This document shows, in pieces, positions 1 through 64,000 of a stretch of 64,000 bases of DNA. Within the stretch, counting starts at the first letter, position 1. Each line of letters begins with the position of its first letter. Where the stretch lies: the NCBI GenBank assembly GCA_009268125.1, contig WBOU01000001.1, positions 1 through 64,000 on the forward strand, given 5' to 3'. The DNA is from Chloroflexia bacterium SDU3-3 (GTDB lineage Bacteria; Chloroflexota; Chloroflexia; Chloroflexales; Roseiflexaceae). Position numbers and translations under genes: made by a program. The notes beneath the pieces are model-generated. The model had not been told where the DNA came from. It made no database searches and saw only the letters and a list, made by a program, of their open reading frames with translations.

Positions 1-1561
1 AGAGCGCGGTGTTGGGCATGCCCTCGAACCCGCCGATGTCGTGGCTCCAGAAGCCGAAGCCCGAGAGGCCCAGCGAGAGGCCGCCGCGCAGGCTCTCGGC
101 CATGGAGGGGAAGGTCGAGTCGTTGTCACCGCCCCAGTGCACGGGGTACTGCTGGCCGCCCGCCGTGGCCGAGCGGGCGAACACCACCGCCTCGCCCTTG
201 CCGCGGCCTTCCTCTAGCACATCAAACACCACCTGGTTGTAGCGCTGGGTGTAGTAGTTGTGCATCTTCTGCGGGTCGGCGCCGTCGAAGTACACGGCGT
301 CGGTGGGGATGCGCTCGCCGAAGTCGGTCTTGAAGGTATCGACGCCCATGGCCATCAGGCCGCGCAGCTTGTCGGCGAACCAGGCGCAGGCGGCGGGGTT
401 GGTGAAGTCGACGATCGCCATGCCGGGCTGCCAGAGATCCCACTGCCAGACGTCGCCGTTGGCGCGCTTGATCAGGTAGCCATTGGCCGCGCCCTCGGCG
501 AAGAGCGGGGAGCGCTGGGCGATGTAGGGGTTGATCCAGGCCGAGATGTGCAGGCCGCGGGCCTTGAGGCGCTGGAGCATGGCCTGGGGGTCGGGGAACA
601 TGCGGGTGTCCCAGACGAAGTCGCACCAGTTGAACTCGCGCATCCAGAAGCAGTCGAAGTGGAAGACGTGGAGCGGGAGGTGGCGCTCGGCCATGCCGTC
701 GATGAAGGAGGAGACGGTGGCCTCGTCGTAGTTGGTGGTGAACGAGGTGGTGAGCCAGAGGCCAAACGACCAGGCCGGGGGCAGCGCGGGGCGGCCCGTG
801 AGCGCGGTGTAGCGCCCGAGCACCTCCTTGGGCGTGGGGCCGTAGATCACGAAGTACTCCAGCGTGTGGCCCTCCACGCTGAACTGCACCCGCGACACCT
901 TCTCGGTGGCGACCTCGAACTCGACCTGCTCGGGGTGGTTGACGAACACGCCGTAGCCCTTGTTGGTCATGTAGAAGGGCACGTTCTTGTAGGCCTGCTC
1001 GCTGCCGGTGCCGCCGTCGCGGTTCCAGGTCTCCACGGTCTGGCCGTTCTTGACAAAGGCGGTGAAGCGCTCGCCCAGGCCGTAGACGTTCTCGCCCACA
1101 CCCAGCCCCAGCTGCTCGTGCATGAAGTGGCCCATGCCCCGCACATCCGCGATGCCCATGCCGCGCACGCCGCTGCTGGTGATCAGCTCGTCGCCGTGCA
1201 GGAAGTCCACCCGCCACGGCTCGTCGCGGGGCACGCGCACGGTCAGCTCGCCGCTGGTCAGGCTCACCGCGTGCTCGTCGTTGGTGATCGCCACATCGGG
1301 GCGCAGGTCGTTGATCGCGAACTCCGGCGCTTTCTGGCGCACGCCCGCGAAGTGCGTCATGCGCACCTTGATCACGTTCGGCAGCGGCGAGGAGAACTCG
1401 ACCGTGAGCAGCGGCCCGGCCAGCGTGTCGCCGCGGTGGTTGATCCGGCGGGTGGCGTAGGCCGTGAAGCCCTTCTCGGCCACGTCGATATCGTATGCCT
1501 GCGCGGGGTAGAAGACCTGCACCCCATCGCGCATGAGCCAGTTTCCATCGGTGAATTTCAT
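1..1561 (-). CDS. yicI: GH31 alpha-xylosidase (YicI type), 3' end beyond the window
   Basis: Glycoside hydrolase family 31 retaining enzyme, predicted to remove alpha-linked xylose from xyloglucan-type oligosaccharides in the cytoplasm. The frame is open from the ATG at 1559-1561 to the left edge (about 520 of some 770 residues). It begins MKFTDGNWLMRDGVQ, the usual start of YicI-like proteins, with no signal peptide. The nucleophile lies in KTDFGERIP (D413) and the acid/base in HWGGDND (D479), followed by the family signature MAESLRGGLS and GFGFWSHDIGGFEG. The start lies 3 bp after the stop of the upstream GH1 gene, so the two are co-translated. YicI-type enzymes prefer alpha-xylosides; alpha-glucosidase activity is possible but less likely. 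Long ORFs on the opposite strand here are shadows. Confidence 0.93.
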   Translation of the reverse strand, partial: MKFTDGNWLMRDGVQVFYPAQAYDIDVAEKGFTAYATRRINHRGDTLAGPLLTVEFSSPLPNVIKVRMTHFAGVRQKAPEFAINDLRPDVAITNDEHAVSLTSGELTVRVPRDEPWRVDFLHGDELITSSGVRGMGIADVRGMGHFMHEQLGLGVGENVYGLGERFTAFVKNGQTVETWNRDGGTGSEQAYKNVPFYMTNKGYGVFVNHPEQVEFEVATEKVSRVQFSVEGHTLEYFVIYGPTPKEVLGRYTALTGRPALPPAWSFGLWLTTSFTTNYDEATVSSFIDGMAERHLPLHVFHFDCFWMREFNWCDFVWDTRMFPDPQAMLQRLKARGLHISAWINPYIAQRSPLFAEGAANGYLIKRANGDVWQWDLWQPGMAIVDFTNPAACAWFADKLRGLMAMGVDTFKTDFGERIPTDAVYFDGADPQKMHNYYTQRYNQVVFDVLEEGRGKGEAVVFARSATAGGQQYPVHWGGDNDSTFPSMAESLRGGLSLGLSGFGFWSHDIGGFEGMPNTAL

Positions 1562-1564
1562 GAC

Positions 1565-2929
1565 TTAGGCGTCCTTACCTGTGTTTGCTGCAATGAAATC
1601 GCGGTACCAGAGGCCGCTGTCCTTGATCGTGCGCTTCTGGGTCTCGTAGTCCACGTAGATGATGCCAAAGCGCTTGGTGTAGCCAAAGGCCCACTCGTAG
1701 TTGTCCATCAGCGACCACGCGAAGTAGCCCTTGAACGGCGCTCCGTCGGCGATCGAGCGGCCTGCGGCGGCGATGTGCTGCTGGTAGTAGGCCACGCGCA
1801 GCTCGTCGTGCACGGCATCGCCGGTGGGCGCTGCGTCGTCGTAGGCCGCGCCGTTCTCGGTCACATACACTTCCTTCACCGGGTAGTCGCGGCTCACGCG
1901 CATGATCTGGTCGTACAGGCCGTCGGGGTAGATCGACCAATCCATCGCGGTGACCGCCAGCTCCTCGCGGCGCACCCAGCGCGTCTTCAGCAGCGGGTCG
2001 CCGCCCTCGGTGCCGTCGCCGATGTAGGTGGGGGCGTAGTAGTTGAGGCCCAGGAAGTCGGTCTCGGCGGCCATCAGCTCGAAGTCGCCGGGCTGCACCT
2101 GCGGGGCCAGGTCGCCGTAGATCGCCAGCATGTCGGCGGGGTAGCCGCGCCCATACAGCGGGTCGAGGTACCAGCGGTTCTGGTAGCCGTCGTGCCGCCA
2201 CGCGGCGGCCTTATCGGCCTCGCTGTCGCTGGCGGGGTAGACCTGGCTGAGGTTCAGGGTGATTCCGGCCTTCGCGCCCGGGCTGTTGCGGCGGATGATC
2301 GCCATGGCCTTGCCGTGGGCTAGGTAGGTGGTGTGCAGCGCGGTCAGCGAGTCGGCCACGGTGTGGCTGACCCGGCCCGGCGCGTGGATGCCGTTGTGGT
2401 AGCCCAGCACGCAGCTGCACCACGGCTCGTTGAAGGTGATCCAGTTTTTGACCTTGCCACCCAGGCGCTTCGTCACCACCTCGGTGTACTCGGCGAAGGC
2501 CTCGCTGGTGGCGCGGTTCAGCCAGCCGCCCTCGTCCTCCAGGGCCTGCGGCAGATCCCAGTGGTAGAGCGTGACCCACGGCGTGATGCCAGCGGCCAGC
2601 AGGCCATCCACCAGCTTCTCGTAGAAGTCCAGCCCGGCCTCGTTCACCTGGCCCCGGCCCTGCGGCAGGATGCGCGGCCAGGCGATTGAGAAGCGGTAGG
2701 CCTTCAGGCCGAGCTGGCGCATCAGCGCGATGTCGCCCTCCCAGCGGTGGTAGTGGTCGCAGGCCACCGCGCCGGTGTCGCCGTTCACGATCTTGCCGGG
2801 CGTGGCGCTAAACGTATCCCAGATCGAGACCCCACGGCCATCTTCGTGGATGGCCCCCTCGATCTGATATGAGGCAGTTGCGGCACCCCAGACGAAATCT
2901 TTGGGAAAAGGTGTTGCGTTGTTGGACAT
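1565..2929 (-). CDS. bglB: GH1 beta-glucosidase
   Basis: Family 1 retaining beta-glycosidase of 454 residues, normal for the family, predicted cytoplasmic. It would hydrolyse beta-glucosides such as cello- or de-branched xyloglucan oligosaccharides. The acid/base is E168 in TFNEPW and the nucleophile E358 in YVTENG; the N-terminal signature FVWGAATASYQIEGA is intact. The ATG at 2929 is chosen over a longer in-frame start because a GGAG sits 9 bases upstream and homologues begin just before the FPKDFVWG motif. The GH31 gene follows after 3 bp. A perfect 11-bp inverted repeat lies between this gene and the upstream GH42 gene, so the two may be partly uncoupled. Confidence 0.93.
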   Translation of the reverse strand: MSNNATPFPKDFVWGAATASYQIEGAIHEDGRGVSIWDTFSATPGKIVNGDTGAVACDHYHRWEGDIALMRQLGLKAYRFSIAWPRILPQGRGQVNEAGLDFYEKLVDGLLAAGITPWVTLYHWDLPQALEDEGGWLNRATSEAFAEYTEVVTKRLGGKVKNWITFNEPWCSCVLGYHNGIHAPGRVSHTVADSLTALHTTYLAHGKAMAIIRRNSPGAKAGITLNLSQVYPASDSEADKAAAWRHDGYQNRWYLDPLYGRGYPADMLAIYGDLAPQVQPGDFELMAAETDFLGLNYYAPTYIGDGTEGGDPLLKTRWVRREELAVTAMDWSIYPDGLYDQIMRVSRDYPVKEVYVTENGAAYDDAAPTGDAVHDELRVAYYQQHIAAAGRSIADGAPFKGYFAWSLMDNYEWAFGYTKRFGIIYVDYETQKRTIKDSGLWYRDFIAANTGKDA

Positions 2930-2980
2930 AACAAGTGACTCCAGTGTGTGATGCTGATAACGTAGAGGGCGCAAAAGGCT

Positions 2981-3023
2981 CCCCGTATGACACGGCGGAC
3001 ATCTGGGCGCGCGTCATACGGGG
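2981..3023. repeat. 11-bp inverted repeat between GH42 and GH1 genes
   Basis: CCCCGTATGAC (2981-2991) is matched by GTCATACGGGG (3013-3023) across a 21-base loop. It sits in the 131-base gap between the GH42 stop and the GH1 start. It could be an intercistronic RNA hairpin that trims or attenuates the transcript, or a regulator site. No T-run follows, so a simple terminator is unlikely. Confidence 0.5.
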
Positions 3024-3060
3024 TCCGAGCAGCGCGCCCGGCTGCTAGAAAGTAGCCAGA

Positions 3061-5073
3061 TTACCTGGCTTCGAGAATGGCGACGCCGTAGGCCGGAAGC
3101 TCAAGGCTCCCGCTCACCTCAGACTCGCTCAGATAATCATGGTAGCGATTTCCCTCCGGAAGATCCAGGCTGGTCGGCTCGCTGTTGTGGTTGAGCACGA
3201 ACAGCACGCGGTGCTGATCATTTTCGCGCTGCGTCACCTCCACACCGAATGGCGCTTCCAGCAGCGGCTGGATGCCCTTCTCGGCCAGCAGGTCGCCGTA
3301 GAGGCGGTCGAGGAACATCTCGTCCGCATCGGTGCCGATATAGTAGCCCTGGCCCGCGCCCAGCCGGTTGCGGGTGACCACCGGCATGCCCTCGTAGAAG
3401 TCGTGGCCGTAGGTGGCCAGCACCTCCGCGCCCTCGGCGTGCACGATGTCGCACAGCATGCCGCAGGCGTAGCTGCCGCTGCCATCGGCCAGCACGATCT
3501 GGTTGGCCTGGTTGGGGTAGAGCGCGTCGATCTCCTCGACCCAGATGCCCAGGGTTTTGCTCAGCGGCCCAGGGTAGCCCTCGAACGCTAGGTCGGTCTC
3601 GTTGGCGATGCCGCTGAACACCGTGCTCACAAACGTGCCGCCGCGCTCCACAAAGGCCTGGATGCGCTCGCCCACGCCGGGCTTGACCATGTAGAGCATC
3701 GGGGCGATCACGATCTCGTACTGGTCAAGCGCCGAGTCGCTGAATATGATATCGACCGACACATTTTTGCGCCACAGCGCGCCGTAGTGCTTGCGCACAA
3801 ACGCCACGTAGTCCTTGGGGTTGATCGGGCCGACCGCGTTCTCGATCGCCCACCAGTTGTTCCAGTCGAACAGCACCGCCACCTTGGAATGCGTTACCGC
3901 GCCGATGGTCAGGTCGCCCAGCCGCTCTAGCTCGGCCCCCAGCTCGCTCACCTCGCGGAACACGCGGGTGTCGCTGCGCCCGCTGTGCTCCACCACCGCG
4001 CCATGGAACTTCTCGCAGCCGCCGCGCCCGCGCCGCCACTGGAAGTACATCACGCTGTCCGACCCGTGGGCCAGGGCCATGTAGCTCCACAGCCGCATTA
4101 CGCCGGGGCGCTTGAGCGCGTTCACCGTCTGCCAGTTCTGGCTGCTGGGGGTCTGCTCCAGCATCAGGAAGGGCTGGCCGTCTTTGAGCCCGCGGTTCAG
4201 GTCGTGCAGGAAGCCGATGTCGCCGGTGTAGCCGCTGGGTGCGGGGTAGCAGTCCCACGAGACCACATCCACCTCCTTGGCCCACGCGCGGTAGTCGAGG
4301 TGCGGGAAGGTGCCCATCATGTTGGTGGTGATCGGGATGTCGGGCGTGATCGCGCGGATGGCGTCGCGCTCCAGCTGGTAGCACGCCAGCATGGCGTCGC
4401 TCTGGAAGCGGCGGTAGTCGATCGTCAGTCCGTGCAGGCGGGTCTCGCCATCCTCATAGTAGGGGTCCACCTGCTCCCAGTCGGTGAAGGTGTGGCTCCA
4501 GAAGCGTGTCCACCATGCGTCGTTCAGCGCATCCAGTGTGCCGTACTTGTTCTGGAGCCAGCTGCGGAACGCGGCGGCGCAGGTGTCGCAGTAGCAGGGT
4601 GTGGCGTATTCGTTCGAGATATGCCAGAGCATCAGGTTGGGCAGATCTTTGTAGCGCTCGGCTAGCTTGGTGGCCATCTGCATGGCCAGCCTACGGTAGG
4701 TGGGCGAGCTGGGGCAGTAGTTGGTGCGCCCGCCGTGGTGCACGCGCCGCCCGCGTGCGTCGGCGCGCAGCACATCGGGGTACTGCTTGGCCATCCAGGC
4801 CGGGATGGCCGCCGAGGGTGTGGCCAGGCAGATCGTGCGGTCGGCATTGCTCAGCTTCTCGATCACGCGGTCGAGCCACTCGAAGGTGAAGGTATCTTCG
4901 GCAGGCTGGAGCGACACCCAGCTGAACACGCCGATGGTGGCGATCTTATAATGGGCCTGCTGCATCAGCGCGGCATCGTCATCCCAGGTGGCCTCGGGCC
5001 ACTGCTCGGGGTTGTAGTCGCCGCCGTGCCAGATGTAGGGCGCTTTGGGATTGGTCGGGCGATATGAGCGCAT
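3061..5073 (-). CDS. bgaA: GH42 beta-galactosidase
   Basis: Family 42 beta-galactosidase of 670 residues, full length, without signal peptide, so intracellular. The acid/base is E155 in HISNEYATP and the nucleophile E306 in LMLEQTPS. Four cysteines, C120, C160, C162 and C165, have the spacing of the structural zinc site known from thermophilic GH42 enzymes. The start GGDYNPEQWPE near residue 17 is the family signature. It would remove terminal beta-galactose, for example from the side chains of xyloglucan or from galacto-oligosaccharides. It is transcribed with the GH1 and GH31 genes downstream. The gap before it holds two cre-like operator sequences, so it probably starts its own transcription unit apart from the ABC transporter genes. 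Confidence 0.94.
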   Translation of the reverse strand: MRSYRPTNPKAPYIWHGGDYNPEQWPEATWDDDAALMQQAHYKIATIGVFSWVSLQPAEDTFTFEWLDRVIEKLSNADRTICLATPSAAIPAWMAKQYPDVLRADARGRRVHHGGRTNYCPSSPTYRRLAMQMATKLAERYKDLPNLMLWHISNEYATPCYCDTCAAAFRSWLQNKYGTLDALNDAWWTRFWSHTFTDWEQVDPYYEDGETRLHGLTIDYRRFQSDAMLACYQLERDAIRAITPDIPITTNMMGTFPHLDYRAWAKEVDVVSWDCYPAPSGYTGDIGFLHDLNRGLKDGQPFLMLEQTPSSQNWQTVNALKRPGVMRLWSYMALAHGSDSVMYFQWRRGRGGCEKFHGAVVEHSGRSDTRVFREVSELGAELERLGDLTIGAVTHSKVAVLFDWNNWWAIENAVGPINPKDYVAFVRKHYGALWRKNVSVDIIFSDSALDQYEIVIAPMLYMVKPGVGERIQAFVERGGTFVSTVFSGIANETDLAFEGYPGPLSKTLGIWVEEIDALYPNQANQIVLADGSGSYACGMLCDIVHAEGAEVLATYGHDFYEGMPVVTRNRLGAGQGYYIGTDADEMFLDRLYGDLLAEKGIQPLLEAPFGVEVTQRENDQHRVLFVLNHNSEPTSLDLPEGNRYHDYLSESEVSGSLELPAYGVAILEAR

Positions 5074-5355
5074 CGTTGGACTCCTTCGCTAGTGGGAAAA
5101 GCACATGGCGAGCATATGATAGCGTTCTTCCTGTGAACTTCCATCCATCCAAAGTAGGGCTGAAACCGCTTTCCTTCCGATCTGGGCCATATTCTAATCG
5201 CGTAGATCACGGGTGTATGGCGGATGAACAGAGAAAAAGTGAAAACGCTTTCGGCCCCTCGCCGCCCGCCCCAGGCTGGCCGGGAAGCGGGTTCCCAGTC
5301 CGAGCGAGAGAGGCAGGGGCAAGGGGCCGACGCTTGGGGCAGGGGTGAGCAAGCG
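5074..5355 (-). promoter_or_regulatory. Control region of the glycosidase operon
   Basis: This 282-base gap separates the permease gene from GH42. Two 14-bp sequences fit the LacI-family/cre pattern TGWAANCGNTNWCA except for the last base: TGAAACCGCTTTCC at 5161-5174 and TGAAAACGCTTTCG at 5240-5253. AGGAG lies just before the GH42 ATG. I see no convincing -35/-10 pair, so the promoter itself is not placed. Confidence 0.5.
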
Positions 5356-6228
5356 CTATCCCTTGACGCCGCTCATCACCACGCCCTCGGCGATATAGCG
5401 CTGCACAAAGAAGTAGAGCACAATCATTGGCAGCGTCATCAGCACCGAGGCCGCCATCAGCGGGCCAAAGCGGGTGACCTGCGCACCGATCAGGGTCAGG
5501 ATGCCGATCGCCAGGGTGAAGTTGTCGCGGGTGTTCAGGTAGATCACCGGGTTGAAGATGTCGGTCCAGAACACCTGGATGCTGAACACCGAGATCACGG
5601 CCAGCACCGCCTTCGAGTTTGGCAGGATGATGCTCCAGAAGATCCGCAGGCGGTTGGCCCCGTCGATCATCGCCGCCTCTTCCAGATCCTTGGGGATGGA
5701 GCTGAAGAACTGGCGGAACAGGAAGATGTTCCAGGCGCCGCCGCCAAACCATGCGGGCACCCACAGCGGCAGATGCGTATCGACCCAGCCGATCTTGCTG
5801 AACATAATGAAGAGCGGGATCATGGTCACCTGCGAGGGCAGCATGAGGGTGGCCAGGCAGATGCCGAACAGGATGTTCAGCCCCGGCGCGCGCAGCCGCG
5901 CGAAGCCGTAGCCCACCAGGGCCGAGGTGATCACCACGCCCGAGACACCCAGCGCCGACACCTTGAGCGTGTTGCCCAGGTAGGTGCCCATAGGCACCAG
6001 GTCGAACATCTGGCTGTAGTTCTGCGGCCAGAACGGGCTGGGGATCCACTGCGGTGGCCAGGTGAACATCTGATTTTCGCGCTTAAACGACGTGATGATC
6101 AGCCACACGAAGGGGATCAGGAAGATAATACTGAAAAAGACCAGTATTCCGTAGGAAAAGACCTGCCCAACGATAAATTGAAGCTTGTGCGCCTGCCGCA
6201 TCGGCGTGCGCGCTGGTGACATCTGCAT
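5356..6228 (-). CDS. Sugar ABC transporter permease, MalG type
   Basis: Inner-membrane permease of the CUT1 carbohydrate importers, 290 residues with about six hydrophobic segments (the first around residues 24-44). The conserved cytoplasmic EAA loop is visible as EEAAMIDGANRLRIFWSIILP near residues 188-208, the site that docks the ATPase. It ends MSGVKG, typical for MalG-like subunits. The start lies 3 bp after the stop of the partner permease, so the two are made together. No ATPase gene is present in the cluster; importers of this class often share one encoded elsewhere. The substrate is inferred to be an oligosaccharide handled by the glycosidases downstream. Confidence 0.93.
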   Translation of the reverse strand: MQMSPARTPMRQAHKLQFIVGQVFSYGILVFFSIIFLIPFVWLIITSFKRENQMFTWPPQWIPSPFWPQNYSQMFDLVPMGTYLGNTLKVSALGVSGVVITSALVGYGFARLRAPGLNILFGICLATLMLPSQVTMIPLFIMFSKIGWVDTHLPLWVPAWFGGGAWNIFLFRQFFSSIPKDLEEAAMIDGANRLRIFWSIILPNSKAVLAVISVFSIQVFWTDIFNPVIYLNTRDNFTLAIGILTLIGAQVTRFGPLMAASVLMTLPMIVLYFFVQRYIAEGVVMSGVKG

Positions 6229-6231
6229 GGC

Positions 6232-7206
6232 TTACCTCCGCTGGTCGACTTCGTAGTACACGCGGCTGCCCACCGTGCGGAACTGGATAACCGTGATGAT
6301 CACGATCACCACAAACAGCACCCACGCCATAGCCGATGCATAGCCGAGCTTAAAGTATCGGAACGCGTTCAGGTACAGGTACGGCACGAAGAACAGCATC
6401 GAGTTGCGCGGCCCCGCGAACGAGCCGCCGTTCTTGCCCACCAGCACATAGGTCTGGGTGAAGATCTGCAGGGTGCCGATCACGCTCATGATCAGCTGGA
6501 AGAACAGTGAGGGCGAGATCATGGGGATGGTGATGCTCCAGAAGCGCTGCCACACATTTGCGCCATCGATCGTCGCCGCCTCGTACAGCTCGGTCGGCAC
6601 GTTTTTCAGCGCCGCCAGCAGGATGACCGTGCCGCCACCTGCGGTCCACAGGCTCATAATGATCAGGGCGGGCTTGCTGTAGTTGGGGTCGCCCAGCCAG
6701 CTGATCTTGCCCACACCCAGCGGCGCGAGCAGCGAGTTGAGCAGGCCATAGTCCTTGTTGAAGATCCACATCCACAGCACCGTGGTGGCCACCAGCGGCA
6801 CCACCGAGGGCAGGTAGAAGATTGTGCGCCAGATACCCTCGCCGCGCACCTTCTGGTTGAGGATCAGCGCGAGTCCAAAGCTCATCAGCAGGCCGAGCGG
6901 CACACTGAAGATGACATAATACAGCGTGTTAAAAGAAGCAGTGCGGAACAATTCATCATTAAAAATCGTGGTGTAATTTGCTAGCCCCACCCACTCCGGC
7001 GGTCGCGCGATATCCCACTCGTGAAAGCTCATGTAGATCGAAAACAGCATAGGGAAGAGCGTAAACAGCACAAACCCGATGCTAAAGGGGGCGGTGAAGA
7101 GGTAGGCGGCGATCGCCTCACGTCGCGCCAGCGGCGACATCGCGCTCCAAGATTGGCGCTTTCTCGCGGGTGCTGCGCCGACCGATCTTTTTTTGGTGGT
7201 TAACAT
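6232..7206 (-). CDS. Sugar ABC transporter permease, MalF/LacF type
   Basis: The second CUT1 permease, 324 residues, six predicted membrane spans with the first at about 40-62. Its EAA loop reads ELYEAATIDGANVWQRFW. The ATG at 7206 (MLTTKKRSVG) is chosen because AAGGA lies 8 bases upstream; the open frame continues further upstream but overlaps the end of the receptor gene. The N-terminus is basic (KKR, RKR), as usual for a cytoplasmic tail. The 97-base spacer after the receptor gene holds a small hairpin (CTGCCC at 7253-7258 with GGGCAG at 7264-7269). Such hairpins often let the receptor be made in excess of the permeases. Confidence 0.92.
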   Translation of the reverse strand: MLTTKKRSVGAAPARKRQSWSAMSPLARREAIAAYLFTAPFSIGFVLFTLFPMLFSIYMSFHEWDIARPPEWVGLANYTTIFNDELFRTASFNTLYYVIFSVPLGLLMSFGLALILNQKVRGEGIWRTIFYLPSVVPLVATTVLWMWIFNKDYGLLNSLLAPLGVGKISWLGDPNYSKPALIIMSLWTAGGGTVILLAALKNVPTELYEAATIDGANVWQRFWSITIPMISPSLFFQLIMSVIGTLQIFTQTYVLVGKNGGSFAGPRNSMLFFVPYLYLNAFRYFKLGYASAMAWVLFVVIVIITVIQFRTVGSRVYYEVDQRR

Positions 7207-7303
7207 CGCGTGAATCCTTTGTCCCAAGGTCTTGTTTGGCCCCGGCGGCCAGCTGCCCAGGAAGGGCAGGGCGAGCATTGGCCCGCCCCACCCATGGATC
7301 GGC

Positions 7304-8704
7304 CTACTTACTGGCGTTGGCCTTTGCCCACTCTTTGGCCAGCACTTCGTTCGCCTTCGCCGAGGCGGCGGGCAGCACATCGGCTGCCTTGGCCAGGCCC
7401 TGCATCACCTCGTCGCTGGCGGGCTGAATATGGCCCGAAGCCTCGGCGATCCCAGGCGGATCGAGCAGCTTGAACGAGTTGTTCGGGTCGGTCAGCGAGC
7501 CGATGATGTCCTTCAGCTCGGCGGGCGATGCGGGGCCGCTGATGAAGGTGGTCATGGCCTGCTCGTCGTTCAGCGCGGGCTGGCCCATGCCGTGCTCGGC
7601 GCGGTAGCGGGTGGCCTCTGGCTCGTAGGTCAGCCACTTGAGGAACTTCCACGCGGCAGCCTGGTTCTTGCTGGTCTTGGCGATGCCAATCTTCATACCC
7701 ACGTTCGGCTGCTTGGTGCCGGGGATGGGTGCGACGCCCCAGTTGAACTGGGCGTTGTCCTTGACGTTGCCAAAGCCCCAGTTGCCGTTCAGGCTCATCG
7801 CGGCCTTGCCAGCGATGAACGGGTCGGCGCCGCCGAGCGAGGTGCTCTGGTCGTTGTTCAGCTGGCAGTTCTTCACATTGATGAAGTCCGAGACCTTCTG
7901 GAAGAACTCGACCGTCTTGGGGTCATCCAGCTGGTACTTGGGCTGGCCGTCCACCATGTTCAGGTAGGGGATGCCCTGCTGCTGGGCCAGGATGCTCATG
8001 ATCCAGTGGAAGTTGTGCATGCCCCACTGGCCCTGGTCGGGCTTGGAGAGCTTGCAGGCCACATCCATGAACTCGTCGATGGTGTAGCCCTTGGCCGAGG
8101 GATAGGGGATGCCAGCGGCATCGAACATGTCTTTGTTGTAGTACAGCAGCCAGTAGGCGGTGTCGTGGCCGAAGCCGTAGATCTTGCCATCGTAGGCCGG
8201 TGCCACCGCGCCGCCCACGAATTTGTTGATGTCGATGTTATCCTGCTTGATCAGGTCGTCGATCGGCAGCATGAAGCCCTTCGACACATAGTCGCCCTCG
8301 CTCTTGATCGCGACCACATCGGGCGGGGTGTCGGCGGCGATCATGGCCTGTAGCTTCGAGTCGAAGTCGCCCCAGGGCACGCCGATCAAGTTGACCTTAA
8401 CCTCGCTCTGCGAGTCGTTGAACAGCTTGATCTCGTTCTGCATGTTCTTGTCGTTGGCCACATCATCTGCCCAGATCATCCAGGTGATCTCGGTGGGGCC
8501 ATTGCCGGTGGCCGGGGCGGCGGCCTCGCCTGCGGCAGCGGTAGCCGGGGCGACGGCGGCGCTGGTGGCGGCGGTGTTCGAACCCGAGGAGGATGTGCCA
8601 CAGGCGGTGGCGATCGTTGCCATACACAGCATGGCCGCTACACCGAATGAGAATCTGGCCTGCGAGCGCCCTGCAGACGTACCTTGTCGTTTCAGCTCGC
8701 GCAT
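7304..8704 (-). CDS. Sugar ABC transporter substrate-binding lipoprotein
   Basis: Extracellular solute-binding protein of family 1 (CUT1 receptors), 466 residues. The start at 8704 (MRELKRQG) has GAAGGAG about 8 bases upstream. A basic N-terminus and hydrophobic stretch lead to IATAC, giving a lipid-anchored Cys35. An alanine/threonine-rich linker of about 30 residues follows, and the binding domain begins near ITWMIWADDVAN. The motif ADTPPDVVAI and the pattern KAAMSLNGNWGFGN are typical for these receptors. It is the first gene of the transporter operon, directly downstream of a near-consensus promoter. It captures the sugar outside the membrane and delivers it to the two permeases. Confidence 0.94.
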   Translation of the reverse strand: MRELKRQGTSAGRSQARFSFGVAAMLCMATIATACGTSSSGSNTAATSAAVAPATAAAGEAAAPATGNGPTEITWMIWADDVANDKNMQNEIKLFNDSQSEVKVNLIGVPWGDFDSKLQAMIAADTPPDVVAIKSEGDYVSKGFMLPIDDLIKQDNIDINKFVGGAVAPAYDGKIYGFGHDTAYWLLYYNKDMFDAAGIPYPSAKGYTIDEFMDVACKLSKPDQGQWGMHNFHWIMSILAQQQGIPYLNMVDGQPKYQLDDPKTVEFFQKVSDFINVKNCQLNNDQSTSLGGADPFIAGKAAMSLNGNWGFGNVKDNAQFNWGVAPIPGTKQPNVGMKIGIAKTSKNQAAAWKFLKWLTYEPEATRYRAEHGMGQPALNDEQAMTTFISGPASPAELKDIIGSLTDPNNSFKLLDPPGIAEASGHIQPASDEVMQGLAKAADVLPAASAKANEVLAKEWAKANASK

Positions 8705-8900
8705 GAGCGTTGCTCCTTCTTTGAGCATATGGAACACGATAGGGATGCCGAGAGTGTTGAAATGAAGCCCTGATTGGCCCGTACCAAGATATGCCAGGGT
8801 CGGGGATCGCTATACAAGCGATCTTCTAGGCGATCTGTAGGCATAGCGATGCCCAAACCACCACACCTTACGTTTTGGCAGTTCCCAGAGACATTGGTTT

Positions 8901-8970
8901 GTTCGCCGGCTGAACATTAGCCATTATAGACACCTTTGTTTAAGCTGTCAATATTGTTTGATAGACGAAC
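8901..8970. promoter_or_regulatory. Candidate LacI-family operators around the transporter promoter
   Basis: Two imperfect inverted repeats bracket the promoter. GTTCGCCGGCTGAAC at 8901-8915 lies just downstream of the -10 box. GTTTGATAGACGAAC at 8956-8970 lies just upstream of the -35 box (arms GTTTG/CGAAC). Both have GTT...AAC ends. Binding by the neighbouring LacI regulator is inference. Confidence 0.4.
8923..8951 (-). promoter_or_regulatory. Promoter of the sugar transporter operon
   Basis: On the minus strand TTGACA (complement of 8946-8951) and TATAAT (complement of 8923-8928) are separated by exactly 17 bases, a full sigma70 consensus. It reads toward the receptor gene with a leader of about 210 bases. 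Palindromic sequences flank it on both sides, as expected for a tightly repressed promoter. Confidence 0.85.
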
Positions 8971-9074
8971 TATTGGCCACTTGTTCGAGGTTTCTTATCC
9001 CGCCCTAATGCGGTAAATCGTATGTGAGTGGGGGAGATATTGGGGCAGAATACGGCAAAACCTTGTTTAATTTT

Positions 9075-9128
9075 GTTTAGTTAAACATTGAACGTTTATT
9101 GACATCGGCGGCTTTTTCCGTTTACAAT
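9075..9128 (+). promoter_or_regulatory. Promoter and palindrome of the LacI gene
   Basis: TTGACA at 9099-9104 and TACAAT at 9123-9128 (18-base spacer) form a good sigma70 promoter for the regulator. A palindrome, GTTTA-GT-TAAAC, lies at 9075-9086 just upstream and could serve autoregulation. The ATG at 9127 overlaps the -10 box and so cannot be the translation start from this promoter. Confidence 0.7.
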
Positions 9129-9162
9129 GGAGGGACATCCCCACTACACAGAAGCAGGTTGT

Positions 9163-10197
9163 ATGGCCGCTAAAGCGCACAATAAACCAAATATCCGCAT
9201 GGTCGCCGCGCGCGCCCGTCTCTCGCCAGCTACGGTCTCGCTGGCCCTGCGCGGCTCCGAGTCGATCTCGCCCGCCACGCGCGAGCGCGCCCTAGCGGCT
9301 GCCCGCGAGCTGAACTACTCGCCCGCCTCGCGCGGGCGCGCGCCCAATGTCGCGCGGGTGGCCCAGCTGCTCTACGTCACCAAAGATTTTGGCGACCGCC
9401 CGGTGACAGCCAACCCGTTCTATGGCGAGATCTTGGGCGCCGCCGAGCAAGAGGCGCTGCGCCTGGGCATGCGGCTCACGTTCTGCCTTCTCTCGCCCGA
9501 GGATCGGGTGGAAGAGCAGCTGGCCTCGCTGGTGGCCAGCCACACCCCCGATGGCGTGCTGCTGGTGGGGGCCTACCCCGCCCATGTGGTGCAGCAGGTG
9601 TCCGAAACGCTGTCCGCGCCCATGGTGCTGGTCGACAACATCATCCCGGGCGTCTCCTGCGACACCGTCATGGCCGACGACTTCTATGGCGCGCTGCTGG
9701 CCACCCGCCACCTGATCGACCTGGGCCATCGCCAGATCGGGGTGGCGGTGGGCGAGTACAGCCCCAGCCTCGCGGCCCGCCAGCGCGGCTACCGCGCCGC
9801 ATGCACCGATGCTGGCCTTGCCATGCTGCCGCCCACCATCACTGTCTGGGATCGCCCGCACATGCAGGCCAGCCTTGAGGCCCTGTTTGCCCAGCCCGAT
9901 CGGCCCACCGCGCTTTTCTGCGTCACCGACTATATCGCGGTGTATGTGATGGGGCTGCTGCGCGACCTAGGGCTGCGCGTTCCCGATGATGTATCGGTGG
10001 TCGGCTTCGACAACTTCCCAATCGCGCGCATGGCCCACCCGCCGCTCACCACCCTGGCCAACTATCCCGAGGCGATGGGCCGCATCGCGGTGCAGCGCCT
10101 GATCTCACGGATCAAGGGTGAGACCCTGCCCGGCCTGAACATAACGGTCTCGACCAACCTGGTTATCCGCGATTCAGTCCGCAAAATAGAGCTGTAG
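9163..10197 (+). CDS. LacI-family transcriptional regulator
   Basis: Regulator of 344 residues. The N-terminal helix-turn-helix reads IRMVAARARLSPATVSLALRG, and the hinge helix region NYSPASRG follows. The rest is a periplasmic-binding-protein-like effector domain with VSVVGFDNFPIARMAHPPLTT, typical of GalR/LacI proteins. The ATG at 9163 is preferred: AGCAGG lies upstream, and the earlier in-frame ATG lies in the -10 box. The usual LacI start 'TIKDVA' is replaced by NIRMVA. It is divergent from the sugar transporter operon and is the obvious candidate to repress it in the absence of an oligosaccharide ligand. Confidence 0.92.
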   Translation: MAAKAHNKPNIRMVAARARLSPATVSLALRGSESISPATRERALAAARELNYSPASRGRAPNVARVAQLLYVTKDFGDRPVTANPFYGEILGAAEQEALRLGMRLTFCLLSPEDRVEEQLASLVASHTPDGVLLVGAYPAHVVQQVSETLSAPMVLVDNIIPGVSCDTVMADDFYGALLATRHLIDLGHRQIGVAVGEYSPSLAARQRGYRAACTDAGLAMLPPTITVWDRPHMQASLEALFAQPDRPTALFCVTDYIAVYVMGLLRDLGLRVPDDVSVVGFDNFPIARMAHPPLTTLANYPEAMGRIAVQRLISRIKGETLPGLNITVSTNLVIRDSVRKIEL

Positions 10198-10250
10198 CGA
10201 CACCACAAGGCCCCGGCCAGCACCGTGCTGGCCGGGGCCTTGTGGTGTCG
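10198..10250. terminator. 26-bp perfect inverted repeat between convergent genes
   Basis: Starting at the base after the LacI stop, arms of 26 bases (10198-10223 and 10225-10250) match perfectly around a single central base. The sequence separates the rightward LacI gene from the leftward binding-protein gene and would form a very stable hairpin in either transcript. No T-tract follows, so termination would be of a non-classical kind. Confidence 0.7.
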
Positions 10251-10261
10251 GATAGACGGAC

Positions 10262-11164
10262 CTAGCCCCCGAGCAGCTGCTCCAGCCGCTCGATCAGCTG
10301 CCGCTGTCCCTGGAACCCTGGGTAGGCGCAGCGATCGATCAGATAGACATGCCCTTTGCGCACGGCGGGCAGGCTGGCCCAGCCCGGCTGCTGCTGCAGC
10401 CACGCCAGCGCCGGGCGATACTGCTGCTGCCCATCGTAGAACACCACCAGGCTCTCGCCATCCAGCGTCGCCAGCCCATTGGCCTCGGGCAGCGCGGCGG
10501 GCCGCAGCTCGAACCCCAGCTCGGCGAGCAGATCCCTGGCCGCGCTGGCCTCGCCCAGCTGTAGCGCGCCTGCGGCACCCTGGCGGATATGGGCCACCGA
10601 TACGGTCTTGCCCGCAGGCCACCGCGCGCTCGCGTGCGCGATGCTGGTGTGCAGCGTGTTTAGATCATCCTGGGCCTGCTCGTGCAGCCCGAAGAGGTCA
10701 AGCGTCTCGGCATATTGCCGCGCTGGCTCGCTGCTCACCAGGGTGAGCGGCGCAATACCCCGCAGCTGCTGCTCGATCTCGGGCGTGACAAACGAGCGCG
10801 TACCGATGATCAGGCTGGGCTGCAGCGCTGCGATCTGCTGCAGATCGAGGCCCGCCCCCGTGCGGAGGATCTGCACGTTCGCGTGGTCGATCTGGGCATC
10901 CTGTAGCTCGGCGGTGCTGTGCTCGATCAGTGCTGCGCTGGGACGGATGCCCACGCTCAGCAGGTCGGCTAGCATGTCTTCACCGCCCAGGCTGATGATC
11001 CGATCGTGCGCGGGAGATGGGGGCGTATACGAGATAAGGCTTGTATGCGTGCGCGGTTGCTGCGCGTGGGTGGGGATCACATCCACGATCTGCGATGTGG
11101 CCCGCCCGCACATCGTCAGCGCCAGCCCCATCAGCGTCCATGAAAGAAGGTAGAGTAGCCGCAT
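10262..11164 (-). CDS. Helical-backbone metal/cobalamin-type binding lipoprotein
   Basis: Protein of 300 residues resembling the FecB/FepB/BtuF group of ABC receptors for ferric siderophores, haem or cobalamin. RIISLGGEDMLADLLSVGIRPSA is the usual N-lobe start, and DGQQQYRPALAWLQQQPGWASLPAVRKGHVYLI the usual end of the C-lobe. The N-terminus (MRLLYLLSWTLMGLALTMC) is a lipoprotein signal with lipobox LTMC. The start at 11164 follows GGAAG at a good distance. No permease or ATPase gene lies beside it, so the receptor is an orphan in this window. The ligand cannot be told from sequence. Confidence 0.82.
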   Translation of the reverse strand: MRLLYLLSWTLMGLALTMCGRATSQIVDVIPTHAQQPRTHTSLISYTPPSPAHDRIISLGGEDMLADLLSVGIRPSAALIEHSTAELQDAQIDHANVQILRTGAGLDLQQIAALQPSLIIGTRSFVTPEIEQQLRGIAPLTLVSSEPARQYAETLDLFGLHEQAQDDLNTLHTSIAHASARWPAGKTVSVAHIRQGAAGALQLGEASAARDLLAELGFELRPAALPEANGLATLDGESLVVFYDGQQQYRPALAWLQQQPGWASLPAVRKGHVYLIDRCAYPGFQGQRQLIERLEQLLGG

Positions 11165-11564
11165 GGTCATTCTTCCGCACTTTTCGTCTATCACAGGCCA
11201 TAGCTCAGAACCGACATGTCGGGCGTGCCTACTGCTTGATAGCTGGCTTGTTACGGTGGTGTACGCTCACGCCATCGTGGGCTATGAGATACACGAATCG
11301 CATCTGCTTGGATGTTCAAGGCGCGCTCATCTCGTTACAAGTATTCGATTTGATGAATGAGAGATAAATTAGCAGGAAGAATACTACGTTTTTTGAGAAA
11401 TTACTAGCCCCAAATTGTACAAAAAGAGACTATTTGGCTCGATAATGCCAAATAGCCTGCACTCTATGCTGGTATAGCGCTATTTTTAGTCCATATGTGT
11501 TGTTTAATATACAACAGCTCCACCAATTCTGGTGGAGCTGTTGTGCGCTGGCTGGCCCTACAGG
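11165..11564. other. 400-base intergenic region with two hairpins
   Basis: The centre (about 11340-11510) is noticeably AT-rich. It holds an inverted repeat CTATTTGGC (11430-11438) / GCCAAATAG (11447-11455) with an 8-base loop. It ends with a 15-bp hairpin at 11511-11544, listed separately. I find no gene and no convincing sigma70 promoter for the binding-protein gene. Confidence 0.5.
11511..11544 (-). terminator. Hairpin after the giant kinase gene
   Basis: Perfect 15-bp arms (11511-11525 and 11530-11544) with a 4-base loop, 20 bases beyond the stop of the leftward kinase gene. In the direction of transcription an AT-rich stretch follows rather than a clean T-run. Confidence 0.6.
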
Positions 11565-14500
11565 CTAGATCAGCGCGGAGATCGTGTCGGTCAGCTGGCG
11601 CAGGCTTATGGGCTTGCTCATATAATCGCTGGCCCCCGCCTCTAGGCAGCGCTCGCGGTCGCCCGGCATTGCCAGCGCGGTCATCGCTATGATTGGTATG
11701 GCCGCCAGCTGCGGGTCGGCGCGGAGGCGCTTGGTGGCCTCGATGCCATCCATGCCGGGCATTTGGATGTCCATGAGGATGATGCCGGGCCGCACCTCGC
11801 GCGCCTGCGCGATCGCCTCGGCCCCGTTGCGGGCGATCACCACGTGGTAGCCCGCATTTTCTAGGTAGTCTACCATCGTTAGGATGTTGGCCTCGTTGTC
11901 CTCGGCCAGCAGGATGGTAGGCGGCTGCTCGTGCGGGCTGTGGATAAATCTGCCCCTCTGCCCGCCAAGGCTGATCGTCTGCAGCACGTGGCGCAGTGTC
12001 GCTCGGGTGTAGGGCTTGGTCATGTGCGCCACCGCCCCCAGCTCGCTGGCCCGCCGCTGGTCATCCACCACCGATATGATCACCACCGGGATGTCTCTGG
12101 TCTTGGGATTGGCCTTCAGCTGGGCCAGCACCTCCCACCCCGAGATATCGGGCAGCAGGAGATCGAGCAAGATCAGATCGGGCTGGAACGACAGGGCCAG
12201 CGCGCAGGCCTGCGCCCCCAGGCTCGTGATCGTGCTTTCGATCTGATACTCGCTCAGATAGCGGACAATATGCTCCGCCGATGTCTGCGAATCCTCGATG
12301 ATCAGCGTTCGCCTGAAGGTTACGCTGCCCGGGGCGCTCTGCGGCGGCTTGGCGGTGGCATCGCTGGCCTGCTCGACAGGCTGCCAGGGGATAGAGATGC
12401 GGAAGCTGCTGCCCTCGCCCTGCACGCTCGATGCCGAGACGCTGCCGCCATGCAGCTCGGTCATGCGGTAGACCAGCGCCAGGCCTAGTCCGGTGCCCTC
12501 GTAGTGGCGGGTGAGGCTGCTATCGAGCTGGACAAAGGGCTGGAACAGGTGCTCCAGCTGATCGTTCGCGATGCCGATACCGGTGTCCCACACCGTGAAG
12601 TGGACAGCCTGCTGGTTCGCATCGGCCTGCACCTCTAGCCCGATCTGCCCGCCTGCGGGCGTGAACTTGACCGCGTTCGAGATCAGGTTTACCAGAATCT
12701 GCTTGAGCCGTCGCGGATCGGCCATGATCTGCCTGGCCTGTGGCTCAATGCTAGTCTTGATCGTCAGGTGCTTCTTCTGGGCGATCTGGCGGATCATGCG
12801 GGTGCTGGCTTGGCAGATCATCTCGACATTGGTTGGCTCAAGGAAGATATCCATCTTGCCCGCGCCGACCTTGGCCAGATCCAGAATATCGTTGATCAGC
12901 TCTAGCAGATGTCGGCCACTGTCCTCGATGGTCTGAAGCGAGCGCTCCTGCTGCTCGTTGAGCGGCCCGTAGGCATGCTCGCGCAGGGCCTCGGAAAGGC
13001 CTAGCACTGCGTTCAGCGGGGTGCGCAGCTCGTGGCTCATATTGGCCAAGAACTCATCTTTCAGGCGCGATGCGCGGGCGAGCTCGGCGTTGGCCGCGCT
13101 CAGGTCGGCGGTGCGCTCCTCGACGCGGCGGGCCAGCAGGGTGCGCTCTTCGGCCAGCGCCTTGGTGGCCTCCTTGTAGTCGGTGATGTCCTGGCTCATG
13201 ATCATGCCGGCCATGATCTGGCCGTGCTCGTTGCGTACCGGCAGCATGTGGGCGCGGTAGGTGTACCCCCCTATCTCGAACTCGCGGCTGATCAGTTCGC
13301 CTGTCAGCGTTTGCTCACACAGGGTTTCGATCTCATCGTAGAGGTACTGCGAGATACTGCCCTTCAGGTTCTTTCCCTCTAGCAGCTCGCTCGATAGCCC
13401 GAAGCGCCCAAGGTCGGTGCCATCGGCGATTGTGATGTTGAGATCGTGATCGAAGAGAAAGACCGAGCCGTTCGGGAAATTGTGCGCCAGCGCGCGGTAG
13501 AGCTGCTCGCTGCGCCGCAGCGCATTTTCGGCCTGCTTGCGGTCGGTGATGTCGAATGCGATGCCCTGCACAAACAGCGGCTGCCCATGGTGGTCGAGCA
13601 CGATCTTGGCGATGTCCTGCATCCACACCAGCCGCCCATCGTGGGCGAAGATCCGGTACTCGGTGGTGTGGGTTTGGCTGTGCGGTGTGCCCTGGTGGGC
13701 GATCTGGTGCACCAGCCCGCGGTCGTCGGGGTGCACCTGCCGATCCCAAAGCCCTGGGTCGCGCAGCCATGCGTCGGCGCTGAAGCCCAGAATCGTTTCG
13801 ATCTGCGGGCTGATGTACTTGCTGAAGCTGTGTGGCTCGATCGGGATGGTGTAGATGATCGCGGGCTGCTGCTCGACCAGCGTGCGGTAGCGCGCCTCGG
13901 CGCTACGCAGCGCCTCCTCCGAGCGCAGCTGCTCGCTGACATCGTGGCCGATGCACACCAGGTAGCGCTGGTCGCGCTGGAGGGTGCGCATGCCGCGCAT
14001 GGCGATGAACCGCCACTCGCCGGCGGCGCTGGCCATGCGCACCGTGATCTGGCTTCCTGCGCCACTAGCCTGGTCCGACCATGCCAGCGACGCGCGCTCG
14101 GCATCGTCGGGGTGCAGCAGGGCGTAGATCGATTGCCCGAGCAGGGCAGGCGGGTGGTGACCCAGCATCGAGTGGTACGATGGGCTGGCATAGATCATGC
14201 GGCCCTGGGCATCCAGCAGCGTGATCAGGTCGGCGGTGTGGTCGGCAATCAGGCGGTAGCGCTCCTCGCTGGCCCGGATGGCCGTCTCGGCCCGGATGCG
14301 CTCGGCCACGCGCCCAAGCTGCGCGCCCACAAACTCGAACACCTCGGTCAGCTGCTCGTCTGGCTCCATGGGCTGTTTGGAAAAGAACTCGAGCACGGCC
14401 ACGGTCTCGGCCCCGACCAGCACCGGGAAGGCGAACCCGGAGCGGATGCCGCTGGCGCTGATCAGGCGGGTGCGCAGGGTGTCCTCTACCGCGCCCAGAT

Positions 14501-17264
14501 CGCTGGCCCACTCGACCTTGCCGCTGAGCAGCACCTTGCCTGGGAGATCATCGATCAGGGCCACCTTGTTTAGCTCGGTGATGCTGCGGAAGGCGGCGAA
14601 CTCCTGCGGCTCGGAGACATACCAGATATTGCTGGATGTGAGCGCGAAGAAGCCGGTTTCGGTGGCCAGGTAGACATGCCCAAGCGGCCAGCCGAGGATC
14701 TCGCAGATATGATCGACCGCCGACTGCAGCGCCATTTCGAGCGAGCGCGCCTGGTTGGCGGCGGCGGCGATCACCTGCAGCAGCTTGTTCAGCGATGCCT
14801 GCCGCCGGATGGACTGCTCGGCCTGCTTGCGCTCGGTGATGTCGCGGGCGATGAACGAGAGCCCCACCGTGTGATCGCGCAATCGGATCGGTGATATGGT
14901 GATATTCACATCGAGCTTTCGGCCATCTTTGCGGCACCAGATCGTCTCGTTATGGATCACCTCCTGCTGCTGCTGGAGCTGCTTGTAGAATGCGCGCCGC
15001 GCATCCTGCTGCTCTGGGAGTATGAGAAAGAGCGGGGTCTGCCCGAGCGCTTCCTCGGCGGTGTAGCCTGTGATCTGCTCGGCACCTCTATTCCAGCTGG
15101 TGATGATGGTATCGAAGTCGACGCTGAAAATCGCGTCTTCTGATGAGTTAACCATGGCGGCGAACTGGCCGCGCTCCTCCTCGGCCTGCTTGCGCTCGGT
15201 GATGTCGCGGGCAATCCCCTCAATGGCAAATAGCTGACCCTGGGCATCGTAGATCGGGGTGATGTACTGCTCTGCCCAGCGGATGCTGCCATCCTTGCAG
15301 ACCCATCGGAACACGATCGGGCGGCTGTCGTGCGTTTGGGGCCGATGCTGGAGCACCATGGGCAGATCTTCGGGGTGGATGATCCGCTCGCCGAGTGTGG
15401 GGTCGGCGTAGTGCTCCTCGGGGGTGTAGCCCAGGATGCGCGTGACCGAGGGGCTGACATAGTTAAACCCTATTGGCTCGTGGTATTGGTAGCGGTAGAT
15501 GATGTCGTGGGCATTGTCGGCCAGCATGCGGAACTGGGCCTCGCGGGATTGCCGCTCTTCCTCGGCGCGCTTGCGCTCGCTGATGTCGCGGATGACACAT
15601 GCGATCACCGGCTCGCGGTCGATCGTGCTGTGCAGAATCGTGATCTCGACGGGGAAAGCGCTTCCATCGCTACGGCGGTGGCTGCCCTCGATCAGCGCCA
15701 TGTTTTGGTTGGTGGTAATGTCGGTCAGATCCTCGTCGCTCTGGAGCTGGCGAAAGGCGAGCGTGGCGAGGGTCGCGGGGTCGTAGCCATAGGCCAGGGT
15801 GGCGGCGCGGTTTGCCTCGATGATCATGCCGTCGGGCCGCAGGAACAGCACGATATCTTTGCCGTGCTCGGCCAGGATCTGGTAGCGCGCCAGGGCCTGC
15901 TCGGCCTGCTTGGTCTGGGTGATATCCACCATCAGGAAGCCGATCCCCAGCAGCTCCTGATCTTTGGTCAGCACGGGGTAGTAGTTCAGCACCAGGTTGC
16001 GCTGCTGCTGCTGTGTATCGGTGGGTAGGGTGATGATCTCGCGGTTGATGATCGGCTGCTTGGTCTCGCACACCTGCTGGAGCAGCGGGGCGATGCGTGC
16101 GCTGATTTTTGGGATGACCTCGTCGGGGGTATGCCCGATATGTTCGGCGATTGGCCGGTTGCCCATGTCGGCCAGCCACTGATTGATCATCTGGTAGCGG
16201 AAGCTAGTGTCGAGGAATGCGAAGCCGAAGGGTGCGCTCGCCACGGTGCTTTCCAGCAGCGCCAGAGCCTCATCTTTGCGCCGCATCGCCTCCTGCGCTT
16301 CGTGAAAGAGGCGGGCATTTTCCAGCGCCTGCGCGGCCAGCGTGGCCAGATCCCTGGCGGTTTGTAGGTCGTCCTCGCAGAACTGCCGCTCGGATTCGCT
16401 GATCAGCAGCGACATGGCCCCAATGAGCTGGCTGCCGATGCTGATCGGCACTACGATCAGCGATGTGACGCCGATCTGGCGGATGAGCCGCATGTGGTGC
16501 CCGTTGAATGCGGTGTTGTGCAGGTGCTCCTCGTCCAACTGCGGCAGAAATAGCGCCCTGCCCGCCGCGAGCTCCTGGAGGAGCGGGTGCTGGCTGCTCA
16601 GCGTGGATGGTGTGCCTTGCCAGGGGTTCTGGATGAGATGATGCTTTGTGGGGTTGGTGTGGGTCGCCGCGATGCGGCTGAGCTGGCCTTCCTGAAGCAG
16701 GTCGATCATACAGGCGTCGCCTAGGAACGGGACAGTCGCCTGTATAAACGCGGTCAGGGTCTTGTGGTAGTCGAGCGAGGATGTGATGGCTCTGCTGGCT
16801 TGGGCCAGGAAGCTCTGACGGCGCTGGATATTTTCGGCCTGGCTGCGTGCGGCCTTCTCCTCAAACAGTAGCTGGTCGCGCTCGTGCTCGATCTGCTTGC
16901 GCTGGGTGGTGTCGATAACGATGGCCGCAGCGCTTCTCACTCCTTGATCCATAATAGATGTGAGGCGCACCTCGACGGTGAAGACCGTGCCATCTTGCCT
17001 GCGCCCTTGGAGGTCGCGCCCATGCCCGCCCAGGTTAAAGTCGGACTGCACATAGCTGTCGCGCAATTTCGGGTGGTGCTCGCGGTGGCGCTCGGGGATG
17101 AGCTGCTCGATCGGCATGCCGAGAAGCTGATCTCGGCTGTAGCCGAAGGTGCTGGCCAGCATGTCGTTGGCGTAGGCAATCTGCCCGTGGTCATCAAGCA
17201 CGAGCAGGCCAAGCAATGCCGCATCGAGCATCTGACCAGCTTGAGAGAAAGTCATGTTGGGCAT
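11565..17264 (-). CDS. Multi-PAS/GAF hybrid histidine kinase with two receivers
   Basis: Very long sensor protein of 1899 residues with no signal peptide or membrane span, so cytosolic. Approximate order: PAS 8-120, GAF 160-315, PAS 335-455, PAS 460-570, PAS 580-690, PAS 700-820, GAF 830-990, PAS 1000-1115, PAS 1125-1250, PAS 1255-1370. These are followed by HisKA with phospho-acceptor H1411 (MSHELRTPLNAVLG), HATPase with DTGIGI and GTGLGLALV, a receiver with D1701 (LILLDLLLPD) and a second receiver with D1832 (IILMDIQMPG). Most PAS domains end in the DITERKQAE linker. The start at 17264 follows AAAGG. The gene lies 21 bp after the HD-GYP gene, in the same direction, so the two probably act in one phosphorelay. 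Signals sensed are unknown. Confidence 0.95.
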   Translation of the reverse strand: MPNMTFSQAGQMLDAALLGLLVLDDHGQIAYANDMLASTFGYSRDQLLGMPIEQLIPERHREHHPKLRDSYVQSDFNLGGHGRDLQGRRQDGTVFTVEVRLTSIMDQGVRSAAAIVIDTTQRKQIEHERDQLLFEEKAARSQAENIQRRQSFLAQASRAITSSLDYHKTLTAFIQATVPFLGDACMIDLLQEGQLSRIAATHTNPTKHHLIQNPWQGTPSTLSSQHPLLQELAAGRALFLPQLDEEHLHNTAFNGHHMRLIRQIGVTSLIVVPISIGSQLIGAMSLLISESERQFCEDDLQTARDLATLAAQALENARLFHEAQEAMRRKDEALALLESTVASAPFGFAFLDTSFRYQMINQWLADMGNRPIAEHIGHTPDEVIPKISARIAPLLQQVCETKQPIINREIITLPTDTQQQQRNLVLNYYPVLTKDQELLGIGFLMVDITQTKQAEQALARYQILAEHGKDIVLFLRPDGMIIEANRAATLAYGYDPATLATLAFRQLQSDEDLTDITTNQNMALIEGSHRRSDGSAFPVEITILHSTIDREPVIACVIRDISERKRAEEERQSREAQFRMLADNAHDIIYRYQYHEPIGFNYVSPSVTRILGYTPEEHYADPTLGERIIHPEDLPMVLQHRPQTHDSRPIVFRWVCKDGSIRWAEQYITPIYDAQGQLFAIEGIARDITERKQAEEERGQFAAMVNSSEDAIFSVDFDTIITSWNRGAEQITGYTAEEALGQTPLFLILPEQQDARRAFYKQLQQQQEVIHNETIWCRKDGRKLDVNITISPIRLRDHTVGLSFIARDITERKQAEQSIRRQASLNKLLQVIAAAANQARSLEMALQSAVDHICEILGWPLGHVYLATETGFFALTSSNIWYVSEPQEFAAFRSITELNKVALIDDLPGKVLLSGKVEWASDLGAVEDTLRTRLISASGIRSGFAFPVLVGAETVAVLEFFSKQPMEPDEQLTEVFEFVGAQLGRVAERIRAETAIRASEERYRLIADHTADLITLLDAQGRMIYASPSYHSMLGHHPPALLGQSIYALLHPDDAERASLAWSDQASGAGSQITVRMASAAGEWRFIAMRGMRTLQRDQRYLVCIGHDVSEQLRSEEALRSAEARYRTLVEQQPAIIYTIPIEPHSFSKYISPQIETILGFSADAWLRDPGLWDRQVHPDDRGLVHQIAHQGTPHSQTHTTEYRIFAHDGRLVWMQDIAKIVLDHHGQPLFVQGIAFDITDRKQAENALRRSEQLYRALAHNFPNGSVFLFDHDLNITIADGTDLGRFGLSSELLEGKNLKGSISQYLYDEIETLCEQTLTGELISREFEIGGYTYRAHMLPVRNEHGQIMAGMIMSQDITDYKEATKALAEERTLLARRVEERTADLSAANAELARASRLKDEFLANMSHELRTPLNAVLGLSEALREHAYGPLNEQQERSLQTIEDSGRHLLELINDILDLAKVGAGKMDIFLEPTNVEMICQASTRMIRQIAQKKHLTIKTSIEPQARQIMADPRRLKQILVNLISNAVKFTPAGGQIGLEVQADANQQAVHFTVWDTGIGIANDQLEHLFQPFVQLDSSLTRHYEGTGLGLALVYRMTELHGGSVSASSVQGEGSSFRISIPWQPVEQASDATAKPPQSAPGSVTFRRTLIIEDSQTSAEHIVRYLSEYQIESTITSLGAQACALALSFQPDLILLDLLLPDISGWEVLAQLKANPKTRDIPVVIISVVDDQRRASELGAVAHMTKPYTRATLRHVLQTISLGGQRGRFIHSPHEQPPTILLAEDNEANILTMVDYLENAGYHVVIARNGAEAIAQAREVRPGIILMDIQMPGMDGIEATKRLRADPQLAAIPIIAMTALAMPGDRERCLEAGASDYMSKPISLRQLTDTISALI

Positions 17265-17285
17265 AGTAAACCTTTTGTGGTCTGG

Positions 17286-19505
17286 CTATGGCATGGCGCG
17301 GTAGATCTGGGCGACCTCGTTGACACGGCGGCGCAGCTCGATCGCATTCCATGGCTTCTGGATGTAGCCGCGCACATTGCCAAGGTTGATGGCCTCGGTG
17401 AGCGCGTCGTTGTCGAAGTAGGCCGAGCTGAGAATACCCAAGGTGGTTGGGCGCAGGTGCCGCGCGCGCTCAAGCAGCTGCACGCCGGTCATCTGCGGCA
17501 TGCGCTGGTCCGAGAGGATGATGGCGATTGGCTCGCGGGCGAGGATGTCGAGCGCCTCGTCGGGGGAGGTGGTCGAGAAGACGATGAACTGATCGTTGAG
17601 CAGCCGGTGCGCGGTGGTGGCGATATGCTCCTCATCGTCGACGATCAGGATGGAGAGGCGCTGCTCGGTGGTGTCGATGGCGTGCAGGCGCAGGAAGGCC
17701 TCGACCACCTGCGGGTCGAAGTGGCTGCCTGCGGCGGCCTGGATGTGCTCGCGCACCTGGGCCTCGGGCCAGGCGCTGCGGTAGGGCCGGTCGAAGCTGA
17801 GGGCATCCCACACATCGGCGATGGCGAAGATGCGTGCGGCGAGCGGTATGGCCTCGCCCTTCAGCCCGCGGGGGTAGCCGGTGCCATCCCATTTTTCGTG
17901 GTGGTAGTAGGGGATGTCGAGCGCCGGGCGCAAATAGGCGATCGGCGAGAGCATGTTGTAGGCGTAGACTGGGTGCTGCCGCATGATCTGCCACTCGTCG
18001 TCGCTGAGCGGGCCAGCCTTGAGCAAGATGCTGTCGGGGATGCCCATCTTGCCGATGTCGTGCAGCAGCGCGCCGCGCCGGATGTGCACCAGGTCGTTGG
18101 TGGGCAGGCCCATGGCCCTCGCCAGCGCGAGGGTCATGTCGGTCACACGCTGGGCGTGGCCCTCGGTCTCTTTGTCGCGCAGCTCTAGGGCGCGTGCCCA
18201 GCCCTCAAGCGTCGAGTCGTAGGCCATGGTCAGCTCGAGGTTGGCGTGCTGGATCGACTCGAAGAGCGCGGCGTGGTCGATCGCGACCGCCACCTGGCTG
18301 GCCAGGGTCTCAAGAAATTCCCACCACGAGGTGTCGGCCAGGATGGGCGTGCGGCTGAAGATCTCGAGGATTCCTTCGACCTGGCCTTTGACAATGAGCG
18401 GGATGCCGCGGTAGTCGGCGATGCCCGCGTTGATCGGCGGCTCGATGGTGGGCGGCATGTCGGCAAGGCTGAGCGCGCGCCGTGCCAGCGCCACTTGCCC
18501 GGCGAAGCCCTCGCCGATGCGCAGCACGGATGCGCCGAGCGCCCCGCGGCTGAAGCCGCGCAGGGTGCTATATTCAAAAGACTGGGTATGGGGCCTGCGC
18601 AGCAGGATGGCCGCTGCCTGGACGCCTAGGTGTGTGATCGCCTGATCGATCACGATGTTCAGCGTTGCGGCCAGCTCAAGGTTGGATGCGATCGCCTTGT
18701 CGATCAGGCGGAGCGCACTCAGGTGCTCCATCTGGCGCTGGCGCATGGCCTCGGCGCGCTTGCGCTCGGTGATGTCGCGCAGGTTGACCTGGGCGGCGGG
18801 CGCGTTTTCCCAGTCGATATGGCCGATGTCGATCTCGATGTCGATCTTCTCCCCCGAGGGGCAGATCAGCTCGCTCTCGAAGCGGGCCACAGTCGCGGGC
18901 GTGCTGATCACGTTTTGTAGCTCGTAGCTGAACTGTGCGGCGTAGGGGCTGGCGATAAAGCGTGCGAATGGCTGGCCGATGATCGTGCTGTCGGCGATGC
19001 CCAGCAGCCGGTAGATCGCGGGGTTGGCCAAGTTTACCATGCCCTCGCTGGAGAGGATGAGCATGCCGTTGGGGGCCAGCTCGATCACGCGCTCGAAGCG
19101 GGCGCGCTGGTGCAGCAGCCGCCGGTAGCGGTTGAGCCGCAGGATGGCGCGGATGCGGGCGCGCAGCTCGATACGGTCGAAGGGCTTGGTGATAAAGTCG
19201 TCGGCCCCGGCCTCGATGCCCTCAAGCCGCGAGTCGCGGTCATCCAGCGCGGTGATCAGGATGATTGGCACTTCGGCGAGCGAGGGCGTGGCGCGAAGAT
19301 AGCGGCAGACCTCGAAGCCATCCATCTCGGGCATCATCACATCGAGCAGGATGAGATCGGGCTGGTGATCTCTGGCTTGGGCAATGGCGTGCTTGCCGCA
19401 GTCGGCGAACTCAAGCTGGTAGCGCTCGGCGTGCAGAAGTGCGGCGAGTGTCTCGCGGCCAGCTGGCTCGTCATCGACTATGAGGATGGTGAGAGTCTGA
19501 TTCAT
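17286..19505 (-). CDS. REC-PAS-GAF-HD-GYP-REC response regulator
   Basis: Protein of 739 residues, predicted to break down cyclic di-GMP under two-component control. The N-terminal receiver has D55 (LILLDVMMPEMDG). A PAS domain lies at about 125-255 and a GAF domain at about 265-430. The HD-GYP domain has LLHDIGKMGIPD (H482, D483) and the GYP loop DGTGYPRGLKG (G543-P545). A second receiver ends the protein (ILSDQRMPQMTG, D666). HD-GYP proteins usually carry one receiver; one at each end is uncommon. The companion hybrid kinase 21 bp downstream has two receivers of its own. The start ATG at 19505 has only a weak ribosome-binding site. Confidence 0.94.
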   Translation of the reverse strand: MNQTLTILIVDDEPAGRETLAALLHAERYQLEFADCGKHAIAQARDHQPDLILLDVMMPEMDGFEVCRYLRATPSLAEVPIILITALDDRDSRLEGIEAGADDFITKPFDRIELRARIRAILRLNRYRRLLHQRARFERVIELAPNGMLILSSEGMVNLANPAIYRLLGIADSTIIGQPFARFIASPYAAQFSYELQNVISTPATVARFESELICPSGEKIDIEIDIGHIDWENAPAAQVNLRDITERKRAEAMRQRQMEHLSALRLIDKAIASNLELAATLNIVIDQAITHLGVQAAAILLRRPHTQSFEYSTLRGFSRGALGASVLRIGEGFAGQVALARRALSLADMPPTIEPPINAGIADYRGIPLIVKGQVEGILEIFSRTPILADTSWWEFLETLASQVAVAIDHAALFESIQHANLELTMAYDSTLEGWARALELRDKETEGHAQRVTDMTLALARAMGLPTNDLVHIRRGALLHDIGKMGIPDSILLKAGPLSDDEWQIMRQHPVYAYNMLSPIAYLRPALDIPYYHHEKWDGTGYPRGLKGEAIPLAARIFAIADVWDALSFDRPYRSAWPEAQVREHIQAAAGSHFDPQVVEAFLRLHAIDTTEQRLSILIVDDEEHIATTAHRLLNDQFIVFSTTSPDEALDILAREPIAIILSDQRMPQMTGVQLLERARHLRPTTLGILSSAYFDNDALTEAINLGNVRGYIQKPWNAIELRRRVNEVAQIYRAMP

Positions 19506-19713
19506 GATGATCTTACTGCTGGTTACAAGATAGGACAGAAGACCGGGTGGGTTTGGTGTGCGCAGCTCTTATTTGGGCGGCAGCTGCTATCTTCTCTATA
19601 CTAGCGCTGTGCTATTACCATAGCAAGCGCGCTCGACGACTATGATCCATTTCGCTTATCTAGGGTAGAATAGCGTGTTTCCACCACATGATGATGAACA
19701 GGATTTGTTCGTT

Positions 19714-22095
19714 ATGGTAGAGAAAATTGAATCAGTGTTATGGTACGACCAGCCTGCGCAGCACTGGGTTGATGCGCTACCGTTGGGCAACGGGCGTTTG
19801 GGGGCGATGGTGTTTGGCGATCCGCTGCACGAGCGGCTGCAGCTGAATGAGGATACGCTGTGGTCGGGGCGACCGCGCGATTGGAACAACCCGCGCGCCC
19901 GCGAGGTGCTGCCCGAGGTGCGGCGGCTGCTGTTCGCTGGGCAGTATGCCGAGGCCGACGAGGCCTGCAAGCAGATGCAGGGGCCATTTAACCAGTCCTA
20001 CCAGCCGCTGGGCGATCTGCTGATCGAGCTTGCGGATGCTGGCGCGATCGGCGAGTACTACCGCGACCTGGATCTGGATGCGGCGGTGGCCACCACCCGC
20101 TACACGATGGGCGGTGTGGGCTATGTGCGCGAGGCATTTGTGAGCGCGCCCGATCAGGCGCTGGTGGTGCGGCTGGCCTGCGATGCGCCGCGCAGCCTGA
20201 GCCTGCGGGTGCGGCTGGCCTGCCCGCTGCGCCACACGGTGGTGGCCGCTGGCCAGGCGGGCCTGACCCTGGCGGGCACCGCCCCGCTGAGCGTGGCGCC
20301 CAGCTACCTGGGCGATGGTGACCACGTGAGCTACGCCGAGGATGGCGATGCGATGCGCTTTGCCGTACAGCTGCGGGTGCTGGCCGAGGGCGGCAGCGTG
20401 GGGGCGACCGCCGCGGGCGTGGCGGTGGACCAGGCCGACTCGGTGACATTGGTGCTGACGGCGGCGACCAGCTTTGGCGGGTTTGACCAGGTGCCAGGGC
20501 GCACCGGGATCGACCCGGCGGCGCTGGCCGCTGGCCAGCTGGCGGCGGCGCTAGGTCGGCCCTATGCCGCGCTGCGTGCGGCGCATGTGGCCGATCACCA
20601 GGCGCTATTCCGCCGTGTCTCGCTTGATCTTGGGCATAGCAATACCGTTCAGCTGCCGACTGATCAGCGAGTGCGCGCCTTTTCTCAGCACCCCGACCCA
20701 GCGCTGGCCGCGCTGCTGTTTCAATATGGCCGTTACCTGCTGATCGCCAGCTCGCGCCCTGGCAGCCAGCCCGCCAACCTGCAGGGTATCTGGAACGATA
20801 TGGTCCGCCCGCCCTGGAGCTCGAACTGGACGCTGAATATCAACACCGAGATGAACTACTGGCTGGCCGAGACCGCTAACCTGGCCGAGTGCCACCAGCC
20901 GCTGCTCGACTTCATCCGCGACCTGAGCGTGAGCGGCGCGGACACCGCACGGGTCAACTACGGCTGCCGTGGCTGGGTGGCCCACCACAATGCCGACCTG
21001 TGGCGGCAGAGCGCGCCCCCCGGGGATGGCTCCTTCCGCCCGGTCTGGTCGATCTGGCCGATGGGCGGGGCGTGGCTGTGCCAGCACCTGTGGGAGCGCT
21101 TTCTGTTCGGCGGCGATCTGGCCTACCTGCGCGACCACGCCTACCCCGTGATGCGCGGGGCCGCCCAGTTCTGCCTCGACTGGCTGGTGGAGGATGGCAA
21201 AGGCCATTTGGCCACTGCGCCCTCGACCTCGCCTGAGAACGCTTTCGCAACCCCCGAGGGCGTGGTGGCAGATGCCAGCATCGGCTGCACTATGGACATG
21301 GCGATCATCTGGGATCTGTTTGGCGGCTGCATCGAGGCCAGCCAGATCCTGGGCGTGGATGTGGCCTTCCGCGAGGAGCTGGCGGCGGCGCGGGCGCGGC
21401 TGCTGCCGCCCAAGGTGGGCGCGGCGGGCCAGCTCCAGGAGTGGGCCGAGGACTGGGACACGCTGGTGCCCGAGCCGCACCACCGCCACGTGTCGCACCT
21501 GTTCGGTCTGCACCCTGGCCGCCAGATCACCAGTGAGGGTACGCCCGAGCTGTTCGCGGCGGCGCGGCGCAGCCTAGAGCTGCGCGGCGACGATGGCACC
21601 GGCTGGTCGATGGCCTGGAAGCTGAACTTCTGGGCGCGGCTGCTGGATGGCGACCACGCCTACCTGATGCTGCAGAAGATGTTCAACCTGGTGCGCCCCG
21701 ACGCGCACGGCGAGGGCGGCGGCGTGTACACCAACCTGTTCGACGCACACCCGCCGTTCCAGATCGATGGCAACTTCGGCGTGACGGCTGGCATCGCCGA
21801 GATGCTAGTGCAGAGCCACACTGGCGCTATCCAGCTGCTGCCCGCGCTGCCCAGCGTGTGGCCGCAGGGGCGCGTGGCCGGGCTGTGCGCGCGCGGCGGC
21901 TTCGAGGTGGCGATCGCCTGGGCCGATGGCCTGCTGGCCGAGGCCGAGCTGCTGGCCACGCGCGGCGGGCGCTGTGTGGTGCGGGCGGGGATGCCCATCC
22001 GTCCCGCGGGTGCTGCCCAGGCCGAGTTGCTGGCCGACGGCTCGCTGGCCTTCGAGCTGCGCCCCGGCGAGCGCGCGGTGGTGGTACCTGCGTAG
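19714..22095 (+). CDS. GH95 alpha-L-fucosidase
   Basis: Family 95 inverting alpha-1,2-L-fucosidase of 793 residues, close to family length, without signal peptide. It begins with the family pattern [25 protein letters not shown]. By comparison with the Bifidobacterium enzyme the catalytic residues are visible: N375 and N377 in [11 protein letters not shown], acid E508 in TSPENAF and D685 in FQIDGNFG. The ATG at 19714 is preferred to an upstream GTG because ACAGGA precedes it at 7 bases. Known substrates are fucosylated xyloglucan and 2'-fucosyl-lactose-type glycans. As a cytoplasmic enzyme it fits with the imported-oligosaccharide operon at the left of the window. Confidence 0.94.
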
Positions 22096-22126
22096 CCCCT
22101 ATTGGTTAGGGTGTGGCGCTCGTGCC

Positions 22127-23254
22127 TTAGCCGCCCAGCGCTAGGTCGATCAGGTGGTTGGTGATGCCGCCGACATCGGCATTCTCTAGGTTGCTCAGCA
22201 CGATCACGGTGATGCCCGCGTCGGGCAGGCGGGCGATCTCGGTGGCCGCGCCGCTCATCAGGCCGGGGTGCTCAACCACACGCTGGCCGCCGCGCGCGGT
22301 GATGATCCAGCCGTAGCCATAGGAGCCGACCTGCGGGGTGAAGATCTCGGCGCGCAGGCTGTCCGGCAGCAGCTTGCTGGTGTAGAGCGCCTGATCCCAG
22401 CGGTAGAGGTCGTTGGCCGAGCTGTACAGCCCGCCAGCCGAGAATAGTGTGGTGGCATCCAGCCGCGCGCAGGGCACGCCGATCGAGCTGTAGCCCTGTG
22501 CCACACCGGTGATGCCCACGTCGAAGCCGCTGTTGCTCATGCCCAGCGGCTCGAAGATGTGGCTGCGCAGATAGTCGGGGTAGCTCTGCCCGCTCACCTG
22601 CTCGATGATGTAGCCCAGCAGCACATAGCCCGAGTTGCCGTAGCGGTAGGCCGAGCCGGGCGTGGAGAGCAGCGGTAGGTCGCGGAAGCGGCCCACCAGC
22701 TCCTCGGGGGAGGTGGGCTGAGCCATGGTCGGCTCGTAGCTGGGCAGATCGGTAAAGTTCTGCAGGCCGGATGTGTGGGTCAGCAGGTTGTGGATGGTGA
22801 TCGGCTGCCAGGCCTGCGGGCACTGCGGCACATAGCTGCAGACCGATGAGGTGAGCTGAAGCTTGCCATCGTTGACCAGCTGCATCACGGCCATGGCGGT
22901 GAACTGCTTGGTGACCGAGGCTAGGCGCAGCCGGGTGTCGGGCGTATTGGCCACCTTGCTGTTCACGTCGGAGAGGCCGTAGCCCTTGGCCAGCAGCACC
23001 TTGCCGCCACTGGCCACCAGCGCCGACCCGCTCCACTGCCCGGCGCTGGCTAGCTGTGCAAGGTAGGCATCCATCTCGGCGCTGTTGTCGGGGCGGGCGG
23101 CGGGCTGGGCCTCGCCCGAGATCAGGCCGCCCTGGCTGCCCTGTCCGCCCCAGCGCGATATGATGGGCTGCGGGGCCGATGCTGGGGCAAGAATGAGGAA
23201 GATAATCACGCCCAGGATCAGAAGCCCAAAGATCACAAAAGAGCGCCGGTTCAT
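22127..23254 (-). CDS. Serine beta-lactamase-like/DD-peptidase-fold protein
   Basis: Protein of 375 residues from the class C beta-lactamase/esterase/R61-peptidase superfamily. A basic start (MNRRSFVIFGLL) and one hydrophobic segment anchor it to the outer face of the membrane. The catalytic SxxK is SVTK in RLASVTKQFTAMAVMQL, the YxN element is YGN in YRYGNSGYVLLGY, and the KTG equivalent is HPGL. Such proteins cleave D-amino acid peptides, esters or, less often, beta-lactams. The start at 23254 is chosen because the upstream extension has no membrane logic, although the ribosome-binding site is weak. Convergent with the GH95 gene, 31 bp apart. Confidence 0.88.
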   Translation of the reverse strand: MNRRSFVIFGLLILGVIIFLILAPASAPQPIISRWGGQGSQGGLISGEAQPAARPDNSAEMDAYLAQLASAGQWSGSALVASGGKVLLAKGYGLSDVNSKVANTPDTRLRLASVTKQFTAMAVMQLVNDGKLQLTSSVCSYVPQCPQAWQPITIHNLLTHTSGLQNFTDLPSYEPTMAQPTSPEELVGRFRDLPLLSTPGSAYRYGNSGYVLLGYIIEQVSGQSYPDYLRSHIFEPLGMSNSGFDVGITGVAQGYSSIGVPCARLDATTLFSAGGLYSSANDLYRWDQALYTSKLLPDSLRAEIFTPQVGSYGYGWIITARGGQRVVEHPGLMSGAATEIARLPDAGITVIVLSNLENADVGGITNHLIDLALGG

Positions 23255-23483
23255 GAGCAGGCTTTCGTTGTATGCTGATTTGTGCTGCGGTAGTATAGCG
23301 GGTTCACTTCTGATAAACAAGTTGTGATAGCGATAGGAAGGGCCCATGGGCTCTTGATTCTTCGAATCTTCGAGCCTTCATGGTTATTGGCTCTCTTTTT
23401 TCCTTGGTGTCTTGGAGTCTTGGTGGTAAAAGAATCGGCGCGCTATCGAGAACGCATAGATCCTAAGCGATAGGTGGTGTGTA

Positions 23484-24350
23484 ATGGATGTGCTGGTTGG
23501 CCTTGATATCGGCGGCACGAAACTGCTGGTGGCGGCAGCCGACCGCAGCGGGGCGATCCTGCGCCGCGCCCAGCGCCCGACGCCGCTGGCGCTGGATGCT
23601 GGCCTGGCCGCGCTGCACGAGCTGATCGCCGAGGTATGTGGTGATGACCAGATCGTGGCGATCGGCGCGGCGGCGGGTGGCCCGCTCGACTACGAGCGCG
23701 GTGTGGTATCGCCGCTGCACCAGCCCAAGTGGCGCGATGTGCCGCTGAAGCAGCTGTTCGAGCGGGCCTATGGCTGCCCGTTCGCGGTGGATGTGGATGC
23801 AAACGTGGCCGCGCTGGGCGAGTATCGCTGGGGCGGCGAGCCGGTGGATCGCCTGCTGTACCTAACCTTGAGCACGGGGATGGGCGGCGGGCTGGTGGTG
23901 GATGGCCAGATCTACCGTGGCGCGCGCGGCGAGCACCCCGAGGTTGGCCACCAGGCCATACCGTTCCGCTGCGCCCACCCCGAGCGCGTGCGCTGCGAGT
24001 GCGGCCTGGATGACTGCCTTGAGGCGCTGATCTCGGGCAACGCCATCCGCCGGATCTACGAGCGCCCTGCCGAGCAGCTTGCGCCCGATGAGTGGGCCGA
24101 GGTGGCCTACAATCTGGGCCAGGGCCTACGCAACATGGCCACCTTCTACGCCCCCGATGTGATCGCGCTGGGCGGCGGGGTGGCGGTGGGCGGCGGCGCG
24201 GTGCTGGTCGATGCTGCCGCGCGGCATATGGCCGATCATCTTCGTCTGGTTCAGCCGCCGAACGTGAGGCTGAGCACACTTGGCTACGATACCGCGCTGT
24301 ATGGGACGATCGCCCTGGCGCTTGATGCCGAGCGCACCGCAGCGCTCTAA
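23484..24350 (+). CDS. ROK-family sugar kinase
   Basis: Protein of 288 residues with the ROK ATP site LVGLDIGGTKLLVAAAD at the start. It has the ROK pattern LTLSTGMGGGLVVDGQIYRGARGEHPEVGH and a zinc motif CECGLDDCLEAL. No DNA-binding domain is present, so it is an enzyme rather than a repressor. The likely reaction is ATP-dependent phosphorylation of glucose or a similar hexose in the cytoplasm, feeding sugars released by the nearby glycosidases into glycolysis. The phosphotransferase gene follows after 12 bp, so the two are probably co-transcribed. Confidence 0.92.
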   Translation: MDVLVGLDIGGTKLLVAAADRSGAILRRAQRPTPLALDAGLAALHELIAEVCGDDQIVAIGAAAGGPLDYERGVVSPLHQPKWRDVPLKQLFERAYGCPFAVDVDANVAALGEYRWGGEPVDRLLYLTLSTGMGGGLVVDGQIYRGARGEHPEVGHQAIPFRCAHPERVRCECGLDDCLEALISGNAIRRIYERPAEQLAPDEWAEVAYNLGQGLRNMATFYAPDVIALGGGVAVGGGAVLVDAAARHMADHLRLVQPPNVRLSTLGYDTALYGTIALALDAERTAAL

Positions 24351-24362
24351 GAGAAGAAATCC

Positions 24363-25253
24363 ATGACTGCAACATCTTCCCCCGCCCCCATGCTGCCGCC
24401 CGAGGTTCGCCTGCTGGTGGCGCAGGCGTTTGGCGGCGCGCTTCCGCTTGATCTGGCCGCGACCTACGGCGGCTTCTCCAACCTCACGCTGGCGGCCACG
24501 GTGGGCGGGCAGCGCTGCATTGTGAAGGCAGCCCAGACCCCGTTCAAGCGCGCCGACCTGCGCAACGAGGCGACTATGCTGTCCCTGCTGGGCAGCAGCG
24601 GCCTGGCCATCCCGCCGCTGCTGGCCCACGCCGCCGACGAACGCTGGACGGTGGTGGTGACGGGCTGGTGCCCTGGCGAGAATGGCCTGCAGACACTGGC
24701 GGCGATGCCCGAGGCACTGCCGGAGGTGTACGCCGCGCTGGCCGCGACGCTGGCGGCGGTGCATCGCGTGGTCCCAGCCGCTGGCGGGGCCGCGCTGCTG
24801 GCCGAGCGCGTGGGCCACGCGCGGGGCATGCTGGCCAGCCTTGGCCTGCCCGATGATCTGCGCGCGGCGCTGGCCGAGGCGCTGGCCAGCGATCTGTGGC
24901 AGCACGATACGGCCCATGTGGTGCATGGCGATATTGGGCTACATAATGTGCTGTGGCACGCCGATAGCCTGACGCTGCTGGATTGGGAGTGGGCGGCGCT
25001 CGGCACGCCGCTGCTCGATCTGGCCTGGCTACGCTGGACCCTGGGCTGGCGCGCGCTGCCCGATGGCCTGTGGCCGCACTTCCTAGCGTGCTACGCCGCC
25101 GCTGGCGGGCTGCCGCAGCTGCCCGCCCCGCAAGGGCTGCGGGCGCTGATGCTGGGCCAGATCGCCATGATCCTGGCCCGCGTGCACGATCAGCCTGCGG
25201 CCTGCGCCGAGTGGGTGCGCCGCGCCGAGTGGACGCGGGGCTTCACGCTCTAG
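24363..25253 (+). CDS. Aminoglycoside-phosphotransferase-fold kinase
   Basis: Protein of 296 residues of the APH/choline-kinase family. The catalytic loop reads HGDIGLHNVLWH and the metal-binding motif LLDWEWAALGTPLLDLAWL. An ATP-binding lysine is plausible in RCIVKAAQTPFKRADLRNEA. Members phosphorylate small molecules such as choline, hexosamines, homoserine or aminoglycosides; none can be picked here. Position 12 bp after a sugar kinase suggests a sugar-related substrate, which is inference. A GTTCAG-type motif lies 9 bp after its stop. Confidence 0.85.
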   Translation: MTATSSPAPMLPPEVRLLVAQAFGGALPLDLAATYGGFSNLTLAATVGGQRCIVKAAQTPFKRADLRNEATMLSLLGSSGLAIPPLLAHAADERWTVVVTGWCPGENGLQTLAAMPEALPEVYAALAATLAAVHRVVPAAGGAALLAERVGHARGMLASLGLPDDLRAALAEALASDLWQHDTAHVVHGDIGLHNVLWHADSLTLLDWEWAALGTPLLDLAWLRWTLGWRALPDGLWPHFLACYAAAGGLPQLPAPQGLRALMLGQIAMILARVHDQPAACAEWVRRAEWTRGFTL

Positions 25254-25278
25254 CTGTTGTTGTTCAGTCGCCGCACCT

Positions 25279-25740
25279 CTACGCGAGCGCACGCAGCAGC
25301 AGGAAGATCAGCAGCACGATCAGGACGACCGCGCAGATCGCGATCAGGATGGGCAGCGGCGAGCGCTGGCCTGCCGCGCTGGCCTGGGCGGCAGCGTGGC
25401 GCTGCTCGATGGTCTCGACGATCTGCAGCGCCACATCCCAGTGGCACTGGTAGGCATCGATCACGATCCGCGCGGCCTCGCCGTGGTTGCCGGTGCGCTC
25501 CAGCTCGGCCAGGATGGCCTGCTCGGTGGCGGGGTCGACAGGCGGCAGCGCGGGCGCGGTGGGCTGCGCAGGCACCAGCGTGGGGCGGGCTTGTTCGAGC
25601 CGCTGGGTCGGGCCGGTATACGAGATCGGTAGCAGCTTGCCGCAGCTGTTGCAGGTGGTGGCGTTCCCCGCATAGCGCGCGCCGCAGTGCGGGCATGCGG
25701 GGAAGGTGGGCGGCAGCGACTCGCCGCTTTGGCTTGTCAT
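25279..25740 (-). CDS. Zinc-ribbon membrane-anchored small protein
   Basis: Protein of 153 residues of unknown function. An N-terminal zinc ribbon (CPHC at about 16-19, CNSC at about 30-33) is followed by a proline-rich linker. Next comes a helical region with a UBA-like look (EQAILAELERTGNHGEAARIVIDAYQCHWDVALQIVETIE), and a C-terminal membrane span (PILIAICAVVLIVLLIFLLL) makes it tail-anchored. GGAGG lies before the ATG. It is the last gene of a leftward cassette behind the GNAT, Thg1-like and kinase genes. It may be a chaperone-like adaptor, but nothing in the sequence proves it. Confidence 0.75.
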   Translation of the reverse strand: MTSQSGESLPPTFPACPHCGARYAGNATTCNSCGKLLPISYTGPTQRLEQARPTLVPAQPTAPALPPVDPATEQAILAELERTGNHGEAARIVIDAYQCHWDVALQIVETIEQRHAAAQASAAGQRSPLPILIAICAVVLIVLLIFLLLRALA

Positions 25741-25758
25741 AATGCCTCCAGTAGATAG

Positions 25759-26292
25759 CTACTCGGGCCATGCCTGCGGGGCGGATGCTGGCAGATCGAC
25801 CCATTCCTCTTCCTGCTTGTAGACCACAAACCCACGCGCCTGGTAGTTGGCCAGCGCATACGGCCCGTCGAGCGAGCAGGTGTGCAGCCACACGCGCCTG
25901 GTGGTGCCTTGCCATGCCTGGCGCACGCCCTCGCTGAGCAGCGCGCCGCCCAGCCCCTGCCCGATAAACTGGGGCAGCAGGCCGAAGTAGACGATCTCGC
26001 ATTCGTCGCCCGCCTGCCGCTCTAGCTCAAGGTAGCCCACCGGGTTGCCGCCCAGGTAGCCGACCCACAGCTCTAGCTCGGGCCGGGAGAGGTAGTCCAT
26101 CCAGCGCTGGCGATCCCAGCCGAGGCGGTCGGTCCAGTGCCAGCCCGCGCCCACGCTGGCGTAGAGGAAGCGGCTGAGCTCTGGGCTGGCGATCGCGGCG
26201 CGGCGCAGCGCCAGCCCGGCGTGTGGGCGGGCGGGGCGCAGCGCCGCGAGGCTGGGCATCTGCAGGTAGTAGGTGGTGATGGTAGTGGGCAT
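25759..26292 (-). CDS. GNAT acetyltransferase
   Basis: Protein of 177 residues with the GNAT fold. The acetyl-CoA motif A is visible in EIVYFGLLPQFIGQGLGGALLSEGVRQAW (Q/RxxGxG/A as QFIGQGLGG), and the C-terminal NYQARGFVVYKQEEEWVDLP is typical. The substrate is unknown. It lies 30 bp after the Thg1-like gene and 18 bp before the zinc-ribbon gene, in one leftward cassette. Whether it modifies RNA, protein or a small molecule cannot be told. Confidence 0.85.
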   Translation of the reverse strand: MPTTITTYYLQMPSLAALRPARPHAGLALRRAAIASPELSRFLYASVGAGWHWTDRLGWDRQRWMDYLSRPELELWVGYLGGNPVGYLELERQAGDECEIVYFGLLPQFIGQGLGGALLSEGVRQAWQGTTRRVWLHTCSLDGPYALANYQARGFVVYKQEEEWVDLPASAPQAWPE

Positions 26293-26322
26293 GGGTAACG
26301 CTTTCTTGTCGGCGCACGGGCC

Positions 26323-27087
26323 TTACCCGCGCTGGATGATCTCCAGAACCAGCTGCTCGTAGGTCTCTTTGCGCGGCAGATTCAGCTCGATGTGCAGCCG
26401 ACGGCGCAGGGCGATGGTCGGCTGGCCAGTCTTCTGGTTGATGGCGGGCTGCTCCTCGACCTGCCAGAACAGGCCGACGCCGCGATTCTGCCAGTTGGGC
26501 AGATTCTTCACGTTGATGCCACCTGCGAACAGCAGCTCGTTCTTGTCGGCGATCGACAAGCTCTTGAGCCGTTCAGCCGCCTCGCGCCGACTTGCACCCT
26601 GGCCGCGCAGCATCCAGTAGCAGTGGCCGTTGAGCGCGTTGCGATGCGCGTCCTCCTCGCGCCAGCGGAAGTAGTCGACCACGCGCTCTAGGCTGGGCAG
26701 CTGGGCCACGCGGCAGTCGAACGCGGCGATATCGCCCAGCAGCAGCGAGCACTTGGCGCTGGCCTCGCCCGCCAGAATCGAGTTGATCTTGCGCATCTTA
26801 CGCCCGAAGGTCTCCTCGCTGGGGTCGAGCAGCAGCGAGATCTTGTCGCTCTGGGTGTAGCCATAGATCACGCGAAAGCCACACTGCATCAGGTGGGCGG
26901 TGGTCTCGACCATATAGTCGCGCATGCGCTCGTCAAAGGGGGCCTGAAACTGGTGGGTCTCCTTGGTGAGCCGCGTAAAGTTGCGCCCGTCGAGCCGCAC
27001 CACAAGAAAGATACCGGGCAGGGCATACTGATCGTTTATGGTCTCAAACACGCGCATCTGTCGGTCAAGCTCATCAAAGTGCATCAT
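26323..27087 (-). CDS. Thg1-like 3'-5' RNA polymerase (tRNA repair)
   Basis: Protein of 254 residues related to tRNA-His guanylyltransferase. Bacterial Thg1-like proteins add nucleotides in the 3'-to-5' direction to repair 5'-truncated tRNAs. Metal-binding Asp residues are seen as D33 in RLDGRNFTRL and D81 in YGYTQSDKISLL; the residue after D81 is Lys where eukaryotic Thg1 has Glu. The start at 27087 lies 14 bases inside the end of the upstream kinase gene, with GGAG before it, so translation is coupled. An ATG 3 bases on is a possible alternative. The overlap with a polynucleotide-kinase-like gene suggests that the kinase prepares a 5' end for this enzyme. Substrate RNA is unknown. Confidence 0.88.
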   Translation of the reverse strand: MMHFDELDRQMRVFETINDQYALPGIFLVVRLDGRNFTRLTKETHQFQAPFDERMRDYMVETTAHLMQCGFRVIYGYTQSDKISLLLDPSEETFGRKMRKINSILAGEASAKCSLLLGDIAAFDCRVAQLPSLERVVDYFRWREEDAHRNALNGHCYWMLRGQGASRREAAERLKSLSIADKNELLFAGGINVKNLPNWQNRGVGLFWQVEEQPAINQKTGQPTIALRRRLHIELNLPRKETYEQLVLEIIQRG

Positions 27088-27547
27088 TCCACTCCTGGGT
27101 GACAAATTCGCCGGTATCGTCAATGAAAATGTAGAACAGTTCTACGAACCCCTCGCTTTTTTGCGGCGGCTCAAGGCGCTTGTGGGTGCCTGCGATCGCC
27201 TGGGCGGGGATGGGCCGGGCGCGCTGGCGCTGCTGGTTGCGCCGCAGGGCGTCGGCGATGCGCGACTGGAAGTAGCACCCGGCCACTGGCAGCCCGGCGG
27301 CCTGCGCGGCGGCTAGGTAGCGGGCGCGATCCTCGCGGGTGATATTGGTGTTGTCGATCACGAAGGGCTGCTGGGCCTCGATGCATGCCGCTAGCAAAAT
27401 CCGCTCGCGGTGGCGGGTCTTGAGCATGTCGAGGTTGATGCGAATGTGGGTGTCGCTCAGGTATCGCTGGTAGAAGGTTGACTTCCCAACGGCCTGAATG
27501 CCCGTGAACATGATAGCTGGGGATGCTTGAAGCCGTGCGATCGTCAT
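27074..27547 (-). CDS. P-loop polynucleotide-kinase-like protein
   Basis: Protein of 157 residues of the AAA_33/T4 PNK kinase group. The Walker A motif is GIQAVGKST (K22), and a PNK-like DNTNITREDRARYLAAA follows near residue 62. The lid region has basic QQRQRARPIPAQAIAGTHKRLEPP. The C-terminal segment FVELFYIFIDDTGEFV is typical for stand-alone members. It would phosphorylate 5'-OH ends of RNA or DNA with ATP; small-molecule substrates are possible. Its end overlaps the Thg1-like gene by 14 bases. No phosphatase or ligase domain is fused. This is the first gene of the leftward cassette. Confidence 0.85.
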   Translation of the reverse strand: MTIARLQASPAIMFTGIQAVGKSTFYQRYLSDTHIRINLDMLKTRHRERILLAACIEAQQPFVIDNTNITREDRARYLAAAQAAGLPVAGCYFQSRIADALRRNQQRQRARPIPAQAIAGTHKRLEPPQKSEGFVELFYIFIDDTGEFVTQEWNDAL

Positions 27548-27734
27548 AGCGTTATTGTACCCGTCTTTTTGTGCAGAAGATCAGACTCTACAACAGCGCG
27601 AAAAGATGCTATGATACCCCTGCTATCTTGTGCACTACCTAGGGCCGTACATACATGTGCCGCAGCGACGCCAGCGTGCTGTGTGGGGGCCTTGGTGGCG
27701 CTTCGTATCGGGCGTATCGAAAAGAGGCCGTACC

Positions 27735-28337
27735 ATGTTATCTTTTCTCAGCCGCACGCAGATGCTCCATGTGAGCGTCGCCCGCCCCGACGATCGAGCG
27801 GCGATCGCACGGATCTGCTCCGATGTGTATGCCGCCACCGGGCAGAGCTACCTCGAAGCCTTCCCCCGCGAGCTGGATGTGCAGCTCGACCCGCATAGCG
27901 TGTTCCTGACTGCCACCACAGGCGGCTCGCTCACCGGCTTTATCGCGATTACGCCGCCCACCAGCCCGATCTATGGCTTCGAGTCCTACATGGATCGCAA
28001 TGATCCGCCGTTTCTTCCCAACGATCAGATCTACGAGTTCCGCCTGCTCACGGTTCCGCGCGAGCACCGCGGCACGCGGGTGGCCCTGGCGCTGATGTAT
28101 GGCGCATTCCGCTGGGCCGAGCAGCGCGGCGGCACGCGGATTGTGGCGGTGGGGCGGCAGGATAAGCTGAAGATGTACCTGAATGTGGGGCTGCGCTCGC
28201 TCGGGCGGCGCATGCAGATCGGCTACGACACCTACGAGATCATCAGCGAGACGGTGCCGAATATGCGCGCGCACCAGCGCACGCTGCTGCCGGTGATCCA
28301 GCGGCTGGAGGCGCTGAGCACCTGGGATCTGCGCTAG
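27735..28337 (+). CDS. GNAT-fold N-acyltransferase
   Basis: Protein of 200 residues. The start at 27735 (MLSFLSRTQM) follows AAGAGG; a longer frame exists but lacks a site. The core IYEFRLLTVPREHRGTRVALALMYGAFRWAEQRGG holds the CoA-binding Q/RxxGxx pattern (REHRGTRV). The overall layout is close to the FeeM/autoinducer-synthase-like branch, which uses acyl donors, but that assignment is weak. The substrate is unknown. A terminator follows, shared with the convergent carbonic anhydrase gene. Confidence 0.75.
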   Translation: MLSFLSRTQMLHVSVARPDDRAAIARICSDVYAATGQSYLEAFPRELDVQLDPHSVFLTATTGGSLTGFIAITPPTSPIYGFESYMDRNDPPFLPNDQIYEFRLLTVPREHRGTRVALALMYGAFRWAEQRGGTRIVAVGRQDKLKMYLNVGLRSLGRRMQIGYDTYEIISETVPNMRAHQRTLLPVIQRLEALSTWDLR

Positions 28338-28350
28338 GTGGGGGGTGGGG

Positions 28351-28393
28351 CGGCGGCCTTGGCGCGATGCGCCAGGGTCGCCGTTTTGTTTTT
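28351..28393 (+). terminator. Rho-independent terminator
   Basis: An imperfect GC-rich hairpin (28351-28383, loop GAT) is followed by TTTTGTTTTT, directly after the acyltransferase gene and before the convergent carbonic anhydrase stop. Confidence 0.8.
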
Positions 28394-28397
28394 GGGC

Positions 28398-29126
28398 CTA
28401 GGCTTCGATCAGCACGACCGCGCCGGTGTCGAGGTCGTAGCGCGCGCCCACGATTTTCAGCTTCTGCTCCTGGATGGCGCTAGCGAAGATCGGCAGCTCT
28501 TTCAGCTTCTGCACGGTCAGCACGGTGTTCTCATGCACGGCGGTGTCCAGCAGGCCGCCGCCCTTGGCCTTGGCGGCCTCGACCGCCGCCTCGATGCCCA
28601 GCACCAGGGTCTCGATGTCGTCTTCGGCCTTGCCGTGTTTCTCCAGGGTCTCGATCGTGGCCTTCACCGCGCCGCACTTCTCGTGGCCCATCACCACCAG
28701 CAGGGGGATCTTTAGCTCGGCCACGCCGAACTCCAGGCTGCCGATCACCGCGTGGTCGAGCACATGCCCGGCGGTGCGGATGGTGAACAGGTCGCCCAGC
28801 CCACGGTCGAAGATGATCTCGGGCGGCACGCGCGAGTCCACGCAGCTCAGCACGGTGGCGAAGGGGGCCTGCCCGCTGGCCAGGGCGGCGCGGCGCTCCG
28901 GCGAGTGGTTGATGTTCGTCGGGGTGTTGGCCACAAAGCGCTTGTTGCCCTCCACCAGGCGGGCCAGCGCCTCGTCGGGGCTGCTGACGGGGGCCTCGGT
29001 GGGCTGCGGGGCGGCAGTGGGCACGGCGGCGGTGGCGCTGCCACACGCGGTGGCCAGCGTGCCCACGGCGGCGATGCCGGACACGCGTAGGAAGGCGCGG
29101 CGGGCGCGAGGGGCGGGGTTCTTCAT
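28398..29126 (-). CDS. Exported beta-class carbonic anhydrase lipoprotein
   Basis: Protein of 242 residues that interconverts CO2 and bicarbonate using zinc. Ligands are C95, the D97/R99 dyad (SCVDSRVPPE), H148 and C151 (GHEKCGA). The N-terminus has a twin-arginine-like signal (RARRAFLRVSG) and ends in LATAC, giving a lipid-modified Cys28. A low-complexity linker (about 30-48) precedes the domain. Most beta carbonic anhydrases are cytoplasmic, so export after folding by the Tat route, with zinc loaded inside, is the notable point. A -10-like TATACT lies at 29167-29172 on the minus strand. Confidence 0.92.
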   Translation of the reverse strand: MKNPAPRARRAFLRVSGIAAVGTLATACGSATAAVPTAAPQPTEAPVSSPDEALARLVEGNKRFVANTPTNINHSPERRAALASGQAPFATVLSCVDSRVPPEIIFDRGLGDLFTIRTAGHVLDHAVIGSLEFGVAELKIPLLVVMGHEKCGAVKATIETLEKHGKAEDDIETLVLGIEAAVEAAKAKGGGLLDTAVHENTVLTVQKLKELPIFASAIQEQKLKIVGARYDLDTGAVVLIEA

Positions 29127-29530
29127 ACGGGGCGCTGCTCCTGTTTATTAAAAAGACACCTGGTGTAGTATAGGTGGTCGTAGCGATAAAAAAAGGGTAC
29201 GTTTGTCACTTTATTGATAGCGAAATTGCACGAAATCGCGCTACGGTCAATAAAACGGGGGAAGATGCCTTGCTATTCACCAATTGTTAACGTATAATAG
29301 GCAACAGTTTTTGGAACCCTAACGCCTGCTTAATACAGGGTAAATCTACACCCGCTATGCTTGCGATGTTTTCTGAACCACGTGCGCACGGTTTCGGACA
29401 TCATACCCAGGTCAGCTGATAGCCAGAATGCGTAGGGAACGGCCAGTGGCTGTTCTCTAGCCGGTTGCGCCATACGCAGGCGGCGGCTGACCACGTGCCC
29501 TTTCGTATTACCGATAAGGATAGGACACCA
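29127..29530. other. Divergent intergenic region, carbonic anhydrase/lipase
   Basis: This 404-base gap has an AT-rich left half and holds a promoter for the rightward lipase gene (listed separately). It leaves a leader of about 230 bases before the lipase ATG. In the leader, the reverse strand (29330-29460) reads like a helix-turn-helix tail (SETVRTWFRKH), perhaps a gene remnant. I see no riboswitch I can name. Confidence 0.45.
29270..29298 (+). promoter_or_regulatory. Sigma70 promoter toward the lipase gene
   Basis: TTGCTA (29270-29275) and TATAAT (29293-29298) with a 17-base spacer, facing the lipase gene. Confidence 0.7.
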
Positions 29531-30208
29531 ATGCAGCGAGTCTTCCCGAAACTGGCCGCGATGCTTCTCACCACCCTGCTGGTTCTGACCTTCTCCATGC
29601 AGCCTGCCCGCGCCGCCACCGCCCACGACCCCATCCTGTTTGTGCACGGCTGGAACGGCGATACATCCACGTGGACAACCATGGTCGCGCGCTTTCAGGC
29701 CGATGGCTGGGCCAGCAACGAGCTGTACAACTGGACCTACGACAGCAGCATCTCGAATGCGACCGTGGCGAATGAGATCAAGTCGCGCGTGACGGCCATC
29801 CTGGCCGCGACCGGCGCGAAGAAGGTCGACATCATCTCGCACTCGATGGGCGCGCTCTCCTCGCGCTACTACCTGAAGAACCTAGGCGGCACCGCCTACG
29901 TCGACTCGTGGGTCTCGCTGGGCGGTCCCAACCACGGCACCTCGATTGCCAACCTGTGCTTCTCGACCGCGTGCAAGGAGATGCGGCCCTCGTCGAACTT
30001 CCTCAACGCACTGAACGCCAGCGACGAGACACCCGGCGTCGTGCGCTACGCCACCTGGTGGTCGACATGCGATGTGGTGGTGGTGCCCAGCAGCACCAGC
30101 GTGCCGCTGAGCGGCGCGACCAACACCAACGCTGGCTGCCTCGACCACTCGGCCCTGCACGATAACGCTGGTGTGTACAAGCAGGTGAAGGCCTGGATAG
30201 CGCAATAG
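29531..30208 (+). CDS. Secreted class-2 lipase/esterase
   Basis: Protein of 225 residues with a clear Sec signal peptide (hydrophobic 9-21, cleavage near PARAATA at about 28-31). The mature enzyme is of the small Bacillus LipA kind: oxyanion region VHGWNGDTSTW, nucleophile S105 in IISHSMGALS, probable acid D181 in TCDVVVVP and histidine H206 in LDHSALHD. It lacks a lid and would hydrolyse short or medium acyl esters outside the cell. The start at 29531 follows AAGGATAGGA. Three or more cysteines in the mature part could form disulphides. Confidence 0.9.
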   Translation: MQRVFPKLAAMLLTTLLVLTFSMQPARAATAHDPILFVHGWNGDTSTWTTMVARFQADGWASNELYNWTYDSSISNATVANEIKSRVTAILAATGAKKVDIISHSMGALSSRYYLKNLGGTAYVDSWVSLGGPNHGTSIANLCFSTACKEMRPSSNFLNALNASDETPGVVRYATWWSTCDVVVVPSSTSVPLSGATNTNAGCLDHSALHDNAGVYKQVKAWIAQ

Positions 30209-30234
30209 CTCGTTTGGATGACCGATCGTTGCGC

Positions 30235-30277
30235 AGGGCGCTCGCAGCATGCTGCGAGCGCCCTATGTTCTTTTAAT
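30235..30277 (+). terminator. Rho-independent terminator after lipase
   Basis: A 30-base perfect palindrome (30235-30264) is followed by a T-rich stretch containing CTTTTAAT. Confidence 0.85.
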
Positions 30278-30390
30278 CCTGTCTTTGCGTGGAAGATTAT
30301 GCTATCATAACCTACAAATCGCCCGCTTTTCTCTGATTCGTATCTCTATTGCTGATTCAAGAGCGGTGTTTTTCAAAAGGAGAGTTCTTA

Positions 30391-31251
30391 ATGCTCCCTC
30401 CCGCATTCTACCACCAGCTCACGCCCGAGCAGTGCATAGGGCTGTTTGCCCAGCTGCCGATCCCGCTCACGATCTACGACGCCCAGGGCGACGTGGTCGG
30501 CTATAATCAGGCCCACATCGCGCTATTCGAGCTGACACCCGAGATCTTGGCGCGCGGGTTCAACATGATCACTGACCCGCAGCTGGCCGCTATCGGCAGC
30601 GGCGAGCTGCACCGCCGCGTGATGCAGGGCGAGACGATCGTGCTGCCGCCGCACCTCTTCGAGCTCCACGAGGGCGGCGTCGATGTGGCGCGCTGGACCG
30701 AGGCGACCTACTTCCCGCTGCGCGACGGCGAGGGCAGGGTGACGCACCTTGTCGCGATGCTGCGCGATATCACCGAGACCATCCACCAGCAGCGCTCGAT
30801 CGAGCAGGTGCAGCAGGAGATCGACGCGGCGCGGCAGGAGCTTTCGGAGCAGCAGACGACGCTGGAGGAGCTGTCGACGCCAGTGATCCAGGTGTGGGAT
30901 GGCATCCTGGCGCTGCCGCTGATCGGCGCGATCGATAGCCGCCGCGCCATGCAGGTCACCGATAGCCTGCTGACCTCGATCGGCACCTACCAGGCCGACA
31001 GTGTGATCATCGATATTACCGGCATCCCGGTGGTGGACACGCAGGTGGCGGCCTACCTGCTGCAGGCGGCGCGGGCCAGCGCGCTACTGGGCTGCGATGT
31101 GGCGCTGGTGGGCATCGGCCCCGAGATCGCGCAGACGCTCATCCAGCTGGGCGTCGACCTCCAGTCGATCCACACGCTGGCCAATCTGCAGGCGGGCATC
31201 GCCTGGGCCTTCGCGCGCCACGGCATGCAGGTGGTGGCGCGCAAGCCCTAG
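30391..31251 (+). CDS. PAS-STAS protein (RsbR-like)
   Basis: Protein of 286 residues. A PAS domain (about 15-130, ending MLRDITETIHQQ) is joined by a coiled coil (about 132-162) to a STAS domain (about 163-280). The STAS core VIIDITGIPVVDTQVAAYL places T217 at the usual phosphoacceptor position. Such proteins are subunits of stressosome-like switches that bind an RsbS/RsbT-type partner. No RsbS, RsbT or sigma factor gene is nearby, so it is an orphan. The start at 30391 has an excellent AAAAGGAG; an upstream in-frame ATG does not. Confidence 0.9.
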   Translation: MLPPAFYHQLTPEQCIGLFAQLPIPLTIYDAQGDVVGYNQAHIALFELTPEILARGFNMITDPQLAAIGSGELHRRVMQGETIVLPPHLFELHEGGVDVARWTEATYFPLRDGEGRVTHLVAMLRDITETIHQQRSIEQVQQEIDAARQELSEQQTTLEELSTPVIQVWDGILALPLIGAIDSRRAMQVTDSLLTSIGTYQADSVIIDITGIPVVDTQVAAYLLQAARASALLGCDVALVGIGPEIAQTLIQLGVDLQSIHTLANLQAGIAWAFARHGMQVVARKP

Positions 31252-31284
31252 CCGTGCCGTGCGCCTGATCGTCAGTGCTCGTTT

Positions 31285-31316
31285 ACCGGCCTGGGTACGC
31301 CCAGGCCGGTTTTGTT
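31285..31316 (+). terminator. Rho-independent terminator
   Basis: An 11-bp perfect stem (31285-31295 and 31300-31310) with a TACG loop and then TTTGTT, downstream of the PAS-STAS gene. Confidence 0.9.
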
Positions 31317-31375
31317 GTGGGCGAAATCCGGCATTCTGATCAATAGAATATGAATTTTCTGTCATAAAAAAGCGC

Positions 31376-31426
31376 TTGACTTAGTGTCTATATGACATTA
31401 AGATGTTAGTGTGAATTTAACACTAA
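31376..31426 (+). promoter_or_regulatory. Promoter with two 21-bp palindromic operators
   Basis: TTGACT (31376-31381) and TAAGAT (31399-31404), 17 bases apart, form a strong promoter for the J-domain operon. Two palindromes of the form TTAGTGT-N7-ACACTAA overlap it: 31381-31401 (one arm mismatch), which covers the spacer, and 31406-31426, which covers the start of the transcript. Their centres are 25 bp apart. This is the layout of a promoter shut off by a dimeric repressor bound twice. The regulator is not encoded nearby; NrtR-type or similar factors are guesses. Confidence 0.82.
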
Positions 31427-31434
31427 GGTGAGCT

Positions 31435-32511
31435 ATGAACACACCGCTGGAAAACCTTTGGGAGCAGATCCGCCACGCCACCAGCGCGGATGCGGTCTTC
31501 GGGCCGATCGGGGCGGGCGACATGGCCGCGCTGAAGCGCCGCTACCGCGAGCTGGCGCAGATCGCCCACCCCGACCATAACCCGCGCCAGCAGGCGCTGG
31601 CGCAGCAGGTGTTTCAGTCGCTGTCGCAGTGGTACCAGCTGGCCCAGGCCGAGCTGGCCGATGGCCGCTATGGCGCGCCGCCTCGGCTGCACGTGGCGGG
31701 GCGGCTGCACCACTACGTGGGCACGGGCGAGCCATGGTCGGGCGACCTGTGCCACCTATTCCCCGCCGACGCCGACGGCACGCCGGTGCTGCTGAAGATG
31801 GCGGGCGACCCGCACAACCGCGACCTGCTGCTGGCCGAGGCCGAGGCCCTGGACACGCTGGATGCGGCCCTGGCGGGCAGGCCGGTGCGCGCCCACTTCC
31901 CCACCCTGATCGAGCAGCTGCTGGTCGAGGATGAGCATGGGGTGATGCGCCAGACCAACGTGCTGCGCCGTGAGCGCAGCGTGGCGTCGCTGGCCGAGGT
32001 GCGGCGGGCCTACCCGCGCGGCGTGCACCCCGCCGATGCGGCCTGGATGTTCAACCGCATGCTGGCGGCGCTGGCGCTGGCCCACGACCACGGCCTAGTG
32101 CATGGTGCGGTGCTGCCCGAGCACGTACTGGTGCGGCCCGACGACCACAACGGCATCCTGATCGACTGGTGCTATAGCGTGGGGATGGGCCAGCCCATCC
32201 GCGCGATCAGCCCGGCGAACTATGGCATGTACCCGCCCGAGGTGCTGGCCAAAGAGCCAGCGACGGCGGCCACCGACATCTACCTTGCGGCACGGACGAT
32301 GGTTGTGCTGCTTGGTGGCAATGGAGTTCAGCTGCCGAAAAGTGTGCCTGCGCCCATCCGCAACCTGCTGCAGTCCTGCCTCATTCCCTCGCCCATCCGC
32401 CGCGCCAACGATGCCTGGCAGCTGCTGGAGGACTTCCGCGAGGTGCTGGATGACTGCTATGGTCCGCCGACATTTCGCCCGTTTCGTATGCCGATCTCGG
32501 CTTTTGTGTAG
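31435..32511 (+). CDS. J-domain fused to a pseudokinase
   Basis: Protein of 358 residues. Residues about 8-75 form a J-domain with the HPD motif intact (H45-P46-D47 in IAHPDHN), so it should stimulate an Hsp70 ATPase. Residues about 80-345 look like a protein-kinase fold: K121 (VLLKMA) fits the ATP-binding lysine and D244 (LIDWC) the DFG aspartate. The catalytic loop reads HGAVLPEHV (223-231), where the catalytic HRD aspartate is Ala. It is therefore predicted to bind nucleotide or a partner but not to phosphorylate. The start has AAGGTGAG upstream and lies 8 bases after the second palindrome. It is the first gene of the operon with the vWA and PurA-like genes. Confidence 0.85.
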   Translation: MNTPLENLWEQIRHATSADAVFGPIGAGDMAALKRRYRELAQIAHPDHNPRQQALAQQVFQSLSQWYQLAQAELADGRYGAPPRLHVAGRLHHYVGTGEPWSGDLCHLFPADADGTPVLLKMAGDPHNRDLLLAEAEALDTLDAALAGRPVRAHFPTLIEQLLVEDEHGVMRQTNVLRRERSVASLAEVRRAYPRGVHPADAAWMFNRMLAALALAHDHGLVHGAVLPEHVLVRPDDHNGILIDWCYSVGMGQPIRAISPANYGMYPPEVLAKEPATAATDIYLAARTMVVLLGGNGVQLPKSVPAPIRNLLQSCLIPSPIRRANDAWQLLEDFREVLDDCYGPPTFRPFRMPISAFV

Positions 32512-32532
32512 ACATAAAATAAGGAGGCTGTC

Positions 32533-33519
32533 ATGGGAGGATCTTACTGGAGCGACGACGCCTACGCGGCACGCCAGAACCGCCGCTCGGCCACCGGGGC
32601 CACCGCGTTCACCTACGATGCCCACGTGCGCTCGACTGGCAAGGTGGAGGTTCACCCGCAGATGAACCCCTACGGCGTGACGCGCGAGAGCCGCGACAGC
32701 GACGCGCACCCCAGCTCGCTGGCGATCGCCGTGATCTTTGATGTGACCGGCTCGATGGGCAGCGTGCCGCGCACGCTGCAGACCAAGCTGGGCGCGCTGA
32801 TGCGCGTGCTGGTGCAGCGGGGCTATGTGGAGCACCCGCAGATCCTGTTCGGGGCGGTGGGCGATGCCTACTGCGACCAGGTGCCGCTGCAGATCGGCCA
32901 GTTCGAGTCGGGGCTGGAGATGGACGACGAGCTGGGCAAGATCTACATCGAGGGCGGCGGCGGCGGCCAGGTGTACGAGTCGTATGAGCTGGCGATGTAC
33001 ATGATGGCGCGGCACACCTCGATCGACTGCTACGAGAAGCGCGGACACAAGGGCTACCTGTTCACCATCGGCGACGAGCACCCCTACGCGTCGATCAGCC
33101 GCAAGCAGGTGGCGTCCGTGATCGGCGACCGGCTGCAGGCCGACCTGCCGCTGCCCAAGCTGCTGGCCGAGCTGCACGAGCGCTATGAGCACTTCCACAT
33201 CATCCCCACCAACACCAGCCACGGTGGCGACAAAGCCATCCAGCAGGGCTGGCAGAAGCTGCTGGGCGAGCGTGTGCTGATGCTGGCCGACGAGGGCGCG
33301 GTCTGCGAGACGGTGGCGCTGGCCATCGGCCTGAGCGAGGGCGTGGTGGGCAGCCTGAAGGATGCTGGCGACGACCTGGTGGCCTCGGGCTATGACGACA
33401 GCGCGGTGGCTACCGCGTCGGCGGCGCTGGTGCCCTACGCATCCAAGCACGGTGGGGCCACGCGCACTAAAGGTCTGCTTGGCCTCGCATCGATGCTGAA
33501 CCTGGGCGGTCGGCTGTAG
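32533..33519 (+). CDS. vWA (MIDAS) protein
   Basis: Protein of 328 residues with a von Willebrand A-type fold. The metal-site motif is FDVTGSMG (D70, T72, S74), a DxTxS form of DxSxS, after an N-terminal stretch rich in charged and aromatic residues. Other notable parts are a glycine run (EGGGGGQVYESY), the region GYLFTIGDEHPYASIS and HFHIIPTNTSHGG. No signal peptide or membrane span: intracellular. A perfect AAGGAGG precedes the ATG, suggesting strong translation. vWA proteins of this kind bind partners through Mg2+ and often work with chaperones or ATPases, which fits the J-domain gene 21 bp upstream. Its exact role is unknown. Confidence 0.85.
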   Translation: MGGSYWSDDAYAARQNRRSATGATAFTYDAHVRSTGKVEVHPQMNPYGVTRESRDSDAHPSSLAIAVIFDVTGSMGSVPRTLQTKLGALMRVLVQRGYVEHPQILFGAVGDAYCDQVPLQIGQFESGLEMDDELGKIYIEGGGGGQVYESYELAMYMMARHTSIDCYEKRGHKGYLFTIGDEHPYASISRKQVASVIGDRLQADLPLPKLLAELHERYEHFHIIPTNTSHGGDKAIQQGWQKLLGERVLMLADEGAVCETVALAIGLSEGVVGSLKDAGDDLVASGYDDSAVATASAALVPYASKHGGATRTKGLLGLASMLNLGGRL

Positions 33520-33528
33520 TTGCTTGAA

Positions 33529-33558
33529 AGCAGGTGTGGTTCAGCCGCCACACCTGCT
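33529..33558 (+). repeat. 11-bp hairpin between vWA and PurA-like genes
   Basis: AGCAGGTGTGG (33529-33539) pairs with CCACACCTGCT (33548-33558) around an 8-base loop. No T-run follows, so it more likely tunes expression of the third gene or stabilises the upstream mRNA than ends the operon. Its loop holds the TTCAGCCG motif found after other genes here. Confidence 0.6.
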
Positions 33559-33582
33559 CTTCCCAAAAAATGGAGCGCTGCG

Positions 33583-34911
33583 ATGGGCGATGTGTTTCTG
33601 ACGGTCGATCTGGGCTTTGGCGACGCGGGGAAGGGCGGCATCGTCGACTACCTGACGCGCGCCAGCGGGGCGCACACGGTGGTGCGCTACAATGGCGGCG
33701 CGCAGGCCGCGCACCGCGTGGTCGAGGGCGGGCGCGAGCATGTGTTCAGCCAGTTTGGCAGCGGCACGCTAGCAGGCGCTGCCACGCACCTCTCGCGATT
33801 CATGCTGGTGGAGCCGCTGGCCATGGAGTCCGAGGCCGCGCACCTGCGTCGCCTGGGCGTGGCCGAGCCGTTCGATCTCACCACAATCGATGCGCAGGCC
33901 CTGGTGATCACGCCGTTTCACCGCGCCACCAACCGGCTGCGCGAGCTGGCGCGCGGGCCTGGCCGCCACGGCAGCTGCGGCATCGGCGTGGGCGAGGCGG
34001 CGGCTGATGCGCTGGCCCACGCCGCGCACGCGGTGCGCATGGGCGACATGCACCACCCCAACGCGCTGTATGCCAAGCTATGTTTCCTGCGCGATCTGGC
34101 GCTGGCCAAGCTGCGCACCTTCGAGGATCGCATCCTCCCGAGTGCGCAGGCCGAGGCCGAGCTGGAGCTGCTGCACGACCCAGACTGGGCCGACTGGCTG
34201 CTGCCCGCTTACCGCGATTTCGCCGCGCGCGCCCAGGTGGTGCCCGGCGAGCATGTACGAGGGCTGCTGGCCCGCCCTGGCGCGGTGATCTTCGAGGGGG
34301 CGCAGGGCGTGCTGCTCGATGAGTGGCGCGGCTTCCACCCCTACACCACCTGGAGCACCACCACGCTGGCCAACGCCGACGCGCTGCTGGCCGAGGCAGG
34401 GCATACTGGCGCGGTGACGCGCTTGGGCCTGACGCGGGGCTACGCCACCCGCCACGGCGCAGGCCCGTTCGTGAGCGAGGATGCCGGGCTGACGGCGGCG
34501 CTGCCGGATGCGCGCAATGGCCACGGCACGTGGCAGGGCGGCTTCCGCGCGGGATGGCTGGACATGGTGATGCTGCGCTACGCGCTGGATGTGGTGGGGC
34601 CGCTGGATGGCTTGGCGGTGACATGCCTGGATCGGCTGGCGGATCTGGGCGAGCTGCGTGTCTGCCAGCGCTACACCTGCGCGGGGCGCGACCTGGAGCG
34701 GCTGGCGATCTCGCCCGACCCGCGCGACCTGGCCCACCAGGAGCGGCTGACGATGCAGCTTCTCGCCTGTGTGCCCAAGCATGTGGCGCTGGCATCGGCG
34801 GATGCGCTGATCGATCATCTTGAGCGCGATCTAGATATTCCTGTTGCGATCACATCATATGGTTCAGACGCCACACGGAAACAGCAGATGCAGCCATTTT
34901 TTCAACGGTAG
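33583..34911 (+). CDS. Divergent adenylosuccinate synthetase-like enzyme
   Basis: Protein of 442 residues with the PurA fold. The P-loop region reads GFGDAGKGG: the general base D14 and K17 of PurA are kept, but PurA's following Glu is Ala. The IMP-site histidine is H44 (GGAQAAHRV). FEGAQGVLLD and TRHGAGPF are conserved. The aspartate-binding loop, arginine-rich in PurA (TTGRRRR), is GTWQGGFRAGW near residue 317, and the guanine-recognition TKxD is TCLD (347-350). These changes suggest a changed amino-acid or nucleotide substrate. Phage PurZ enzymes differ in the opposite way (the base Asp is lost). The start at 33583 has GGAG upstream; an upstream TTG is rejected. Its place beside J-domain and vWA genes argues against housekeeping purine synthesis. 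Confidence 0.85.
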   Translation: MGDVFLTVDLGFGDAGKGGIVDYLTRASGAHTVVRYNGGAQAAHRVVEGGREHVFSQFGSGTLAGAATHLSRFMLVEPLAMESEAAHLRRLGVAEPFDLTTIDAQALVITPFHRATNRLRELARGPGRHGSCGIGVGEAAADALAHAAHAVRMGDMHHPNALYAKLCFLRDLALAKLRTFEDRILPSAQAEAELELLHDPDWADWLLPAYRDFAARAQVVPGEHVRGLLARPGAVIFEGAQGVLLDEWRGFHPYTTWSTTTLANADALLAEAGHTGAVTRLGLTRGYATRHGAGPFVSEDAGLTAALPDARNGHGTWQGGFRAGWLDMVMLRYALDVVGPLDGLAVTCLDRLADLGELRVCQRYTCAGRDLERLAISPDPRDLAHQERLTMQLLACVPKHVALASADALIDHLERDLDIPVAITSYGSDATRKQQMQPFFQR

Positions 34912-34927
34912 CCGCTCTTCTTTTTGC

Positions 34928-34963
34928 AAACGGGCCGCATGGTTTAGCCCATGCGGCCCGTTT
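34928..34963. terminator. Bidirectional terminator
   Basis: A 15-bp perfect stem (34928-34942 and 34949-34963) with A-run and T-run at its ends, between the convergent PurA-like and HExxH genes. Confidence 0.9.
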
Positions 34964-34969
34964 CTGCCG

Positions 34970-35656
34970 CTACCAGCGGTACACATCACGCAGCGTGAAG
35001 ACCAGGATCGCCGCCGAGATCGCAGTCCACACCACCGCCCACAGCAGCGCGGGCAGGCCGGTGGCGGCGGCCATGATCTGGGCGTCGGTGTTGACCTGGC
35101 TCTGCGACGAGAGGAAGATCAGGCCGATCAGGCTGTTGAAGCCATCGAAGATCAGCTCGACCGCCAGCACCAGCAGCAGGGTCTCGGCCCAGCGGCTGGG
35201 CAGGCGCTGGGCCGCTGCGATCAGCGCCGCCGCTAGCAGCAGCCCGCTGGCGATGCCGAACAGGCTGCGCACAAACAGCAGGCAGAGCACGCCCAGTATC
35301 ACGCCTAGCCCCATCAGCAGGGTGCGCGCCGAGACGTGGCGGGCCGAGAGCCGCAGCAGTAGGCCGCCGAACACCGCGCTGCCCACATAGCCCGCGCTAG
35401 TGATAAACCAGCGCACCCCACCGGCGGAAAGCGCGAGGCCAGAGAGATCGGCCTCGACCACAAATTCCTGAAACCTGCCGCCGGTGATGACCGCCGCGAT
35501 GCCGTGGCAGATCTCGTGGATGAAGGTGCCGAATAGGCGGAACGGGTACGATACCCAGCTGAGCATCGGGATCTGCCAGGTGATCAGGATGACCAGCGTG
35601 ACGAGTAGGACGCTGCCGATCTCGCGGCGGTGCCATGTTGAAAATGAGCGTGACAT
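34970..35656 (-). CDS. M50-type membrane protein with HExxH
   Basis: Protein of 228 residues with about six hydrophobic segments. FGTFIHEICHGIAAVITGG carries a zinc-protease HExxH motif (HEICH, near residues 47-51) at the end of the first span, like the M50B/SpoIVFB-like membrane peptidases. A second-half aspartate that could complete the site is seen in the C-terminal FDGFNSLIGL. The family is widespread and largely uncharacterised in bacteria; the substrate is unknown. Ends 6 bp from the shared terminator. Confidence 0.8.
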   Translation of the reverse strand: MSRSFSTWHRREIGSVLLVTLVILITWQIPMLSWVSYPFRLFGTFIHEICHGIAAVITGGRFQEFVVEADLSGLALSAGGVRWFITSAGYVGSAVFGGLLLRLSARHVSARTLLMGLGVILGVLCLLFVRSLFGIASGLLLAAALIAAAQRLPSRWAETLLLVLAVELIFDGFNSLIGLIFLSSQSQVNTDAQIMAAATGLPALLWAVVWTAISAAILVFTLRDVYRW

Positions 35657-35700
35657 AATCCCTCACAGGTTACAAGGGTCGGAACGGGCGAAGCCGCCAC

Positions 35701-37731
35701 CTAGTGCATGGTGATGACTTCGAGGTTGCTATAGCCGATGTTGTCGTTGCCCTCGCCGTTTTTTAGCGCCCGGAGCCGGATGTACCGCGCCTCCACGGGT
35801 GCGAAGGCTTTCTCTTGGCGGATGGGGTTGTTGACGATGTTTGAGAACTCGCCCTCGCTCACCAGCTTCCAGCTCACAAGGTCGGCGGCGACCCAGAACT
35901 CGTACTGGGTGATAATCCCTGGCCCCCACAGCGCGTGGTCGGGCAAGTAGCGGAACCCGACCAGCGTCTGCTGCGAGCCGAGGTCGATCTCAAGATCCAC
36001 CGGCAGCGCGCCGCCGTTGTTTTTATGCCAGACGGTGGCTGGGTCGCCATCAAGCAGACGTAGAGAGTCTGGGTCATCGGTGTCAAGAATGGCCCACGCG
36101 CGGCGTGCAAGGTCGAAGGTCTCGCTTCCCACGGGGCTGACCTGCCCGCTGGAAGGGTCGAAGGTAATAGCGCGCACATCCAGCCGTCCGCCATCGGTGG
36201 GGATCGGCGCGGTGAACCGAGGCGACTGGGGCGTCGGGCTGCTGCCGTCGAGCGTGTAGTGGACGAATGGGCCGATATCATCGGTCCGGAACGAGATGTC
36301 GCCCTGCTGGTTGCGCATGATGGTCGGCGGGCGCAAGACCAGCGGCGCATTAAATACCCCTATCCTGGTGATCATCGGGCACGCTCGGGCCGCGCGCACC
36401 GAGAAGCGCACCTGGGAGACAGCGACGCTTGGAAACCGCAGGATGCGGCGGTAGCCGATGGTGGTGCCATGCGCCAAGGTCTGCCACGCCCCGCCTACCA
36501 TGGCCTCGACCTCGAACGCGCTCACGCGCTGGCCCTGGCGGATGTCCTCCTCGACCATGAAGCGGTTGATGGCGGTGGGCCGCCCCCAGTCGAGCGTCAC
36601 AGCGCCCTGCATCACGCCGTCGTCGGTGGCCCAGTAGGTGTCGATATCCCCATCCACCGTGCGCGCGCCACCGTAGGCTGGGTCGCCCCCGCGCACCGGC
36701 GAGGCGCTGACCTGCGCCTGGGGGGCCAGATCGTGGGCGAAGGAGTCGCGGATGGCCTGCGCCCACTCTCGCGCTGCGCGCTCGTCGTTGGGGTGGATCA
36801 GGCCCGCCGGGGTGATAGGGAAGTTCAGCAGCAGGCTGGCATTTCGTCCCACCGAGGCGTAGTAGACATCGAGCAGGCGGGGCAGCGACTTCACCTTGCC
36901 ATCCTCCGAGGGGTGGTAGAACCACTCGGGTCGGATCGAGGTGTTGACCTCGGCGGCGACCCACGCGTCGCCGCTCGGCAGCCCGTGGTGCAGCATGGCC
37001 CACGAGACATCGCCCTGGCTGTCAAGCATGCTCCAGTTGGTCTCGCCCACAAAGCCATCTTCGGTGCCCACCCAGCGCAGCTCGCCCCGGTCGCCGCCAT
37101 CGTTCCAGATGATGCACTCGGGCTGGAGGCTGCGGATGAGGCTATAGGTGTTCGGCCAATCGTAGTAGGTCTTTGGGTCGATGGTGCGGATCTCGCGCGC
37201 GCCGCCGTAGTAGCCCGACCCGCCGTTGGCCCCATCGAACCAGATCTCGAAGATCGGGCCGTAGTTTGTGAGAAGCTCGGTGAGCTGCTGGCGAAAGTAG
37301 CTGATGTAGGATGGCTGCGCGTAGTCGGCCCGGTTGCGATCCCAGGGCGAGAGGTAGATGCCGAGCTTCAGCCCATATTCCTGGCACGCCGCCGCCAGCT
37401 CGCCGACCACGTCGCCTTTCCCGTCCTTCCATGGGGTGTTCTTCACCGAGTAGTCGGTATACTTTGATGGCCATAGGCAGAACCCGCAGTGGTGCTTGGC
37501 CGTCACGATGATCGCCTTCAGACCTGCGTCGCGGCAGACCCGCGCCCACTGGCGGGCGTCGAGACCCTGGGGATTAAACAGGCTGAGGTCTTCGTCGCCG
37601 TACCCCCAGGCCTGATCGGTATAGGTATTGAGCGAAAAGTGGACAAAGGCATAGGTTTCAAGGCGTTGCCAGCGCCATTGCGTGGCCGATGGGGTGGGTG
37701 CCAAGGGGGCTGGTGGTGGAAAAGAAGGCAT
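35701..37731 (-). CDS. GH29 alpha-L-fucosidase with C-terminal carbohydrate-binding domain
   Basis: Retaining alpha-L-fucosidase of 676 residues, longer than a bare GH29 catalytic domain. The catalytic part covers about 1-340: EIWFDGANG carries nucleophile D166, and AIIVTAKHHCGFCLWPSKYTDYSV is the family signature. A discoidin-like domain (about 345-460, ARTVDGDIDTYWATDDG) and a short chitobiase/FN3-like segment follow. A second discoidin-type stretch ends the protein (LLDGDPATVWHKNN ... YIRLRALKNGEG). No signal peptide is apparent, despite domains often seen in exported enzymes. The start at 37731 places AGAGG 9 bases away; the ATG at 37740 abuts it. It would remove alpha-1,3/1,4- or 1,2-linked fucose. 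Confidence 0.92.
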   Translation of the reverse strand: MPSFPPPAPLAPTPSATQWRWQRLETYAFVHFSLNTYTDQAWGYGDEDLSLFNPQGLDARQWARVCRDAGLKAIIVTAKHHCGFCLWPSKYTDYSVKNTPWKDGKGDVVGELAAACQEYGLKLGIYLSPWDRNRADYAQPSYISYFRQQLTELLTNYGPIFEIWFDGANGGSGYYGGAREIRTIDPKTYYDWPNTYSLIRSLQPECIIWNDGGDRGELRWVGTEDGFVGETNWSMLDSQGDVSWAMLHHGLPSGDAWVAAEVNTSIRPEWFYHPSEDGKVKSLPRLLDVYYASVGRNASLLLNFPITPAGLIHPNDERAAREWAQAIRDSFAHDLAPQAQVSASPVRGGDPAYGGARTVDGDIDTYWATDDGVMQGAVTLDWGRPTAINRFMVEEDIRQGQRVSAFEVEAMVGGAWQTLAHGTTIGYRRILRFPSVAVSQVRFSVRAARACPMITRIGVFNAPLVLRPPTIMRNQQGDISFRTDDIGPFVHYTLDGSSPTPQSPRFTAPIPTDGGRLDVRAITFDPSSGQVSPVGSETFDLARRAWAILDTDDPDSLRLLDGDPATVWHKNNGGALPVDLEIDLGSQQTLVGFRYLPDHALWGPGIITQYEFWVAADLVSWKLVSEGEFSNIVNNPIRQEKAFAPVEARYIRLRALKNGEGNDNIGYSNLEVITMH

Positions 37732-38168
37732 GCTTAGCATCCTCTACAAAGAAGCGTCGAGTGGGATGGGGTCACAATGAGCTAGGGTCGCCACTGTTCG
37801 ACTAGTTGCTTCCTAACGTATTCTCAGAAGAAATAGCCCTACTTCTCTCTAGAATGAGCTATATTAGGCTGCTACGCTCATCGGTATGGAGCAACCCATG
37901 GGTAAGAATGGCCAATTATACCGCACTCTCTTCGGTTACCTAGAGCTGCCTCATGGGTGGCTTCGCCATCGGCCTCTGGCGATAGGACGCGCCAGCCGGG
38001 CCGGGTGTTGCGGGGCGGCGCTAGCCAGCGCTTCTATTGCCAGCATCGCAACGTTCGGGGCCGGAACTGGCGGATCATCGATAGTTCCTGGCCGACCTAC
38101 GACAGACGGCCAGGGCGCGCGGCGCTATGCTATGCACATCAACCGAACGTGGAGAGAAGGAGCACACA
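37732..38168. other. 437-base divergent intergenic region
   Basis: Between the leftward GH29 and rightward cupin genes. The left 170 bases are moderately AT-rich, the right part GC-rich. Small open frames in the right half show no recognisable protein. No clear promoter pair; TATGCT near 38128 could be a -10 box for the cupin gene. Confidence 0.35.
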
Positions 38169-38546
38169 ATGATCATCATTCGGGCGGAGGATGTGGTGGG
38201 GCAGGCGAGCGATGGGGGAAATCGCTCGGGCGGCGTGGCGACGCCCTCGCGCGGGGCCAGCGGGGTAAGCGTGATCCGCCAGGAGCAGCAGCCGGGCGGC
38301 CAAGGCCCGCTGCACCTGCACGACCGCGAGGAGGTGATCTACCTGCTGGGCGGTCAGCTGCGGGTGTCGCAGGGCGAGCGCAGCGCCGAGCTTGCGGCAG
38401 GCGATGCCGCAATTATTCCGGCGGGCGAGGTCCACCAGCTCAATACCATAGGTGCCGAGCCTGCCGCGTGGCTGCTGATCGCGGCGGCAGGCGTGCGCTT
38501 CTTCCGGGTCGATGGCGAGGAGGTGCGGCCCGCGTGGGCTGAGTAG
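38169..38546 (+). CDS. Small cupin-domain protein
   Basis: Single-domain cupin of 125 residues. Motif 1 is seen as GPLHLHDREEVIYLLGGQL (metal ligands HLH and E) and motif 2 as GDAAIIPAGEVHQLNT (H). The metal-binding set is therefore complete. The start at 38169 follows AAGGAG at 7 bases. It lies 32 bp before an AraC-type regulator in the same direction, so it may bind or process the small molecule that the regulator senses. No substrate can be named. Confidence 0.85.
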   Translation: MIIIRAEDVVGQASDGGNRSGGVATPSRGASGVSVIRQEQQPGGQGPLHLHDREEVIYLLGGQLRVSQGERSAELAAGDAAIIPAGEVHQLNTIGAEPAAWLLIAAAGVRFFRVDGEEVRPAWAE

Positions 38547-38578
38547 CCGCCGGTGCCGCTGCTGTATGCGAGGTGCGG

Positions 38579-39328
38579 ATGGATGAGCCAACGTTTGGCA
38601 TTGCGCAGACTCTGACCGATCTTGACACCGGATGGAAGAGCTTCCCCGGCCACTACCTGCTCTACGCCGCCGACGGGGCCTTTCTGCTAGAGGCTGGTGA
38701 GGCCCAGTGGCGGCTGCCGCCCCAGCGCGCGGCCCTGATCGCGGCGGAGACGCCCATCCGCCTGCGCAGCAGCGGGGCGGTGGCATGCCACTCGGTGCTG
38801 TTTGCGCCGGGGGATATGCCGCCGCCCGCCCGCCCATGCTGCGTGTTCGCCGTCACCCCAGTGCTGCGCGAGATGCTGCGCTACAGCGCGCGCTGGGGGC
38901 GCGGGCGCTGCCCGGATGACGCGCAGGCCGCGCGCTTCTTTGCGGCGCTGGCCGACATGGGCAGCGAGGCGGCGGCCCAGCCAGCGCCGTTCTGGCTGCC
39001 GCGCCCGCGCTCGCCCGAGCTTGCGCGGGCCATGGCCTACGCGCTCGCCCACCTGGGCGGGCCGCTGAGCGCCGCGGGCGCGGCGCAGGCCGCTGGGGTC
39101 TCCGAGCGCACGCTGCTGCGCCGCTTCGAGGCCGAGACGCAGATGACGTGGCGGGTCTTCCTCGGCAGGGCGCGCATGATCCGCGCGATGGAGCTGCTTG
39201 AGCGGGGTTCGCTGCCAGTGATCGAGGTGGCCTACGCGGTGGGGTTTGCTAGCCCCGCCGCATTCAGCGCCGCATTTCGGGCCTTTACTGGCCAGACGCC
39301 GCGCGATTATGCTGGAAAGAGATTTTAG
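38579..39328 (+). CDS. AraC-family transcriptional regulator
   Basis: Regulator of 249 residues. The N-terminal part (about 1-100) is a cupin-like sensor region. The C-terminal AraC domain (about 150-249) has the first helix-turn-helix in LSAAGAAQAAGVSERTLLRRF and the second in LPVIEVAYAVGFASPAAFSAAFRAFTGQTPRDY. The ATG at 38579 is preferred over a GTG 6 bases upstream because GAGG is better placed. Target unknown; the adjoining cupin gene is the natural candidate. Confidence 0.9.
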   Translation: MDEPTFGIAQTLTDLDTGWKSFPGHYLLYAADGAFLLEAGEAQWRLPPQRAALIAAETPIRLRSSGAVACHSVLFAPGDMPPPARPCCVFAVTPVLREMLRYSARWGRGRCPDDAQAARFFAALADMGSEAAAQPAPFWLPRPRSPELARAMAYALAHLGGPLSAAGAAQAAGVSERTLLRRFEAETQMTWRVFLGRARMIRAMELLERGSLPVIEVAYAVGFASPAAFSAAFRAFTGQTPRDYAGKRF

Positions 39329-39435
39329 TAGTATTTTTAAGTTGGTTCAGCCGCCGAAACAATAGAATACCTTAGGCATTTCCACACGACACTCGCTATA
39401 ATAGCGATAGGCCTATTCAGTGTGGAATACAGGAG

Positions 39436-40407
39436 ATGCCTATGCGACTCACGCGGCTATCCAACGCACTTCCCGCCATCGCGCTGCTGGCGCTGGTGGC
39501 GATGCTGCCCACAGCCACCAGCCGCAGCGCCAGCGACAGCAGCAGCTACCTGCCGCTCATCCAGACGCCGTCGGTGCCGATCATCGATGGCTGCCCGATC
39601 TTCCCCGCCGACAACCCCTGGAACCGCCCGGTTGCCAGCGACCCGGTGGACCCCAACTCCGACGCGTATATCGCCAGCATCATGCAGGATCGCCAGTACC
39701 TGCACGCCGACTTCGGCGGCGGGGGCGCGTACGGTATCCCCTACACCACGGTGGGGCCTGACCAGGCGCTGGTGCCGGTCGCGTTCGAGTACGCCGACGA
39801 GAGCGACCCTGGCCCCTACCCCATCCCGCCCGATGCGCCGGTGGAGGGCGGCAGCGACCGCCACGTGCTAGTGCTGCAGCGCGAGACATGCAAGCTGTAC
39901 GAGATGTACGCCGCCACCTATGTCGGCCCCGGCTGGGCAGGCGGATCGGGCGCGGTGTTCGACCTGCGCTCGAACACGCTGCGCCCCGATGGCTGGACAT
40001 CCGCCGATGCGGCGGGCCTGCCCATCCTGCCCGGCCTGGCGCGCTACGACGAGGTGTCGGCGGGCAGCATCCGCCACGCGCTGCGCTTCACAGTGCAGCG
40101 CTCGCAGCGGGCCTACATCCACCCGGCCACGCACTACGCCAGCAGCCTCACCGCCACCGATCTGCCGCCCATGGGCCTGCGGCTGCGGCTCAAGGCCAGC
40201 TACGACCTCTCGGGCTTCACCGGCCAGTCGCGCGTGGTGCTGGAGGCCCTGAAGACCTACGGTATGATCGTGGCCGACAACGGTTCGAGCTGGTTTATTA
40301 GCGGGGCCTCGGATGCGCGCTGGGATGATGAGGATCTGGACCAGCTGAAGACGGTGCCTGGCAGCGCGTTTGAGGTGGTGAAGGTCGACCGGATCTACCG
40401 CCCCTAG
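39436..40407 (+). CDS. Uncharacterised secreted protein
   Basis: Protein of 323 residues, of which about 32 form a signal peptide (basic MPMRLTRL start, hydrophobic 11-25, Ala/Ser-rich end). I do not recognise a named domain. The mature region starts with CPIFPADNPWNRPVASDPVD and contains a Gly-rich patch. It ends with YGMIVADNGSSWFISGASDARWDDEDLDQLKTVPGSAFEVV. Proteins with these two blocks recur in GC-rich soil bacteria as conserved secreted proteins of unknown function. ACAGGAG precedes the ATG; a TATAAT inside a palindrome lies near 39397-39402 and could be the -10 box. Confidence 0.8.
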   Translation: MPMRLTRLSNALPAIALLALVAMLPTATSRSASDSSSYLPLIQTPSVPIIDGCPIFPADNPWNRPVASDPVDPNSDAYIASIMQDRQYLHADFGGGGAYGIPYTTVGPDQALVPVAFEYADESDPGPYPIPPDAPVEGGSDRHVLVLQRETCKLYEMYAATYVGPGWAGGSGAVFDLRSNTLRPDGWTSADAAGLPILPGLARYDEVSAGSIRHALRFTVQRSQRAYIHPATHYASSLTATDLPPMGLRLRLKASYDLSGFTGQSRVVLEALKTYGMIVADNGSSWFISGASDARWDDEDLDQLKTVPGSAFEVVKVDRIYRP

Positions 40408-40509
40408 TCAAGCACCCGAGTGCGGCGCAGATCGCACCCGCAGCGTTGAGCGCCGCCGCCCCAATGCGTTATAACCTTGGCAGGATCGCTTTGTATGCCG
40501 AGGTTGTCT

Positions 40510-42054
40510 ATGTATGCTTCGTTTCGCTCGCCGTGGAGGGTGGTGCTGGGCGCGCTGTTGCTGGGCGCGCTGGCCGACCAGCTGGTGATCGGGCGCTGGC
40601 CAGGGCTGGCGGTGCCCCTGTGGGTGCTGCTGGCCCTGGTCGCGCTTTTTGCGCTGGGCCGCGCCGAGCATGTGGCGGCTACGCCCGCGAACACCTGGCT
40701 GGGCGCGGCGGCGCTGCTGTTCGCCAGCTTTGTGGCGCTGCGGGCCACGCCCGCGCTGGTGTTTTTGGATGTGGTGGCGGTGCTGGGCCTGCTGGTGCTG
40801 CTGGTGGCGTTCTACCGCAGCCACGCGCTGGCACGCCTGCCGCTGCTGGCCGCGCTGGGCCGGGTGTGCCGCACATGCGTGTTTAGCCTCGTCGAGCCGA
40901 TCCAGCTGGCCCAGCAGGCGCTGGCCTTGGGCCTGCCGCTGCGCGGCGGGCTGCTGCGGCGCATGTTCCCCTTCCTGCGCGGTCTGCTGATCGCCGCGCC
41001 GCTGCTGCTGTGCTTCGGCTGGCTGCTCTCGGCTGCCGATGCGACCTTCTCGGCCTACCTTAGCCGGATCTTCACCCTAACCCTGCCACTTCAGTTCGAC
41101 ACGCTGGTGTGGCACAGCTTTGCGGCTGTGGTGCTGGCCTGGGTGTGCGCTGGCGCACTGGCAGTGGCGATCTGCACACCGCCGCTCGCCGTCGCACACC
41201 CCCCCGCCGAGGGCGAGACTCAGCGGCTCGACCAGCAGGGCGCGGGCCTACGCTTTTTGGGCTGGGTCGAGTCGATTACGGTGCTGGGGCTGGTGGATGC
41301 GCTGTTCGCCGCATTTATGCTGGTGCAGGCGGGCTACCTGTTCGGCGGGCTAGACACGCTGCAGCGCAGCGAGATGACCTATGCCGACTACGCGCGGCGC
41401 GGCTTCGCCGAGCTGGTGGTGGTGGCCTGTATGTCGCTGTGGCTGCTATGGGCGAGCTATATGGTCTCGCACCGCGCGCCGGGGCGGCAGCGCATGCTGT
41501 TCGACGGGGCATGCGTGGTGATGGTGGTGCTGCTGATCGGCATGCTCTGCTCGGCCTTCCAGCGCATGCTGCTCTACGAGCAGGCCTACGGCTTCACCGA
41601 GCTGCGGCTGTACACCCAGTCGTTTATGGTGTGGCTGGGGGCGCTGCTGGTGCTGTTCGTGGTGGCGCTGGTGCGCGAGCAGCCGCGCGCCTTTGTGTGG
41701 GGCGGTCTGGCCAGCGCGCTGGTGGTGCTGGCGGTGCTGAACCTGGCCAACCCCGAGCAGCTGATCGTGCGGGCCAACCTGCAGCGCTACCACGATATCG
41801 GCAAGCTCGACCACTACTACCTCACCCGCCTCTCCGCCGATGCCTACCCGGCCCTAGTAGATGCGCTGCCCACGCTGCCGAGCGATACCCAGGGCGAGAT
41901 TATGTGCGAGCTGGCCCTGCATCGCGGGCATCTGGCCGATATGGTGGCCGACGGCTGGCGCGGCTGGAACCTGGCGCGCTCGCGCGGGCTTGCGGCGCTG
42001 GAAGCGGTGGTGCCGCCGGGCGAGGCCGCCAGGTGCGGCTGGGAATTGCCCTAG
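40510..42054 (+). CDS. Multi-span membrane protein (DUF4173-like)
   Basis: Protein of about 514 residues with at least ten predicted membrane spans up to about residue 415. A soluble tail follows (ANPEQLIVRANLQRYHDIGKLDHYYLTRLSADAYPALVDALP). The pattern LTYADYARRGF-like (MTYADYARRGFAELVVV) and the NLANPEQLIVRAN block match the DUF4173 family, of unknown function. GAGG precedes the ATG at 40510; an ATG 15 bases upstream is an alternative. A VKOR gene follows about 100 bases later. Confidence 0.8.
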   Translation: MYASFRSPWRVVLGALLLGALADQLVIGRWPGLAVPLWVLLALVALFALGRAEHVAATPANTWLGAAALLFASFVALRATPALVFLDVVAVLGLLVLLVAFYRSHALARLPLLAALGRVCRTCVFSLVEPIQLAQQALALGLPLRGGLLRRMFPFLRGLLIAAPLLLCFGWLLSAADATFSAYLSRIFTLTLPLQFDTLVWHSFAAVVLAWVCAGALAVAICTPPLAVAHPPAEGETQRLDQQGAGLRFLGWVESITVLGLVDALFAAFMLVQAGYLFGGLDTLQRSEMTYADYARRGFAELVVVACMSLWLLWASYMVSHRAPGRQRMLFDGACVVMVVLLIGMLCSAFQRMLLYEQAYGFTELRLYTQSFMVWLGALLVLFVVALVREQPRAFVWGGLASALVVLAVLNLANPEQLIVRANLQRYHDIGKLDHYYLTRLSADAYPALVDALPTLPSDTQGEIMCELALHRGHLADMVADGWRGWNLARSRGLAALEAVVPPGEAARCGWELP

Positions 42055-42153
42055 CGCAAGCCATGAACGTGCTTTTTCACCCCTAAGTCCTAGTGCCTCG
42101 GGAGATCGGGGGATGGTAGCATGAGTGCGGTTTCCGAGCAACGAGGCACTACC

Positions 42154-42621
42154 ATGAGACAATTCGCTGTGCAGAAGATCGCGATCGTGCTGTTTGCGCT
42201 GGTTGGCCTGTTCGATGCGCTCTACCTTTCGATCAACCGCCTAACTGCCTCGCACCTAGCCTGCCCCACCAGCGGCGGCTGCGAGGCGGTGCAGGCTAGC
42301 CCCCACGCGGTATTTTTCGGCGTGCCGGTGGCGTTTATCGGCGTGGCGGGCTACGCCGCGCTGCTGCTGCTGGCGCTGCTGAGCCTTGCCAATTTCTCGC
42401 GCGGGCCTCTTTCCGCGCGGGCGGTGCTGGCCGTGGTTGCGACGCTGGGGGTGCTCTTTTCGGCCTATCTCGTCTACCTGCAGCTGGCGGTGATCCACGC
42501 GATCTGCTTCTGGTGCATGCTCTCGGCCAGTATGGAGCTGGGCATCGCCCTGCTGGCCTGGCTCGATCTGCGCTGGTCGCGCTACGAGCCGCCGCCGCTA
42601 GATGAGCTTGCAGTGGGATAG
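42154..42621 (+). CDS. Vitamin K epoxide reductase family protein
   Basis: Integral membrane oxidoreductase of 155 residues with four or five spans. The loop cysteines are seen in LACPTSGGCEAVQASPHAVFFGVPV, and the active-site CxxC in HAICFWCMLSASMEL. It lacks the fused thioredoxin domain present in many bacterial VKORs, so it needs a separate DsbA-like partner. It would reoxidise that partner using quinone and so support disulphide formation outside the membrane. The start at 42154 has GAGG upstream; the ATG at 42121 has no convincing site. Confidence 0.9.
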   Translation: MRQFAVQKIAIVLFALVGLFDALYLSINRLTASHLACPTSGGCEAVQASPHAVFFGVPVAFIGVAGYAALLLLALLSLANFSRGPLSARAVLAVVATLGVLFSAYLVYLQLAVIHAICFWCMLSASMELGIALLAWLDLRWSRYEPPPLDELAVG

Positions 42622-42666
42622 CATAGAGTTCAGCTGCCGAAACGAATTATGTAGCGACAGCCATAA

Positions 42667-42702
42667 ACAGGTGAGCGGCATTGCACCATGCCGCTCACCT
42701 GT
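42667..42702 (+). terminator. Terminator between VKOR and aminotransferase genes
   Basis: Perfect 15-bp stem (42667-42681 and 42688-42702) with a 6-base loop; ATGTTTTG follows. It lies between convergent genes. Confidence 0.85.
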
Positions 42703-42734
42703 ATGTTTTGCCACTCAGTATGAGGTGCGCATCC

Positions 42735-43943
42735 CTACCAAAGCTCGCGCATGGCCTGGCCGATCACGCCAATGCCCTCGGCGATCTGCTCGGGGGAGTG
42801 ATAGCTGAAGGCCAGGCGGATGCTGTCGTCGCCCTGGCCGTTGCAGTAGCAGCGCGAGCCGGTGAGGAACGAGACGCCGCGCTCCTCGCTCAGGTCGAGC
42901 AGGCGGGCGGCGCTGACGCCCTGGGGCAGCGTGCACCACAGGAAGAAGCCGCCCTCGGGCCGGTAGAGCTGCACCTCGGCGGGGAACTCGCGCTCGATCG
43001 CCGCGAGCATCACCTGGCACTTGTGGCGGTACCGCTCGCGCAGCTGGGCGATGTGGCGGTCGAGCCGACCATCGGCACTGAAGCGCGAGACCACGTGGGT
43101 GACGAACGGGCCGTTCTCGCCCTCGACCTTGACCATGGCCAGCCGCTTGATCAGCTCGCTGGGGCCGCTGGCCCAGCCTAGGCGCACGCCCGGGGCCAGG
43201 ATCTTTGAGTAGGTGCCGACGCGCACCACCCAGCCCTCGGTGTCGATCGAGGCCAGCGTGGTCACCGACGAGCCGTCGAAGGCCAGCTCGCTGTAGGCGT
43301 CGTCCTCCACCACCAGCACGCCGTAGGTGGCGGCCAGCGCCACCAGCCGCCTGCGGCGATCGAGCGACATGGTGGTGCCGGTGGGGTTCTGGAAGGTGGG
43401 GATGGTGTAGATAAACTTGGGCCGGATGCGCTGGCGGGCCAGCTCGGCCAGCTTCTCCTCAAGCGCGTCGATGTCCATGCCATCGGCATCCACGGGGATG
43501 GTTACGATCTTGGCCCCGGCGATCTCGAAGCGGCGGACCGCGCCGAGGAAGCTCGGCCCCTCGATGATCACGGTGTCGCCGGGGGACACCAGCACCTCGG
43601 GCAGCAGGCCCAGCAGCTGGCCCGAGCCGTGGCTCACCAGCACCTGCTCGCGGGTGGCGGCGATACCCTGGCGCTGCAGCCGCTCGCTGATCTGCTCGTA
43701 GAGCTCGGGGCTGGTGGGGCCGTAGTTCAGCGCGGTGTCGGGCCGCTCGGCCAGCACCTCGGCGGTCACCTCGGCCAGCTCCTGGGTGGGGAAGAGCGTC
43801 GGGTCGGCGAGGCCGAAGGCCAGGCTGATCGGGGCGGCGCGGCCCTGCTGGGCGGCCCCATACATCGGCGGGGCAAGGTCGCGGGCGCGAGGCGCGTAGA
43901 GATCGCTCAGCTGCTTGGTGGTGTGCTGCGGTGATGCAACCAT
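42735..43943 (-). CDS. PLP-dependent aminotransferase (class I/II)
   Basis: Fold-type I aminotransferase of 402 residues. K247 in GTYSKILAPGVRLGW would bind pyridoxal phosphate, with FQNPTGTTMS and VEDDAYSEL as the other cofactor-site motifs. The sequence is of the LysN/2-aminoadipate or aromatic aminotransferase type, and also resembles the catalytic half of MocR regulators. There is no N-terminal winged helix here, so it is an enzyme. The start at 43943 follows GAAGGAGG. The substrate is not determined. Confidence 0.9.
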   Translation of the reverse strand: MVASPQHTTKQLSDLYAPRARDLAPPMYGAAQQGRAAPISLAFGLADPTLFPTQELAEVTAEVLAERPDTALNYGPTSPELYEQISERLQRQGIAATREQVLVSHGSGQLLGLLPEVLVSPGDTVIIEGPSFLGAVRRFEIAGAKIVTIPVDADGMDIDALEEKLAELARQRIRPKFIYTIPTFQNPTGTTMSLDRRRRLVALAATYGVLVVEDDAYSELAFDGSSVTTLASIDTEGWVVRVGTYSKILAPGVRLGWASGPSELIKRLAMVKVEGENGPFVTHVVSRFSADGRLDRHIAQLRERYRHKCQVMLAAIEREFPAEVQLYRPEGGFFLWCTLPQGVSAARLLDLSEERGVSFLTGSRCYCNGQGDDSIRLAFSYHSPEQIAEGIGVIGQAMRELW

Positions 43944-44241
43944 GGGTGTCTGGCCTCCTTCACACAAAAAGAAGATCGGGCGGCGACGCTGCGCGGCATA
44001 TGAGCGCCATGCTCCTGGGGTATGCCCGATCATCATAGCACAGCTGGCTGGCGCGGCAGGTTGGGGCCGCATCCTATCTTTGGCGGATCTTTCCCCAGCG
44101 CGGCGGCGATTGTTTTGCGCTCGCCCTGATCGCTTGCGTTTTCTCCACTTTTTTGCGATAGCGACAACAACCCTTGACACGCGGCATGATCATACTAATA
44201 TATCAACATACATTTATACGTTGATAGAAGAGGGCTTCGCT
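43944..44241. promoter_or_regulatory. Divergent promoter region with metal-sensor operator
   Basis: Rightward promoter: TTGACA (44174-44179) and TAATAT (44196-44201), 16-base spacer. Overlapping its -10 end is an imperfect 26-bp inverted repeat, TATCAAC...GTTGATA (44201-44226), the typical placement and kind of sequence bound by ArsR/SmtB repressors. It lies immediately before the sensor gene, so autoregulation is likely. The rest of the gap shows nothing clear for the leftward aminotransferase. Confidence 0.75.
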
Positions 44242-44619
44242 ATGACGGCGCAACGGCAGAGCATCGAGCTACGGGCCAAGCTCTATCGCGGGTTTGCCGA
44301 CCCATCGCGGCTCGCCATCCTCGACGCGCTGCGCGACGGCGCGAAGACGGTGGGCGAGATCGTGCAGGCGACGGGCCTGAGCCAGCCCAACGCATCGACC
44401 CACCTCTCCTGCCTGTGGGACTGCGGCCTCGTGACGCGCACCCAGCAGGGCCGCTACGTGCACTACCAGCTGAGCGATGCGCGAGTGGCCGCGCTGCTTG
44501 ACATGACCGATGAGCTGCTGGCCGATGTGGCGAAGGGTGTGTACGAGTGTACGCGCTATACCGCGCCCTCGGCGCTGAAGGGCGAAGTGATTGCTCTAGA
44601 ACAGGATGAAAGGCCATGA
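44242..44619 (+). CDS. cmtR: CmtR-like ArsR-family metal sensor
   Basis: Winged-helix repressor of 125 residues. The recognition helix region reads LSQPNASTHLSCLWDCGLV; C57 and C61 in it, and C103 in YECTRY, match the three thiols that bind Cd(II)/Pb(II) in mycobacterial CmtR. It would leave its operator when the metal binds and so induce the efflux ATPase gene, whose ATG overlaps its stop (ATGA). The start at 44242 follows AGAGG and the operator palindrome. Longer frames upstream run through the promoter and are rejected. Confidence 0.92.
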   Translation: MTAQRQSIELRAKLYRGFADPSRLAILDALRDGAKTVGEIVQATGLSQPNASTHLSCLWDCGLVTRTQQGRYVHYQLSDARVAALLDMTDELLADVAKGVYECTRYTAPSALKGEVIALEQDERP

Positions 44620-46727
44620 GCAACCCACCCCATACGCTGGAGCTGGTGGAGCTGCCGATCACGGGGATGGACTGCGCGGAGTGCGCAGGGCATGTGCAGC
44701 GGGCGCTGGCCGCCCTGCCAGGGGTTGAGTCGGTGGATGTGCTGCTGTCCACCGAGAAAGCACGGGTGCGCCTTGATTCTGCGCGGGTCGAGATCGCCGC
44801 GCTCCGGCGTGCGGTCGAGGGGGCGGGCTACTCGGTACCCGATGCCTTCCAGCCCACGGCGCAGCAGGCGGTGTCGCCCCAGCCTCAGGCGGTATCATTC
44901 ACGCGGCGTGTACTGGCGCTCTTTGGGGTCGTCTTTGCGCTGGTGCTGTTTGTGGTGGTGGTTGGCGAGGGGCTTGGCCTGTTCGCAGCGATCACCGATC
45001 GGGTGCCGCTGCCGATCGGCGCACTGATCGTGCTGGCGGCGGGCTGGCCGATCTTTCGCACTGTGGCGCGCGCTACTCTGCGTGGCCAAGTGATCGCGCA
45101 TACGCTGATGAGCCTGGGCGCGCTGGCCGCGCTGCTGGTTGGGCAGTGGGCCACCGCAGTGGTGGTGGTATTTTTCATGCGCGTTGGCGAGTACGCCGAG
45201 CGCTTCACCACCGAGCAGGCCCGCAAGGCGGTAAAAGACCTCACCGCGCTCGCGCCGCAGACCGCCCGCGTGGAGCGCGATGGCGTCGAGCACGAGGTGC
45301 CGATCGCCGATGTGCGCGTGGGTGAAACGGTGGTGGTGCGGCCCGGCGAGCAGATCCCGGTTGATGGCGAGGTGCTGGCAGGCTACGCCACGGTCGATCA
45401 GGCGGCGATCACCGGCGAGCCGATGCCGGTCGAGGCTGCGGCGGGGGCCACCGTCTTCGCTGCGACGATCGCAACGGGCGGTAGCCTGCGCGTGCGCGCC
45501 ACCGCTGTGGGTGTGGATACCACCTTTGGCAAGGTCATCCGCCTGGTGGAGGAGGCCGAGACGCACCGCGCCGATGTGCAGCGCATCGCCGATACGTTTT
45601 CGGCCTACTACCTGCCGGTGGTCGCGGGTGTGGCCGCGCTCACCTTCTTCCTCAGCCGCAACCCGCTGGCGACCGCCGCTGTGATGTTGGTGGCGTGCTC
45701 GTGCTCGTTTGCGCTCGCCACGCCCATCGCTATGCTGGCCTCGGTCGGGGCTGCGGCAAAGCGCGGCGTGCTGATCAAGGGCGGCAAGTATCTGGAAGTG
45801 TTGGCAAAGGCCGATGTGCTGCTGGTCGACAAGACCGGCACGCTCACCATGGGGTGTCCGGCGATCACCGACGTGATCCCGCTCGGCGGCATCTCGCGCG
45901 AGCGCCTGCTGGCCCTGGTCGGCGCGGCAGAGCGCGACTCCGAGCACCCCCTAGCGGGCGCGGTGCGCGATGCCACGCAGGGCATGCTGCTCCCTCAGCC
46001 AGAAGCCTTCGTGGCGCTGCCCGGCCTAGGGGTGCGCGCCCAGATCGAGGGGAGCCAGATCGCCGTCGGCAATGCGCGCCTGGTGCCGCAGGCGGCGGGA
46101 TATCCGGCAGCTGCAGAGCTTGAGCAGCAGGGCAAGACGCTGCTGCTGGTGGCCCAGGATGATCAGCTGATCGGCATTCTGGCCGCCGCCGACACGCCGC
46201 GCCCCGATCTGGCGGAGTCGCTCGCGCAGGTCCGCCAGCTTGGCATCCGCGAGGTGGTGATGCTGACTGGCGATAATGAGCGCACCGCCGCCGCGATCGC
46301 GCACCAGCTGGGCATCGCCTACCGCGCAAACCTGCTGCCCGAGGACAAGATCGCCGCCGTGCGCCAGTATCAGGCCCAGGGCCACACGGTCGTGATGATC
46401 GGCGATGGCGTTAATGATGCCCCGGCGCTGGCCCAGGCCAATGTGGGTATCGCGATGGGCGCGGCGGGCAGCACCATCGCGATCGAGGCCGCCCACGTCG
46501 CCCTGATGCAGGATAGCTGGCCGCTGGTGCCCGAGGTGCTGCGGATCGCGCGCCGCACGATGCGGGTCGTCAAGCTGAACATCGCCTTCACGTCGATCTA
46601 TAATCTGGTGGGCCTCTCGCTTGCAGCCTTTGGCCTGCTGCCCCCGATCTGGGCGGCGGCAGCGCAGTCGCTGCCCGACCTAGGCATCCTTGCCAACTCG
46701 TCGCGCCTGCTGCGCCAGCGCACCTAG
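44616..46727 (+). CDS. P1B-type heavy-metal efflux ATPase
   Basis: Membrane ATPase of 703 residues. The N-terminal metal-binding domain has GMDCAEC (C20, C23). Eight spans are expected; the intramembrane metal motif is CSC (C361-S362-C363 in ACSCSFALATP) where CPC is usual. The phosphorylation site is D405 (DKTGTLT), with SEHPLA and MIGDGVNDAPAL downstream. The last span region reads AAAQSLPDLGILANSSRLL, with an Asp as in Zn/Cd pumps rather than the Met/Ser of Cu pumps. With the CmtR-like sensor this points to export of Cd, Pb or Zn. Translationally coupled to the sensor gene by a 4-base overlap. Confidence 0.93.
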   Translation: MSNPPHTLELVELPITGMDCAECAGHVQRALAALPGVESVDVLLSTEKARVRLDSARVEIAALRRAVEGAGYSVPDAFQPTAQQAVSPQPQAVSFTRRVLALFGVVFALVLFVVVVGEGLGLFAAITDRVPLPIGALIVLAAGWPIFRTVARATLRGQVIAHTLMSLGALAALLVGQWATAVVVVFFMRVGEYAERFTTEQARKAVKDLTALAPQTARVERDGVEHEVPIADVRVGETVVVRPGEQIPVDGEVLAGYATVDQAAITGEPMPVEAAAGATVFAATIATGGSLRVRATAVGVDTTFGKVIRLVEEAETHRADVQRIADTFSAYYLPVVAGVAALTFFLSRNPLATAAVMLVACSCSFALATPIAMLASVGAAAKRGVLIKGGKYLEVLAKADVLLVDKTGTLTMGCPAITDVIPLGGISRERLLALVGAAERDSEHPLAGAVRDATQGMLLPQPEAFVALPGLGVRAQIEGSQIAVGNARLVPQAAGYPAAAELEQQGKTLLLVAQDDQLIGILAAADTPRPDLAESLAQVRQLGIREVVMLTGDNERTAAAIAHQLGIAYRANLLPEDKIAAVRQYQAQGHTVVMIGDGVNDAPALAQANVGIAMGAAGSTIAIEAAHVALMQDSWPLVPEVLRIARRTMRVVKLNIAFTSIYNLVGLSLAAFGLLPPIWAAAAQSLPDLGILANSSRLLRQRT

Positions 46728-46757
46728 CGGGGTTTTGCGCTCTTGGTGTTGTAGCGG

Positions 46758-47144
46758 TTAGGCGGGGAGCGGCGCGTGCCGCTTCACCATCGCCAGAAGA
46801 TCCTCCAGATCAAAGGGCTTGAGCAGAATAGCACAGCGCTTCTCGCGCAGGTGGGCCTCGTTGCGTGTGATCAGGTCGGTCGCCGCCGAGGCCACGATCA
46901 CGGGTATGTTGCAGGTTGCGGGGTCGAGGCGCAGCTTGTTGAGGAGGCTCCAGCCCTGCTCGGGGTTGTCCAGCGCCACCTCGACGATCACCAGCTGCGG
47001 CTGGGCCTGCGCGATTGTGGAAAAAGCATCCGATGTCGTGCGGAGCGGCTGGGTGGCATAGCCCTCTTCACCAAGGAACTCGGCCAGCATCTCCAAAAAG
47101 GCGATATCCGAATCGACCATCATGATCAGCGGCGATGTTCCCAT
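46758..47144 (-). CDS. Receiver-domain protein lacking the phospho-Asp
   Basis: Stand-alone receiver of 128 residues. The phosphoacceptor position is Glu (E55 in LVIVEVALDNP) and the acidic pair is reduced (VDSD), while the conserved Lys (ILLKPF) remains. It therefore cannot be phosphorylated in the normal way and may be locked in an active-like state or act only as an interaction module. It lies 81 bp after a PAS protein gene in the same direction, with a hairpin (47162-47191) between them. Confidence 0.85.
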   Translation of the reverse strand: MGTSPLIMMVDSDIAFLEMLAEFLGEEGYATQPLRTTSDAFSTIAQAQPQLVIVEVALDNPEQGWSLLNKLRLDPATCNIPVIVASAATDLITRNEAHLREKRCAILLKPFDLEDLLAMVKRHAPLPA

Positions 47145-47161
47145 GCTTCACCTGTCGCTTG

Positions 47162-47191
47162 GCCGCATACACGCTACACCCTGTATGCGGC
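47162..47191 (-). repeat. Intercistronic inverted repeat
   Basis: GCCGCATACA (47162-47171) and TGTATGCGGC (47182-47191), perfect 10-bp arms with a 10-base loop, between the PAS-protein and receiver genes. Confidence 0.6.
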
Positions 47192-47225
47192 TGGCTACAC
47201 CAAAGAGGCCGCGCGGCGCGGGTAG

Positions 47226-47816
47226 CTATTGGGTAGGCACCGGCTGGATCAGCACCCCCAGGCCGGTGGCCCGCCCTGAGGGGCCGCAGATCCGCCCCGC
47301 TGTGAGCATGGCCTGGAACGGTGTGCCATGCCATGAGATCATGGGCGTGACCCAGCTATGCGGTGCCTGGCTGGCCTCTGTGTGCCGCATCTCCTCCACA
47401 AATGGTCGCCGGATGCCCGACTCGACAAAGTAGGCCAGCGAGCGGCCCACAAGCAGCCGCTCGTCAGCGTCAAACATGGCGCGCGCCGCCGCATTCACCT
47501 GGCGGATGCTGCCTTCCAGCGAGGTGACCAGATAGCTGGCCGGGGCCTGCTGGAACAGATCTTGGAAATGCTGGTAGTGGACATCCTGCGTGCCCTGGGT
47601 TACATTGACCGCAGCAGAGAGCTGCTGGATATACTGCTCGGCGGCCTGCAGCGCCTCAAGCACATTTGCCAGCTCATCCATGGCCTCCATAAGCTGGGGC
47701 TGGCCGAGCGCCCCCTCGGATGCCGAGCGGTAGAGCCGCCTGGCGCGGCTGCGCAGTACCTCAAACTTGGGAGCGAACAGGTCGCCGGTATGGGTGATAG
47801 GAGTGGATGCTGCCAT
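47226..47816 (-). CDS. PAS-domain protein without output domain
   Basis: Protein of 196 residues. A helical N-terminal half (about 20-75, with ALQAAEQYIQQLSAAV) is followed by a PAS domain (about 85-195; FQQAPASYLVTSLEGSIRQVNAAARAMF). It ends in TGLGVLIQPVP, where a kinase linker would normally continue. It resembles the N-terminal sensory part of a kinase. The start ATG at 47816 is only about 20 bases from the divergent kinase gene. The open frame extends upstream into that kinase but as its antisense. It probably senses a signal and passes it through the downstream receiver protein or the adjacent kinase. Confidence 0.8.
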   Translation of the reverse strand: MAASTPITHTGDLFAPKFEVLRSRARRLYRSASEGALGQPQLMEAMDELANVLEALQAAEQYIQQLSAAVNVTQGTQDVHYQHFQDLFQQAPASYLVTSLEGSIRQVNAAARAMFDADERLLVGRSLAYFVESGIRRPFVEEMRHTEASQAPHSWVTPMISWHGTPFQAMLTAGRICGPSGRATGLGVLIQPVPTQ

Positions 47817-47837
47817 CGTGTTTCTCGCTCGCGGCCA

Positions 47838-49634
47838 ATGAGGGCTGAGCCAAGCTGGCGCGAGCAAGCTTCGTGCCTCAGCACCGATTGGCATTCTTGC
47901 GCATCTGGCAGGCTTCTTGTTGCCCAGGTGCGCTCGCTGATTGTGGCGCACATTGCGCGGAAGACCATCGAGCGCTTTCGGGCCGCGCTCGCTGGCCACG
48001 CGCAGGCCGTGCGCGGGCTGCCTACTGGGGCTGGCTGGTGCAACCTCGACTACAGCCCGATCGTGGGCGAGGATGGTGCGCCGCTGGGGGTGCTGGTCAT
48101 CCTCACCGAGGGGGTAGCGCCCAACCGCCAGGCAGAATCCAGCAGCCGCCTGCGCGAGGTTGCCGACCTGGTGCCCGACCTGCTGTGGAGCAGCGACCCC
48201 GCAGGCAATGCCGACTGGTGCAACCAGCGCTGGGCCGAGTATACCGGCCAGGGCTTTGCGCAGGCCAGCGGCGCGGGCTGGCGGGATGCGATCCACCCGG
48301 ATGATCGCACGCAGCTGGTGCGCAGCTTCCAGCACGCCCTGGAGAGCCGCCAGCCGCTCCGCCAGGAGCAGCGCATCCGCCGGGTGGATGGGGTATACCG
48401 CTGGTTCCTCGTGCAGGCCCAGCCGCTGCTGGGCCAGGATGGCCAGGTGCTGCGCTGGTGTGGGGTGGCCACCGATATCCACGAGCAGCGGGCGGCGCTC
48501 GACGCCGCCCAGGCCACCCGCAGCGAGGCCGAGATGGTGCGCTGGGCGCTGGTAGATGCCAACGCCGCACTGGAGCGGCGGATCGCCGAGCGGACTGGCG
48601 AACTGGTGCGTGTGAACAGCGCCCTTGAGGCGCTCATCCGCGTCGCGCCGCTGGCGATCATCACCATCGACCCCGAGCTGCACATCCAGCGCTGGAACCC
48701 GGCGGCCACCCAGTTGTTCGGCTGGGGCGAGCAGGAGACGGTCGGGCGGCGGCTGCCCGATGTGCCGATCGATGGCCTGTTCGCCAGCCCCGCCGAGCTG
48801 TCCGCCATCCTGCAGAGCGGCGTGCCCCGTGAGATGGAGGCCGCGAGCGCTCACAAGCGGGGTGCCCCACTGTCTCTGAGCGTGTGGGCGGCCCCGCTGT
48901 ACGATACGTTCGGCCAGGTGTCCGCTGTGATGGCGCTGCTGAGCGATATCACGGCGCGCAAGCAGGCCGAGGCCGAGCGTCGGGCGCTGCTGCAGCGGAT
49001 CATCACCGCGCAGGAGGACGAGCGCCGCCGGATCGCCCGCGAGCTCCACGACTCGCTCGGCCAGTTCCTCAGCGCCCTCAACCTGCGGCTCTCGATCCTG
49101 CAGCATCTGGAGGGGATTCCCGCCAGCGCGGTGGCCGATGTGCGCCACCTGCGCGCGATCATCGGGCAGATCGACGACGAGCTTGAGCGGCTGATCCTAG
49201 AGCTGCGCCCACCCTCGCTAGATGACCTGGGTCTGGCCGAGGCGCTTCGCCGCTATACCGAGGAGTGGACCCGCACGACCGGCATTCCGGTGGAGATCTA
49301 CATTGCCGCACTGGAGATCGAGCGCCTGCAGCCGCTCGTCGAGGTCACCACCTATCGAATCATCCAGGAAGCGCTGACCAACGTGTTCCGGCACGCCCGC
49401 GCCTCGCAGGTTGGTGTGGTCATCGAGCAGCGCCGCGACGAGCTGCGCGTGGTGATCGAGGACGACGGCGAGGGCTTCGTGCAGACGCGGCCCGTCGACC
49501 CGCCGACGGGCCGCCGCCACCTAGGCTTGCTGGGCATGGCCGAGCGCGCCGCGCTGCTGGGCGGCACCGTCACGATCGAAAGCACCCTGGGAAGGGGCAG
49601 CGCGGTCTACCTGCGCATCCCCCTGTTGCCATAA
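47838..49634 (+). CDS. PAS-PAS HisKA_3 histidine kinase
   Basis: Sensor kinase of up to 598 residues, no membrane spans. After a partial PAS end (WCNLDYSPIVGEDGAPLGVLVILTE), a PAS/PAC domain (about 110-230; WCNQRWAEYTG ... RWFLVQAQPLL) and a second PAS (about 265-375) precede HisKA_3 with H404 (RRRIARELHDSLGQ). The ATPase domain follows (YRIIQEALTNVFRHA, DDGEGF, GLLGMAERA). The N-terminus is unsure: the ATG at 47838 lacks a ribosome-binding site, and residues 1-50 do not look like PAS. A GTG at 47928 is an alternative. The partner response regulator gene follows 12 bp downstream. Confidence 0.88.
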   Translation: MRAEPSWREQASCLSTDWHSCASGRLLVAQVRSLIVAHIARKTIERFRAALAGHAQAVRGLPTGAGWCNLDYSPIVGEDGAPLGVLVILTEGVAPNRQAESSSRLREVADLVPDLLWSSDPAGNADWCNQRWAEYTGQGFAQASGAGWRDAIHPDDRTQLVRSFQHALESRQPLRQEQRIRRVDGVYRWFLVQAQPLLGQDGQVLRWCGVATDIHEQRAALDAAQATRSEAEMVRWALVDANAALERRIAERTGELVRVNSALEALIRVAPLAIITIDPELHIQRWNPAATQLFGWGEQETVGRRLPDVPIDGLFASPAELSAILQSGVPREMEAASAHKRGAPLSLSVWAAPLYDTFGQVSAVMALLSDITARKQAEAERRALLQRIITAQEDERRRIARELHDSLGQFLSALNLRLSILQHLEGIPASAVADVRHLRAIIGQIDDELERLILELRPPSLDDLGLAEALRRYTEEWTRTTGIPVEIYIAALEIERLQPLVEVTTYRIIQEALTNVFRHARASQVGVVIEQRRDELRVVIEDDGEGFVQTRPVDPPTGRRHLGLLGMAERAALLGGTVTIESTLGRGSAVYLRIPLLP

Positions 49635-49646
49635 GGAGATCGAGCG

Positions 49647-50309
49647 ATGGCAGATCTGCGCGTGATGCTGGTGGATGACCACGCCGTGCTGCGGGCTGGC
49701 CTGCAGCTGCTGATCGACGGCCAGCCCGATATGTGCGTGGTGGCCGAGGCCGGGACAATGGCCGACGCGGTCGAGCGGGCCGGGGCGCATGCCCCCGATG
49801 TGATCGTGATGGATCTCTCGCTGGCCGAGGGCGATGGAATCGCCGCGACCGCCCAGATCCTCCAGCGCCACCCCGATATCCGCGTGGTGGGCCTGACCCG
49901 GCACGCGGACCGGGGCTACCTGCGGCGCATGCTCAGCATGGGCGCGCGCGGCTATGTGCTGAAGCAGACCGCCGCCGAGGCGCTGATCAGCGCCATCCGC
50001 ACCGTGGCCGCCGGGGGCATGTACCTCGACCCGAGCTTCGCCGCCGCAGCCCAACCGGGTGAGACGCCCGCAGGCGGCAGCCCGCGCCCGCCCGCCCCAC
50101 CCGACAGCGCGCTCACCGCGCTGGAGCTGGCTGTGCTGCAGGGCGTGGCGCGCAGCCACACCAACCAGGAGATCGCCGAGCAGCTTGGGCTTGCGGCGGC
50201 GCTGGTGGCCGATCAGAAGGCCAGCGCCATGCACAAGCTGGGCCTGCATACCCGCATCGATGTGCTGCGCTACGCCACGGCCCAGGGCTGGCCCCGCAGC
50301 GGCACCTAG
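49647..50309 (+). CDS. NarL/FixJ-type response regulator
   Basis: Protein of 220 residues. The receiver has DDH at its start and the phosphoacceptor in VIVMDLSLAEGDG (about D55). A Pro/Gly-rich linker follows (about 132-150), then a LuxR-type helix-turn-helix (LTALELAVLQGVARSHTNQEIAEQLGL). The recognition helix segment (AAALVADQKASAMHKLGL) departs from the usual 'SxxTVxxH' pattern, so DNA targets may be unusual. It is the cognate partner of the kinase 12 bp upstream. Confidence 0.92.
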   Translation: MADLRVMLVDDHAVLRAGLQLLIDGQPDMCVVAEAGTMADAVERAGAHAPDVIVMDLSLAEGDGIAATAQILQRHPDIRVVGLTRHADRGYLRRMLSMGARGYVLKQTAAEALISAIRTVAAGGMYLDPSFAAAAQPGETPAGGSPRPPAPPDSALTALELAVLQGVARSHTNQEIAEQLGLAAALVADQKASAMHKLGLHTRIDVLRYATAQGWPRSGT

Positions 50310-50338
50310 CCGCAGGCGGTACGCGGCTTGCTATAGGT

Positions 50339-50374
50339 ACCACAAGCGCGCGTGCGCTGCGCGCGGCTTGTGGT
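50339..50374 (+). terminator. Hairpin after the response regulator gene
   Basis: About 14-bp GC-rich stem with one bulge (50339-50352 pairing with 50360-50374). No T-run follows; it may shape or stop the transcript before cheB. Confidence 0.5.
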
Positions 50375-50412
50375 CCCAGGCATGCCAGGGGCTTGAGAGG
50401 CAGTGATAAGGG

Positions 50413-51453
50413 ATGACCTCTAGACCGCACACCTCGCACCACGACATCATCGTGATCGGAGCCTCCGCCGGGGGCGTGGAGGCGCTCACCACCATCGTAC
50501 AGGGGCTGCCTGCGGATCTGGCGGCATCGCTGTTTGTGGTGCTGCATATACCGCCCGATGCGCCCAGCCTGCTGCCCGCCATCCTGAGCCGCGCTGGCCC
50601 GCTGCCATGCCTTCACGCCACCAACAACGAGGAGATCCGCCAGGGCGTGATCTATATCGCTCCGCCCGATCACCATATGCTGCTGGAGCATGGCCGGATC
50701 CATGTCGTGCGCGGCCCGCGCGAGAACCGCTCGCGCCCCGCGATCGACCCGCTGTTCCGGTCGGTGGCCCAGACCTACGGCCCGCGCGTGATCGGCGTCA
50801 TTCTGACCGGCAACCTGGATGATGGCACCGCCGGGCTGTTCGCCGTCAAGCGCGCGGGCGGCATCGCCGTGGTGCACGACCCCGCCGATGCGCTCTACCC
50901 CAGCATGCCAACCAGCGCCCTGGAGTATGTCCAGGCCGATCACTGCGTGCCGGTGGGGGATATCGCCGCGCTGCTGACCCAGCTGGTCGCAGCGCCAGCG
51001 CCCTCGAAGCGGGCGCTGGCGACCGGTGATCCGTCCCAACAAGAGATTCAGAGCGTAGCTATGGATACAGCAGATGCGCTTAACCCCGATCGCCCAGGTA
51101 CGCCCTCGGTCTTTTCGTGCCCAGAGTGCGGCGGTGTGCTCTTCGAGCTTCAGGATGGGGCGCTGACCCGCTATCGCTGCCGGGTCGGCCACGCCTTCTC
51201 GCCCGAAAGCATGCTGGCCGAGCAGGATCATGCGCTTGAGACGGCGCTGTGGGTGGCGCTCAAAACGCTGGAGGAGCGCGCGGCGCTGGCCACGACCCTG
51301 GCCGCACGTGCGAGCGAGCGCGGGTCGGTGCAGTCGCAGCGCCGTTTCGAGGAGATGCTCAAGGAGACGCAGGCCCAGGTGCTGTCCATCCGCCGGGTGC
51401 TGCTCGATAGCCACGGCATTATGGGCCACGAGGGCCAGGAGCCGCCACTGTAG
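50413..51453 (+). CDS. cheB: CheB methylesterase with C-terminal zinc-ribbon-like tail
   Basis: Protein of 346 residues. The N-terminal 190 residues form a CheB catalytic domain with the triad S18 (GASAGG), H45 (VLHIPP) and D137 (TGNLDDGTAG). There is no receiver domain, so the esterase is not controlled by phosphorylation in the classical way. The C-terminal part has a CPECGG and a later Cys/His (YRCRVGHAFS) that could bind zinc, then a helical tail (about 285-345). No chemoreceptor or CheA gene lies here. The gene precedes a CheB-CheR fusion in the same direction. Confidence 0.9.
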   Translation: MTSRPHTSHHDIIVIGASAGGVEALTTIVQGLPADLAASLFVVLHIPPDAPSLLPAILSRAGPLPCLHATNNEEIRQGVIYIAPPDHHMLLEHGRIHVVRGPRENRSRPAIDPLFRSVAQTYGPRVIGVILTGNLDDGTAGLFAVKRAGGIAVVHDPADALYPSMPTSALEYVQADHCVPVGDIAALLTQLVAAPAPSKRALATGDPSQQEIQSVAMDTADALNPDRPGTPSVFSCPECGGVLFELQDGALTRYRCRVGHAFSPESMLAEQDHALETALWVALKTLEERAALATTLAARASERGSVQSQRRFEEMLKETQAQVLSIRRVLLDSHGIMGHEGQEPPL

Positions 51454-51532
51454 CCTCCCATTGGGGGCCGCCAAGGTACCAGGGAAAGAAAATCTTCACC
51501 ATGAAGGTGTGCAGGCCAAAGGGCCGACAGAT

Positions 51533-51561
51533 GAATGCGGGATCATTCTGATCCCGCATTC
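51533..51561 (+). terminator. 13-bp perfect hairpin after cheB
   Basis: Arms 51533-51545 and 51549-51561 with a TTC loop, about 80 bases after the cheB stop. No T-run, but a very stable stem. Confidence 0.6.
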
Positions 51562-51627
51562 TCGTGTGGTCGGTGGCGCGCAGGTCTCGGGGATGTGATA
51601 GGGCTTCCTGGCCACGCTTCGATGCGA

Positions 51628-51656
51628 TTGACACCACATGCGCGGCGCGTTATAGT
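51628..51656 (+). promoter_or_regulatory. Sigma70 promoter of the CheB-CheR fusion gene
   Basis: TTGACA (51628-51633), 17-base spacer, TATAGT (51651-51656). Transcription should begin near 51663, which rules out the longer in-frame translation starts upstream. Confidence 0.85.
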
Positions 51657-51687
51657 ACGGCAAATATCGCCGATTGTGGATGGAGTC

Positions 51688-54312
51688 ATGAGCATACCCG
51701 AGCAGCTACCTGGGCAGCCGAGCGATCTGGTGGTGATCGGATCATCGGCTGGCGGTATAGAGGCGCTGTCTATTCTTGTCAGCACGCTCCCCGCCGATTT
51801 TCCCGCACCGATCATCATCGCCCAGCACCTCGACCCGCAGCGCCCTAGCAGCCTGGCCTCCATCCTGGAGCGGCGCTCGCCCCTGCCAGTGGTGCAGGTG
51901 AGCAGCACCACCCCGCTGCACAGCGGCACGGTTTACGTGGTGCCATCCAACCGCCATATTGTGCTGCGCGATGGCCATATCATCCCCGAGGAAGATCACC
52001 GTGGGCGACCGCGCCCCTCGATCGACCTGCTGCTCTCCAGCGCCTCGGCGGTCTATGGCGATCGCCTGATCGCCATCATCCTCACCGGCTCGGGGTCGGA
52101 TGGGGCGGCGGGCGCGATCGATGTTAAGAACGTCGGCGGCACGATCATCATCCAGAACCCGCAGACGGCCCGCTACCCATCCATGCCGCTGGCCCTGCCG
52201 CCCACCGGGGTAGACCACGTGGCCGACATCGAGCGGATTGGCCCGCTGGTCTACGACATCATCAAGGGTATCGCGCTGCCCGAGCCGCAGGAGCGCCTGC
52301 ACGACTCGCTGCGCGACATCCTGAACTATATTAGCCGCCACACCAACATCGACTTTCGGCAGTACAAGCAGTCCACCATCCTGCGCCGGATCAGCCGCCG
52401 CATGGCTGTGACCCACAGCCAGACCCTGCAGGACTACCTGCACTACCTGGAGGCCCACCCCTTCGAGGTGGGCGAGCTGGTGATGGCCTTCCTGATCAAG
52501 GTGACCGAGTTCTTCCGCGACCCGGATGCCTTCAGCTACCTGCGCGAGGTGGTGATGCCGCTGCTGATCGAGCATGGTCGCCAGCACGGGCGGGTGCTGC
52601 GCTTCTGGTCGGCGGGCTGCGCCACGGGCGAGGAGCCATACTCGCTGGCGCTGCTGATCGCCGACATGCTGGGTGCCGAGCTGCCCGAGTGGAACATCAA
52701 GGTCTTCGCCACCGATATCGACGAGGGCGCGATCACCTACGCCCGGCGCGGCATCTACCCGCGCAACGTGCTGGACAATATGCCCGACCACTATCGATCG
52801 CGCTACTTCGAGCAGATGGACCTGGGATTCCGGATCGTCAAGCCGCTGCGCCAGATGGTGATCTTCGGCCAGCAGGATCTCAGCCGTGGCGCGCCGTTTC
52901 CGCGCATCGATCTGGTGGTCTGCCGCAACGTACTGATCTACTTCAAGCCCGAGCTGCAGCAGCAGGTGCTCGACATTTTCGCCTACTCGCTGCACCATGC
53001 CAGCGGCTACCTCTTCCTTGGGAAGGCCGAGACCGCCCGACCGAGCAAGGCCACCTTTGAGCTTGTGGAGAAGCGCTGGAAGGTCTACCGCTGCACCAGC
53101 GGGCCGATCCCGGTGCCCTCACGTCAGGGGAGCGCGCCCGGTGCGCTTCCAGCCGCCTACCGCAGCGGGAGCGCCCCAGCCCAGCAGCCAACAGAGCCCC
53201 GCTACAACGAGCACGAAAGTCAGATACCAACCATGGATGTTGCTCAACTGCGGCGACTGAATGAGACGCTGCTGCGCTTCCTACCCCTCGGCATTACCTT
53301 GATCGACCGCACCTACCGGATCATCACAATCAACGGCCCGGCCCGGCGGCTGCTGGGCATCCGCGATAGCGGGAACGATCAGGATTTCCTCCACACCGCG
53401 CGGGGCCTGCCCTACACCCAGGTGCGCACCGGCATTGATCTGGTGTTCCGCGAGCACACCACCACCACCCTGCCCGAGCTTGAGCTTGAGGGCGTGCTCG
53501 GCAACCCCCGCTACCTCACGCTGAGCATCACCGCGATCACGCTTGAGCCAAATGGGCCAGAGCTGGCCATGATCAGCGTGAGCGATGTGACCGAGCAGGT
53601 GCAGACCCGCCGCAAGCTTGAGGCGGTGCAGATCGAGCAGAAGCAGCTGCTCAGCGAGCTGAATAGCACCAACCAGCGGCTGTCGGAGATGAATAAGGAG
53701 CTGCAGGATGCCAACGAGGAGCTGCAGGCCGCCAACGAGGAGATGATGCTCACGCAAGAGGAGCTGCAGGCCACCAACGAGGAGTTTGAGGCCACCAACG
53801 AGGAGCTGCAGGCCACCAACGAGGAGCTGGAGACGAATAACGAGGAGCTGCAGGCCACCAACGAGGAGCTAGAGGCCACCAACGACGAGCTGAACGCCCG
53901 CAGCAGCGAGCTGCAGGATCTGGCCCGCAAGCTGGAGAGTGAGCGCATCCGCCTGATCGGCATGGTCGAGCTTGCGCCCTTCGCGATCATGGTGCTGCGC
54001 GGCCCCGAGCTGGCGGTCGAGACGCTGAACGCCAGCTTCGCGCGGCTGCTGGCTGGGCGCGAGGTGCACGGCTGGCTGCTGGAGGATGTGCTGCATCTGC
54101 TGGGGGGCGCAGGCACGCCGCTCATGCAGGCCATCCGCGAGGCCCAGTACCAGGATGCGGCCTATACCACACCAGCATGCCCGTTCACCATTGCGGGCGT
54201 GGATGGGGCGCTCGCCGAGCGGCACATCGCCTTCACGGTTCTGCCTATCCACGATGGCGATGGCCACTCCGACGGCGTGATGGTCTATGCCGAGGATGTG
54301 CCTGTTCGTTAG
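51688..54312 (+). CDS. CheB-CheR-PAS fusion sensory protein
   Basis: Protein of 874 residues. CheB domain about 10-195 (S20 in GSSAGG, H47 in AQHLDP, LTGSGSDGAAG). CheR methyltransferase about 215-475, with SAM-binding WSAGCATGEEPYSLALL and CRNVLIYFKPE. PAS about 515-640. Then comes a long coiled coil made of 7-residue repeats (EELQATN type), and a last PAS (about 750-870). Such fusions normally continue into a histidine kinase; here the protein stops after the PAS domain. The ATG at 51688 fits the promoter start and lies just after GGATGGAG. It convergently faces a kinase that carries a degenerate CheR domain, suggesting that the two sets are related parts of one circuit. Confidence 0.93.
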   Translation: MSIPEQLPGQPSDLVVIGSSAGGIEALSILVSTLPADFPAPIIIAQHLDPQRPSSLASILERRSPLPVVQVSSTTPLHSGTVYVVPSNRHIVLRDGHIIPEEDHRGRPRPSIDLLLSSASAVYGDRLIAIILTGSGSDGAAGAIDVKNVGGTIIIQNPQTARYPSMPLALPPTGVDHVADIERIGPLVYDIIKGIALPEPQERLHDSLRDILNYISRHTNIDFRQYKQSTILRRISRRMAVTHSQTLQDYLHYLEAHPFEVGELVMAFLIKVTEFFRDPDAFSYLREVVMPLLIEHGRQHGRVLRFWSAGCATGEEPYSLALLIADMLGAELPEWNIKVFATDIDEGAITYARRGIYPRNVLDNMPDHYRSRYFEQMDLGFRIVKPLRQMVIFGQQDLSRGAPFPRIDLVVCRNVLIYFKPELQQQVLDIFAYSLHHASGYLFLGKAETARPSKATFELVEKRWKVYRCTSGPIPVPSRQGSAPGALPAAYRSGSAPAQQPTEPRYNEHESQIPTMDVAQLRRLNETLLRFLPLGITLIDRTYRIITINGPARRLLGIRDSGNDQDFLHTARGLPYTQVRTGIDLVFREHTTTTLPELELEGVLGNPRYLTLSITAITLEPNGPELAMISVSDVTEQVQTRRKLEAVQIEQKQLLSELNSTNQRLSEMNKELQDANEELQAANEEMMLTQEELQATNEEFEATNEELQATNEELETNNEELQATNEELEATNDELNARSSELQDLARKLESERIRLIGMVELAPFAIMVLRGPELAVETLNASFARLLAGREVHGWLLEDVLHLLGGAGTPLMQAIREAQYQDAAYTTPACPFTIAGVDGALAERHIAFTVLPIHDGDGHSDGVMVYAEDVPVR
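53700..53890 (+). repeat. Tandem 21-base coding repeats
   Basis: About nine units related to gaggagctgcaggccaccaa occur inside the CheB-CheR-PAS gene and encode heptads EELQATN/EELEATN. They form a coiled coil and, at DNA level, could change copy number by slippage in steps of seven residues without frameshift. Confidence 0.85.
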
Positions 54313-54317
54313 CGGGC

Positions 54318-54348
54318 GGGCTGGGGCGTGAGCCTTGCACCCCAGCCC
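54318..54348. terminator. Hairpin between convergent sensory genes
   Basis: GGGCTGGGG (54318-54326) pairs with CCCCAGCCC (54340-54348) in the 49-base gap between the stops of the fusion gene and the leftward response regulator. Confidence 0.6.
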
Positions 54349-54361
54349 ATCCGGCCCGCCC

Positions 54362-55018
54362 TCATGCCAGCCAGCCCTGCTGCGCGGCGTAGCGCACCAG
54401 CGCCACGCGGCTGGTGAAGCCTAGCTTCTCCATCGCACGGGCCTTGTAGGTCTCCACAGTCTTCACGCTCAGGCCCAGCTGCGCGGCAATCTCCTTGTTG
54501 CTGTAGCCCTGGGCGATCAGCTGCACCACATCGGTCTCGCGCTCGCTCAACGTGCTCACCGCCACGCCCCCTGTGGTCAGGTGCTGATCCACGAAGCTCT
54601 CGATCACGGTGCCTGTCAGCAGCGGGTCGAGGTAGACGCTGCCCGCCGCCACTATCCGCACCGCCTGGATGAGCGTCTCCGCCGCGCTGCGCTTGAGCAC
54701 GTAGCCGGAGGCCCCGGCCTCCAGCAGGCGGCGCAGGTAGCTCACATCCTCGTGGACGCTCAGCGCCACCACCTTGATGGCGGGGCGCTCCTGCTTGAGC
54801 AGGGCGGTGGCCTCGGCACCGCTCAGCTCGGGCATGGAGAGGTCCATAATCACCACATCCGCATCCGACTGCAGCGCTCGTTCCACCGCCTGCCGCCCAT
54901 GTGCGGCCTCGCCGATCACCTCCATATCTGGCTGGGCGATCACCAGTCGCTTTAGGCCCTCGCGAACGACCTCATGGTCATCCGCAAGAAAAATGCGCAG
55001 CTTGTTTATCGTTGTCAT
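54362..55018 (-). CDS. NarL/FixJ-type response regulator
   Basis: Protein of 218 residues. Receiver with DDHE and phosphoacceptor in VVIMDLSMPELSG; LuxR-type helix-turn-helix LSERETDVVQLIAQGYSNKEIAAQLGLSVKTVETYKARAMEKLG, fully canonical. The start at 55018 (MTTINKLRIF) has AGGA 8 bases upstream and is 10 bases after the kinase stop. An upstream ATG at 55027 is possible. It is the output partner of the leftward CheR-like/PAS kinase. Confidence 0.93.
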   Translation of the reverse strand: MTTINKLRIFLADDHEVVREGLKRLVIAQPDMEVIGEAAHGRQAVERALQSDADVVIMDLSMPELSGAEATALLKQERPAIKVVALSVHEDVSYLRRLLEAGASGYVLKRSAAETLIQAVRIVAAGSVYLDPLLTGTVIESFVDQHLTTGGVAVSTLSERETDVVQLIAQGYSNKEIAAQLGLSVKTVETYKARAMEKLGFTSRVALVRYAAQQGWLA

Positions 55019-55028
55019 TTCCAGCATC

Positions 55029-57380
55029 CTATTCTGGCCCTGATGGTATGCTCTCAAGTGGCACCTGCACAAAGATCGTAGTGCCGCTGCCAGACGTAGA
55101 CTCAATCGTTAGGGTGCCGCCGATCTGGGCGACCCGCTCGCTCATCCCCAGCAGGCCAAGCCGCCCGGTCTTCTTGGGGTTTTCTAGGATGGCATCGGCA
55201 TCAAAGCCGATGCCATTGTCCTCAATGATCACCAGCAGCTGGCCGTCGCCCCGCAGCTCGATCAGCAGGCCCACATGGGTGGCCCCGGCGTAGCGCATCA
55301 CATTGGTCAGCGCCTCCTGCACCACCCGGAAGATTGTAACCTCCATATCGGCGGGCAGGCGGGCCTTGCCAAGGTCGCTGTGCAGATCCACGGCGATCCC
55401 CGAGCGGCTGCCCCAGCGCTCGATGTAGTTGGTGAGCGTAGCCACCAGCCCCAGGTCGTCCAGCGCAGGCGGGCGAAGGTCCAGCGCCATCTGGTGCACC
55501 TCCTGGCTCAGATCGTCGCAGAGCATAAGCAGCTGCTCGATCTGGCCGAGCGTCGCACCCCGCCCATAGGACCGATCCTTGAGCGCCTGCAGCCCCAGCA
55601 TCAGCGCGGTGATCTCCTGGCCCAGCTGGTCGTGCAGCTCGTGCGAGAGCCGCTTGCGCTCTTGCTCCTGGGCGCTCACCACGCCGCGCAGCAGCTCGCG
55701 GCGCACCTGCTCCAGATGCTCTCGTGCCCGGGCCTCGGCCTGGAGCGAGCGGTTCGCTGCGTCCAGCGCCGCCGTGCGCACGGCCACCCGCTGCTCAAGC
55801 TCTTGGCTCGACCGCTGCCGCAGCAACTCGGCCTGCTTGCGCTCGGTGATGTCGCGCTGGTAGATCGTCATGCCGCCATCATCCATCGGGTAGACTCGCA
55901 CATCCACCCAGGTGTCCGTGGATGGGTAGCGCCCCTCGAACACGATCATGTTCCGATCCTGCATCACCTGCTGGACTGAGGCGAGGTAGGGGGCCAGCTC
56001 GGTCCGGGCCAGCACCACCCGGATGTCCTGGCCCAGCATATCGCTGCGGTCGATGCCCAGCAGGCGCTCGGCGGCCTGGTTGACATAGCGGCAGCGCCAG
56101 CCCTTGTCGATGCTAGCGTACGCGTCGCTGATGCTCTCCAAGATCGATGCGAGCGTGCTGCGCTCCTGCGCCAGCGCCTGCTGGTGCTGCCTGCGCTCAG
56201 AGATGTCGATGTAGGACAGCACCACACCGCTGGCTTGCGGCCCTTGGCCGTGGTAGGGCTGGACCCGCACCAAGTACCAGTAGCCCTGATCATCCGCGAC
56301 CTCGCGCTCAATCCCCTGTCCGCTGTCGATCACGCTCTGCAGATCGCCGAGCAGCTGGGGGTAGTCTAGCCGGTGCTCCACCTGCACGATCGGCTGCGGC
56401 GTACTGGCCTCATCCAGCTGGAACACGCTGCGCACGCTCGGCGTCGCACCGATCACCTGCAGACGGGCGTTGAGGAACAGCGTGCCGATATTGCTGGCGA
56501 AGAGCAGATTCTGCAGATCGGTGTTGATCTGGGTGAGATCATCAACCCGGTACTGCAGCTCGCTGTTATAGGTGATCAGCTCCTCGTTGAAGGCCTGGTA
56601 CTCTTCCTGCACTGCCGTCAGGGTCGCGATTGTCGCGCGCATATCCGCATAGGTCAGCTCGGGCACCGTGCGGATATGTGGCGGCGCTGCGCCACCTACC
56701 GCCGCCTCGCTTTCCGCGCGCTGAGCGCCGCCGCCCGCAAGCGGGTGGGCATGCGCGCTGGCCGATACCGCGCATGCGGTGTAGATCCGAAGCCCGTGCT
56801 CCTGGCCGCGTAGCGCAAACAGCGGCGAGGAGGCGGTATCGAGCGCGCAGTTCTCAATCGCCAGCAGCCCCTGGCCCTGCAGCGCAAAGTGGAATGCGGC
56901 CAGCAGGCGCTCGTACGAATCCTGCGCCTCAAGCCCCGGAGCATCCAGCACGACGATCATATCGAGGCGCGGAAACGGCGGGTCGCTCAGCGGATTGTGG
57001 CGTGAGAACACCAGTGTGTCTCGTATAGAGGGGCTGATCCGATAGCGCTGGCCCGACAGTGTGAAGAAAGCATCCGGGTGATCGGGCGCGATCTGGCTGG
57101 CGGAGGACTGCGAGTACATCCCCTGGCGGGCGGTCGCGATCGCCTCCTGGCTGGTGTCGGTGGCGAAGATCTGAAGCGATAGCCGGGTGTGTCCCTGCGC
57201 CAGCAGCTCGTGGAGCTGGATCGCCACGGTATAGGCAGGCTCGCCGGTGCCGCAGCCAACCACCCACACCCGCACCCGCGCATCGTCGTATTTCTGCGCG
57301 ATCAGCGGGCGGGCATACCGTACCAGCGGTGCCAGGGCGGCTGCGTCACGAGTGCGTTCAGAACGGTGGTTATTTCCCAT
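55029..57380 (-). CDS. CheR-like/PAS/PAS HisKA_3 histidine kinase
   Basis: Protein of 783 residues. Residues about 15-215 resemble the CheR methyltransferase: VWVVGCGTGEPAYTVAIQL is a SAM-site-like motif, and LQIFATDTSQEAIATARQGMY and FSRHNPLSDPPFPRLDMIVV follow in CheR order. The conserved CRNVLIYF stretch, however, is VVLDAPGLEA, and the N-terminal CheR helices are missing. A coiled coil (about 250-290) and two PAS domains (about 290-405 and 410-525) follow. HisKA_3 has H583 (SHELHDQLGQE) and an ATPase domain ends the protein. The CheR part is probably inactive and works as a sensor or docking module. Partner regulator 10 bp downstream. Confidence 0.9.
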   Translation of the reverse strand: MGNNHRSERTRDAAALAPLVRYARPLIAQKYDDARVRVWVVGCGTGEPAYTVAIQLHELLAQGHTRLSLQIFATDTSQEAIATARQGMYSQSSASQIAPDHPDAFFTLSGQRYRISPSIRDTLVFSRHNPLSDPPFPRLDMIVVLDAPGLEAQDSYERLLAAFHFALQGQGLLAIENCALDTASSPLFALRGQEHGLRIYTACAVSASAHAHPLAGGGAQRAESEAAVGGAAPPHIRTVPELTYADMRATIATLTAVQEEYQAFNEELITYNSELQYRVDDLTQINTDLQNLLFASNIGTLFLNARLQVIGATPSVRSVFQLDEASTPQPIVQVEHRLDYPQLLGDLQSVIDSGQGIEREVADDQGYWYLVRVQPYHGQGPQASGVVLSYIDISERRQHQQALAQERSTLASILESISDAYASIDKGWRCRYVNQAAERLLGIDRSDMLGQDIRVVLARTELAPYLASVQQVMQDRNMIVFEGRYPSTDTWVDVRVYPMDDGGMTIYQRDITERKQAELLRQRSSQELEQRVAVRTAALDAANRSLQAEARAREHLEQVRRELLRGVVSAQEQERKRLSHELHDQLGQEITALMLGLQALKDRSYGRGATLGQIEQLLMLCDDLSQEVHQMALDLRPPALDDLGLVATLTNYIERWGSRSGIAVDLHSDLGKARLPADMEVTIFRVVQEALTNVMRYAGATHVGLLIELRGDGQLLVIIEDNGIGFDADAILENPKKTGRLGLLGMSERVAQIGGTLTIESTSGSGTTIFVQVPLESIPSGPE

Positions 57381-57503
57381 AGCACCTGCCCATGTTCGCA
57401 GCGTCTACCCCTCACGCGTGTCTGCCCGCAAGAAGCGTGCCGGAATCAGACGTTAGATAAGCCAGAGCGCATGAAGATGGCCAAGGTCACGCTGGCTGCC
57501 GGC

Positions 57504-58379
57504 CTAGTCTTCGGCCAGCATGGCCCGAGCCACCGCCTCGGGCTGCTCCTGCTGGGGCAGGTGCCCTGCGCCGGGGATGATCTCCAGCCGTGCGTTTGGC
57601 AGCAGCGCCGCCATCTCGCTGCCGCGCTCCAGCGACTGGATGCGGTCGTGCTCGCCCCACAGCAGCAGGGTGGGCACAGCGAGTTTGGTCAGCCGTGTGC
57701 GGAAGCTATCGGCGCGCAGGCTGCGGTCGATGGCCAGCCAGCGCACGGTGGAGAGGAAGGCGCGGCGCTGCGGCGCGCTCCACACCCTAGCCCACACGCG
57801 CTGGCGCAGAAATGACTGGTCGTCGTTGGGTAGCGCGTCAAAGCTGGCGTAGTAGGGGCGCAGCCCGGCGGCGGCCACATCCTGCGAGCGGCGGTTGCGC
57901 ACATACATCAGCTCGCCCACCCCCGGCACCAGGTAGAGCAGCGTCTTCACGGCGGTCTTGCCGCCGCCCACGGGCAGCGCGCCGCCGATCAGCACCAGCC
58001 GCTCCACGCGCCCCGGCTGCCAGAGCGCCAGCCGCTGGGCCACGCCCGCGCCTAGCGAGCTGCCCGCCACCGTGGCCCGCGCCACGCCCAGCGCGTCGAG
58101 CAGGCCGCCCATGGCCCTGGCGAAGTAGCCCAGCGTGTGGGCGCGGCGCGTGTGGGCGCTCCTGCCGAAGCCGGGCAGGTCGGGCGCGATCACGCGGTAG
58201 CGCGCCGCCAGCGCGGGGATGAGGCCGCGCCATGTGTCGGCCTCGTCGCCCAGGCCGTGGATGAGCAGCAGCGCGGGCTTGTGGGCCTCGCCGCTGTCGT
58301 AGAGGAAGATGCGGGTGCCGTCGGCCAGCGCGCGCTCGCTGGCCAGCGGGGCGAGCTGGGGCGGGATGTCCATGGTCAT
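57504..58379 (-). CDS. Alpha/beta hydrolase
   Basis: Protein of 291 residues, alpha/beta-hydrolase fold, cytoplasmic. Oxyanion motif LIHGLGDEADTW, nucleophile S108 in AGSSLGAGV, acid Asp in LLLWGEHDRIQ and His in GAGHLPQQEQPE. AGGAG precedes the ATG at 58379. The family covers esterases, C-C hydrolases and dehalogenases; the substrate cannot be inferred from context. Confidence 0.9.
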   Translation of the reverse strand: MTMDIPPQLAPLASERALADGTRIFLYDSGEAHKPALLLIHGLGDEADTWRGLIPALAARYRVIAPDLPGFGRSAHTRRAHTLGYFARAMGGLLDALGVARATVAGSSLGAGVAQRLALWQPGRVERLVLIGGALPVGGGKTAVKTLLYLVPGVGELMYVRNRRSQDVAAAGLRPYYASFDALPNDDQSFLRQRVWARVWSAPQRRAFLSTVRWLAIDRSLRADSFRTRLTKLAVPTLLLWGEHDRIQSLERGSEMAALLPNARLEIIPGAGHLPQQEQPEAVARAMLAED

Positions 58380-58889
58380 GGGTGCTCCTATGTGCTGGTG
58401 TTTTGTATTGGTACACTTCTAATGCACGAGTAGTATAGCTTATGGCTGTGGTGGGCGGGGCGATCTGCCTCGTGGGCCTGGGCGTGATGAGCATGCGCTG
58501 GTAGCGGTACGTGAACGAGAGAAAGCAGTGTGGCTAGACAATAGTCATGCCGTCTGTTTTTTGTTGCCCAACTATTACATTTTTAAATAATTGATATAAA
58601 GTGTAACTTTTGAAAAAGGCTATAACAAAGCCTAACTATAAACAAAACAAATAGTATATGTAAACTTAAGCCGCAAAAGTGACAACCTAACTTTATTCTA
58701 TAGTATAATGTAGCCATTCAAATGAAACACCTATAGATTAATAAAATATTTCTTGTTAGTATTTCTGCTAGTTTATGTTTTCTTAAAAATTTAAGGAAAT
58801 ATGATATGGTGTTGTGTGGGTGTAATGAAACATCTTGCACTTGCATACATTATATAGACGAGCACCCGTATAATTCATAGGAGGAACAT
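58380..58889. other. 510-base intergenic region with sharp AT-rich shift
   Basis: Up to about 58530 the base composition matches the neighbours; after that the sequence becomes strongly AT-rich and stays so into the next genes. A weak promoter may exist: TGACAA (58680-58685) with TATAAT (58704-58709), 18-base spacer. A further TATAAT occurs at 58869-58874, just before the AGGAGG of the next gene. No gene is recognised; a 61-residue frame on the reverse strand overlaps the next gene and has no support. Confidence 0.5.
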
Positions 58890-59288
58890 GTGAGCATTCG
58901 TAGCACAGTAGGTAAAATTCTTGTAGGCGCTTCTCTCGCTGTCGTTGCTGTTGGTACAACCTTTGCAAATCCTCCCTCAGGTGGAGGTGGCGGTACAGGG
59001 ATAGATTTTTATCCCCTTCGTGTAGAGGCCATTGGGAAAACCACTATCACTGGTAGCCAGCCTTATACCGTAATATCAACTGTGCAACTCAAATCCAATC
59101 TTGGTTATAGCTGTTCGGATACCAAGTCCGCAGAAAAGATGTCTAAGGGAGAAGTGAAGGCAGCATGCCACTTTGATCTCGAGCCATCTGCATCAAAATT
59201 AACAGCGAATACACATCATACATGGAAGTATGCTGACAGTCAGAATGTTTGGCATGTATGGGAGGCAACATCTCAAGCTAAACGATGA
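58890..59288 (+). CDS. Small secreted protein, unknown
   Basis: Protein of 132 residues starting with GTG; AGGAGG is 5 bases upstream, while the overlapping ATG would stop at once. Signal peptide of about 27 residues (hydrophobic ILVGASLAVVAVGTTFA, cleaved before NPPSGGGG). A Gly run follows, then a roughly 95-residue mature domain with two cysteines (YSCSDT, AACHFD) that may form a disulphide. I do not recognise a family. Low GC and different codon use relative to the flanks suggest recent acquisition. A strong terminator follows. Confidence 0.75.
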   Translation: MSIRSTVGKILVGASLAVVAVGTTFANPPSGGGGGTGIDFYPLRVEAIGKTTITGSQPYTVISTVQLKSNLGYSCSDTKSAEKMSKGEVKAACHFDLEPSASKLTANTHHTWKYADSQNVWHVWEATSQAKR

Positions 59289-59298
59289 TCTAGACTGT

Positions 59299-59348
59299 AG
59301 CTTCATACGAATATACTAGAAGTATATTCGTATGAAGCTTATTTTATC
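59299..59348 (+). terminator. Terminator after the small secreted protein gene
   Basis: Perfect 19-bp stem (59299-59317 and 59321-59339) with AGA loop, followed by TATTTTAT. Confidence 0.9.
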
Positions 59349-59360
59349 AAAGAAAGATAC

Positions 59361-60164
59361 ATGAAATCCTATATCCATAAGATTTTCTTGAATCCATACT
59401 ACATCGGGTATATTGCTGCGCTCCTCGTACTTCTCGGTTTCGTGTCAGATCGTGGTAGCATCGAGTTTCTGCGCTGGGAGATCACCCTAGCATGTATCCC
59501 GATAAGCATACTCTTCTTAGCACTTTTGCGGGAAACACAGAGCGACGGCAGGTTGAGTAGCAGAAGCCTGTTCCAGATAACAGCTCTGTGCATTTTCCTT
59601 CTGATTGCGGTTGTTGCAGTATGCTGGGCGTCGTGCATCCCTTTTTCTGAAGGGAAAATGGGTGGTGTTCTGATTGTGGATGACCCCCGGAAAGGGGGCG
59701 AACTAGCAGCGTGGCCACTAAATCTGCTGGCGGTGGCAGCGCTATCATATGTGTTTGTGATCTCACTAACAGCGCCTTTGGTTTTTTTGAGAAAATGGCT
59801 GTCTTTCGCCATTGGAGTGCTCTTCTCGCTATTGCCATTGTTGGGTCAAGCGAGGATTGTCTACCATGTCATACCCATTGGCTCGATTGATTATACCCTC
59901 TTTCATGCCTTGCTGACCTGCTTTCCGCTGAATATAGCAATGATCCGCACCTCGCAGTTTACCCTCTGGGCCTTGATGCTTGACGTATTGAGCATGTTTT
60001 TGTTTGTTTACATCATGCCTCAAGTGGTCTGGCGTAAAGGCGGTGATCGTGTTGTTTTTATCGGCTTAGGTGCGGTATCGTTGATTATGTTTTTGCTTAT
60101 GCAGAACCTTCTGGCATCTACCGCCATCCAGCTTCATAATACGTTTATTGGTGCGATGCCATGA
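59361..60164 (+). CDS. Polytopic membrane protein, unknown
   Basis: Protein of 267 residues with about seven hydrophobic segments (about 14-30, 42-56, 72-92, 118-140, 144-160, 200-218, 228-250). One short extracytoplasmic loop contains SEGKMGGVLIVDDPRKGGE. No motif I can name. GC content is lower than the genome. Its stop overlaps the start of the double solute-binding protein gene (ATGA-type overlap), so the two are made together and probably work together at the membrane. The ribosome-binding site (AAAGAAAG) is weak. Confidence 0.75.
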   Translation: MKSYIHKIFLNPYYIGYIAALLVLLGFVSDRGSIEFLRWEITLACIPISILFLALLRETQSDGRLSSRSLFQITALCIFLLIAVVAVCWASCIPFSEGKMGGVLIVDDPRKGGELAAWPLNLLAVAALSYVFVISLTAPLVFLRKWLSFAIGVLFSLLPLLGQARIVYHVIPIGSIDYTLFHALLTCFPLNIAMIRTSQFTLWALMLDVLSMFLFVYIMPQVVWRKGGDRVVFIGLGAVSLIMFLLMQNLLASTAIQLHNTFIGAMP

Positions 60165-62608
60165 AAAAATCTACGCTGCTCTCTGCCACGCTGCTTGTGG
60201 TCTTTGCGGCCTTCCTGCTCTATGGCTATGCGCACCCTCCCGCCTTGCCAGAGCCGCTCCAAAGCGTCACAACCGCTCCCAATGCGACGGCCATCACGTT
60301 TGCAACATCCAACATCAGCACCATGCAGCCGCTGGCCGACGCATTCATGCGCCAAAACCCCGACATCAGCATCCATCTGACCGATCTGTCGATCAGCGCC
60401 CCGGCCTCATCGGAAGATGCTGCGCAGTACACCCAGACGCTGCGGGCGGCGATCTACAAGAGCGATGTCATCCAGGCCGATGAGGTGCCGCGCTCGCTGC
60501 TGCGCGAGGGTGTGTTGCTTGATTTGAATCCGTTGATGCAGGCCGACGCCACATTTGACCCCAACGATATCTTCCCGCGCGCCATCCAAACGGTTGAAGG
60601 CAGGGTGTACACGATGCCCTCCACGCTCTGGGTGTGGTTTCTGGCCTATGATCGCGATGCCATCCGCAACGCGGGCATTGCCGAGCCGCTCGCGCTTGAC
60701 TCGTGGGATGATCTGGCCCGTGTCGCGGGGCAGCTTGCGCGGCGCAATGGCGCGGCGATCACGCGCTATGGCATGCTCGATCTGGGCGGCAATCACACGC
60801 TTGCGGGAGCGCTGGCGCAGAACCCGCTCGACTCGGCGGCGGCGATAGAGCCAGATGTCGAGCGCTGGCAGCGCCTGATTGCTACCGGCGCGATTCTTCC
60901 CTTTGATACCACCAGCCAAACCTGGATGTCGGACTATCAGCAGATGATGGCGGCGCGGAAGGCGGCGATGTGGGATGCCATGATGCTGCCCGTGGACCCA
61001 AGCGAGCGGCCCGACATCCCCATTGGCCTCGCCGCGATGCCGTGGGTGGCGGATGGCGACATGGTGCGGGGCGGGCTGGGCATCAGCGCGGGCACGCAGC
61101 ACCCGCAGGCGGCGTGGCGCTGGGTGTCGTTCCTCACCCGCCAGGATCTGCGCTTCGACCAGACCGATCTCCAGTTCGCCCCGGTCCGCCGCTCGGTGGC
61201 CGACCAGCAGGGCTACTGGGGCATGGGCGACGCCATATGGCAGCAGGCCATGCGCGCCGCGCTTGAGCAGCGCCAGCCTGCGAATGATGAGCGCGTGATG
61301 TTGCGCAACACCTTTGCCCTACAGGTGGCGCGCGCCATCCTCGCCCAGCACCAGCCAGTGGGCCAGGCGGTGGCCGATGCGCTGGAGGCTTACCAGCGCG
61401 ACAGGCTAGCCATGGAGCAGCGCCCGGCGGCGACCGCGCGGCCTTTTCAGGTGGATGCGCCGCCCGTGGCAGCCGCTGGCGCGACGCCTATCACCTTCGC
61501 GGTGCCGCCGATGCGCATGGCTGCGCTGGCGCGGCTCGCCGACGTGTTCAACCGCGAGCACCCCGAGAGCTTTATCACGCTGGTGAATGCCGACCAGGGC
61601 GCGGCGAGCGACTGCGCGCTGGGCGAGCCGGGTCTGCCGTTCACCCGCACGCTCGATCTTCAGCCGCTGCTGGATGTGGACGCCGCGACCCAGGCCGATA
61701 TCCCACCGGCGCTGCTGGCGCTCTCCCGCCAGAGTGGCGAGCTGCCCACGCTGCCGCTGGCGCTGTGGCTGCGCGCGCTGCGCTACCAGGCCGATCTGGC
61801 CCAGGCGCGCTCGGTCGAGATCCCGTCGGGCGTGTGGGGCATGGGTGATTTCGCGCGGGCGGTCGATGCGCTGGGAGGGCAGGAAGGGGCGAGCTACGCC
61901 TTTGTGGTGCGCCCTGGCGACGCGAGCTACTGGGTGCGGCAGTTTGGCGGCGCGGGCGCGGCGCTGCGGCTCAACAGCCCCGAGGCGCTGGCCGCCATGC
62001 AGGCCCTGCGCGATCTAGCGCGGGCCTCGGCGCGCGACCTGCCGCCCATGGGCACGCCGGAATACGCCAGCGCGGCGCGCTCGGCCTCGTCGGCGCTGTG
62101 GTTTGATGCGCCGACGGGCGACTCGATCTACAGCAGCCTGGGCGGCACCCTATCGTGGCTGGCGCTGGCCCCGCCGCCCGGCGACCCCGCGCGCCTGAGC
62201 GCCGACGATATCGAGATCAGCGTGGTGCTGGCGATCAGCGCCCAGAGCGACCACGGCGAGGCGTGCTGGCCCTGGCTGCGCTACCTGGGCGCGCAGCCCG
62301 TGGCCATCCCGCCCGAGCGCTTCCCCGCGCGCCGCTCGCTGGCCACGGGCGCGGACTGGGCGGCCACGGCGGCGGCGGGCAGCGCCCAGGTGTACGCCGC
62401 CTACGCCCCGCTGCTGGCCCAGCAGCACCCCGCCGCCACCCCGCAGGTGGCGCGCTCGGCGGTCGATCGGCTGCTGCTGGGCGCGCTCGACGCCTCGCTG
62501 CACGGCGATAATCTGGCCCAGGCGCTTGATGATGCGCAGAAGCGCTACGAGCAGGTGCTGGCCTGCCTCGCCCGTAGCCCCGATGATTGGGCGTGCTCGC
62601 CCGAGTGA
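60161..62608 (+). CDS. Tandem double solute-binding-protein domain protein
   Basis: Protein of 815 residues with an N-terminal signal/anchor (residues 4-24). Two family-1 solute-binding-like domains follow in tandem: about 40-430 (ITFATSNISTMQPLADAFMRQNPDISIHL) and about 445-810 (ITFAVPPMRMAALARLADVFNREHPESFITL). The openings of the two halves are clearly homologous. The second half has lost some typical loops and may be structural. No permease of an ABC importer adjoins; instead it is coupled to a membrane protein of unknown kind. It might serve as a sugar sensor rather than a transport receptor. Base composition rises from moderate at the 5' end to the genome norm. Confidence 0.85.
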   Translation: MKKSTLLSATLLVVFAAFLLYGYAHPPALPEPLQSVTTAPNATAITFATSNISTMQPLADAFMRQNPDISIHLTDLSISAPASSEDAAQYTQTLRAAIYKSDVIQADEVPRSLLREGVLLDLNPLMQADATFDPNDIFPRAIQTVEGRVYTMPSTLWVWFLAYDRDAIRNAGIAEPLALDSWDDLARVAGQLARRNGAAITRYGMLDLGGNHTLAGALAQNPLDSAAAIEPDVERWQRLIATGAILPFDTTSQTWMSDYQQMMAARKAAMWDAMMLPVDPSERPDIPIGLAAMPWVADGDMVRGGLGISAGTQHPQAAWRWVSFLTRQDLRFDQTDLQFAPVRRSVADQQGYWGMGDAIWQQAMRAALEQRQPANDERVMLRNTFALQVARAILAQHQPVGQAVADALEAYQRDRLAMEQRPAATARPFQVDAPPVAAAGATPITFAVPPMRMAALARLADVFNREHPESFITLVNADQGAASDCALGEPGLPFTRTLDLQPLLDVDAATQADIPPALLALSRQSGELPTLPLALWLRALRYQADLAQARSVEIPSGVWGMGDFARAVDALGGQEGASYAFVVRPGDASYWVRQFGGAGAALRLNSPEALAAMQALRDLARASARDLPPMGTPEYASAARSASSALWFDAPTGDSIYSSLGGTLSWLALAPPPGDPARLSADDIEISVVLAISAQSDHGEACWPWLRYLGAQPVAIPPERFPARRSLATGADWAATAAAGSAQVYAAYAPLLAQQHPAATPQVARSAVDRLLLGALDASLHGDNLAQALDDAQKRYEQVLACLARSPDDWACSPE

Positions 62609-62619
62609 TGGTGCGGCGC

Positions 62620-62661
62620 AAAAATGGCGGCGCGGCAGAAATATGCCGCGCCGCCATTTTT
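62620..62661. terminator. Bidirectional terminator
   Basis: Perfect 18-bp stem (62620-62637 and 62644-62661) with A-run and T-run ends, between the double binding-protein gene and the convergent ECF gene. Confidence 0.92.
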
Positions 62662-62681
62662 ATCTACCGATCTGCGGTTTC

Positions 62682-63506
62682 CTACAGCCCCGCCCAGCCC
62701 GCCGCGAGCGCGCCCGCCGTGGCCAGCGCGCCCGCCGCCAGCGCCCGCCAGTCGGCGCGGGCCAGGCGCAGCACGCGCCGCTTGGTTCTGCCGCGCCCGC
62801 CTCGGTAGCAGCGCGCATCCATGGCGGTGGCCACCACCTCGGCGCGGGCCATGGCCCCCACGAACAGCGGCACCAGGATGCCGCCCAAGGCCCGCGCGCG
62901 GCCCAGCAGCCCGCCGGTGTCGATGCCCTGGCCGCGCGCGGCCTGCGCCTTCACCAGCCGCTCGACCTCGCCCACCAGCAGCGGCACGAACTTCAGCGCG
63001 ATCACCAGCGTCATCACCAGCTCGTTCACAGGGATGCGCAGGCGGGCCAGCGGGGCCAGCATCACCTCTAGCCCGTCGGCCAGATCCATCAGCGTGGTGG
63101 TCAGCATCAGCGTGGTGACGAGGGTGTACAGCAGCACTACGCGCAGGAGCGTGATTATGCCCAGCCGCAGCCCTTCCCACGTGACCGCCAGCCAGCCCCA
63201 GCGCCAGAGCACCTGCGCGCCCTCGGTGGGGTAGAACAGCACCTGGAAGCAGAACAGCACCAGCATGGTGCCCACCAGCAGCCGCAGCCCGCGCAGCATG
63301 TAGCCCACGGGGATGTGGGCCACCCCGATGGCGATAGCCAGCGCCACCACGACCACGCCCGCCGACACAAAGCTGCCGCTGGCCAGCAGCGCCAGCATCA
63401 GCCCGGCGGTGCACAGCAGCTTGGTGCGCGGGTCCAGCCGGTGGATGGCCGAGCGGGTGTCGATGTACTGGCCAAAGGTGACGTTGCGCGAGAACTCTAT
63501 CGCCAT
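62682..63506 (-). CDS. ecfT: ECF transporter transmembrane subunit EcfT
   Basis: Energy-coupling factor T component of 274 residues with about five to six spans. The two Ala-Arg-Gly-type coupling signatures are visible as AQAARGQ and MDARCYRG near the C-terminal half. The ATG at 63506 overlaps the stop of the ATPase gene by one base, with GGAGG 7 bases upstream, so translation is coupled; a GTG 3 bases upstream is possible. It joins two ATPases and a substrate-specific S component to import a vitamin or metal ion. The S component is not in the window. Confidence 0.9.
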   Translation of the reverse strand: MAIEFSRNVTFGQYIDTRSAIHRLDPRTKLLCTAGLMLALLASGSFVSAGVVVVALAIAIGVAHIPVGYMLRGLRLLVGTMLVLFCFQVLFYPTEGAQVLWRWGWLAVTWEGLRLGIITLLRVVLLYTLVTTLMLTTTLMDLADGLEVMLAPLARLRIPVNELVMTLVIALKFVPLLVGEVERLVKAQAARGQGIDTGGLLGRARALGGILVPLFVGAMARAEVVATAMDARCYRGGRGRTKRRVLRLARADWRALAAGALATAGALAAGWAGL

Positions 63507-64000
63507 CACAGCACCTCCATGATCGCGCGCTCAAGCTCGTCGAGGTCGAGCACGTCGGTGGAGAGCGCGGGGAACACCGCCCGCAGCTCCAGGGCGATGC
63601 TGGCCGCCTCGTCTAGCTCCACGCCGTGGGCCAGCAGCTCGTCGGCGCGGCGCAGCAGGGCGCGGGGCGCTCCCTCCATCACCACGCGGCCCTCGGCCAT
63701 CACCAGCACGCGGTCGGCGCGGCTGGCCAGCGCGTCAAAGCTGTGGCCCACCACCACCACGGCCATGCGGTCGTCGCCGCGCAGCCCGCCCACCAGCGCG
63801 GCCAGCTCGTCGCGGCCCTGCGGGTCCAGCCCCGCCGTCGGCTCATCCAGCACCAGCGCCTGCGGCTCGGCGGCCAGCGCCCCCGCGATCGCAACCCGGC
63901 GCTTCTGCCCGCCGCTCAGGGCGTGCACGTAGCGCAGCCGGAAGGCCTCGTAGTCCAGCCCGGCCTGCTCCATGGCCCGCTGCACCAGGGCGCGCGACTG
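63506..64000 (-). CDS. ecfA: ECF transporter ATPase EcfA, 5' part beyond the window
   Basis: C-terminal 164 residues of an ABC ATPase; the frame is open to the right edge. The signature motif HALSGGQKRRVAIAGALA, Walker B LVLDEPTAGLD and H-loop VVVGHS are intact. Residues after Walker B (ELLAHGVELDEAASIALELRAVF) are of the EcfA kind. It is co-translated with EcfT downstream. Which of the two EcfA paralogues it is cannot be told without the N-terminus. Confidence 0.92.
   Translation of the reverse strand, partial: QSRALVQRAMEQAGLDYEAFRLRYVHALSGGQKRRVAIAGALAAEPQALVLDEPTAGLDPQGRDELAALVGGLRGDDRMAVVVVGHSFDALASRADRVLVMAEGRVVMEGAPRALLRRADELLAHGVELDEAASIALELRAVFPALSTDVLDLDELERAIMEVL

Follow-up and report, generated by a model that had tools for sequence, protein, structure and literature searches.

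The genes J, V and P of Chloroflexia bacterium SDU3-3 form an operon that appears, from its operator sequences, to be controlled by a predicted NrtR regulator, that is, by an NAD/ADP-ribose switch. On the best reading of these sequences, J-V-P is an accessory operon within the NrtR (NAD/ADP-ribose) regulon.

Organization of the locus

The three genes are co-directional behind a single promoter in the window, the 64-kb stretch of DNA that was analysed (Table 1). The first-pass annotation had described three same-strand genes with a promoter overlapped by two palindromes. This layout was confirmed, and the two palindromes compare with 0.21 expected per 64 kb. Open reading frames were called mechanically, which for P gave a frame beginning at the TTG at 33520; the ATG at 33583, with GGAGCG upstream, is the likelier start. 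The putative terminator was absent from the terminator scan, which demands T's 3' of the stem.

Table 1. Features of the J-V-P locus (positions in the window)
Feature	Position	Strand	Remarks
Promoter, sigma-70-like, TTGACT-N17-TAAGAT	31376..31404	+	sole promoter-like match in 31250-35050; 0.3 expected (shuffling)
NrtR-type operator 1 (palindrome), TTAGTGTCTATATGACATTAA	31381..31401	.	inside promoter spacer
NrtR-type operator 2 (palindrome), TTAGTGTGAATTTAACACTAA	31406..31426	.	covers predicted transcription start
Gene J, J-domain (HPD 45-47) and pseudokinase (HGA for HRD)	31435..32511	+	PHROG 3043, E 2.7e-44
Gene V, vWA domain, MIDAS D70-T72-S74 and D181, N-terminal Met-Gly	32533..33519	+	PHROG 2971, E 2e-64
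Perfect hairpin, 11 bp, V/P gap	33529..33558	+	
Gene P, predicted divergent PurA-fold GTP-dependent enzyme	33583..34911	+	PHROG 1211, E 9e-71
Hairpin, 15-bp stem, putative terminator	34928..34963	+	read by eye

J, V and P are a linked unit shared by bacteria and phages

Partners of V were sought by profile searches over 174 loci containing V. Of these loci 80 came from named bacterial genomes and 80 from predicted viral contigs (the IMG/VR contigs are predicted viruses, often fragments), the rest being relatives, plasmids and one phage. P was found in 168 and J in 154 of the loci, almost always in the order J-V-P. Among 60 relatives of the source organism nine had P with V, and eight of the nine had J too. 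By this measure of linkage V and P strictly go together, and J usually accompanies them. A search for the three-gene order in other genomes had been proposed as a check; the order proved to be conserved in bacteria, plasmids and phages, and is not confined to the source genome. J is dispensable, the operators standing directly before V in several Chloroflexota loci.

All three genes are present in about 190 Bxz1-like mycobacteriophages, V-P occurs in Rhizobium and Vibrio phages, and many predicted large phages also have the cassette. J, V and P have homologues, arranged in identical order, in the Bxz1-like phage genes of PHROG 3043, 2971 and 1211, but the annotations give V no function and do not describe the unit. 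Nor was it described anywhere in the literature searched, whose coverage did not extend to the main NrtR survey, so that an earlier mention of the operon is possible. Within Chloroflexota the cassette occurs patchily, in 14 of 300 genomes. In the tree of P all Chloroflexota copies fall into a single clade, and phage and bacterial copies are mixed, with at least five phage/bacteria changes.

J gave Pfam matches to DnaJ (E 1.3e-5) and Pkinase (E 0.0011), both under the curated cut-offs. The HPD motif of the J-domain is kept in about 145 of 154 relatives, and the catalytic Asp of the kinase HRD motif is A or G in 146 and D in one. By its fold, J would be an Hsp70-recruiting J-domain scaffold with a dead kinase fold. 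V had no match in a Pfam search. Its AlphaFold model (pLDDT 91, pTM 0.90) resembles integrin/vWA I-domains (Foldseek, E 4e-6), and the MIDAS motif DxTGS (D70, T72, S74, with D181) is invariant. The vWA assignment, which had been a guess from sequence alone, thus holds on the fold match and the invariant MIDAS. By the modelled fold, V would be a Mg2+-dependent binding module. Its N-terminal Met-Gly is present in 171 of the 174 loci.

The operators place the operon in a predicted NrtR regulon

The operator motif is TTAGTGT-N7-ACACTAA, which is of the NrtR type. When the 6.76-Mb genome was searched with the relaxed motif TTARTGT...ACAYTAA (one relaxed base per half), three sites were obtained, versus none with the reversed pattern used as control. 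Two of these are the sites at the cassette promoter. The third lies directly 5' of an operon that begins with nrtR and continues with an isochorismatase-family (nicotinamidase-like) gene and kptA. The genome's other nrtR stands at the head of nadA-nadB-nadC. Paired tandem operators, 23-26 bp apart, precede the first gene of the cassette in 18 of 18 distinct Chloroflexota loci (locus L055 comes from the same genome as L037), and apart from these tandem pairs the scan of the Chloroflexota loci gave a single stray site. In relatives the motif also occurs 5' of nadA-nadB, pncA, pncB and nrtR, gene identities having been confirmed by Pfam, and one relative's motif-preceded nrtR operon includes a glutamine-dependent NAD synthase.

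Many bacterial loci have, next to the cassette, a gene for an NrtR-type protein with a Nudix and a winged-helix domain (NrtR_WHD); in Chloroflexota nrtR is located away from the cassette. Co-occurring genes, Nudix genes among them, had been proposed for listing; the Nudix-type gene turned out to be NrtR, and for 68 of the 74 bacterial loci from outside Chloroflexota it lies within 5.2 kb of the cassette. Operators common to nrtR and NAD genes, together with NrtR beside the cassette, indicate that the operon belongs to an NAD/ADP-ribose regulon.

The palindromes of Rhodococcus (GTTTTAGT-N7-ACTAAAAC), Tsukamurella and Allorhizobium differ in sequence and keep the 8-N7-8 geometry. This is the geometry of the experimentally mapped NrtR site of M. 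smegmatis, GTTTTCGA-N7-TCGAAAAC, where ADP-ribose releases NrtR (PMC6800001). The nrtR/nadABC regulon of that organism (PMC6800001) resembles the present case in its 8-N7-8 palindromes, its Nudix-winged-helix regulator and the co-targeting of NAD genes, whereas here the target is a new operon without a known NAD enzyme. Each of five actinomycete genomes has essentially a single copy of the cassette-linked operator, suggesting that NrtR there is dedicated to the cassette. NrtR was found beside only 3 of 81 phage copies; since nearly all phage copies are without it, NAD control is not essential to the function of the cassette.

P is a PurA-like enzyme with remodelled substrate sites

P matched the Pfam family Adenylsucc_synt with 206 bits (E 7.6e-61), and its model (pLDDT 95.5) shows the fold of E. 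coli PurA (1cg3, TM 0.81). The idea of a separate system was to fall if P were the sole PurA of the genome and complemented a purA mutant; a normal, full-scoring PurA (563 bits) is encoded elsewhere. P stays under the PurA equivalog cut-offs (169 versus 402 bits for NCBIfam, 141 versus 395 for TIGR00184), and in the tree a long branch (1.41 substitutions per site, full support) lies between its family and PurA.

In PurA, residues D13, K16, H41, Q224 and D333 serve the chemistry, in which GTP phosphorylates the 6-oxo group, and the set of Asn38, Thr129 and Arg143 with Thr300, Arg303 and Arg305 holds the IMP phosphate and aspartate. When 168 members of the P family were compared with 21 canonical PurA sequences, D13, K16, H41, Q224 and the guanine-binding D333 were found kept in 166-168 of the 168. 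The contacts to the IMP 5'-phosphate are altered: Asn38 is replaced by Q in 167 and Thr129 by C or V in 165 members, and Arg143 of PurA aligns to His146 of P. The aspartate loop is changed as well, with an aromatic residue for Thr300 in 153, Q for Thr301 in 164, a variable residue at 303 and, in all 168, a deletion of one residue at 305 (Arg305 of PurA). P has the catalytic and GTP residues of a canonical PurA but not those of its phosphate contacts and aspartate loop. Because the catalytic group is kept and the substrate group changed, the chemistry of P has probably been preserved and its recognition of substrate and amine altered. With both sites remodelled family-wide, P is not simply PurA, nor PurZ. 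The E. coli PurA mutant structures R143L and R303L appear in the structure comparison of P. A dedicated PurB partner was discarded as a candidate, the motif being present in only 2 of 174 loci and unlinked.

Proposed function and alternatives

As NrtR is an NAD/ADP-ribose switch, the operon probably responds to NAD loss. We tentatively favour, at a little short of an even chance, the reading that it is an NrtR-regulon operon serving an NAD-depletion response which makes or repairs a nucleotide, and that it has been taken up by phages too. From established NrtR biology, cleavage of NAD and the rise of ADP-ribose would make NrtR leave the DNA and switch the operon on. The active-site residues of P suggest that it would use GTP to phosphorylate, and so activate, a carbonyl, most likely the purine 6-oxo group, of a nucleotide whose 5' end is other than the free phosphate of IMP. 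The phosphate would then be displaced by an amine other than aspartate, or by one bound differently from aspartate. The Mg2+-dependent vWA protein V and J, Hsp70-recruiting and with a dead kinase, may act as adaptor or chaperone towards P or the substrate of P. The operon would most likely serve to restore or repair some nucleotide of the NAD/adenylate pool under NAD depletion, and phages could, as a conjecture, draw the same advantage from the cassette in infections in which NAD-depleting immunity acts. It counts against this reading that only 4 of 42 phage records with the cassette have NAPRTase/NAMPT genes, so that phages do not generally pair the cassette with that NAD-salvage enzyme. By Pfam, moreover, the 'NMN adenylyltransferase/NUDIX' gene of Rhizobium phage TM39 proved to be plain NUDIX and the phosphoribosyltransferase to be ComF-like, and a link with phage NAD salvage was rejected.

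A bolder form, which we regard as rather unlikely, is that P is a new GTP-dependent nucleotide ligase that does not join IMP and aspartate but takes a nucleotide of the NAD or ADP-ribose type as substrate; the N-terminal glycine of V might then serve as the amine or as a docking element, in an NAD-stress pathway of bacteria and large phages. Depleting NAD is one of the central weapons used between bacteria and phages. A cassette under the host NAD/ADP-ribose switch that is also carried by phages would bring an enzyme route new to this conflict, and it offers a directly testable function for three large protein families, one of them nameless, with genes in about 190 mycobacteriophages.

It is unlikely that P is a counter-measure of phage and host to NAD depletion that works by directly restoring NAD or dinucleotides of the ADP-ribose type, in the manner of the NARP pathways. 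NrtR control implies expression upon NAD degradation, cassette phages may meet NAD-depleting immunity, and the lost IMP-phosphate pocket is compatible with a dinucleotide, but PurA chemistry targets the purine, not the nicotinamide-ribose bond. NARP1/2 phage NAD reconstitution (PMC12774641) is similar as a hypothesis only, as a phage-borne answer to NAD depletion; its enzymes differ from J, V and P.

The first-pass annotation had inferred an inducible stress or conflict system, for example an anti-phage one. A tightly repressed, inducible and conserved unit, combining a nucleotide enzyme with two chaperone- or adaptor-type partners, remains a fair description of what the sequences predict; the anti-phage part was not borne out. 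A host system whose J and V detect infection and whose P poisons nucleotides or modifies them would fit the patchy spread, the exchange of the cassette between phages and bacteria, and the association of vWA proteins and Nudix-type regulators in predicted anti-ADP-ribosylation systems (PMC9503650). In the PADLOC search, however, V and P matched no defence family and J only generic kinase domains (MkoA, PD-T4-6, mad6). The complete cassette is present in hundreds of phage genomes, it is co-regulated with NAD-biosynthesis genes, and no effector, nuclease or toxin is common across the loci. We consider such a system distinctly unlikely, and the cassette is probably not a stand-alone defence system. 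The idea of a defence island was rejected, none of the flanking genes of the window recurring near other copies, and so was a link with the upstream Thg1/kinase pair (Thg1-like matches in only two other loci, the kinase in none).

The nearest described kind is the ARG-centric ADP-ribose-response operons (PMC9503650), predicted operons of a Nudix regulator and a vWA chaperone centred on an ADP-ribosylglycohydrolase. They share with the cassette a predicted ADP-ribose-sensing Nudix regulator, a vWA protein and a scattered occurrence of operons. In contrast, the cassette is without the glycohydrolase, and a PurA-like enzyme and a J/pseudokinase are not mentioned for them. No ADP-ribosylglycohydrolase gene was found near the cassette in 15 genomes; the nearest in the source genome is about 186 kb away.

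That P is an ordinary extra PurA isozyme supplying more AMP for NAD synthesis we hold to be very unlikely. The fold and catalytic residues are those of PurA, NAD synthesis consumes ATP, and the operon is co-regulated with nad genes. Against this, the aspartate loop and the phosphate contacts are replaced in essentially the whole family, the branch from PurA is long, and P, a second copy beside the canonical PurA, has V as obligate and J as usual partner.

The PHROG name '2-aminooxy adenylosuccinate synthetase' and the phage carriage would point to an enzyme of the PurZ type, serving a modified base in phage DNA. This was rejected as highly implausible, since P scores 31.5 bits with the PurZ model (cut-off 300), PurZ structures rank far below PurA in the structure comparison, and the majority of bacterial copies belong to cellular operons that have NrtR or its operators.

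RNA-repair genes and NAD control

On contig C4 of the same genome kptA, encoding an NAD-using RNA 2'-phosphotransferase, shares an operon with nrtR and a nicotinamidase-like gene, under the same NrtR-type operator as the cassette. Through this predicted operator, RNA repair would be coupled to NAD control. The genome has six ADP-ribosylglycohydrolase-family genes (contigs C1, C14, C15 and C20).

The Thg1-family gene and its AAA_33 neighbour possibly form an RNA end-repair pair; no link between them and the cassette was found at other loci. Genes for R2K ATP-grasp, HAD 'Swiss army knife' RNA-repair and DNA ligase proteins lie near the cassette in locus L159 and related phage contigs.

Features of the vWA gene and its downstream gap

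The vWA protein starts with Met-Gly in 171 of its 174 homologues, the glycine after the initiator methionine being near-invariant. Perfect hairpins (8-14 bp) are present between the vWA and PurA-like genes in the window and at L040, L041, L042, L043, L045, L046, L050 and L054. Their occurrence in different genomes despite unrelated sequences suggests an intercistronic RNA element.

Coordinates of the features
Feature	Location	Strand
Thg1-family tRNA(His) guanylyltransferase and adjoining polynucleotide-kinase-like AAA_33 genes	window 26323-27547	-
nrtR, nicotinamidase-like, kptA operon	L211:7796-9847	
Met-Gly codons	window 32533-32538	
Hairpin	window 33529-33558

Follow-up and report, generated by a model that had tools for sequence, protein, structure and literature searches.

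The question raised by this locus is what an altered relative of adenylosuccinate synthetase does in a bacterium that also carries the ordinary enzyme. The window is a stretch of 64,000 nucleotides from contig WBOU01000001.1 of Chloroflexia bacterium SDU3-3, and the protein encoded at 33583–34911 was described in an earlier note as PurA-like, with the catalytic residues kept and the aspartate and guanine sites remodelled. The name PurA2 is coined here for the clade to which this protein belongs. Its gene is the last of three lying in one direction:

31435–32511, + strand: fusion of a J-domain-like segment and a kinase-like domain, the latter likely a pseudokinase (HRD Asp replaced, HGAVLPEH); from a Pfam DnaJ score just under the cut-off and kinase families
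32533–33519, + strand: vWA-domain protein, the constant partner of PurA2, with Met-Gly at its N-terminus; from its fold, the MIDAS-like motif DVTGSMG and linkage
33583–34911, + strand: PurA-like enzyme (PurA2), 442 aa; from PF00709, alignment, structure model and trees

By eye, a GGAG precedes the ATG of the PurA2 gene by a few bases, and the GC content of this stretch is about that of its surroundings. The protein matches Pfam PF00709 over residues 10–429 with 206.5 bits (E = 7.6e-61). With the NCBIfam purA model it scores 169 bits against the 402 required for an equivalog, and seven of seven further members fall likewise far under that cut-off, so that none of the eight tested reaches any. 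The NCBIfam model for PurZ (amino_Aden_PurZ, cut-off 300) gives 31.5 bits for the window protein and 24–59 bits for the other seven, all below the cut-off. The AlphaFold model (pLDDT 89.5, pTM 0.91) is unliganded and has low pLDDT at residues 247–250. Its top PDB matches are all PurA, with Z of ~40 and 2.2–2.5 Å over ~395 residues (1iwe_B: Z 40.6, 2.2 Å, 392 residues; 1cg3: Z 39.8), and PurZ and PurZ0 come after these at Z 30–31. A normal purA elsewhere in the genome, for which the earlier note had advised a search, was found at G000:C5, positions 288391–289650 (563 bits to PF00709). The genome also has purB (TIGR00928, 355 bits) and purH; PF10397 is uninformative as a purB marker here, as it misses the E. 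coli protein too. The window gene encodes a PurA paralog in a genome that also has the ordinary purA.

The active site was compared in an alignment of 90 PurA2 rows (the window, 80 loci of one collection, two other genomic sequences and seven from phages, plasmids or viral contigs; row L101 starts late) with 17 canonical PurA rows, mostly from Chloroflexota relatives, together with E. coli. Residue numbers given by three-letter code are those of E. coli PurA in the literature. The relevant positions in the window are:

33622–33633, + strand: codons D14–K17 (Asp13–Lys16), catalytic base and phosphate-loop lysine, kept (D 89/90, K 89/90)
33712–33714, + strand: codon H44 (His41), catalytic acid, kept (H 90/90)
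34318–34359, + strand: codons 246–259, DEWRGFHPYTTWST, a family-specific block on the IMP side of the site; from the alignment, with low pLDDT at 247–250
34453–34455, + strand: codon H291 (Val273, near ribose C2'), H 90/90
34525–34557, + strand: codons 315–325, GTWQGGFRAGW, in place of the aspartate-binding loop (Arg303 deleted 90/90, Thr301 to Gln 90/90)
34621–34632, + strand: codons 347–350, TCLD, in place of TKLD (Asp 89/90; Lys to His 60/90, Cys 28/90)

D14, K17 and H44, singled out in the earlier note, are thus present and aligned to Asp13, Lys16 and His41. Of the other activation residues Glu221 is found in all 90 rows, and Gln224 (89/90), Thr239 (90/90) and the guanine-reading Asp333 (89/90) are also kept. 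The loop that binds aspartate in PurA is rebuilt. Arg303 is missing from every row by a single-residue deletion, Thr301 is always Gln (Q318 of the window), Thr300 is Trp (58) or Tyr (29), making W/Y317 nearly invariant, and Arg305 is Phe in 80; Thr300, Thr301, Arg303 and Arg305 are present in all 17 canonical rows. One loop arginine, R322 of the window (Arg306), is retained. The loop sequence is as first reported and keeps the same register in two independent alignments, one by MAFFT and one by a HMMER profile of 35 members against PDB chains of PurA from E. coli and other sources, and the second places the deletion at the same point. Outside the loop, Val273 is His in 90 rows, Asn38 is Gln in 89, Thr129 is Cys in 88 and Ser240 is Trp in 86. 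Arg143, which reaches the 5'-phosphate from the other subunit, is His146 in the window; Arg occurs at that column in 6 of the 90 rows and within three columns of it in 15, in a stretch that aligns less surely. The guanine motif reads TCLD, again as reported. The Vibrio phage protein deviates at N38, T129, K331 and D333. Because the loop and site replacements recur in 80–90 of 90 relatives, they are not chance or sequencing quirks.

The roles as base and acid and the contacts to phosphate, ribose and guanine named here are those of the corresponding E. coli residues. The mutant structures bear on what the two lost arginines mean for catalysis. In PMC8342488, passages on the active site have R303 of E. 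coli facing O2' of IMP and aspartate, and an Arg of the other subunit pairing with the α-phosphate. By its title, PDB entry 1cg4 contains E. coli PurA R303L with GDP and 6-phosphoryl-IMP, and by PDB titles the R143L mutant was also crystallised with 6-phosphoryl-IMP; therefore, losing Arg303 and Arg143 need not block activation. The R303 loop and the 247–250 loop are mobile in the PurA fold, and the side-chain roles in PurA2 are read from the alignment alone, given an unliganded model of low confidence at 247–250. The residues of the chemistry are kept and the substrate contacts are replaced equally uniformly, which argues for re-specialisation and not decay.

The phylogeny proposed in the earlier note as a check places PurA2 outside canonical PurA and not within it. 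In a tree of 38 PurA2, 17 PurA and one PurZ, PurA2 forms one side of a branch with support of 100/99, and in a tree of 25 PurA2 against 14 PurA the support is 100/100; the latter PurA set included an archaeon, Bacillota, Bacteroidota, Legionella and divergent paralogs of Plesiomonas and of genome G083. The single PurZ row falls outside PurA2, on a very long branch (4.4). On these sequences PurA2 is a large, well-supported clade outside canonical PurA and probably outside phage PurZ. A search of one species-level collection gave 165 confirmed matches, of which the best 80, analysed as loci, come from Chloroflexota, Actinomycetota, Myxococcota, Variovorax, Uhrbacteria and Paceibacterota, and further members occur in Alphaproteobacteria, on plasmids. 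The divergent paralogs on the Plesiomonas plasmid (L125, 4989–6245) and in G083 (L122, 2302–3651) group with PurA. Two small CPR genomes reached through their PurA2 loci (G367 with L060, G370 with L068) have two PurA2-like genes each and no canonical PurA detected.

With E. coli PurA (1ade/1cg0 series) PurA2 thus shares the whole fold, the GDxGKG loop and the residues listed above as kept, and differs in the deleted Arg303, in the other replacements and in forming its own clade. PurZ and PurZ0 of Z-DNA phages (7odx, 7vf6, 6fm1) are likewise re-specialised relatives in the same superfamily, and phage-borne too. The changes in the two cases are not the same: PurZ has lost Asp13 (to Ser) and still uses aspartate, according to passages in PMC8342488 and PMC12884076, whereas PurA2 retains Asp13 and lacks the aspartate loop, and the structural match between them is weaker (Z ~ 30). 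The contrast with PurZ drawn in the earlier note is therefore borne out, the PurZ of Acinetobacter phage SH-Ab 15497 having Ser in GSTGKG where 89 of the 90 PurA2 rows have Asp and the window reads GDAGKG.

The gene immediately upstream is inherited almost in lock-step with PurA2. Of the 80 loci, tblastn shows 73 to have the vWA gene upstream of PurA2. In six of the seven misses (L038, L043, L046, L048, L054, L086) PurA2 starts ~310 bases or less from the contig end, which leaves 73 of 74 loci with usable flank and one true miss, L090. Among 100 close genomes, 14 have a full-length PurA2, 13 of them with the vWA gene on the same contig, and in the fourteenth (G066) PurA2 begins at the contig edge; two more (G076, G077) have PurA2 fragments, and a vWA match occurs without PurA2 in G060 alone, where it is a short relic that contains a stop. 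Across 301 genomes of the phylum the vWA profile matches 13, with PurA2 adjacent in 11; the exceptions are G339, with fragments of both genes, and G336, with a distant vWA and no PurA2. In the Myxococcus/Pyxidicoccus loci (L057, L063, L074, L097, L098, L102) a second vWA gene lies directly downstream of PurA2. The vWA protein has no Pfam match at 0.001; its AlphaFold model (pLDDT 90.3) resembles integrin beta I domains (Z ~ 16, rmsd 2.8, 190 residues aligned). The MIDAS-like motif is well kept (D70 77/78, T72 72/78, S74 77/78), and the aligned proteins start with Met in 71 and Gly in 70 of 78, including the most divergent phage copies. In the gap between the vWA and PurA2 genes of the window (33530–33557) there is a perfect 10-bp inverted repeat, GCAGGTGTGG / CCACACCTGC, with an 8-base loop and a folding z-score of − 3.1, and with no T-run after it.

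The first gene of the window operon is less constant. Its product scores 25.7 bits against Pfam DnaJ (cut-off 27.8) with the HPD motif present, and matches kinase families in NCBIfam, PADLOC and PHROGs. The Asp of the HRD motif is Ala in 43 of 50 homologs and Asp in three (Ala225 in the window), and in the DFG motif 29 of 50 have Gly for Asp, which the window copy retains as Asp244; the VAIK Lys (46/50) and the C-helix Glu (48/50) are retained. From this pattern the kinase-like partner is likely a pseudokinase. SelO is a precedent for unusual activity in a kinase-like fold, and by that analogy an activity of this kind is conceivable here. The kinase-like gene was found by tblastn in 47 of the 80 loci and a Nudix/NrtR-like gene in 36; these genes are non-obligatory, or too diverged to detect. 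The Nudix gene lies upstream in Catellatospora and relatives, downstream in Nocardia/Rhodococcus and divergently in Allorhizobium. Two of three Nudix neighbours tested have the NrtR winged helix, and the operon neighbours of Catellatospora and Uhrbacteria resemble NrtR in joining Nudix and NrtR_WHD domains, but the window operon has no Nudix gene beside it and the Nudix box of the Rhodococcus/Nocardia neighbours looks degenerate by eye. Among the gene groups common to many loci, as judged by eye from a crude clustering of open reading frames with many wrong-frame shadows, none looks like a second adenylosuccinate lyase beside PurA2. A known defence system was considered and set aside, as the PADLOC models cover neither PurA2 nor the vWA protein and match the pseudokinase only as a generic kinase. 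On plasmid pAtS4e of Allorhizobium ampelinum S4 (L114, 7479–12954) AAA ATPase, DUF5682 and DUF4132 genes come after the PurA2 operon, which also has a type VI VgrG gene nearby.

The same pair of genes is carried by phages. PurA-like matches (tblastn, E 1e-5) were found in 226 of 50,697 phage records, 189 of them from Mycobacterium phages. Searching with the PurA2 of Vibrio phage TDDLMA gave 189 Mycobacterium, 10 Rhizobium and 6 Vibrio phage records, and its vWA protein gave 207 records, made up of 188, 10 and 6 from the same groups and three others; host-like sequences are present among the remaining PurA matches listed. The C1 mycobacteriophage Gizmo has the order kinase, vWA, small gene, PurA2, and the PurA2 gene appears among the C1 features listed in a genome announcement (PMC9476963). 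In Rhizobium phage TM2_3B and in TDDLMA the vWA and PurA2 genes adjoin, with no kinase match found in the stretch examined of either. A scan of IMG/VR with peptide patterns returned one contig, probably because the patterns are strict, and in it kinase, vWA and PurA2 are all present after a terminase-like gene. A Kuttervirus with adenylosuccinate synthase and vWA was dropped as a further case: the table in PMC10892097 has them on two separate lines, and no Kuttervirus is named among the matches listed of 227 PurA2 and 207 vWA phage records. PHROGs 2971, 3043 and 1211 between them match the vWA, kinase and PurA2 proteins of Gizmo at full length, and the window proteins match too, but 2971 is without function, 1211 mixes PurA, PurZ and PurA2, and no library examined links all three. 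PHROG 1211 is labelled 2-aminooxy adenylosuccinate synthetase, and E. coli PurA (489 bits) and PurZ (383 bits) match it as well; because it covers all three, its label is misleading on mycobacteriophage genes.

We lean, by a little more than an even chance, towards PurA2 being a third functional branch of the PurA superfamily: a ligase that activates a purine with GTP, takes a new acceptor and a nucleophile that is not free aspartate, and works with the vWA protein. D14 as base and H44 as acid would help GTP to phosphorylate the lactam oxygen of a purine-like acceptor, as in the first half of the PurA reaction, and the activated carbon would then be joined to an amine other than free L-aspartate. 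The earlier note had thought a different amino acid, nucleotide donor or acceptor likely. A different amine is supported by the replacement of the aspartate loop across the whole clade, which makes free aspartate unlikely. A different acceptor is supported by the change of V273 to H at the ribose 2' position and, at the 5'-phosphate, by the loss of R143 and the changes of N38 to Q and T129 to C; as the residues that read the 5'-phosphate and 2'-OH have been exchanged, plain IMP in its usual binding mode is probably not the acceptor. Against this, a rearranged pocket with the retained T239, Q224 and D13 would also allow ordinary IMP binding. A different donor does not follow, as only Lys331 beside Asp333 has changed, and GTP is the likely donor because Asp333 stays. 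PurA2 and the vWA protein encoded directly upstream would work as one unit, with the J-domain pseudokinase probably serving as an adaptor or to recruit a chaperone. An NrtR-type Nudix protein may regulate or serve the pathway in many lineages; these Nudix neighbours are only a hint towards ADP-ribose or dinucleotide chemistry.

The kept chemistry also bears on two readings in which nothing is ligated. One, which we think unlikely, is that PurA2 is a pseudoenzyme: by binding GTP, a purine nucleotide or both it would be the sensor or switch of a complex of vWA protein and pseudokinase. The kinase-like partner is itself degenerate, the vWA fold found in the other partner is usually a binding module, and the aspartate contacts are gone; sensors usually relax residues that are mainly catalytic, however, and Asp13, Lys16, His41 and Gln224 are each kept in 89–90 of the 90 rows. 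The other, to which we give a still smaller chance, makes PurA2 a GTP-dependent kinase: a purine or other lactam would be phosphorylated and let go, as a product or a signal, and no amine would take part. Kept activation residues beside a lost amine site would fit such a half-reaction, as would the 6-phosphoryl-IMP held by the R303L structure, but a free 6-phosphoryl purine would be labile and the loop is not simply lost: the invariance of Q318 and near-invariance of W/Y317 make it probable that something binds there.

It is very unlikely that PurA2 is simply an isozyme of adenylosuccinate synthetase in which a rearrangement of the aspartate site is tolerated. The fold and its best structural matches are those of PurA, and Asp13, His41, Gln224 and Thr239 are kept; but the members tested miss the NCBIfam purA cut-off, the clade is separate, Arg303 is absent throughout, and 13 of the 14 PurA2 genomes of the 100-genome sample have canonical PurA as well (it was not found in G061). 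Eight CPR (Patescibacteria) genomes were reached through their loci, and all carry PurA2. Canonical PurA was found in two (G365, G371) with none detected in six, PurB in two (G369, G371; below the curated cut-off) with none detected in six, and pieces of purH in one (G370), so that four (G364, G366, G367, G368) are without detectable PurA, PurB or PurH. These absences speak against PurA2 as a step to AMP, in a supportive and not decisive way because the genomes are partial MAGs of completeness not established. On residue pattern, scores and trees, a canonical isozyme was rejected as the leading view.

The preferred ligase reading has one narrower form, for which we see only a slim chance, in which the substrate is a protein: a GTP-activated purine nucleotide would be attached to the N-terminal glycine of the vWA partner, presented to PurA2 by the J-domain pseudokinase. 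The Met before a Gly is normally removed, leaving a free glycine amine. Such a reaction would account for the lost contacts to free aspartate, the kept activating residues and a vWA gene that is almost never separated from PurA2; a structural reason for the Met-Gly start is equally conceivable. Last, that PurA2 serves a modified base in phage or cell DNA, as PurZ does, is suggested by its presence in at least three phage groups and by the PHROG 1211 label, but it is most improbable and was rejected as the leading view, as that label, given also to E. coli PurA and PurZ, says little, the hallmark change of D13 to Ser is absent, all eight members tested stay at 24–59 bits on the PurZ model (cut-off 300), and most of the divergent PurA2 lineages found are bacteria with the operon.

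Literature searches, mostly outside subscription papers, found no description of the PurA2 clade or operon, and PurA has so far been treated as one reaction with a single variant, PurZ. A 2026 survey of phage PurA homologs sorted 767 sequences into 251 PurA and 151 PurZ (PMC12884076); by subtraction, 365 fall in neither, and these are not discussed in its section on the sorting. The kind of enzyme is thus known, and the PurA2 branch and its operon appear undescribed; operon, clade and phage copies are a larger finding than the residue changes from which the earlier note began. That a third branch keeps the chemistry while its amine and acceptor site is rebuilt uniformly leads one to expect a new ligation on a purine-like molecule. 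Lock-step inheritance of PurA2 and vWA across several bacterial phyla and at least three phage groups suggests that the product or complex matters to hosts and phages, and the shared vWA partner points to an undescribed nucleotide-based pathway. Annotating PurA2 as adenylosuccinate synthetase leads to errors when purine pathways are reconstructed, as for those reduced CPR genomes where PurA2 is the only PurA relative found.

Two further features of the phage loci were seen. For many of the C1 mycobacteriophages the vWA match is limited to query residues 42–172 (for example MZ958745.1, 148840–149229, and NC_054722.1, 151863–152252), and in phage Sauce the annotated feature under the partial match is an HNH endonuclease, which suggests that a homing endonuclease gene is inserted in the vWA gene. 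In Rhizobium phage TM2_3B an annotated NMN adenylyltransferase/Nudix gene (L119, 1669–2241) and a phosphoribosyltransferase gene both lie a few kb before the vWA–PurA2 pair.
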